Virus record (IMG/VR): IMGVR_UViG_3300025120_000499 | Span: 1-25,193 of that record | DNA: 25,193 nucleotides | DNA from: a virus | Strand: one strand, 5' to 3' | Shown: in pieces, positions 1-25,193 of the stretch | Numbering within the stretch: the stretch's first letter is position 1 | Layout: every line of letters starts with the position of its first letter | Program-made: the position numbers and the translations under genes | Notes under the pieces: generated by a model | What the model was told of the DNA's origin: nothing | Seen by the model: only the letters and a program-made list of their open reading frames with translations | Databases searched by the model: none

Positions 1-380
1 GTTTTGATGATGGAACTACGAATCCGTCTTCTGCCATCAACGCATTTATTCAGTCAAGCCCCATGGATATAAGCGATGGCGAACAGTTTATGCTTATACG
101 CAAGATGATCCCTGATGTAGACTTTAAAAACTCTACGGCAATCCTACCTGAAACAAACATAACTTTGGACGTAAAAAATGCGCCGGACGGTACATTCAAC
201 AACAGTCAGACTGATACGTTTGTTAAGACCCAAGCGGCGTCGGTAAGCGCACGAACAGAGCAGTTATATTTCAGGTTAAGGGGCCGACAGATGAGGTTTA
301 AGATTTCATCGGACGAACTTGAGGTCACTTGGCGGCTGGGGTCTCCTAGAGTTGACTTTCGCTCTGACGGGAGGCGTTAA
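1..380 (+). CDS. Phage virion structural protein, C-terminal part
   Basis: This reading frame is open from the left edge (first full codon at 3), so the gene starts outside the window and only its last 125 residues are visible. An internal Met at 63 exists but has no good ribosome site and sits inside a conserved-looking stretch (SSPMDISDGEQFML), so it is not the start. The end (RGRQMRFKISSD, then WRLGSPRVDFRSDGRR) resembles the C-terminus of structural proteins I recall from many podovirus-like phages. That is family recall, not a motif with a known activity. The stop overlaps the next start as TAATG, so it is translationally coupled to the small protein behind it. Its exact role in head or tail cannot be told from this part. 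Confidence 0.8.
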   Translation, partial: FDDGTTNPSSAINAFIQSSPMDISDGEQFMLIRKMIPDVDFKNSTAILPETNITLDVKNAPDGTFNNSQTDTFVKTQAASVSARTEQLYFRLRGRQMRFKISSDELEVTWRLGSPRVDFRSDGRR

Positions 381-676
381 TGTCTCGCCGTCTTACACGT
401 CCATTTTTTCCTGTCCCGCCACAACAGTACATGCAAAATTATTTTGCGGAATTAGTGCGGTCTTTTTCGGTGTATTTGGAGCAGATGCAAAATCCTGGGG
501 ATCTCAGGGCCACGACATTAACTTTAACCGCTTTACAAACTGATGATTCAGGTCTTGAAACAGGGGCATTGTTTCAGAGCGGCGGGTTTGTTAAGATAAC
601 TTTAAACAACAGCCCTAACTTGCGTGGTTCAGTGGGCGCAGGGCAAGTCGGACAGGTAACGGTGGTGATCACATGA
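380..676 (+). CDS. Small phage structural-module protein (98 aa)
   Basis: It begins in a TAATG overlap with the preceding structural gene, with GGGAGG just upstream as ribosome site, and ends in an ATGA overlap with the next gene. The N-terminus (RPFFPVPPQQYMQNYFAEL) is followed by a probable helix and a Thr/Leu-rich, beta-prone half (TTLTLTALQTDD, FVKITLNN, GQVTVVIT). There is no signal peptide or membrane segment. Small proteins of this layout sit between structural genes in marine phages, but I know no biochemical role. The position suggests a minor virion component or an assembly factor. Confidence 0.8.
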   Translation: MSRRLTRPFFPVPPQQYMQNYFAELVRSFSVYLEQMQNPGDLRATTLTLTALQTDDSGLETGALFQSGGFVKITLNNSPNLRGSVGAGQVGQVTVVIT

Positions 677-768
677 CAAATAAACCTAAAAAAGAACCTA
701 AAAAAGAACAACAGGTTAATGCAACAGTCGTTGTTGTTGGCCCACCTCCAGCTACAGGAGAATCGTAA
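673..768 (+). CDS. 31-residue Lys/Pro peptide between structural genes
   Basis: A 32-codon frame starts at the ATGA overlap with the upstream gene and stops in a TAATG overlap with the downstream gene, exactly filling what would otherwise be a 91-nt gap. The peptide has a basic head (MTNKPKKEPKKEQQ) and a short hydrophobic, Pro-rich tail (ATVVVVGPPPATGES). The perfect coupling on both sides is the main reason to call it a gene. It could be a real minor virion peptide or merely a translated linker that keeps ribosomes moving to the next gene. Nothing in it points to an activity. Confidence 0.55.
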   Translation: MTNKPKKEPKKEQQVNATVVVVGPPPATGES

Positions 769-1535
769 TGGGTTTATTATCTGCAATAGGTGGTCTAGTT
801 GGTTTGGCTTTTGGGGGTCCGATGGGCGCGGCCCTTGGTTCTGGAATCGGGACTCTGGCATCTGGCGGTGACATTGGGGATGCTTTGAAGTCTGGGGTTA
901 TGGGCTACGGAATTGGTTCTCTTCCTGGGGTTTCAGGGTTTGCGAGTCAAGCGGCGGGGGCCATGGGTATGCAGGGGATGGCTGGTCAGTTTGCAGCGCA
1001 GCAGGCAGCGCAAAAAGCGGCTCTCAGTAAAATGGCTCCAGGTTTAATGAAGGCAACGGCTCCCATTGGGGACGCGATCTCAAAGATGGGCACAGGTGTT
1101 GCGGCAGGAGCGGGTGGTGCTCCGGCGGCAGAGGCCAGCCAAGGGTTGTTTGGTGGAATAAGCGACAACTTACTTCTTGCGGGATTAATTCAAGCAGGAG
1201 AACCGAAACCAACTCCTTTGACACCGGAACAACGTCGAATGGCGAGAACGGGTGAGCGGGTTCCTGATTATCAAGGTACGGCTGCTCCTGACTATCGCCG
1301 CCGTGGTATTGCAACAATGATGCAAGGTGGTTTTGTTAAAGGACCAGGAACGGGCAAGAGCGACAGTATACCCGCAGCGATTTATCAAAACGGCGGCAGG
1401 GTTCAAGAGGCTCGGCTTTCAGACGGTGAGTTCGTCATGACGGCGGATGCAGTCAAGGGTGCAGGAGGCGGCAATCGATCAAAAGGGGCTGCTGAGATGT
1501 ACAAGATGATGAACAGGTTTGAAAGGAGGGCTTAA
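768..1535 (+). CDS. Gly/Ala-rich virion structural protein (255 aa)
   Basis: The first 65 residues are Gly/Ala-rich and hydrophobic (GLLSAIGGLVGLAFGGPMG, then AALGSGIGTLA), the kind of flexible, membrane-compatible region seen in phage proteins that enter or touch the host envelope. The middle is Ala/Met-rich. The C-terminus (GFVKGPGTGKSDSIPA, then LSDGEFVMTADAVKGAGGG) matches a conserved ending I recall in many tailed-phage structural proteins. It starts in a TAATG overlap and ends in another with the next gene (AGGAGG as that gene's ribosome site), so it belongs to one co-translated virion unit. No enzymatic motif is visible. Confidence 0.8.
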   Translation: MGLLSAIGGLVGLAFGGPMGAALGSGIGTLASGGDIGDALKSGVMGYGIGSLPGVSGFASQAAGAMGMQGMAGQFAAQQAAQKAALSKMAPGLMKATAPIGDAISKMGTGVAAGAGGAPAAEASQGLFGGISDNLLLAGLIQAGEPKPTPLTPEQRRMARTGERVPDYQGTAAPDYRRRGIATMMQGGFVKGPGTGKSDSIPAAIYQNGGRVQEARLSDGEFVMTADAVKGAGGGNRSKGAAEMYKMMNRFERRA

Positions 1536-2692
1536 TGGCGGAGTCAGTCGTCACGCAACAACAGTTGCAGCTTCTCCCTGAGTATCAAGAGAAGTTTATA
1601 AAAGATCTTTTAGCTAATCTGTATCGCACAGAAGAGCGTCAATCGGTGGACGCAGAAGGTAATCTTCTGTTCGAAACGGATTCTGAGACAGGAGAACAGG
1701 TTCCTGTAATGGAGTCTTATGCCGCAGGCATAGGTTCTATGGCTCCGTTGTATGGAACTCCACGAGAAGATGAGGCGGGGAACCCTATTTACCGTCGTGA
1801 CGCCGAAGGTAATTTAATTCTTGACGCTCGTGGGGAGCCTGTTCAGGACGTTGTTGGCGGCATTCCGGCTCCTGATGTTATACCTCTTACAGACACGCAA
1901 CTTGCGGGTATAAAACTAGGTACAGAGGGAATTGGTGCGTATGCACCGATGCTTGAAGAGGGTAAGCAGACGTATGAAAAAGGGGTCTCGGCTCTAAGTA
2001 CTGGGTTTGATCCTGTGACGGGGCAAGCTCTGGCTTATGATCCCACGTCCTATCGAGAGTTTTATGATCCGTTTGTTGAAGATGTAATTGATGTCACACA
2101 ACGGGACATTCAACGTCAAGCTAATATTGAACGTGGTAGATCAGCAGGGCAAGCTGTAGGTCAGGGGGCGTTTGGCGGATCTCGCGCTGTTGTAGCGGAA
2201 CAAGAAATTCAACGCGCAGCCGATGACCGTGCTGCTAGAACAGGGGCACAGTTGCGTTCTGCAGCGTACACCGACGCTTTAAAAGGATCGCAGAATGCGT
2301 TTGAAAACCAACTGGCCCGTGGTCAGTCTGGTGCTCAAGTTTTTCAAGGTCTGGGTACTGCACAAGCTGGATTGGGTCAGTTTGCACAACTTCTTGGAGG
2401 CCGAGACGTAAAGAGCCTAATGGATTTAGGCGGCATTGAACAAACGCAGAGGCAGTCTGAGTACGACGTACAACGTCAGTCGGGGATTGAAGAAATGTAC
2501 GAACCGTTTACACGGTTTGAGTCTTTGGCAAACATTTTTGCCACGGCAACCAGAGGCACCCCTGCTTCCTCCTTAACCTTGGGTGTAGCGCCAGAACAGA
2601 ATGTTCTTGGCAGCACGGTCGGAACTGCTATGGGTCTTGATTCATATCAGCAAATGTATGGCGGATCTTCGGGCCTTGGTTCTAAGAGATAG
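1535..2692 (+). CDS. Virion structural protein (385 aa)
   Basis: The ATG overlaps the previous stop (TAATG) and has AGGAGG five bases upstream. The protein is largely soluble and helical. Residues 1-60 are charged and Glu/Gln-rich. A Gly/Pro-rich segment follows (YGTPREDEAGNPIYRRD and a similar EGNLILDARGEPVQD, which look like an internal degenerate repeat). A long Arg/Gln/Ala-rich central region follows (DVTQRDIQRQANIERGRSAG). The conserved-looking stretch QGAFGGSRAVVAEQEIQRA and the ending with SLANIFATATRG resemble unnamed structural proteins of marine phages. No catalytic motif is seen. It lies between the Gly-rich structural protein and the very large internal-type protein, so a role at the tail-head vertex or inside the capsid is inferred. 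Confidence 0.8.
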   Translation: MAESVVTQQQLQLLPEYQEKFIKDLLANLYRTEERQSVDAEGNLLFETDSETGEQVPVMESYAAGIGSMAPLYGTPREDEAGNPIYRRDAEGNLILDARGEPVQDVVGGIPAPDVIPLTDTQLAGIKLGTEGIGAYAPMLEEGKQTYEKGVSALSTGFDPVTGQALAYDPTSYREFYDPFVEDVIDVTQRDIQRQANIERGRSAGQAVGQGAFGGSRAVVAEQEIQRAADDRAARTGAQLRSAAYTDALKGSQNAFENQLARGQSGAQVFQGLGTAQAGLGQFAQLLGGRDVKSLMDLGGIEQTQRQSEYDVQRQSGIEEMYEPFTRFESLANIFATATRGTPASSLTLGVAPEQNVLGSTVGTAMGLDSYQQMYGGSSGLGSKR

Positions 2693-2702
2693 GTAGATAA
2701 AC

Positions 2703-3878
2703 ATGAATGGCGTGTACAACCGTAAGCTCTTTACAAATAAATCCCAAGAGGCACGAAATAAACTTCGTGATATGGGTGGCGTAGCGCCCATGGCCCCACA
2801 AATGGGTGGGATTATGGCCTCGTCACCAGAACTAATGCAAGCTGCAATGCGGCGTCCCGTTGTTATGCCTGCAACAAATCAACCCATGATGGCTCCTGCG
2901 TCATCCCCCGCTCCGCAGATGCTACCTCCGTCGCAGCCCATTCCCAACATCTCAGGTATTCCTCAAGGTTCTAGTCCCAAGGCTCCTGCTCCTCGGCCCA
3001 TGGCTCAGAAACCTGGGGTAGCAAAGTTTAACGAAGGCGGTATGGCACCTAAGTTACAAGCGGAGTTGGAAAACACCGTAGGGATGCAGGACCGAATGGA
3101 AAAAACTTTAGCGATGTCCTTTGGCAAAGCGTTTGAATTTGGTTCGACGGCGATTACGACTGAGAACCCCGAAGAACTTGGTTTGCCTAAAGGCGCAAGA
3201 GCCGGAATTAAAAAGGCGAGGGACGAGTTGACGAATAACCCTGGGGCGTCGGCACAGGAATTTATTGCGGAAACAGTTCCTAAAAAAGCCCGAACAGGGA
3301 ACACAAAAAGCGACCTTCGCAAAGCGGCGGCAGTGGTAGGCATACAGCGTGTTCCAGCAGAAGCTGAAATCGATCAACTAAACAAGGCCATCTTTGGTGC
3401 GAAACTTGCGGGTGCAATTGCAGGTAACTACGTTAATCCAAACACAGGTCAAGAGCTACGCCCAACAGCAGGTTCTCGTATTGCACAAGCGGCAGTTGAA
3501 GGCTTGGCCGTGTCCCGTGAAACAGAAACACGTCGTGCGGCACAGGAAGCTGCACTTGCGGAGGCCAATATTCGTGCAAGGTCTAAATCTACGACATCTA
3601 AACTGTCTGGTGCGGACAAAGAACTAATGGATATGTTTGCTGATCGCGTGAAAAAGGGTGAGGACCCTGCGGCCGTTGCGGAGGATTTTAACCGAGATAT
3701 TCCAGGTTCAGGAGATCGCATCCTAACTTATTTGCAAAGCGCCCCTCTTGGTGGCGGCGGAGCAAGTGGTTCTACACCACGACCAACAAGTTATCCTCCT
3801 GGCACTATTATCAACCAGGGCGGCAACCGCTTTCAGGCTGATCAAAATGGGATCCCTCAGTTAATCCAAGGAGAGTAA
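2703..3878 (+). CDS. Virion structural protein with Met/Pro-rich head (391 aa)
   Basis: The first 110 residues are unusually rich in Met, Pro, Ala and Gln (MGGVAPMAPQMGGIMASSP; PAPRPMAQKPG) and probably disordered. The rest is Ala/Lys/Glu-rich and helical (LSGADKELMDMFADRVKKG), with an end that is Gly/Pro-rich again (YPPGTIINQGGNRFQADQNG). There is a 10-nt gap to the previous gene and a weak ribosome site (AGGTAGATAAAC). The next gene follows one base after the stop. I recognise no enzyme domain. By position and composition it is a minor virion or DNA-ejection protein that is probably packaged together with the 1467-residue protein. Confidence 0.75.
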   Translation: MNGVYNRKLFTNKSQEARNKLRDMGGVAPMAPQMGGIMASSPELMQAAMRRPVVMPATNQPMMAPASSPAPQMLPPSQPIPNISGIPQGSSPKAPAPRPMAQKPGVAKFNEGGMAPKLQAELENTVGMQDRMEKTLAMSFGKAFEFGSTAITTENPEELGLPKGARAGIKKARDELTNNPGASAQEFIAETVPKKARTGNTKSDLRKAAAVVGIQRVPAEAEIDQLNKAIFGAKLAGAIAGNYVNPNTGQELRPTAGSRIAQAAVEGLAVSRETETRRAAQEAALAEANIRARSKSTTSKLSGADKELMDMFADRVKKGEDPAAVAEDFNRDIPGSGDRILTYLQSAPLGGGGASGSTPRPTSYPPGTIINQGGNRFQADQNGIPQLIQGE

Positions 3879-3879
3879 C

Positions 3880-6800
3880 ATGGCGGACAAACAACCAGTG
3901 TTTGATCCTAATGCTCCCTTTGAGATCACGCTCCCCGATGTTCCTGAAGAAAAAGGTTCTTATTTTTCCGGCGATCAAGGTCTTGTGCCCGATACGTTTG
4001 AAGACATTGGCAAAGGTATTTACTCTGGTGTTGTGTCCGTCCCACAAGGGATTGTGGAACTTGGTGCTCTAGGCGTTGATGCGGCCCTAGATACAAATAC
4101 TTCTAGGGCGGTTACGAAAGCCTTTGAGTACGTTAAACCAGAGTTAGGGACCGCAGGAGAAGTGACGGAGGACCTTGTGGCCTTTGGTGTAGGTTTTGTT
4201 CCTATCGCTGGGTGGCTAGGTAAAGCAGGACAGGCGGCGAAGGCGGCGAAATCAGGAAAGGCTTTGTCTACAGCGGGTCGTGGGAACTTTACTAAATCCG
4301 CTATTGACTTCGGCACATCTAAAACTGGACAAGCGGCCCTTGGTACTTGGGCTGGATTAACAGGCAGCACTGCAGCGGCTACGCTTGGTTATAGCACTGC
4401 TGTAGCTAACGATGGTCGCGCTACCCTGTCCGACAACTTTGATATTCTGCCGGACGCCTTAAAAACGGAAGAGGATGCTGGACTAACGGGCCGTCAAGAA
4501 GCGTCTCGTCGTTTCCGTAACAAGGTAAAAGTAGGTGTCGAAGACGCATTACTTTCCGGTGCTTTTGACACAGCGTTAAAGGCTGGGTCGAAAGGTTTCC
4601 AAGCGGCAGATAAACTAACCGGAGGCGCGATTTCTACCACTGGGGCTAAAGCTGCACAGGCTACATTAGCCGCTCCAAGCAAGATTGCGTCTAGTTTTAT
4701 GACCACACTGGAAACTCTTAGTCCAGATGCGGCTGCAAGAGTAGGCCGAGGCTCCACTGCGGCTAGTCAGAAATTTAAAAAGTATTTCACTGCGTCTGGT
4801 GGCGCAGAACAGAAGCTGTATGAAACCGTGCAGGATGCTCGTGCGGTAGCGGACTTGTACGAAAGGCAGGGTATTAAGGCTGCAGAAGACTGGTCCCGTG
4901 CGTCAGATGAGTTTGTCAAAGCTGGAAAGATGAAAGACGGCTCTCCTGTTGATGCGCAAATACTCCAATCGAATCTAAACCAATACCTTTTAGGTAACAC
5001 AAAAGGTCTCGACAGTTACGCAAATCCATCTTTGAATAAAGCGGCTGACAAAATGATTGAGGTTCGTTCTGAGCTTGAGCAGGGTCTAATCACGCAGCTT
5101 GAAGATATTTTATCTGTTCGTGATCCTAGTACAAAAAAACGCATGAAAGACCTTAAAACAGGTCAGTTCCTTATGAAAAAACCAGAAACGCCTGCTGAAG
5201 TCAAAGCAGCAAGGGCGTTGAAAGAGATGACCCAGAGCCAGAACGCTCAGAACGGTTATCTCCGTCGTATGTTCGAGCAGTATACAAATCCAATAGAGTT
5301 CTATCGGAACTTGGATCTTGATTCTCCTGAGTTCAACGATGCAGTTCAGGAAGTTGCCAGCCATATTGTGACAGGCAAAGGCCGTGCGCCAAACGCCAAC
5401 GATATCGAACAAGCCAAGCGCGTAGTCTATGATTCCCTTGGCCTTCAAGCTATGGGAGGGTTGCCTCCAGAGTTGGCCTTGAAAAACCTACGAGGATCCA
5501 TTGAGCGTAAGATGCGGGGCGATACCTTTGGTCTTACCGCTAGAGAACGTCCTGTATTGTCTTCTATCGATGACATTTTTGTAGAGCGTAAAGAAATTTT
5601 AGATTACAGCCCAAATCTTCAAAAACTAAAGGGCGTCTTGAAAGACCCCCTTGAGATATACAAGCGTACAATTACAGACATGGCACAAGCAAATGCCGCT
5701 GCTGACATGTACGCAGGTATTGCGCCTATGGGTACTAAGTTAATTAATTCGATGGACGCCTTAGTAAAGGGTGGTCGCCCCGCTATCATTGATGTACCAG
5801 ACCCTAACAAGTATACGGTTGACCAGTTGGCAACCTTGTACCAACAGGAGATGTCTCCGTTTGATCAAGTGGCTCAACAAGCCAACATCGGAAAGAGTTT
5901 CGAGGACTCTACACGCATTACTGGCGATCAGGTTGTCGAACAGTACAAACAACAACTACGGGATGCAGGATACGTTCAGCTTGGTGATAACAAAGATTTG
6001 CAGCATGTCTTTGGCGGTTCCTACGGAGAGTTAACAGGGAAGTTTGTATCTCCTGAAACATACGGGGCGATCACCGCACCTTTGCGTCTTGGTACTGGGT
6101 TCTTGGGCGAAGCCACGGGCATTCTGTCGAACATGCGCTCGTTATCACAGAAAATGACAATTGTTCCAAACCCTGGTGCTCAAATCCGAAACATCGTTGG
6201 TAACATGGGGATGCTTGCTGCAAACGCAAACCTCGGTCGTGATACAGATTTCACCGACATGTTTAAGGTCTTCACCTCTAGTCTGGATACATTGGATGAA
6301 GCTGGCCTAGATCGCTTGGCTCGGAAGATCAGTCTCACAGGTGTTGAAGACACAAGTTTGGTTACTCGTGCATTGAAAGAATACCGTACCGCAGGACAAG
6401 ACCTGACTGTTTCGGGAAAACTTTCTAACGCGATTGATTATTACGAAGACAAGATTCCGTTCATGAAAACATTTGAACGCATCTATTCAGACTCAGACTC
6501 GTTCTTTAAGGGTCTGTCACTACTGGGAGAAGAAAAGAAAATCCGTAACGCTTTGTCAGAAGCAGGCTTGCAAGAAAGTCCACTTGTACTAGACGCTTTT
6601 CGTCAAAATGGTTTGATAAAACGCGCTGCAGGCGAGACTCGACTTACAAGAGACTTAGACAACATCGAGGTTATGGCTGGGGACATTGTAAAGGACACAA
6701 TGCCCATTTACCCTCGCGTGGGGAAGGCCGTTCGTGCCGTGGACATGGTTCCAATCTTTGGTAACTTTACATCGTTTGCCTCAGAAAACATCCGCAACTC

Positions 6801-8283
6801 TGTAAACATCTTGAACCGTGGCCTAAAAGAGTTGGCCTTCGAAGTGCCGACAGAAATTAAAACAGCGATTGGAGATGAATCGGCTGCTGCATTAGAACGC
6901 CAGATGAGAGCCATTGGTGCGCAGCGTTTAATGTCATACACCGCAGTTGCTACCATTATCCCACAGACTTTGGTTCGGGCTTCTATGACCGCAACGGGCA
7001 CCACACCAGAACAAGTAGAAGCAATGCGTATGCAGCTTCCAGATTACATGGACGGACATGATCTGGTCATCTTGGGTAATGATCAAAGAGGTAAAATTGA
7101 TTACATCGATCTGAGTTACGTTAGCCCTTATGCCTTTGTCCTTGATCCTGCTCGTGCTGCTTTGCAGTCCTACAGTGAGAAGGGCAAGCTCGACAGAAAC
7201 GAAATTGAGAAGATCGCAAGCGGAGCATGGCGCGGCTTTGAAATGTTTTTAGAGCCTTTCGGTTCTGAGTCCATGATTTTTGAACGTGCTCGTGACGTTC
7301 TTCCAAGTGAAGGTCTTTTAAGTCTTGCTGTAGGTCGAGGCGGTAAGACAGCGACAGGGGCAGACGTTTACGCAGAAACCGATGCTCAAGGTGAGAAGAT
7401 TGGAGAAAGCATAGGTCACATCTTCAATGGTATTATCCCTGAGTACATCCGGTTAGCGGGACAGGTTAAGAACCCACTGACAGGAGAGTTGGAACCAGGT
7501 CGTGTGTATCGTGCTGTTGCAGGTATGCCTGGAAAACGCGGGGAAGAGTACAATTCGTTTAAAGAAGCTGCTCGTTTGGTTACAGGTTTTACTCCGATGA
7601 CTGTAGACCTACGAAACGATTTTTCTTTCAAAGGTTTGGAATACACTCCTCGTCGTACTGATGCCAAGACACAGGCTAGTCGTGTAATTCGCCGCGCCGA
7701 TTCAACGATGGAAGACATGACCTCGGCATGGAACAAGTACCTCGACAATCTGTACCGTGAGCAAAGCAATCTCTACGTGAATATCCAAGCTGCTCGTCAA
7801 ATGGGCTTGTCTGAAAATGATATTCGTCGCAATCTTGTGAAAGGTGCAAACATCGGCAGGAACGAAGCCAACTCGATAATGCGTGGAGAGTTCTGGCCCA
7901 CACAGGCAAGCAAGGAACTTTACAAGGACATTGTCGCTTTAAATAAAGCGGAAGGTCGGACACGAGTGACGGATCGTCCGTCGTTTTCAACGTTCAACAG
8001 ATTATCTCGTGCAAGGAACGGGGAGCAACTGGCGGTTTCGGACCCTGTACCAGCAGAACGCGCTGCACCTCCTGCCCCTGTTCCTGTCTTCGATCCATCT
8101 CAACCGTTTACGATTGATGCACCGTCTTCCTCTCCGGCAGTAGCCCCTGCATTCAACCCATCGATGCCTTTCACAATAGAAACCCCGCCCGTTTCGGCTC
8201 CGCAGGGTCGAGTGGACCCCGCAATACTTGGCAATGATCCGGCAACACAGGCTTTGGCTAAATCTCTAGGGAGGTCTGAGTAA
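3880..8283 (+). CDS. Very large internal/ejection-type virion protein (1467 aa)
   Basis: This is the largest gene here, with ribosome site AAGGAGAG seven bases before ATG. Residues 55-130 and 160-190 hold Gly/Ala-rich hydrophobic stretches (AFGVGFVPIAGWLGKAG; GTWAGLTGSTAAATLGY) that could contact membrane. Residues 300-1300 are mostly soluble and helical. I see no lysozyme or transglycosylase motif. Size and place (last gene of the virion block) fit internal virion or DNA-ejection proteins of podovirus-like phages, which is inference. A short peptide recurs at both ends: FDPNAPFEI at 8-16, FDPSQPFTI at 1404-1412 and FNPSMPFTI at 1425-1433, the latter two in a Pro/Ala/Ser-rich tail. The last 26 nt overlap the end of a convergent small gene. 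Confidence 0.85.
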   Translation: MADKQPVFDPNAPFEITLPDVPEEKGSYFSGDQGLVPDTFEDIGKGIYSGVVSVPQGIVELGALGVDAALDTNTSRAVTKAFEYVKPELGTAGEVTEDLVAFGVGFVPIAGWLGKAGQAAKAAKSGKALSTAGRGNFTKSAIDFGTSKTGQAALGTWAGLTGSTAAATLGYSTAVANDGRATLSDNFDILPDALKTEEDAGLTGRQEASRRFRNKVKVGVEDALLSGAFDTALKAGSKGFQAADKLTGGAISTTGAKAAQATLAAPSKIASSFMTTLETLSPDAAARVGRGSTAASQKFKKYFTASGGAEQKLYETVQDARAVADLYERQGIKAAEDWSRASDEFVKAGKMKDGSPVDAQILQSNLNQYLLGNTKGLDSYANPSLNKAADKMIEVRSELEQGLITQLEDILSVRDPSTKKRMKDLKTGQFLMKKPETPAEVKAARALKEMTQSQNAQNGYLRRMFEQYTNPIEFYRNLDLDSPEFNDAVQEVASHIVTGKGRAPNANDIEQAKRVVYDSLGLQAMGGLPPELALKNLRGSIERKMRGDTFGLTARERPVLSSIDDIFVERKEILDYSPNLQKLKGVLKDPLEIYKRTITDMAQANAAADMYAGIAPMGTKLINSMDALVKGGRPAIIDVPDPNKYTVDQLATLYQQEMSPFDQVAQQANIGKSFEDSTRITGDQVVEQYKQQLRDAGYVQLGDNKDLQHVFGGSYGELTGKFVSPETYGAITAPLRLGTGFLGEATGILSNMRSLSQKMTIVPNPGAQIRNIVGNMGMLAANANLGRDTDFTDMFKVFTSSLDTLDEAGLDRLARKISLTGVEDTSLVTRALKEYRTAGQDLTVSGKLSNAIDYYEDKIPFMKTFERIYSDSDSFFKGLSLLGEEKKIRNALSEAGLQESPLVLDAFRQNGLIKRAAGETRLTRDLDNIEVMAGDIVKDTMPIYPRVGKAVRAVDMVPIFGNFTSFASENIRNSVNILNRGLKELAFEVPTEIKTAIGDESAAALERQMRAIGAQRLMSYTAVATIIPQTLVRASMTATGTTPEQVEAMRMQLPDYMDGHDLVILGNDQRGKIDYIDLSYVSPYAFVLDPARAALQSYSEKGKLDRNEIEKIASGAWRGFEMFLEPFGSESMIFERARDVLPSEGLLSLAVGRGGKTATGADVYAETDAQGEKIGESIGHIFNGIIPEYIRLAGQVKNPLTGELEPGRVYRAVAGMPGKRGEEYNSFKEAARLVTGFTPMTVDLRNDFSFKGLEYTPRRTDAKTQASRVIRRADSTMEDMTSAWNKYLDNLYREQSNLYVNIQAARQMGLSENDIRRNLVKGANIGRNEANSIMRGEFWPTQASKELYKDIVALNKAEGRTRVTDRPSFSTFNRLSRARNGEQLAVSDPVPAERAAPPAPVPVFDPSQPFTIDAPSSSPAVAPAFNPSMPFTIETPPVSAPQGRVDPAILGNDPATQALAKSLGRSE

Positions 8284-8449
8284 CAATTTGAAGCCCTCCA
8301 AAGATCTCTACTAAATCTTGGGCTTTCTCGTTCATCTCCTCGTATACTTCGGGATCCGCCATTGCAGCGGCATTCAGTGAACAGCTAATAAACTCCAGAA
8401 GTTCGATCACTTGACTTTTGTGCATCTCACGGAAACCAAGAGTTTTCAT
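8258..8449 (-). CDS. Small acidic protein downstream of polA (63 aa)
   Basis: The start codon overlaps the polymerase stop as ATGA, and GGAGG lies ten bases upstream. The protein is helical and acidic (VIELLEFISCSLNAAAMAD, then EVYEEMNEKAQDLVEIFGG), with no recognised domain. Its last 26 nt run antisense into the end of the 1467-residue virion gene. The tight coupling to polA supports a real gene and suggests a role tied to replication, but function is unknown. Confidence 0.65.
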   Translation of the reverse strand: MKTLGFREMHKSQVIELLEFISCSLNAAAMADPEVYEEMNEKAQDLVEIFGGLQIVTQTSLEI

Positions 8450-10371
8450 CCTTCAATACCTCCCCAATCGTCAGCATACTCATCATCTACCTTAGAGGGA
8501 ACTTTCAATATATCGGACAACCCGTTTTCCATTATCTCTTTAATGCGTCTCGCTTGGTCGTCGCCCTCTACAGAAAAGCATAACTCATCATGCACCGTCA
8601 ACAAAGGGGTCAAGCCCTCAGAACAGCAATCTGCCATTGCCTTTTTTGTTTGGTCGGCTGCTGATCCTTGAATTAATTTGTTTAACGCTTTGTAAGTAAA
8701 CGATCTTTTCAATCTGCCTACGTCGCCATACTTTTCCTGCGCTTTTTCCAACGACAGAGCTTCCTTAAACCCAAACCCTTTAGGCTCCCACTTATCAAAA
8801 CGACACAAGCGTCCAAGCAATGTTCGTATCTGTCCGTACTCCTCGGCTCTGTTCGAAGCAATTTTAGCAAGCTGTCTAACAAACGGAACCTTTTCTTGGT
8901 GCGTTGACAATAACATACTGGCCTCGTTTTCAGAGATACCAAGCTGCGCTGCCAGTTTGCCTTTGCCCATGCCATACATAATCCCAAGGTTAACAACCTT
9001 TGCCTCCTTGCGATTAATCCCTGCAATGTCTGCTACCATTTGGTGTAGATCCACATCCCCCTTGTGATACTCGTCCACAATCGTATCAACCATTGGATGC
9101 CGCATGGAGTCTGGCATGGACGCAGCAAAATGCACCAAGAGCCTTGGTTCTTGGCTCGAATAATCAAACGATCCCCACTTGGTTCCCTCTTCTGGCATAA
9201 ACAACCCACGAATTAACTTCTTAATATCTGGGTCACGCGCAGGAATTTGCTGAAGGTTTGGGTTTGAAGACGAGAACCGCCCCGTTACCGTTCCGCCATC
9301 GTCAGAGCGAAGCTGATGAAACTCGCAATGGATACGACCCTTATGTTCGTGCTTGAGAATTGACTCCACAAATGTCCCACTTGCTTTGTCAAATTCTCTT
9401 AGCTTCACAATCATCTGCGCCACCTCATGCGGGTGAGCCTTGAGATAATTCTTTGTGAACGACGGCACTGGCTTTTCAGAGTCCGTCATAGGGTATTTGA
9501 GGTTTAGTGCCTCAAAAACCTTTGCAACAGACGCACTGGCCCATGGTTCTAGGTCCACACCTGTACGGTGTTTGATATCGGCTTTCAGGTCTTGAACCTT
9601 GATCTTTAGTTCTTTCTTAACACGATCTGCTTTGTCCAAGTTTACACGCACACCGTTAAACCGCATCTTAATCATAAGTGGAATGAGGCTAGTTTCTAGT
9701 GCGAAAATGTGATGTAGGTCCTGCCCGTTGATCTCACTCCTCATGCGGTCCCACAATCGTAATGTCAGAGAGGCGTCTTGCTCTGCGTAATCCCCTACAT
9801 ACTTAGCAGGAAGCCGCCACATTTCACCTTTTGCATCAACGCCCCAGTCTTTTGCGGCTGCGCGTAAAAGCTTTTCGCTTTTTCGTTGCCCCACGTAATC
9901 GAAACCCAAAAGATTTAAGCTGTAAGAAAACCGATTCTCGTCCACTAAAGGCGCGGCAACCATCGTATCGAGGATCCGTCCTTGGACCTCAATTCCTTCT
10001 GCCAACAACCAACCAACATCGTATGTCGCGTTGTGAAAAAGTTTGTCTATGTGTGGCGTTGCCATCTGTTTTTTGAACCACTTGAGCGTAAACTTGGGGT
10101 CCATGTTTTGCCCGTGTTGGTGACGGATTGGAAAGTACCAAGATTGATCCCCACCAGCCACAGCAATTCCGACAATGTAACCATCGTTACGAGGCCATCC
10201 TGGTCCCATGGTTGTGAGGTTCGGATCACGAGTTTCCAAGTCTATCGCAATAGTTTTATACTTCGATAGGTCAGGGTATTCTGGGGGGCAATTCCAATCC
10301 GGCTCTGGGTTGTCCATCTCCATTCGTTCTAAAAACGCTATTGTTTTTTTGTCTGACTTGTTTCTTGCCAT
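8446..10371 (-). CDS. polA: DNA polymerase I-family (family A) DNA polymerase with 3'-5' exonuclease
   Basis: Replicative phage polymerase of 641 residues without a 5'-nuclease domain. The 3'-5' exonuclease is intact: Exo I D44/E46 (AIDLET), Exo II D118 (HNATYD), Exo III Y195-D199 (YAEQD). Polymerase motif A is FDYSSQEPR (D403, E408), motif B R454-K458-L462-Y466 (RKEAKVVNLGIMYG), and motif C HDE at 594-596. The residue equivalent to E. coli Phe762 is Leu (codon 8986-8988), and the motif A residues equivalent to Gln708/Ile709 are Ser/Gln. Start chosen at 10371 because GGAG lies eight bases upstream; it overlaps the preceding small gene. All catalytic carboxylates are present, so an active enzyme is expected. 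Confidence 0.97.
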   Translation of the reverse strand: MARNKSDKKTIAFLERMEMDNPEPDWNCPPEYPDLSKYKTIAIDLETRDPNLTTMGPGWPRNDGYIVGIAVAGGDQSWYFPIRHQHGQNMDPKFTLKWFKKQMATPHIDKLFHNATYDVGWLLAEGIEVQGRILDTMVAAPLVDENRFSYSLNLLGFDYVGQRKSEKLLRAAAKDWGVDAKGEMWRLPAKYVGDYAEQDASLTLRLWDRMRSEINGQDLHHIFALETSLIPLMIKMRFNGVRVNLDKADRVKKELKIKVQDLKADIKHRTGVDLEPWASASVAKVFEALNLKYPMTDSEKPVPSFTKNYLKAHPHEVAQMIVKLREFDKASGTFVESILKHEHKGRIHCEFHQLRSDDGGTVTGRFSSSNPNLQQIPARDPDIKKLIRGLFMPEEGTKWGSFDYSSQEPRLLVHFAASMPDSMRHPMVDTIVDEYHKGDVDLHQMVADIAGINRKEAKVVNLGIMYGMGKGKLAAQLGISENEASMLLSTHQEKVPFVRQLAKIASNRAEEYGQIRTLLGRLCRFDKWEPKGFGFKEALSLEKAQEKYGDVGRLKRSFTYKALNKLIQGSAADQTKKAMADCCSEGLTPLLTVHDELCFSVEGDDQARRIKEIMENGLSDILKVPSKVDDEYADDWGGIEG

Positions 10372-10508
10372 TTAAGGTGCTCCGCCAACTCTGCGATTAT
10401 TGCAGTAAAATGTTCTGGGTCGATTTTGGCTATTAAAACACCGCCCTTTTCCCAAATATACAAAGCGTCATCTCTAACACTCCAGTAGTAATCCCACTTA
10501 GAACTCAT
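10338..10508 (-). CDS. Small protein between helicase and polymerase (56 aa)
   Basis: The frame is open further upstream, but the start at 10508 has a clear ribosome site (GGGAG, then AAACAAAT, then ATG) and overlaps the helicase stop by only 11 nt. The product begins MSSKWDYYWSVRDDALYIWE and has a beta-hairpin-like middle (GGVLIAKIDPEHF) and a helical end. The last 34 nt overlap the polymerase start. No family is recognised. Its place between helicase and polymerase suggests a replication-related accessory role (inference). Confidence 0.6.
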   Translation of the reverse strand: MSSKWDYYWSVRDDALYIWEKGGVLIAKIDPEHFTAIIAELAEHLKWQETSQTKKQ

Positions 10509-12039
10509 ATTTGTTTCTCCCTGGAGGATCGATAATGTGTAAACTGTGCTTTGATCGTGTGATCCCCACGTACATACAACGGTGCTCATCGTCTGGGGTC
10601 TTTGTTGTTCTGATGTCACAGATCGGAGGCACCTTTGAAAACACTGCGCAGTTATCGTCCTCTCCTCCCTTCATACTGTGAAACGTAGAAAGTTTAATCC
10701 GAGGTGTTGAAGTCACATCCTCACCCCGACGAATAAGGGACTCTATGTACATCCGCTCGTCATCCCCGAATCTCGCAACTTCAAACGCATCGCGCTCTTT
10801 ATCTGCGACCATACCAAACTGCATAGCTAAATCATCCCATGTCAAAAACGCATCCGGTGCGGCTGCATCTAAAAGCCCTGCGGCCCCATGTTTTACGACA
10901 GCCAAATCCCCGCGCTTGCGCACATGTTTGTAAAAGTCACGGATCAATCCAAGTTCAACACCTTCACCCGCTTGCAGCTTGCGCCATGTGTTCATAGCAT
11001 TGGCAGACTTTTGATTTACGCTGCTATGCCCCTTGTAAGAGTACAAATATCCTTGGTCCCGCAGCGTATCGCCCCAACGACGAATGTATTTATTTGTTCT
11101 AGCCATTAAGGTCCATGAACCATTGTCCAAATCCAAATCGTCTGCGCTGTAATGCCAATCTACACGGCCCTCATCATCCGTTGGATGAAACAACTTTTCT
11201 TTGCGTAAACTAATCCGCTTTACAATCCTTTGTGACAGAAGGTGTACCTTTTCTGGCATTCGATAGCTTTGCGAAAGAACGCGGATATTGTCTGATGATT
11301 CAAGAAACTTCCGTATGTCCACACCTGTCCACCTATGGATCGCTTGATCGTCATCTCCTGCAATAAGTACACGCTCGGCATTCTTTGAGATCTTCGTTAT
11401 CATCGCCCATTGCAACGGGGTTAGGTCTTGGGCCTCGTCAATAATCAACATTTCAAGATACGGTGGCATACCGCAGTCTATGTATAGTTCAATCTGATCC
11501 ACGAAATCGATTTTATTTAACTTAGATTTATACAGCGCATACTCTTTTTGCACCCTGCGCAGGATGTTAAAGTCTTTGCTCCAATCTTCTGCCTCATTAA
11601 ACTCTTGCTCAATAGACACCATTCGATACCGCGCACGGTCAATCATACGCAGATACGTGTCTCCTGCTTCGAACTCGCTCTCCGGCGCTAACAACAACCC
11701 TTCATCGGGGTTGACCCTTGAAGCTCCTGAAAATTTCATTCCTACCTCACGGCCCAAAACGCCCCAATCTTCCGAGGACATCATGTCGGTAGAACTCGCG
11801 CCTATGCCATTGAACCCCCATGAGTGCAGTGTGCGAAACCATGGCAACTGCTTCTGGTCGATGCCAAATTGCCCACAGGCTCGTTCTATGGCCTCTTGGA
11901 TGGCCTTCTTGGTAAAAGACACATAACCTATGCGGTCAGGAGCAACGCCCCTTGCAAGGGCTGTCTCCACCTCTCTGATTAAAGTGTATGTTTTACCCGT
12001 TCCTGGCGGACCAAAAATTAATTCCGACTTAGGAATCAT
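10498..12039 (-). CDS. Superfamily 1 (UvrD/Rep-like) DNA helicase
   Basis: ATP-dependent DNA helicase of 513 residues with the SF1A motif set in order: Walker A GPPGTGKT (10-17), motif Ia YVSFTKKA (39-46), motif II IIDEAQD (199-205), motif III AGDDDQAIHRW (227-237), motif IV LSQSYRMP (255-262), motif V LSTFHSMKGGE (450-460) and motif VI RCMYVGITRSKHSLHI (487-502). It is shorter than UvrD (about 720 residues), so subdomains 1B/2B are reduced, as in many phage SF1 helicases. It overlaps the HTH gene upstream by 11 nt and the small gene downstream by 11 nt. The ribosome site is poor (GGGGG ten bases before ATG), consistent with translational coupling. No DnaB-type helicase is present in the window, so this may do replicative unwinding (inference). 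Confidence 0.95.
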   Translation of the reverse strand: MIPKSELIFGPPGTGKTYTLIREVETALARGVAPDRIGYVSFTKKAIQEAIERACGQFGIDQKQLPWFRTLHSWGFNGIGASSTDMMSSEDWGVLGREVGMKFSGASRVNPDEGLLLAPESEFEAGDTYLRMIDRARYRMVSIEQEFNEAEDWSKDFNILRRVQKEYALYKSKLNKIDFVDQIELYIDCGMPPYLEMLIIDEAQDLTPLQWAMITKISKNAERVLIAGDDDQAIHRWTGVDIRKFLESSDNIRVLSQSYRMPEKVHLLSQRIVKRISLRKEKLFHPTDDEGRVDWHYSADDLDLDNGSWTLMARTNKYIRRWGDTLRDQGYLYSYKGHSSVNQKSANAMNTWRKLQAGEGVELGLIRDFYKHVRKRGDLAVVKHGAAGLLDAAAPDAFLTWDDLAMQFGMVADKERDAFEVARFGDDERMYIESLIRRGEDVTSTPRIKLSTFHSMKGGEDDNCAVFSKVPPICDIRTTKTPDDEHRCMYVGITRSKHSLHIIDPPGRNKYEF

Positions 12040-12262
12040 TTTTCTGCACCCCCTTGGGCCGTCCTTTTAGCCAATCCAAAACGTCTGTCTTGTACCAACG
12101 AACCGCGCTGCGCTTGCCATCTTCCTGACCAAGTACCACAGGTTCAGGAAACTTGCCTTCATCAACCCATCGATAGATGGTTGCCCGTGAAATCGTTAGC
12201 ATCTCACACACCTCCTTTAGTTTCATCAACTGCGGATTGTTATCGTTAGAATGGGATGTCAT
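12029..12262 (-). CDS. AlpA/excisionase-like helix-turn-helix protein (77 aa)
   Basis: Small MerR-superfamily winged-helix DNA-binding protein. Residues 12-60 carry the typical pattern: MKLKEVCEMLTISRATIYRW, then VDEGKFPEPVVLG, then VRWYKTDVLDWLKGR. The same layout occurs in AlpA regulators and phage excisionases (established for the family). Start set at 12262, where AAGGAG lies seven bases upstream; this overlaps the primase stop by 17 nt. A longer frame six codons upstream lacks a ribosome site. With no integrase seen, a regulator is more likely than an excisionase, but that rests on a partial genome. Confidence 0.85.
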   Translation of the reverse strand: MTSHSNDNNPQLMKLKEVCEMLTISRATIYRWVDEGKFPEPVVLGQEDGKRSAVRWYKTDVLDWLKGRPKGVQKNDS

Positions 12263-13784
12263 ATTTATTCTCCTTAACATCTATTTCTACGTCTAAGTTT
12301 TCAAACTCAGGAACCCACCACACTCGTGTGTTCGATCTTTTACCATCGTCTTTCGTGTAGTTTAGTTTCCCATGGCACTCTTCGTTGCTGTTCAAACGTT
12401 GAATGTGCTCCTGTATCCGACCCGTAGTGAAGTCGGTGAAGTCATTGTTGCGTAGGAACTTTTCAAAAGAATCTATGCGAAACATGGTCTTGCCTCTGTC
12501 TGTCCAAGGTTTCCCAGACAGAACCTCTTCGGGTGTTACTGCTCGAATGTGGCTTGTGCAGAATTTGCGAAGCAGGTTTTCAAACTTCCCTGCCCGTGTA
12601 AGCTCTGGTGCCACCTCTTGTTTGGTTGAGGTACTTAACATACCATTGATTAACTGTTGCCAATCTCCCCGTGCTGGTACAGGCGGCATCATATCCAACT
12701 GTTCCATACAAGCTTTTTGCCAAAGCGTGGGGTTTTGTAATTGATCTGTTGAAAGCGTAAGTGACTTTCCCTCCACACTCATGAAGTACAAGCGCGGTTC
12801 CGATAGCATGATAGTAATACTCCCTATCTGAACCTGATCCTCGGAACTCGATCCGATGCCATACTTTTGCATCTTGCACTTTGACTTGTTACAATAGTCC
12901 TTGAGAGGACACATTGTGCATTGGTAAAAGTATCCGTCCTTTTTCTTTAAAGATCTTTGCTGATCGACAATTTCCTTCGACGGCAGAGGAGGCTCACATA
13001 GCTGTCGATTGTATTCCTCGTGGTGAGTTTCCCAATCATCAGGCCATTTGTTTTTACAATACACGCCCACGTTAAACATAAAAATGTTTCGGTTCTCTGT
13101 GATCTTGCCCATCGACGCAAGGATTTGTAGACAGATCGGTCCGTCTTCAAAATACTTTTGATCCCCGCTTAACTCGATCTCTTGTACCGAGGCCATCGAA
13201 ACTCGGTTCTTTTCCACAAAGTCTAAGAACTCCTCAACCTCCAACGCCTCCACCTTTTTATTATAAGCGTAGCGGGTGGGTGTTTCTGACATAAAATACG
13301 GAAGATTAATTCCGTTTCCAACCTCCCCGTCCTTATCATTGATTACCTCTTGAGCGGGAAATAGTTCTCCCGAACCGCTGAAACCCAACGCGGAACGCAT
13401 CTCAACCAATAGTTCCCGAACCATGGCACAAGATTCCCAATCCTTAAAAAAGAGATAGAGATGCGCCCCGCCTGACTTTGAGCGGCAGTGTACCAACGGC
13501 AACTTCAAACGTTGAATGTTTGCCTGTAAATCCTTGTGGTCAAGATCGTACACGTCGATATCGATCACCCCAAACTTACATACATTACCAGAAGAAATAG
13601 GGACAACTCCCACCCCACTTACGCCGTCCAAATGCAATTGCATAATGCTCTCGTCAATTTGTCCGTGAATCGTGCGATACTCGGCCTCAGTTTTACCTCT
13701 GTGACCTTTGCCCTTAACTCTAGTAACAAGATACCCAAGGTCTGATCCCTCAAACGCGGACATCATTCTTTTTGCTACTGACAT
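12246..13784 (-). CDS. Archaeo-eukaryotic-type (AEP) DNA primase, TOTE-like
   Basis: Primase of 512 residues that would start replication in place of DnaG. AEP motif I is GVIDIDVYD (D75, D77 bind metal), motif II is SKSGGAHLYLFF (S104, G105, G106, H108), and the ELFPAQ (140-145) and GNGINLPYF (157-164) stretches match the AEP type found in TOTE systems and many phages. Four cysteines (C289, C292, C298, C303; CxxC-x5-C-x4-C) form a likely metal-binding site before a C-terminal domain ending in a wH-like region. The last residues are KYDIPF, resembling the SSB C-terminal tip. GGGAG lies seven bases before ATG. A terminator hairpin sits just upstream of the gene. Confidence 0.9.
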   Translation of the reverse strand: MSVAKRMMSAFEGSDLGYLVTRVKGKGHRGKTEAEYRTIHGQIDESIMQLHLDGVSGVGVVPISSGNVCKFGVIDIDVYDLDHKDLQANIQRLKLPLVHCRSKSGGAHLYLFFKDWESCAMVRELLVEMRSALGFSGSGELFPAQEVINDKDGEVGNGINLPYFMSETPTRYAYNKKVEALEVEEFLDFVEKNRVSMASVQEIELSGDQKYFEDGPICLQILASMGKITENRNIFMFNVGVYCKNKWPDDWETHHEEYNRQLCEPPLPSKEIVDQQRSLKKKDGYFYQCTMCPLKDYCNKSKCKMQKYGIGSSSEDQVQIGSITIMLSEPRLYFMSVEGKSLTLSTDQLQNPTLWQKACMEQLDMMPPVPARGDWQQLINGMLSTSTKQEVAPELTRAGKFENLLRKFCTSHIRAVTPEEVLSGKPWTDRGKTMFRIDSFEKFLRNNDFTDFTTGRIQEHIQRLNSNEECHGKLNYTKDDGKRSNTRVWWVPEFENLDVEIDVKENKYDIPF

Positions 13785-13799
13785 ATTAAGCTCCCAATT

Positions 13800-13840
13800 A
13801 AAAAAGGGGCGGCAATACTGAGGAGAGAATTGCCGCCCCT
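13800..13840 (-). terminator. Strong Rho-independent terminator between SSB-like and primase genes
   Basis: Arms 13805-13816 (AGGGGCGGCAAT) and 13829-13840 are perfectly complementary over 12 bp with a 12-nt loop. Read on the minus strand, the stem is followed by six Ts (13800-13805). It lies between the stop of the SSB-like gene and the ribosome site of the primase gene, inside an operon that otherwise runs on in the same direction, so it probably attenuates rather than ends transcription. Confidence 0.85.
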
Positions 13841-13846
13841 AGCTGC

Positions 13847-14635
13847 TTAGAACGGAATGTCGTCCTTATTTACGGAAGAGGCTTGGGAAGACCCCTCCTC
13901 TGGTGCAGCTTTTACCTCACCCGCAGCAATGCTGTCTCGGAAAGATTTTGCCTCAAGTCTCACATCACGGGGAGCTACCCCAACCTTCGCAATTAGGTAG
14001 TTAGACCATGACCCTTGATCATTGCTTTCTTCCATTGTTGTCAACTTCCACATGGTTGCAAACAAAGGCGGTTTAATTATCTTACCTGTTTTTGGATGCG
14101 CAATCTTCTGTATCGCAATCTGCGTTTTCCATCTGCGGCTTACCTTCAATTGTGTAGACTTCATGTCCACAACAACTGGCTGGAGCAAGCCGTCCTCGCC
14201 CACTACTAAACAGTAATGCTGATCGGACTTAACCAACTCATTACCCGTGGGCAAAATCTCTTTTGAACCATTGCGTGTGGTACGAGTAAGAATGGGATCG
14301 CTGACCGGAATTTCACCACGAAAACCGCCCCCCTGTTCACGAGGTGTGAACTCCAAATACTTTGTGGTTTGAAAGCACGGCACAAGATTGACTCCTTTCT
14401 CGCCGTCAAAAAACTCATGAGTCACTGTATTGAACATGTCGCCAGACGAAGCACCTTCGATGTACTCAGACTTTTTCTTGTTCAACTGTGGCGACAACGC
14501 TTGTAGTACACGCAAGAACGGTATTTGCATCTCTGAGCTGTCAAAAACCGCACCTTCTCCCTCGTATTCAAGAATATCATCCATTACGTCTGTGCTTAAC
14601 TCTGTACTTTCTTTCATAGCTACTTGATTACTCAT
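13847..14635 (-). CDS. SSB-like / replication accessory protein (262 aa) with DDIPF tail
   Basis: The body (30-220) is beta-rich (NLVPCFQTTKYLEFTPREQ; HYCLVVGEDGLLQPVVV; NYLIAKVGVAPRDV), followed by an acidic, Ala/Ser/Glu-rich disordered linker (220-255) and the exact end DDIPF. That layout (folded domain, flexible linker, DDIPF tip) is the hallmark of single-stranded DNA-binding proteins, in which the tip recruits partner proteins (established). The body is not a textbook E. coli SSB OB-fold, so ssDNA binding is inferred from the tail and from the neighbours (primase, helicase, polymerase). The start at 14635 overlaps the preceding gene by 8 nt. A terminator follows the stop at once, which fits a product needed in high amount. 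Confidence 0.75.
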   Translation of the reverse strand: MSNQVAMKESTELSTDVMDDILEYEGEGAVFDSSEMQIPFLRVLQALSPQLNKKKSEYIEGASSGDMFNTVTHEFFDGEKGVNLVPCFQTTKYLEFTPREQGGGFRGEIPVSDPILTRTTRNGSKEILPTGNELVKSDQHYCLVVGEDGLLQPVVVDMKSTQLKVSRRWKTQIAIQKIAHPKTGKIIKPPLFATMWKLTTMEESNDQGSWSNYLIAKVGVAPRDVRLEAKSFRDSIAAGEVKAAPEEGSSQASSVNKDDIPF

Positions 14636-14816
14636 CTTTATTTCCTCCGCTTTTTTTATTTTGTAGTTCTTGAATGACCTCTACTAACTCTGTGTTGACA
14701 AAGTCAGACTCCTTAAACCCAACCTCATCTTCTCGCGCAATGATTTCACTCATACGCTCCTCGGCTTTTGAGTTACGATCCATTTCTTCCAACTGCATTT
14801 TCTTTGAAATACCCAT
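14628..14816 (-). CDS. Small charged protein upstream of SSB-like gene (62 aa)
   Basis: ATG at 14816 overlaps the previous stop by one base (TGATG) and has AGGA seven bases upstream; a TTG one codon earlier is possible. The protein is highly charged and helical (MQLEEMDRNSKAEERMSEII; ELVEVIQELQNKKSGGNKDE), probably a coiled coil. It overlaps the SSB-like start by 8 nt. Its tight coupling within the replication operon supports expression; function is unknown. Confidence 0.65.
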   Translation of the reverse strand: MGISKKMQLEEMDRNSKAEERMSEIIAREDEVGFKESDFVNTELVEVIQELQNKKSGGNKDE

Positions 14817-15373
14817 CAAGCTTTCCTCCGAATTTGTGCAGCGTTTGCGAGGAAGGCCCCGAACATGTCAAGGTCAATTGGTTTCCCGTCCGTCACACGT
14901 TCTTTAATAAACGCCTTGAGTGTGGATGGGTGGACATGAGTTTTGGTCTTTGGATCAAACCCACGATCTTGCAAGATGCCAACTGCATCCCCTGCCAAGT
15001 TGTCTTGGCCTTTACCAAACGAACAAGTAACATCATTCTTGATAATGTCGTCCAGATTGTTTTCACGCAACCACGCAAACGCCTCATCCTTGCGGTCTTG
15101 AGGTATCGAAGCATGAACCATCACCTTGCGCTCGACGGTCAAACCATCAACGTCCAGACGTTCAACGCCCATCTCGTCCATAAGAGCAGGAATGTTCTCG
15201 ACAGAAAGCTTGTGCTTCTCTTGCTTGAGTGTCTTCAGGTGTTTTTCCGCATCGTCTATCTGTTGCTCGACGTTACGAAGTACGCGGACAAGGTCGCTTA
15301 ACTGCTTTCCTGTTCCGGTATTGACGTTGGCAAGCGCACCGCCTTCATCAAAAATGTCATCAAAAATATCCAT
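14816..15373 (-). CDS. Coiled-coil phage protein heading the replication operon (185 aa)
   Basis: This is the first gene of the leftward replication operon. Residues 24-55 form a coiled coil (LRNVEQQIDDAEKHLKTLKQ), followed by a conserved-looking alpha/beta domain (ALMDEMGVERLDVDGLTVER; SIPQDRKDEAFAWLRENNLD; THVHPSTLKAFIKERV). Proteins with this sequence pattern are common next to SSB-like genes in marine phages. The coiled coil plus small domain recalls Gam-type nuclease inhibitors, but I cannot show that from motifs. The ribosome site at the start is poor (GAGG far upstream of an A-rich stretch before ATG). The 73-bp gap to the divergent SNF2 gene should hold promoters for both. Confidence 0.75.
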   Translation of the reverse strand: MDIFDDIFDEGGALANVNTGTGKQLSDLVRVLRNVEQQIDDAEKHLKTLKQEKHKLSVENIPALMDEMGVERLDVDGLTVERKVMVHASIPQDRKDEAFAWLRENNLDDIIKNDVTCSFGKGQDNLAGDAVGILQDRGFDPKTKTHVHPSTLKAFIKERVTDGKPIDLDMFGAFLANAAQIRRKA

Positions 15374-15446
15374 AAGTTTTTTTCCTCTTCAGGGTTGATT
15401 TATGAACCACCTTAGTCCATGTATAAGACTATATAAGGAGGATGAT
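15374..15446. promoter_or_regulatory. Divergent intergenic control region
   Basis: These 73 bp separate the leftward replication operon from the rightward SNF2 unit, so at least two promoters are expected. On the + strand TTGATT (15395-15400) and TGTATAAG (TATAAG at 15422-15427) lie 21 bp apart, too wide for a good sigma70 site unless the extended -10 acts alone. On the minus strand TTATAC and CATAAA are 16 bp apart, also weak. The + strand ribosome site AAGGAGG (15436-15442) is clear. No phage-type RNA polymerase promoter was recognised. Confidence 0.4.
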
Positions 15447-16907
15447 ATGAAATGCAAGTACAAATTCAAAACAAAACCATATAAACATCAACAGACTGCG
15501 CTGGACCTTGCAGGACAACGGCAGTCTTTTGGGTTTTTTATGGAAATGGGCACAGGAAAATCAAAGGTCCTGATTGATAACATGGGTATGCTTTACAAAA
15601 CAAGGCAGATCAATTTTGCTTTGGTCATTGCCCCAAAGGGCGTGTATCGCAACTGGGTAACTAAAGAAATTCCAGAGCACATGTCGGATGATGTGCCCCA
15701 TCGCGTGATCCGTTGGGTTAGCGGTGCAAACAAAAAACAAAAAGAGGAAATGCGCTCGGTCAAAGACAAGTTTGATGGCCTGACTATCTTTGTTATGAAC
15801 GTCGAGGCGTTTTCCACGTTGAAGGGTAAACAAGCAGGAGAGTGGATGCGTTTGAAGTTTGGAGCTTCCGGTTTAATTGCTCTCGATGAAGCAACTACTA
15901 TTAAAAACCATGCAGCCAAACGCACTAAAAACTTATGTAAGATCGCCCAGGGTTTTAAATTCAAAAGGTCGCTTACTGGTTCACCTATTACAAAAAGTCC
16001 GCTCGACATTTATGCTCAAGCTGACTTTCTACAGAACGGTATTCTGGGATACGACTCGTATTACGCCTTTCAAAATCGATACGCAGTCATCGTGAAGCAA
16101 TCAATGGGAGCAAAATCCTTTAATCAAGTAATCGGTTATCGCAACATCGATGAACTAACCCAGAAGATCGATGACTTTAGTTATCGAGTGCTTAAAAAAG
16201 ACTGCCTTGATCTACCCGAAAAGCTATACACAGTTCGTTATGTAGACATGACCAACGAACAAAAGGAGATGTACGAGTCCATCCGCAAATATGCGTTAGT
16301 CATGCTTGACGACGGTGAAATGACTACGGCTCCCGCTGTGATTACGCAGCTTCTCAGGCTGCAACAAATCCTTTCAGGGCATTTGAAAACAGACGAGGGA
16401 GAGATGGTAACGTTTCCTTCAAAGCGGCTAGATACACTACGAGAGTGCCTACAAGAACATGATGGGAAGGCAATTATCTGGTCACGTTTCCGTCATGACA
16501 TCTACACCATTACCAGCATGCTGAATAAAGAGTTTGGAAGGGATAGCGCAGCCGCATACTTTGGGGATACCTCCGATAATCAACGGAACAATATCATAAA
16601 AGAGTTTCAGAAAGGATCAAAGCTACGGTTTTTCGTAGGCAACCCCGCTACCGCAGGGTACGGACTAACGTTGACCGAAGCAAACCTTGTGGTGTATTAT
16701 GCTAATGACTTCAACCTCGAAACTCGGATCCAATCAGAGGATCGGGCGCACAGAATTGGTCAGAAAAACAACGTGACATACATAGATCTGATTACGGAAA
16801 GCACCATAGACGAGAAAATAGTTCGATCATTGCAATCAAAGATAGAACTAGGTGCAAGGGTGTTAGGAGAGGAGGTGCGACAATGGCTGACTATGACCCC
16901 AAAATAA
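15447..16907 (+). CDS. SNF2-family (superfamily 2) DNA helicase/translocase
   Basis: ATP-driven DNA translocase of 486 residues. Motif I MEMGTGKSK (32-40), motif Ia VIAPKGVYRNW, motif II ALDEAT (145-150; DEAT rather than DEAH), motif III LTGSP (176-180), motif V PATAGYGLTLTEA, and motif VI QSEDRAHRIGQ (429-439), the SNF2 signature, followed by VTYIDLITESTIDEKI. Start chosen at 15447 because AAGGAGG lies just upstream; an ATG 15 codons earlier has no ribosome site and would sit in the promoter region. It is transcribed away from the replication operon. Members in other phages are thought to act in replication restart or recombination (family knowledge, not tested). The end overlaps the next gene by 25 nt. 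Confidence 0.95.
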   Translation: MKCKYKFKTKPYKHQQTALDLAGQRQSFGFFMEMGTGKSKVLIDNMGMLYKTRQINFALVIAPKGVYRNWVTKEIPEHMSDDVPHRVIRWVSGANKKQKEEMRSVKDKFDGLTIFVMNVEAFSTLKGKQAGEWMRLKFGASGLIALDEATTIKNHAAKRTKNLCKIAQGFKFKRSLTGSPITKSPLDIYAQADFLQNGILGYDSYYAFQNRYAVIVKQSMGAKSFNQVIGYRNIDELTQKIDDFSYRVLKKDCLDLPEKLYTVRYVDMTNEQKEMYESIRKYALVMLDDGEMTTAPAVITQLLRLQQILSGHLKTDEGEMVTFPSKRLDTLRECLQEHDGKAIIWSRFRHDIYTITSMLNKEFGRDSAAAYFGDTSDNQRNNIIKEFQKGSKLRFFVGNPATAGYGLTLTEANLVVYYANDFNLETRIQSEDRAHRIGQKNNVTYIDLITESTIDEKIVRSLQSKIELGARVLGEEVRQWLTMTPK

Positions 16908-17095
16908 CAAAGCTGCTTGAGAGTCGATGCAATGGACACGTCTCGGAAATGAACGCAGCGGAGGAAATCGTAAAGCTGACGGGACTGGATTTTGATGTCG
17001 CTAGAGCTTTCTCTAGGGGATGGTCGCGGATGCAGCCCAACCAAATTAGGGGATACAACAAAGACACCCGTGGAAATAGAATACCCAAGCTGTGA
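16883..17095 (+). CDS. Small protein after SNF2 gene (70 aa)
   Basis: ATG follows GGAGAGGAGG by seven bases and lies inside the last codons of the SNF2 gene, so translation is coupled. The product is a compact helical protein (HVSEMNAAEEIVKLTGLDFD) with a basic end (MQPNQIRGYNKDTRGNRIPK). No family is recognised. The basic tail would allow nucleic-acid contact, but that is speculation. A 162-nt non-coding leader follows. Confidence 0.7.
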   Translation: MADYDPKITKLLESRCNGHVSEMNAAEEIVKLTGLDFDVARAFSRGWSRMQPNQIRGYNKDTRGNRIPKL

Positions 17096-17257
17096 GTGGG
17101 CGCGTTTTGGATGTTCCGCATAAACCACAGCAGCAAGAGCAAGGAAACCTCCGTGTTGTATAACACATGTCTTTCTTCCTTGTGATCTTGTCGGCAGAAA
17201 CCACGATACGGTTAGTCCCTGTGTGATAGCACGGGGCACCTAATTTTGGAGGTGAAC
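17096..17257 (+). promoter_or_regulatory. Structured leader of the winged-helix gene
   Basis: 162 nt with no gene. Four elements can fold in a + strand RNA: CAAGGAA/TTCCTTG (17140-17146 / 17176-17182) enclosing GTGTT/AACAC (17153-17157 / 17162-17166); CCCTGTG/CACGGGG (17217-17223 / 17230-17236, one G-U pair); and CACCT/AGGTG (17237-17241 / 17250-17254), which locks part of the ribosome site GGAGGTG of the gene starting at 17258. A second anti-ribosome-site ACCTCC lies at 17147-17152. This suggests translational control or a small RNA, but no known riboswitch class was recognised. Confidence 0.4.
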
Positions 17258-17668
17258 ATGGATGATAACATAGTAGGCTTCCCACAATACAGCGACATAG
17301 ACAGGCAGTTCCTTGAGTTGGAACAGCAACAAAAGTTAATTCAAAACCAAAGAAAGCAAATCATGGAGAGAGAACAAAACAAGATGACCCCAAAACAACT
17401 GGCATCAATAGAGAACGAACATATGCGGCTGAACCTGCAACCTAACTCAGCTATAAACGGGAGGAACTACAAGAACAAAGTAGATTTACGAGCCGTGGTG
17501 TTTGACGTGTTGAAGACCCGCGAGGCTTGGACCGTATCTGACCTCGCAAAGCGCATGAAGTTGAAGGAAGGCGCAGCACATCAAATGTTAAAGGAACTTA
17601 AACGAGACGGGTATCTTACGTGCCGAACCCTTCACGACGAGTTTGTCTTTGAACACAGAAAAATATGA
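17258..17668 (+). CDS. Winged-helix DNA-binding protein with coiled-coil head (136 aa)
   Basis: Start set at ATG 17258, three bases after GGAGGTG; an in-frame TTG four codons earlier lies within the ribosome site and is unlikely. Residues 12-50 are Gln/Glu/Lys-rich and form a coiled coil (QFLELEQQQKLIQNQRKQIM). Residues 78-130 have a winged-helix pattern (RAVVFDVLKTREAWTVSDLA, then KRMKLKEGAAHQMLKELKRDG, then a beta wing ending in FVFEH), like MarR/DprA-type wHTH domains. A dimeric phage transcription regulator is the likely role. The stop overlaps a possible start of the next frame. The leader may control its translation. Confidence 0.75.
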   Translation: MDDNIVGFPQYSDIDRQFLELEQQQKLIQNQRKQIMEREQNKMTPKQLASIENEHMRLNLQPNSAINGRNYKNKVDLRAVVFDVLKTREAWTVSDLAKRMKLKEGAAHQMLKELKRDGYLTCRTLHDEFVFEHRKI

Positions 17669-17685
17669 CAAAGTGGAGCTTTAAT

Positions 17686-17853
17686 ATGATTAACCGCCAC
17701 GAATACGAGCGTGTTTGCGAGGAGAACCGTGAGTTGCGGAGAGAGTTAGATCAAATGACGCAACAGTTATTTGTTCTGTACGTTACAGGTAAAAAAAAAC
17801 TAGGAGGTAACATTGACGGGACTAGACAAAATGAAGGCGTTGGCCTTGATTGA
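17686..17853 (+). CDS. Small coiled-coil protein (55 aa)
   Basis: ATG at 17686 follows GGAG by seven bases and is preferred over ATG 17665, which overlaps the previous stop but has no ribosome site. Residues 5-35 are a charged helix (HEYERVCEENRELRRELDQM), probably a coiled coil; the rest is Gly/Lys-rich. The last 41 nt overlap the next gene. The frame may be real or may mainly carry ribosomes to the next gene. Function is unknown. Confidence 0.5.
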   Translation: MINRHEYERVCEENRELRRELDQMTQQLFVLYVTGKKKLGGNIDGTRQNEGVGLD

Positions 17854-18124
17854 GAATAAAGAAATGATCGCTAAATGCGGGGGACGTTCCTTAAATTATG
17901 GGATTGTACAAGAACACCAAAAAAGCAGCGGAAAGCCCCGCATGTCGGATATCGGAAGATCAAAACCCGCGCAAGATCTGCTGCGTTTAGCGGAGCAAGG
18001 GTTTAGTCTGGCGGAAGCCGCACGAATTACGCGCACTCCGGTAGAGGAGGTTATCTCTAAATCAAATCGGTATCAGATAACGTTTGAAGGTAGCTCAGAA
18101 GGCTATGGATACGAAAACAACTAA
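17813..18124 (+). CDS. Helix-turn-helix-like protein with TTG start (103 aa)
   Basis: A strong ribosome site AGGAGGT (17802-17808) is placed correctly for TTG at 17813 and not for the ATG at 17831, so TTG is the likely start; starting at 17831 would give 97 residues. The C-terminal half has an HTH-like pattern (AQDLLRLAEQGFSLAEAARI, then TRTPVEEVISKSNRY), consistent with a small regulator. It is the last gene of the rightward unit; a hairpin follows its stop. Confidence 0.65.
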   Translation: MTGLDKMKALALIENKEMIAKCGGRSLNYGIVQEHQKSSGKPRMSDIGRSKPAQDLLRLAEQGFSLAEAARITRTPVEEVISKSNRYQITFEGSSEGYGYENN

Positions 18125-18125
18125 G

Positions 18126-18160
18126 TAAAAACCCTCACTGTTTTAACGGTGAGGGCCTTA
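18126..18160. terminator. Bidirectional terminator between convergent units
   Basis: Arms 18132-18142 (CCCTCACTGTT) and 18145-18155 are complementary over 11 bp with one G-T. Five As (18127-18131) precede it, giving a T5 tract on the minus strand, while the + strand has only a T-poor tail (CCTTAGTTTT). It lies after the last + gene and contains the stop codon of the last minus gene, so it closes both units, more efficiently the leftward one. Confidence 0.75.
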
Positions 18161-18365
18161 GTTTTGGCCTAATAAGTTTAGAACGCATCTCAGTTTGCTG
18201 GCAATTCATGCTGGTGTTTTTGTAGTTGTTGTAAAAAACATCGTACAGTTCATCTATGCGTAACGTTTGTTCACAATGATCCCACGTTTCAAAAAGTATG
18301 TGCGACCGTATTGTTTTAGACTGCATCTCGTACTCAATTACTAACACTGTAAAAAACTCAATCAT
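18135..18365 (-). CDS. Last gene of the early operon, unknown protein (76 aa)
   Basis: ATG overlaps the previous stop by 8 nt, with AAGGA eight bases upstream. The N-terminal half is beta-rich (FFTVLVIEYEMQSKTIRSHI); the C-terminus is basic with RSKLIRPKLRPSPLK. Similar small proteins occur in other marine phages in my recollection, with no known role. The stop codon lies inside the terminator hairpin stem. Confidence 0.6.
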   Translation of the reverse strand: MIEFFTVLVIEYEMQSKTIRSHILFETWDHCEQTLRIDELYDVFYNNYKNTSMNCQQTEMRSKLIRPKLRPSPLKQ

Positions 18366-18564
18366 CGTTCGGATCCTTCAAACAATCAGCAAAATACTCA
18401 AGGTTCTTTCCGCCACAACTAATGCACAAACTGCAGGTCAATTGCTCTAAGGTGTCTACCGAAACAGGAAAATAAAACATAACCCACTGCTCCTCACAAT
18501 CTGCACACACTACCTCGCACTTGGCTCGTTTGCCCTGCGGACCCGCGCTTAATAACAAACCCAT
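18358..18564 (-). CDS. Small Cys-rich, probable zinc-ribbon protein (68 aa)
   Basis: Two CxxC knuckles, C20-x2-C23 (CADC) and C47-x2-C50 (CISCGG), with C16 and C44 nearby, fit a zinc-ribbon fold. Between them is a beta stretch (QWVMFYFPVSVDTL). Phage zinc ribbons often bind nucleic acid or host RNA polymerase, but nothing here shows the target. Four bases separate it from the preceding winged-helix gene, and it overlaps the next gene by 8 nt. Confidence 0.7.
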   Translation of the reverse strand: MGLLLSAGPQGKRAKCEVVCADCEEQWVMFYFPVSVDTLEQLTCSLCISCGGKNLEYFADCLKDPNDD

Positions 18565-18568
18565 CTAA

Positions 18569-18811
18569 TCACTTCACAACCTCCCAAACAATCTCTAATC
18601 CAGCGTAAGTCTTAGTGTCTCGGATCAATCCAGACTTATGCAAAGCAGACAAGTTAGGGCGAATAATACTTAACCTTAAACCCATGCGGTCCGATAACTG
18701 ACGGGCCGTCCCCGCTCCACGATTTAACTCGTGAAGAACTTGCTCCTTGCGAGTAAGACGCACATTCGACATCCGCTTTGCCATAATCCTATTCCATATT
18801 TTTAGAAACAT
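18569..18811 (-). CDS. Winged-helix DNA-binding protein (80 aa)
   Basis: ATG at 18811 has AAGGAG seven bases upstream; a second ATG at 18784 (MAKRMSNVRL) has a poorer site. Residues 18-75 form a wHTH (LTRKEQVLHELNRGAGTARQ, LSDRMGLRLSIIRPNLSALH, then a wing ending in GLEIVWEVV), like ArsR/MarR-type or plasmid control proteins. It overlaps the previous gene by 23 nt. Likely an early-operon regulator; the operator is unknown. Confidence 0.7.
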   Translation of the reverse strand: MFLKIWNRIMAKRMSNVRLTRKEQVLHELNRGAGTARQLSDRMGLRLSIIRPNLSALHKSGLIRDTKTYAGLEIVWEVVK

Positions 18812-18980
18812 CGTTTATCTCCTTACACGGTTCATAGTCACTGCCAAAAACTTTATTTAACATAGGCTCAAGTGTTGCCGCTATTATCTTCCGGCGATCC
18901 TTTGGCTCAATGCTTGGGTTGTCGTAAACGGATTGAATGGTTACTCCGATTGCCTCATACACCTTTATCTTCTTTTTCAT
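18789..18980 (-). CDS. Small helical protein (63 aa)
   Basis: Starts in an ATGA overlap with the previous gene. A basic head (MKKKIKVYEAIGV) is followed by a helix (EPKDRRKIIAATLEPMLNKV). No family is recognised. It is kept because of the coupling on both sides and the dense packing of the operon. Confidence 0.55.
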   Translation of the reverse strand: MKKKIKVYEAIGVTIQSVYDNPSIEPKDRRKIIAATLEPMLNKVFGSDYEPCKEINDVSKNME

Positions 18981-19183
18981 ATCGCATCCTTGGCTACCAT
19001 GACTTTCTTTCTCCTTTGTTCCTTTCCTAAAAGCCGTCGCTCCTTGCGGTTTGAGGGCGGAAGATGAACGTACAACTTCCCCCCAAGTGAACTACCGTGG
19101 TTCAAACAACTTTGAAAACCCCGAACAGCATTAGTTACCGAATTGTCCTCGGCCCAATGCCTCTTTTCAAACTTCTTAGACAT
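18977..19183 (-). CDS. Small basic protein (68 aa)
   Basis: ATG at 19183 has GGAG six bases upstream; a GTG two codons earlier has no proper site. The protein is strongly basic at both ends (MSKKFEKRHWAE; PSNRKERRLLGKEQRRKKVM), with a Gly/Ser-rich middle. The charge would suit nucleic-acid binding, but no domain is recognised. It overlaps the CxxCxGxG protein by 8 nt and the next gene by 4 nt. Confidence 0.6.
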   Translation of the reverse strand: MSKKFEKRHWAEDNSVTNAVRGFQSCLNHGSSLGGKLYVHLPPSNRKERRLLGKEQRRKKVMVAKDAI

Positions 19184-19445
19184 CCGCACACTCCATACAT
19201 ATATCTGCGTCCCGCCCCATAAATATCGTTACCGAAGCGCCACAATCACACAAACGCTCAACCATACCCTCGCCCATACACGTCTCGCATGTCTCCGTCT
19301 CAACGTCGATTACACCAACGTCGCGGGAAGGACCTCGATACCGAGGGTGCTCAACCTCAATAGTCCCATCACCCCAACAATCAGAACACGCCTCCATAAT
19401 CGGCGTCTCTTGCATCTCAATCAACATGTTTTTTATCTTGCCCAC
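19176..19445 (-). CDS. DnaJ-type zinc-finger protein with GTG start (89 aa)
   Basis: GTG at 19445 is preceded by AAGGAG at eight bases; ATG six codons later has no site. Two CxxCxGxG motifs, C20-C23 (CSDCWGDG) and C53-C56 (CETCMGEG), match the central zinc finger of DnaJ/Hsp40. More cysteines at 66, 68, 83 and 86 may form a second metal site. There is no J domain, so it is not a full co-chaperone. Such stand-alone fingers occur in phages with unknown partners. Confidence 0.75.
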   Translation of the reverse strand: MGKIKNMLIEMQETPIMEACSDCWGDGTIEVEHPRYRGPSRDVGVIDVETETCETCMGEGMVERLCDCGASVTIFMGRDADICMECADV

Positions 19446-19605
19446 GGTTCTTTCTCCTTAACTGGTTGACGCCCAAGTTATAAATCAACTCGCGCTTGAA
19501 CTCCTCAACCTGACGCAAAACAGACATGTCCTTTTGCTTGGTCGATGAAACTATGTCCCCCAAACGATAAATAACATAGTGAAGGTCTACACGATCATCA
19601 TCCAT
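19417..19605 (-). CDS. Small unknown protein (62 aa)
   Basis: ATG at 19605 has GGAGG nine bases upstream and lies within the end of the XRE gene; a TTG three codons earlier is less likely. The protein is helical and charged (VDLHYVIYRLGDIVSSTKQK; QVEEFKRELIYNLGV) with a basic tail. The last 29 nt overlap the zinc-finger gene. Function is unknown. Confidence 0.55.
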   Translation of the reverse strand: MDDDRVDLHYVIYRLGDIVSSTKQKDMSVLRQVEEFKRELIYNLGVNQLRRKNRGQDKKHVD

Positions 19606-19849
19606 CGACCTCAACCTCCATAACTTTTTGTTCCTTTAGTATTCCTACAGCCAAGCTTATCTTTGCCTGAACCTCCATAGGAACAGGCACAACGCCACGC
19701 TCATATCGAGACACTTGGTGCTGCGTCAGCCCCACAATATATCCAAAATCAGTTTGATTAAGGGCCTCGCTGTACCGATGCCCCCGCATCTTGTGCCCAA
19801 AAGTCTGAATCCAATCCGAACAAGACATCCCCAGCCTCCGTTGTCCCAT
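19598..19849 (-). CDS. XRE/Cro-CI-like helix-turn-helix protein (83 aa)
   Basis: Residues 20-70 show a Cro/CI-type HTH: a first helix, then LNQTDFGYIVGLTQHQVSRY (turn and recognition helix), then ERGVVPVPMEVQAKISLAVG. Single-domain proteins of this kind act as small repressors or Cro-like regulators (family knowledge). The start overlaps the previous stop by one base (TAATG), with GGAGG four bases upstream. The palindrome over the early promoter at 22251-22268 is a possible target, which is inference. Confidence 0.85.
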   Translation of the reverse strand: MGQRRLGMSCSDWIQTFGHKMRGHRYSEALNQTDFGYIVGLTQHQVSRYERGVVPVPMEVQAKISLAVGILKEQKVMEVEVDG

Positions 19850-20361
19850 TACGCCTCCTCCCTCAACTCAGGCTCCCACGAACGATTCGTACCATAGGCA
19901 TACTCACCCTCAAACATGCCGCCCTCGTCCTGATAAGTAGCATGAACATCAACACCTATCTCATGCAACTTGTCCCAAACAGGAGTAGGTGGACCCCATG
20001 CCGTCCAACAACTAAAATCAAAGGACGTGCTCGTGGTTGAACGTAGCGCAGACCACTGGTCCTCGTCTGGATGGGTCGGTAAAAACTCCCCATCAATCGT
20101 AACCTCACACACATCCCACTTCGTACCCCAGTTATTAACGCGCCAGTCATACCAACCGGAAACCTCGTGCCCCCGCCAGTTAGTCTTGGGCGCTTGCCAC
20201 TGCTCAATGGGCATCGGAACAACCAACTGACAAAACTGTGGACCCTTACATCGACCGCCATTGTTAGGATCATATCCGTTCTCGGTTAATCCATCCCACA
20301 AACGAGACACCAAACAATGTGGACCCTCTATAAAAACCTGCTGATAACAATGATTAGGCAT
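19849..20361 (-). CDS. YubB/DUF1281 (Api92)-like ferredoxin-fold protein (170 aa)
   Basis: Starts MPNHCYQQVFIEG, has the conserved WYDWRVNNWGTKWDV segment at about 70-84, then FDFSCWTAWGPPTPVWDKL (114-132), and ends with a YQDEGGMFEGEYAY-type stretch. These are the marks of the DUF1281/YubB family found in plasmids and phages, which has a ferredoxin-like fold and no assigned activity (family knowledge). GGAGGAG precedes the ATG. A 32-nt gap separates it from the SymE-like gene. The length is usual for the core family. Confidence 0.8.
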   Translation of the reverse strand: MPNHCYQQVFIEGPHCLVSRLWDGLTENGYDPNNGGRCKGPQFCQLVVPMPIEQWQAPKTNWRGHEVSGWYDWRVNNWGTKWDVCEVTIDGEFLPTHPDEDQWSALRSTTSTSFDFSCWTAWGPPTPVWDKLHEIGVDVHATYQDEGGMFEGEYAYGTNRSWEPELREEA

Positions 20362-20393
20362 TTACTTTCTCCTCCGTAGTTTCTTGATTGGTG

Positions 20394-20711
20394 CTATTGG
20401 TTCACACCGTAAATTCTAATAAGGGCTGAATAGTTTTTTTCCACAGGCCAAAACTCAGCAACGTAGTGGGTGAAGCCCTCAAACAGCGCGTCAAGATACT
20501 TCCCGTTTAAGTCTATAATGGGTCGCTCTGTTGTGCCTGCTATGGTGTGTTGGCCTTCACCAGCAAAAAATAAGTCCATGCGGTTATCATCGCGCATAGT
20601 ACGTGCAAACTTCACACCTCGCTGGAAACCATGTTCCAACAAGATTTTGCCCTCAATCCAAACGCGCTTGTGTCCACGATTATGTGCTACTTTGTAAGTC
20701 TTGCGGGTCAT
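20394..20711 (-). CDS. SymE-like protein coupled to methyltransferase gene (105 aa)
   Basis: Starts in an ATGA overlap with the methyltransferase-like gene. The N-terminal half (VAHNRGHKRVWIEGKILLEH, GFQRGVKFARTM) resembles the SymE/AbrB-like beta-barrel pattern (R-hydrophobic-W-hydrophobic-EG, then a hydrophobic AGF-like turn). The second half (IAGTTERPIIDLNGKYLDAL) resembles a stretch I recall at the N-terminus of phage cytosine methyltransferases. It may therefore be a detached accessory domain of the neighbouring enzyme (inference). SymE proteins are known as RNA-cleaving toxins in one case; toxicity is not implied here. Confidence 0.6.
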   Translation of the reverse strand: MTRKTYKVAHNRGHKRVWIEGKILLEHGFQRGVKFARTMRDDNRMDLFFAGEGQHTIAGTTERPIIDLNGKYLDALFEGFTHYVAEFWPVEKNYSALIRIYGVNQ

Positions 20712-21379
20712 GCTGCAACCCTTCCAAACTTAGATTGAACAACATAATCACCCCATTGATTAGCAATTGCTGCAGCTAAAGCAGGGTAGAATTTGCTTCT
20801 GATCTTCCAGCGATCAACGCTTGGCGCTGCTTTATGTACGTCATCACGCGCTGTTGTACCGTCAAGGGTTCCTGTTGGGATTAGGTTTGGTAAGTTTTGA
20901 GTCCAAAAACATGTCCGTTTCTTTACGTTGTCAGGACCGTCAATATCATCTGCAAACTGCCAAGGCTGGACGCTTTGAGCAAACGGCTTGTAGTTCCTAA
21001 TCCTTTCCTTTGCATGCTTGTGCATGACAGGGTTTTCTATGGCAATGTGCGGAATGTCAGCATTAAGAAGCTTGCTGAAAAGCTCCGCGCCCTCATCTAA
21101 TTGCTGCCACATCTCCTCAAGCGTTTTATTTGGGGGTGCCTTAGAAAGCCAGCGCACACCGCTGTTGCAAAGCCTCGTGCAAGGTGGGTGCGCAACCATG
21201 AACAAATCCCAATCGTCATACTCAAGCACGTCCAAAACATCGCTTTGAAAATGTCTGTTTGTTGGTGTGTCACTGGGCAACACATCACAAGACCATGCGT
21301 CAAATCCTGCGTTCAAAAATGCTTCGCGCACAATGCCGCTTGTCTCACATCCTACTAGCACTTTAATATCTTTTCTCAT
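20708..21379 (-). CDS. DNA cytosine-5 methyltransferase-like protein (223 aa)
   Basis: Predicted Rossmann-fold SAM-dependent enzyme. Motif I region VLVGCETSGIVREAFLNAGF (8-26), then WSCDVLPSD (29-37). A motif IV-like AHPPCTRLCNSG (63-74) has the Pro-Cys pair with C67 as possible nucleophile, and a motif VI-like IENP (114-117) replaces the usual ENV. The end, KFYPALAAAIANQWGDY, resembles motif X. At 223 residues it lacks the large target-recognition region of full C5 methyltransferases. Members are widespread in phages and mostly untested, so base modification of phage DNA is plausible but not shown. It overlaps the 48-residue gene before it and the SymE-like gene after it by 4 nt each. Confidence 0.75.
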   Translation of the reverse strand: MRKDIKVLVGCETSGIVREAFLNAGFDAWSCDVLPSDTPTNRHFQSDVLDVLEYDDWDLFMVAHPPCTRLCNSGVRWLSKAPPNKTLEEMWQQLDEGAELFSKLLNADIPHIAIENPVMHKHAKERIRNYKPFAQSVQPWQFADDIDGPDNVKKRTCFWTQNLPNLIPTGTLDGTTARDDVHKAAPSVDRWKIRSKFYPALAAAIANQWGDYVVQSKFGRVAA

Positions 21380-21522
21380 TCCGTTAGCTCCTCAACTACT
21401 AAATCACCGTAACCCCCAAACAAAAAGTGACGCCATAAATTAGCCTCAGCCTCCCGTCTCGAATTATATATCTCATCAATCACACCGTAAGCTCGGCTCT
21501 TGTCTCGAATAATATACCTCAT
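21376..21522 (-). CDS. Small unknown protein (48 aa)
   Basis: A 49-codon frame starts in an ATGA overlap with the preceding gene and ends in an ATGA overlap with the methyltransferase-like gene, filling the gap exactly. The product starts MRYIIRDKSRAYGVIDEIYN and ends GGYGDLVVEELTE; it is probably a small alpha/beta protein. GAGGAG in its last codons is the ribosome site of the methyltransferase. The exact coupling on both sides supports a real gene; no family is known. Confidence 0.65.
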   Translation of the reverse strand: MRYIIRDKSRAYGVIDEIYNSRREAEANLWRHFLFGGYGDLVVEELTE

Positions 21523-21929
21523 GCGCTGGCCCCCTTCGGATCAAACCGTAGGTGATGTTTGTCGGCCACCTTATCTAAAGACAGGACAATGTTCTCAGAC
21601 CAAGAAGAATTAATGTCGTCATGCGCCTTCTGCAAATCAGACAATAATTCTATCTGATCGGGAGTTAAATGCTCCTGACCCCATGACCACGCAACAGCAT
21701 TAGCAACTGCTGCGTCGCCGTTTATTCCACTGCCCTCAAAATGCTCCTCATAATGCTTGTCCTCAATGAACAAACCAACAGCGCACTTCTGTCCGTTGAA
21801 CTCATAGTCATCATACTCGTCATATACCGTTCCACGGTACGCACAAGCATCACCATCCGCATCAACGCACGGGCCATCCATGCCCATCAAATGAATTGCA
21901 GCCTTGTTAAATATCTCTTGTGGCTTCAT
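21519..21929 (-). CDS. Acidic phage protein of unknown function (136 aa)
   Basis: Starts in an ATGA overlap with the first gene of the operon. The N-terminus QEIFNKAAIHLMGMDGPCVD is followed by an acidic middle (YRGTVYDEYDDYEFNGQKCA), the segment VGLFIEDKHYEEHFEGSG and a helical end (ELLSDLQKAHDDI). The pattern of a helix, then CAYRG, then CAVGLFI recurs in small proteins of many phages in my recollection, without a known role. There is no signal or membrane segment. Confidence 0.75.
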   Translation of the reverse strand: MKPQEIFNKAAIHLMGMDGPCVDADGDACAYRGTVYDEYDDYEFNGQKCAVGLFIEDKHYEEHFEGSGINGDAAVANAVAWSWGQEHLTPDQIELLSDLQKAHDDINSSWSENIVLSLDKVADKHHLRFDPKGASA

Positions 21930-22222
21930 TGTCCCGTCTCCTCTTTGAGTCCTTTAGCCCATTCGTCAACATCAGTAGGCGGTCGCGCTGTCTCCTCATA
22001 ATGCAAAGCAATCTCATGGTAATCAATCTTACCCAACGCACAGTTCAATAAATCCAAAGCAAAATCATTAACATCTGGCGCACTATCCTCAATACAAAGA
22101 TCAACATGCCGCTCTATATAGTCAGCAGTGATCTCAGCACCCGCCTCTCGGTCCTCGGTTAATGTGTCGCCTAACCACAGGCCCACGAGCCACGTTTCTT
22201 TGTTCTTCCATCCGTTATACAT
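21926..22222 (-). CDS. First gene of early operon, YNGW-type phage protein (98 aa)
   Basis: Begins MYNGWKNKETWLVGLWLGDT, a pattern shared by a common small phage family (DUF7249-like, from memory), then acidic helices (ITADYIERHVDLCIEDSAPD) and LDLLNCALGKIDYHEIALHY. GGAGGAG precedes the ATG at six bases. The promoter at 22251-22279 would give a leader of only about 20 nt. As the first gene it is likely among the earliest made; function unknown. Confidence 0.75.
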   Translation of the reverse strand: MYNGWKNKETWLVGLWLGDTLTEDREAGAEITADYIERHVDLCIEDSAPDVNDFALDLLNCALGKIDYHEIALHYEETARPPTDVDEWAKGLKEETGQ

Positions 22223-22250
22223 CTCAAGCTCCTCCTATTGTGTATTCCTT

Positions 22251-22268
22251 ACTATAACGTCTTATAGT
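22251..22268. promoter_or_regulatory. Palindrome over the -10 of the early promoter (candidate operator)
   Basis: ACTATAA (22251-22257), CGTC, TTATAGT (22262-22268) is a perfect 7-bp inverted repeat. It covers the -10 element, so a protein bound here would block the promoter. The XRE-like or winged-helix proteins of the same operon are candidates (inference). Confidence 0.45.
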
Positions 22269-22279
22269 GTCTTATGCAA
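22251..22279 (-). promoter_or_regulatory. Sigma70-like promoter of the leftward early operon
   Basis: Read on the minus strand: -35 TTGCAT (22274-22279), a 17-bp spacer and -10 TATAGT (22251-22256), which predicts a start near 22244 and a leader of about 20 nt before ATG 22222. It is the best bacterial-type promoter seen in the window and lies before a run of 14 genes in the same direction. Confidence 0.7.
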
Positions 22280-22313
22280 GAGGAAAATGCAAAAGTTATT
22301 TATTTTTCCTTAA

Positions 22314-22351
22314 AGGGGGATTTGCCCCCTCGTTAGTTTTTTTTTTTTTTT
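22314..22351. other. G5/C5 hairpin followed by a 15-T run
   Basis: AGGGGG (22314-22319) pairs with CCCCCT (22325-22330) around a 5-nt loop, and an unbroken run of 15 Ts follows at 22337-22351 after a 6-nt gap. The gap makes it a poor standard terminator on the + strand, and no + gene lies before it. It may insulate the early promoter or serve as an AT-rich melting region of the control region. Confidence 0.5.
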
Positions 22352-22366
22352 CTAAGTGAAAATCTT

Positions 22367-22482
22367 GTCCTCACCGTCCTCACCGTCCTCAACTCTCTTA
22401 CTTATTGTTTGTATACAAGGGTTTATACGGTGTTGGATTTGAGGACACGTTTTTATTTGAGGACAAGGTAGTGTCCTCAAAT
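22367..22482. repeat. Array of six GTCCTCA/TGAGGAC sites with 11-bp hairpin
   Basis: Three direct copies at 22367, 22376 and 22385 lie exactly 9 bp apart (GTCCTCACC, GTCCTCACC, GTCCTCAAC). Two inverted copies are at 22440-22446 and 22458-22464, 18 bp apart and both within ATTTGAGGACA. A sixth is at 22473-22479 in forward sense. The last two form a perfect 11-bp hairpin (22455-22465 / 22472-22482, loop AGGTAG). A central palindrome TTGTATACAA lies at 22409-22418. The layout resembles iterons of an origin, a pac/cos recognition region beside terS, or a multi-site operator. Confidence 0.8.
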
Positions 22483-22614
22483 GGTAAAATTACTGGTTCC
22501 AAGGCATCAACAAAAATAAAAAAGTTCTCTTTTGAGGCACGAGGGGGTGTTTTCCCTTTATAGACAAACTGGTTTTGTTTGTTGTATTGTGGGGCAAACA
22601 TTGAGAAAGAACCA

Positions 22615-23166
22615 ATGCCAATTATCAAAGCTGAGATTGAAGATAAGCACGACCGCATCCTAACCACTCGTCAAATGACTTTTGCTAAACATGTCGTCGA
22701 AGGCATATACAGCAATGCGGAGAGTGCCCGTAAAGCGGGATACAAAGCGGATCTTGCAGCGGAACACGCTTCCCGTTTGTTGAACGGGAAAAATTATCCA
22801 CATGTTGTGGAATATATTGAAGAACTCAGGGACGAACGAGAGCGCCGATACGGTGTAACCACAATCGGACAGCTTGAACGCTTGTTTCAACTATCCCGTG
22901 GGGCAGAGGAAGCGGGGATGTTTTCTGCGGCAATCAACGCAGAGAAAATACGGTCAGCACTGGGGGGTCTGACTATCGACAGGCGTGAAACCATCAACAC
23001 AATCGATCAATTATCTAGGGATGAAATCACATCTCGACTTGCGGCTTTGCAGAAACAGTATCCACAAGCGTTCCAAATAGAGACAAGTTATAAGGATATA
23101 ACACCAAATGAGCACGGGACCGGAGGCGAACTTCTGGAAGTCGATAAGGCGAAATCTGCCGAGTAA
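22615..23166 (+). CDS. terS: Terminase small subunit
   Basis: DNA-packaging recognition protein of 183 residues. Residues 16-60 are the N-terminal HTH typical of phage small terminases (LTTRQMTFAKHVVEGIYSNA, ESARKAGY, then HASRLLNG). A central helical oligomerisation region with RRYGVTTIGQLERLFQLSRG and AAINAEKIRSALGGL follows, then an acidic/variable tail. It binds viral DNA at pac/cos and works with the large subunit (family knowledge); the large subunit is not in the window. Start set at ATG 22615 with a weak GAGAAAG site; a TTG 12 codons earlier is unlikely. The GTCCTCA array lies 130 bp upstream. The C-terminal 59 nt overlap the nuclease gene. Confidence 0.9.
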   Translation: MPIIKAEIEDKHDRILTTRQMTFAKHVVEGIYSNAESARKAGYKADLAAEHASRLLNGKNYPHVVEYIEELRDERERRYGVTTIGQLERLFQLSRGAEEAGMFSAAINAEKIRSALGGLTIDRRETINTIDQLSRDEITSRLAALQKQYPQAFQIETSYKDITPNEHGTGGELLEVDKAKSAE

Positions 23167-23518
23167 GTGGTTTGCAACACGGATTGAAAACAAGCATGGC
23201 GGGGGAATACCTGACGTTCACATTGTTGCCAATGGTGTGCCTCTTTGGGTAGAACTCAAAACAATCAAAAGCAACGCAATAAATTTATCTGCGCATCAAG
23301 TTGCGTGGAATATGGCATATTGGGCGCGAGGCGGAGCAAATTTCTTCTTAGTAAAGGATCTTTCCTCCAAGAAGCTATATTTGTTTAAGGGAAATCAAGG
23401 ACCTAGCTTAACGAGGGATGGTTTGAATGGAACGGAGGGCCATGAGTACGGGACCGTGAAGGACGCGGTTGAGGCCCTGCGGCCCCACGCGGCGAGTGTT
23501 TTGGGCCTTGATTTGTAA
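23108..23518 (+). CDS. VRR-NUC domain nuclease
   Basis: Small PD-(D/E)xK nuclease of 136 residues. The catalytic set is visible: E27/N28 region (RIENKHGGGIPD), D36, E49-x-K51 (WVELKTIKS) and Q64 (LSAHQ). VRR-NUC enzymes act on branched DNA, and phage members are proposed Holliday-junction or replication-fork nucleases (family knowledge). The start at 23108 keeps the usual N-terminus PEANFWKSIRRNLP; it lies 59 nt inside terS, with AAGGA eleven bases upstream. Together with terS it could clear branched DNA before packaging (inference). The C-terminus ends in an 18-nt sequence that is repeated just after the stop. Confidence 0.9.
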   Translation: MSTGPEANFWKSIRRNLPSKWFATRIENKHGGGIPDVHIVANGVPLWVELKTIKSNAINLSAHQVAWNMAYWARGGANFFLVKDLSSKKLYLFKGNQGPSLTRDGLNGTEGHEYGTVKDAVEALRPHAASVLGLDL

Positions 23519-23536
23519 GCCCTGCGGCCCCACGCG
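23474..23536 (+). repeat. 18-nt perfect direct repeat across the nuclease stop codon
   Basis: GCCCTGCGGCCCCACGCG occurs at 23474-23491 inside the nuclease gene (A-L-R-P-H-A) and again at 23519-23536 directly after its stop, 45 nt apart and in the same frame. It is much more GC-rich than its surroundings. It may be a partial duplication of the gene end or an imported repeat. Confidence 0.85.
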
Positions 23537-23666
23537 CGCATTTTCTTCCGCGAGGCGACCGAGGAACGAGGGAGCCGAGCACACTAACCTGTGCCGACGT
23601 AAGGAGGCTCAATTTAAACAATCATGTGTCACGCGACTAGCGTGACTCTATTTATGATAGTAGTTG
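23537..23666 (+). other. Non-coding, structured stretch after the nuclease gene
   Basis: No convincing gene. On the + strand GAGCC/GGCTC (23572-23576 / 23606-23610) encloses GCACA/TGTGC (23579-23583 / 23590-23594). A second perfect hairpin GTCACGC/GCGTGAC (23628-23634 / 23640-23646, 5-nt loop) follows. AAGGAGG at 23601-23607 is 16 nt from the next ATG, too far to be used. It may be a structured 3' end, a small RNA or a packaging-related site. Confidence 0.45.
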
Positions 23667-23691
23667 AAAGGGAGCCGAGGCCCCCTTTTTA
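23667..23691. terminator. Hairpin terminator 1, after the 65-residue gene
   Basis: AAAGGGAGC (23667-23675) and GCCCCCTTT (23680-23688) form a 9-bp stem. On the minus strand all pairs form (one G-U) with loop CTCG; on the + strand there is one A-C mismatch but a better T tract (TTTTTATTTT). It touches the stop codon of the minus-strand gene at 23689 and is about 150 nt after the + strand nuclease, so it probably serves both directions. Confidence 0.7.
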
Positions 23692-23886
23692 TTTTCGCCA
23701 AATTCCTTTGTCTGGGTAGTGGTCACAATCAGCGACTCGATACTCTCCGGAATACCAATTCCAGAATCCGAAATCTGAGATGATTGCGTTTCTTGCTTCC
23801 GGATATGTTGGATATTCTACATTTCTTGCAACTGCCCAATCATTCCGATCAGAAATGCTGGCTTCTCTCGCAATAAAAAAACCCAT
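23689..23886 (-). CDS. Small unknown protein flanked by twin hairpins (65 aa)
   Basis: AAAGGA lies seven bases before ATG. The product starts MGFFIAREASISDRNDWAVA and contains EARNAIISDFGFWNWYSGEY; it is aromatic-rich and looks like a small alpha/beta protein. The hairpins before it (23910-23929) and after it (23667-23688) are nearly identical. No family is recognised. Confidence 0.6.
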   Translation of the reverse strand: MGFFIAREASISDRNDWAVARNVEYPTYPEARNAIISDFGFWNWYSGEYRVADCDHYPDKGIWRK

Positions 23887-23909
23887 TTTGTTTTCCTTTC
23901 ATGTTGAGG

Positions 23910-23933
23910 AAGGGAGCCGAAGCCCCCTTTTTT
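23910..23933. terminator. Hairpin terminator 2, after the 81-residue gene
   Basis: AAGGGAGC (23910-23917) and GCCCCCTT (23922-23929) form an 8-bp stem. On the minus strand the loop is TTCG closed by C-G, a very stable tetraloop, and all stem pairs form with one G-U. The + strand has a T6 tract but one A-C mismatch. It lies a few bases after the minus-strand gene stop at 23936. Confidence 0.7.
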
Positions 23934-23935
23934 GT

Positions 23936-24181
23936 TTACATGTCGAAGCCCATTCGATAGCAGTATTCGGTTCGGGATTCGGTTGGTTCGGGACCGCTGA
24001 ACATCTCCTCTGCCATGGCTTCCTCTTCCTTATCGACGGCGCTACCGTCTGTCATGAGGATGTTTTTAAGTTCGCCTCCTGTTAGTCCCAACATACCTGC
24101 ATATGTTAGGATGGTCAGGTTAGGGTTTTGGTCGTAGTAATCGCGGATTTCGTCGTTGTTCCATTCGAACATTGGTTTCAT
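23936..24181 (-). CDS. Acidic phage protein (81 aa)
   Basis: ATG at 24181 has GGAGG eight bases upstream and overlaps the previous stop as ATGA; the longer upstream frame has no ribosome site. The middle (NPNLTILTYAGMLGLTGGEL) has an HTH-like rhythm (helix, turn at GLTGGEL, helix KNILM), followed by an acidic helix (DKEEEAMAEEMFSG) and a Tyr/Met-rich end. A DNA-binding role is possible but weakly supported. Confidence 0.65.
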   Translation of the reverse strand: MKPMFEWNNDEIRDYYDQNPNLTILTYAGMLGLTGGELKNILMTDGSAVDKEEEAMAEEMFSGPEPTESRTEYCYRMGFDM

Positions 24182-24330
24182 TGTGCTTCCTCCGTGTGTA
24201 GGTATGCGTCGATACCTGATGTTGATTTTAGTTTCCATTGTTTTGCTGCTTCTTGGGCGGCACCGTATGATGACGATGCCTCCACTTCGATTGTTCCTTT
24301 CTTAACGTGTACGCATGTGTATTGTCTCAT
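24178..24330 (-). CDS. Small phage protein, MRQYTCVHVKKG type (50 aa)
   Basis: A 51-codon frame with GGAGG six bases before ATG 24330, ending in an ATGA overlap with the next gene. The sequence starts MRQYTCVHVKKGTIEVEASS, continues SYGAAQEAAKQWKLKST and ends GIDAYLHTEEAQ. I recall very similar tiny proteins in marine phages, which supports it as a gene; the role is unknown. The layout is one beta hairpin plus a helix. Confidence 0.75.
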   Translation of the reverse strand: MRQYTCVHVKKGTIEVEASSSYGAAQEAAKQWKLKSTSGIDAYLHTEEAQ

Positions 24331-24339
24331 GTTCGCCTC

Positions 24340-24537
24340 CTATTGAAATAATGTGTTGTATTCGTGAGCACTTAGGAACTCAGCAAAGTTATTACTGCAC
24401 TTGAGTTGCCATACTTTCCACTCACAACGAAATACTTCAGCGTCGTCGCCCTGTAACCAGAACGACCAGCCTGCTTTGTATTCGCGGACCTCGACACCAT
24501 AGCCGAGGTCCTCCATTTGATATCCACCTATGCGCAT
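24340..24537 (-). CDS. Small phage protein (65 aa)
   Basis: GGAG lies eight bases before ATG 24537, inside the last codons of the preceding gene. A beta-rich protein (GYGVEVREYKAGWSFWLQGD) with a helical end (NNFAEFLSAHEYNTLFQ). There is a 9-nt gap to the next gene, which holds its own ribosome site. Function unknown. Confidence 0.65.
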   Translation of the reverse strand: MRIGGYQMEDLGYGVEVREYKAGWSFWLQGDDAEVFRCEWKVWQLKCSNNFAEFLSAHEYNTLFQ

Positions 24538-24875
24538 GGTAGCGGCTCCATGGCCCGTAGCTCACTGATGTAGAAGTGATCGTGATCTCCGAGCGGCATC
24601 ATTTTGTCGGCACCGAGGACTAGATACTGTTCGCCATTCCGTTGTGCTACTCCCCATTGTCCGTACCCAAATACTGATAGGATACCGTTGACACGATCCC
24701 GTGTCGTGACGGTCGGCCACCCTGCGAGGGTAAAGCCGATGTCGCCGTCGAGTGTACGCCATGCGATGCGGTTGCCGTGTAGCCAGACGATCTCACCGTT
24801 GGTGCTTGTCCGTGCTGCGTTGGCTGCTCTGCGACGGAAGAAAGCCCGTGCGATCTTGTCAGTTTCCTGTCTCAT
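24528..24875 (-). CDS. Phage protein of unknown function (115 aa)
   Basis: AAGGAGG lies six bases before ATG 24875, which is within the end of the preceding small gene. The first 25 residues are basic and helical (TDKIARAFFRRRAANAARTS); the rest is beta-rich with Gly turns (IVWLHGNRIAWRTLDGDIGF; INGILSVFGYGQWGVAQRNG is close to the actual middle segment at 62-82). It resembles small proteins of early regions in other marine phages as I recall them. No catalytic motif. Confidence 0.7.
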   Translation of the reverse strand: MRQETDKIARAFFRRRAANAARTSTNGEIVWLHGNRIAWRTLDGDIGFTLAGWPTVTTRDRVNGILSVFGYGQWGVAQRNGEQYLVLGADKMMPLGDHDHFYISELRAMEPLPCA

Positions 24876-25005
24876 CTAGTTCCTCCTTGAACGATTGGAT
24901 GGCTTCTTTTGTCGTGTATCCGATGTATCGACGGGTAACTAAATACCCGCCGACGATGTCTGATATCACGATCATTCCACTGTGCGGTATGACCTCAACA
25001 CTCAT
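24859..25005 (-). CDS. Small phage protein (48 aa)
   Basis: A 49-codon frame. Its ATG overlaps the preceding stop by one base (TAATG) and it ends 17 nt inside the next gene, whose ribosome site it contains. The protein starts MSVEVIPHSGMIVISDIVGG and has YLVTRRYIGYTTKEAIQSFK, like a tiny beta-beta-alpha domain. It is kept because of the coupling on both sides; function unknown. Confidence 0.65.
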   Translation of the reverse strand: MSVEVIPHSGMIVISDIVGGYLVTRRYIGYTTKEAIQSFKEELDETGN

Positions 25006-25193
25006 TAGTCGACCGTGACTGAGAAGGTGTTGTTACTGAACCACTGCTCGATCTTGTGGTCGATGTCGAACTCGTCGATCATGTCTACGATCTCTGACGA
25101 GTGATCGTGGATGTCGAAGGATACGTTGTTAATACCGTCCTGAAGATCGTTGACCTTCTGCTCGATACGTTCGTCGACCTTCTCTTGAATGAT
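25005..25193 (-). CDS. C-terminal part of a phage protein, cut by the window edge
   Basis: The frame is open from the right edge to TAA at 25005-25007, giving 62 visible residues. It is charged and helical (EKVDERIEQKVNDLQDGINN), followed by an Asp/Ile-rich stretch (VDMIDEFDIDHKIEQWFSNN). The N-terminus is outside the window. It is coupled by TAATG to the next gene. Such acidic coiled-coil proteins occur in early regions of marine phages; no function is known. Confidence 0.7.
   Translation of the reverse strand: MIQEKVDERIEQKVNDLQDGINNVSFDIHDHSSEIVDMIDEFDIDHKIEQWFSNNTFSVTVD

Follow-up and report, generated by a model that had tools for sequence, protein, structure and literature searches.

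The window, the whole stretch of 25,193 nucleotides analysed here (IMG/VR virus record IMGVR_UViG_3300025120_000499), was read directly and contains six exact copies of the 7-mer GTCCTCA, or of its inverse TGAGGAC, within 113 bp beside the gene for the terminase small subunit (TerS). The features of this region are as follows, the sites being given from an exact 7-mer search.

22337..22351: 15-T run to the left of the array, with a putative role in strand opening
22367..22373, plus strand: array site 1, GTCCTCA
22376..22382, plus strand: array site 2, 9 bp past site 1
22385..22391, plus strand: array site 3, 9 bp past site 2
22392..22439: spacer between the direct and the inverted copies, containing TTGTATACAA at 22409-22418; a candidate region for unwinding
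22440..22446, minus strand: array site 4, inverted
22458..22464, minus strand: array site 5, inverted, 18 bp past site 4
22473..22479, plus strand: array site 6, which pairs with sites 4 and 5 as perfect inverted repeats
22615..23166, plus strand: terminase small subunit (TerS), marking the place of the array

An earlier note on this DNA had described the six 7-mers with their places, steps and strands, a closing hairpin and a 15-T run on the left, and all of these were recovered. The arms of the inverted repeats are perfect (22437-22448 with 22471-22482, and 22455-22465 with 22472-22482). The central palindrome of that note is present in the window as TTGTATACAA but is not general among relatives; the centre of the spacer in the loci that were printed out is GTATACA in L007 and L008, and AT-rich, e.g., TTATTTATATA, in several others. 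When the window was shuffled 200 times with its dinucleotides preserved, the densest 7-mer per 113 bp was present 2 times in 22 shuffles, 3 times in 177 and 4 times in one, compared to the 6 copies observed. Nor is the 7-mer just as dense elsewhere, as the earlier note had asked: 2 more copies of GTCCTCA were found across the remaining 25 kb of the window, and a search allowing one mismatch gave no extra site between 22330 and 22500. The direct repeats lie about one helical turn apart, as in iterons (9-bp steps in the window; often 9, 10, 18 or 20 bp in relatives), and they have an AT-rich neighbourhood, the 450 bp upstream of terS being 39% GC, versus 43-53% for 1-kb stretches of the window, and including the 15-T run. 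An 18-nt direct repeat, GCCCTGCGGCCCCACGCG, was also seen in the window at about 23474 and about 23519, at and just past the end of the VRR-NUC gene. Comparison of the window segment 21900-24900 with annotated phages by blastn gave no match.

A scan with the TerS of the window returned 213 relatives, and the best 80 of the 213 were analysed. Within 450 bp upstream of terS, 78 of these 80 loci carry one 7-mer in 4 to 11 copies; the two exceptions lie on shortened contigs (L044, with 171 bp upstream, has 3 copies, and L014, with 140 bp, has none). Each of the 80 upstream stretches was shuffled 50 times, and 84 of the 4000 shuffles reached at least 4 copies and one reached 5; the copy number observed was matched by some shuffle at 5 of the 80 loci. 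The commonest word beginning with GT, tallied per row with the window counted, was GTAAACA in 37, GTAATCA in 29, GTACTCA in 9, GTCCTCA in 2 and GTAAATC in 2, with L015 listed apart as a tie of GTAAACA and GTTTACA, and L014 uninformative. Among the best 80 TerS relatives just one, L003, had a GTCCTCA array; its TerS shares 99% identity with that of the window. The word of the window was seen in another lineage, a distant relative (L187) having 11 copies of GTCCTCA at 653-973. GTCCTCA matches in L084 and L085 were discarded as chance, there being only three tandem copies together in a coding-looking repeat with no other match to the window.

Many of the printed loci show direct copies, then an AT-rich spacer, then inverted copies; the exact copies in GTACTCA loci of the L004 type are all in one orientation, so that the inverted half is not universal. 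The manner in which the word changes is seen best by comparing L030 (GTAAACA) with L036 (GTAATCA), where 11 of 11 homologous sites carry the same single-base change and the rest of the word is unchanged. Elsewhere the two loci differ at 15 of 44 positions in the 3-base flanks of the sites, at 12 of the 179 remaining positions, and at 6 of 546 positions of terS. The earlier note had held that copies varying freely in related genomes would speak against its array; the word does vary between genomes, but within each genome the copies change in concert.

Of the three options that note had offered for the array, the evidence most favours an iteron-type origin. It contradicts a pac/cos site with TerS as its reader and lends no support to a multi-site operator for the XRE or AlpA-like protein. 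An array that abuts terS would suit a packaging function, with TerS binding it as pac or cosB. Sites of the pac and cos type often adjoin terS, and copies in 9-bp steps resemble the lambda R-site or pac arrays. However, three pairs of loci (L030/L036, L052/L054 and L015/L020) differ in word although the TerS proteins of each pair are identical, and TerS is therefore excluded as the reader of the word. The best TerS column, moreover, accounts for 0.91 of 1.40 bits for base 5 of the word, and we regard a packaging site as highly improbable. We give even less credence to an operator for either the XRE or the AlpA-like regulator, although the window does code for these two small helix-turn-helix proteins. 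The XRE gene was not found in 25 of 26 related records, many of which are fragments and some of which are long (57.9, 41.4, 36.8 and 36.0 kb), and in these records the repressor gene does not travel with the array. The AlpA-like gene was found in 11 of the 26 records, but the protein shows no change with the word: phages with GTAAACA, GTAATCA and GTAAATC share one and the same putative recognition-helix stretch (G021 was left out of this comparison), and its best column gives 0.67 of 1.43 bits for base 5.

The protein that was found to vary with the word is a primase encoded on the opposite strand from terS. Its features in the window are as follows.

12246..13784, minus strand: AEP-type primase of 512 aa, a candidate for reading the array and initiating replication (from homology and covariation)
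12309..12596, minus strand: primase C-terminal winged-helix domain, residues about 397-492 (from AlphaFold2 models and weak winged-helix matches)
12309..12374, minus strand: predicted beta-wing, residues 471-492, HGKLNYTKDDGKRSNTRVWWVP (from an AlphaFold2 model)
12330..12332, minus strand: codon for residue 485 (Asn), the best primase column for word base 3
12360..12362, minus strand: codon for residue 475 (Asn), matching word base 5
12366..12368, minus strand: codon for residue 473 (Lys), a partial match to word base 4

The catalytic domain belongs with the AEP superfamily by its match to Pfam AEP-TOTE PF22548 (4.1e-13, residues 39-166). The protein matched phrog_21866 (primase) at 9.1e-74, and the top Foldseek match for the model of the whole primase was a CAPP Prim-Pol domain at 1.8e-10. 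AlphaFold2 models of 53 natural primases had a mean pLDDT of 82, with 86-89 in the blocks at 471-490. The C-terminal end was predicted to form helices at 437-446 and 454-464, followed by strands at 471-477 and 483-492, and by these models residues 473, 475 and 485 would all sit on the beta-wing of a C-terminal winged helix. When the C-terminal domain model was submitted alone to Foldseek, no match was obtained at E ≤ 0.001. Its best VIA match, with a Z of 6.9 and an rmsd of 3.5 across 87 residues, was to TcpK in complex with oriT; the match is weak and heads a middling list, and a VIA Z under 8 may reflect a common fold alone.

Attention fell on the C-terminal end, or tail, of the primase when G017 (GTAATCA) was compared with the near-syntenic G018 (GTAAATC) and the primases were then aligned by word, whereupon this end stood out. 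The hypothesis of a word-reading primase wing was derived from the data, and the later comparisons extend it to more genomes. Loci for the residue test were taken from several primase scans and one genome scan; the IMG/VR primase scan gave at least 600 matches. The pooled set held 189 loci with a primase, complete in 182, and TerS was also present on 30 of the 189. The final set of 34 genomes comprised 26 of these 30 loci together with the window, L110, L123, L131, L172, L302, L309 and L312. Dropped from it were L106 (a near-copy, for which the window stands in), L111 (primase identical to that of L110) and the duplicate contigs L235 (same as L227), L243 (L233), L295 (L197) and L298 (L172). 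The four of the 30 loci missing from the set are L106, L187, L235 and L243. L187 was dropped from all counts, its primase being cut by the contig end before the wing; L182, another contig identical to it over residues 1-470, has Lys473, Asn475 and Gln485, which fits GTCCTCA. The 34 rows include near-duplicates and represent 26 distinct combinations of word plus wing.

The array finder took no primase input, but the primase tails were displayed beside its output and the procedure was not blind. The register of the TGACTCA arrays of L244 and L245 was set by eye, and the only clearly repeated word of L302 was YGTAAT. A search for TerS in primase records first without it found TerS in 0 of 36 viral records and in 2 of 3 MAG genomes, and these two MAG genomes yielded primase/array pairs on the same contigs (L309/L316 and L312/L315). 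The tails of L309 and L312 were known before their arrays, with no prior prediction of Arg for C, and these two do not constitute a blind test. Class-wide searches of 385 and 369 genomes gave as new primases only L337 and L338, both from a Maricaulis MAG, and L335 and L336, which are partial; all four were left out of the array pairing. A third TerS contig of the Maricaulis MAG (L317) has a GTTACA array at about 2123-2220, with no primase seen on that contig. The 36 primase-bearing viral contigs without TerS suggest that assemblies often break between primase and terS.

When 507 primase columns were scanned, word base 5 corresponded to residue 475 in 34 of 34 genomes, accounting for all 1.468 bits. 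T was paired with Asn in 17 genomes, A with Ala in 6 and with Ser in 5, and C with His in 4 and with Arg in 2. The next primase column for base 5, ranked by normalised score, carried 0.672 bits among the 34 genomes; the runner-up by raw bits, taken from an earlier scan of 32 genomes, gave 0.943 of 1.389 with nine residue types. These comparisons show that the array is kept in place, that its word is switched in concert, and that base 5 tracks a single residue of the wing. The match of base 3 to a second residue of the wing is less exclusive: residue 485 was its best primase column, with Thr facing A in 28 of 28 instances and Asn, Lys, Ile and Val occurring with C or T, Asn and Lys each pairing with both. 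For base 4, residue 473 was best by raw bits in the 32-genome scan (1.152 of 1.366), and in the 34 genomes gave 0.954 of 1.333 bits, where residue 393 came first by normalised score. In these 34, A was accompanied by His in 15 and C by Lys or Arg in 8, while Ser and Val showed mixed pairing. The pairing of base 4 with residue 473 is weak because of the mixed residues and because residue 393 is ahead by normalised score.

Closely related primases, defined as under 8% different outside residues 466-486, provided 20 pairs, and these are the most informative comparison. The wing differed in 8 of the 8 pairs with different words, at 5 to 10 positions, and in 0 of the 12 pairs with the same word. 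L233 and L244 differ at 7 of 489 positions outside the wing and at 7 of 18 inside; the corresponding values were 8 of 489 versus 8 of 18 for L227/L237, and 14 of 489 versus 5 of 18 for L237/L238.

The match of wing and word could in principle represent shared ancestry rather than contact, both drifting along the same tree. The near-duplicate rows would favour this, as would the fact that some columns in other proteins come near to or above the primase for bases 3 and 4. On a primase tree made without the wing, however, the three-base core of the word changes at least 14 times, and repeated switches could be counted. Independent pairs agreed for T with Asn in 7 of 7 (sign test p 0.016), for A with Ala or Ser in 5 of 5, and for C with His or Arg in 2 of 2; for base 3, A with Thr485 agreed in 5 of 5, and for base 4, C with Lys or Arg agreed in 3-4 of 5 with none opposed. 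Only T with Asn passes 0.05, the other pairings having too few independent pairs. Eight control proteins (PolA, UvrD, AlpA, gp34, gp33, SNF2, TerS and VRR) were compared over 24-34 genomes each. None of the eight had a column fully matching base 5, their maximum being 1.06 of 1.40-1.49 bits versus 1.47 of 1.47 for the primase. In raw bits the primase lead was thin at base 3 (0.72 of 0.83 with 5 residue types, versus 0.71 with 11 types for UvrD), and at base 4 the primase (0.96 of 1.33) fell below UvrD (1.05), SNF2 (1.03) and PolA (1.04 of 1.41; 7-11 types for these controls). A perfect column with no more than four residue types, the control criterion set beforehand, was found in none; primase residue 475 itself uses five. 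These eight proteins and the other columns of the primase share the same descent without matching base 5, and near-identical primases differ mainly in the wing. We consider that ancestry has almost no likelihood as the explanation. The case for the primase as reader rests upon the base 5 match, the close pairs, and the location of the best columns on one small structure.

We place at about three in four the probability that the array serves this tailed-phage family as an iteron-type origin of replication, putatively read by the C-terminal beta-wing of the primase. Iteron origins typically have arrays of this shape beside AT-rich DNA. The origin reading is supported because the putative reader is a primase, because of the array shape and its AT-rich neighbours, and because of the cumulative GC-skew minima. 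At 500-bp resolution the minimum fell at the array in 4 of 7 genomes (the window, G003, G004 and G008) and 3-5 kb away in G017, G018 and G019, with gene direction confounding both results. Binding of the beta-wing to the word sites would bring the primase, and presumably the replisome as well, to the origin, with several primases lining the array on one face. The wing would lie in the major groove and contact the complementary strand; we infer which base each residue touches from known preferences, namely Asn with A, His or Arg with G, and Ala or Ser with T. These preferences fit complementary-strand contacts, in that Asn would face A where the word has T, His or Arg would face G where it has C, and Ala or Ser would face T where it has A. 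The 15-T run and the AT-rich spacer may be the place of strand opening, where the primase would prime, and replication would start at the array.

An alternative use of the same wing is that the primase reads the array as an operator, repressing or timing the divergent early and terS promoters, with replication starting elsewhere. The array does lie between the leftward genes and terS, where promoters are expected. Against this, the primase is a replication protein, and tandem copies numbering up to 11 sites beside AT-rich DNA would seem to resemble an origin more. We hold the operator to be unlikely, and the iteron-type origin remains our preferred reading.

Co-evolution of initiators and iterons is already known from geminiviruses and from PLE satellites. 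In geminiviruses, as in the phages, short origin repeats keep their place while the word changes, and a core base tracks one Rep residue; strains of Euphorbia mosaic virus are reported to differ both at a base of the iteron core (GGNGTCC) and at one residue of Rep (PMC2974675), and the diversity of iterons suggests diversifying selection (PMC12548392). The geminivirus Rep is a rolling-circle protein of small ssDNA circles, unlike the AEP primase with its predicted winged-helix wing in dsDNA tailed phages. With an AEP primase as the covarying protein and no rolling-circle Rep in that role, a geminivirus-type Rep/iteron system was set aside. For PLE, PMC8263062 describes satellites that exchange the RepA_N domain together with the origin, the DNA-binding domain of the initiator covarying with the origin iterons, and origin changes that escape the ICP1 nuclease Odn. 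There a whole RepA_N domain is swapped along with three semi-palindromic iterons of about 30 bp, whereas the phage changes involve individual residues of the wing and as many as 11 sites of seven bases.

Two other systems bear upon the wing. TcpK, which acts at oriT of plasmid pCW3, is a winged helix whose beta-wing binds nine-nucleotide tandem repeats in the major groove, according to PMC6137059, and it resembles our proposal in its beta-wing reading of tandem repeats as well as being the best VIA match of the primase domain model. It is a conjugation accessory protein and not a primase, and the likeness is suggestive, an analogy rather than proof of kinship. The primase-polymerase of phage NrS-1 is likewise a phage AEP enzyme with specific motif recognition, the 8-base motif being one that may fix the replication start; in the available portion of the source (PMC8718748), motif binding is attributed to a helix-bundle domain, and no array or winged-helix wing is mentioned there. 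A literature search over titles and abstract openings, with few subscription papers, gave no account of the phage array or of a primase-wing code, and neither is described in the accessible part of PMC9599517 on HTVC023P-type phages. What appears to be new is an AEP primase wing as putative reader in dsDNA tailed phages.

The match of residue 475 with base 5 is the most valuable result, and the natural proteins allow bench testing. Near-identical primases differing mainly in the wing, with matching changes in the sites, form a natural series with which one may ask how an origin switches all of its sites together and survives, and under what pressure; the series also bears upon whether the wing reads by a simple residue-to-base code. 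A candidate origin and initiator are hereby proposed for a mostly uncultured group of phages that is common in IMG/VR. More tentatively, and with odds that we would set clearly below even, the wing may be a fast-switching reading head. Its small residue-to-base code, in which 475 would specify base 5, 485 probably base 3 and 473 perhaps base 4, would divide otherwise near-identical phages into replication compatibility groups. The pressure for repeated switching would come from antagonists, for instance satellites, co-infecting phages or nucleases directed at the origin, which exploit the origin or cut it.

Distant annotated phages were also scanned for arrays, MW202510 over its whole length and each of the others over 16-25 kb. 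MW202510 gave a single weak match only. Pelagibacter phage HTVC023P (MN698239, L321) has, at 11621-11764, 7 copies of another word, TAGGAA, in the gap upstream of terS. Phage 023Pt_psg01 (MW574966, L322) has 7 copies of GTGCCA at 13574-13783, in an intergenic gap about 600 bp from terS, and several of these copies are paired side by side. Alignment of the primase tails of these two phages was too poor for comparison of residues. CCGCAC in DSL-LC04 (low-complexity sequence) and a GCTTGA tandem in HTVC027P were rejected as looking like simple repeats. Separately from the arrays, 6 to 8 copies of GACCGCC within about 400 bp were seen in five of the loci: L131 (4072-4468), L151 (3922-4282), L228 (4360-4724), L231 (1008-1389) and L233 (3985-4292).
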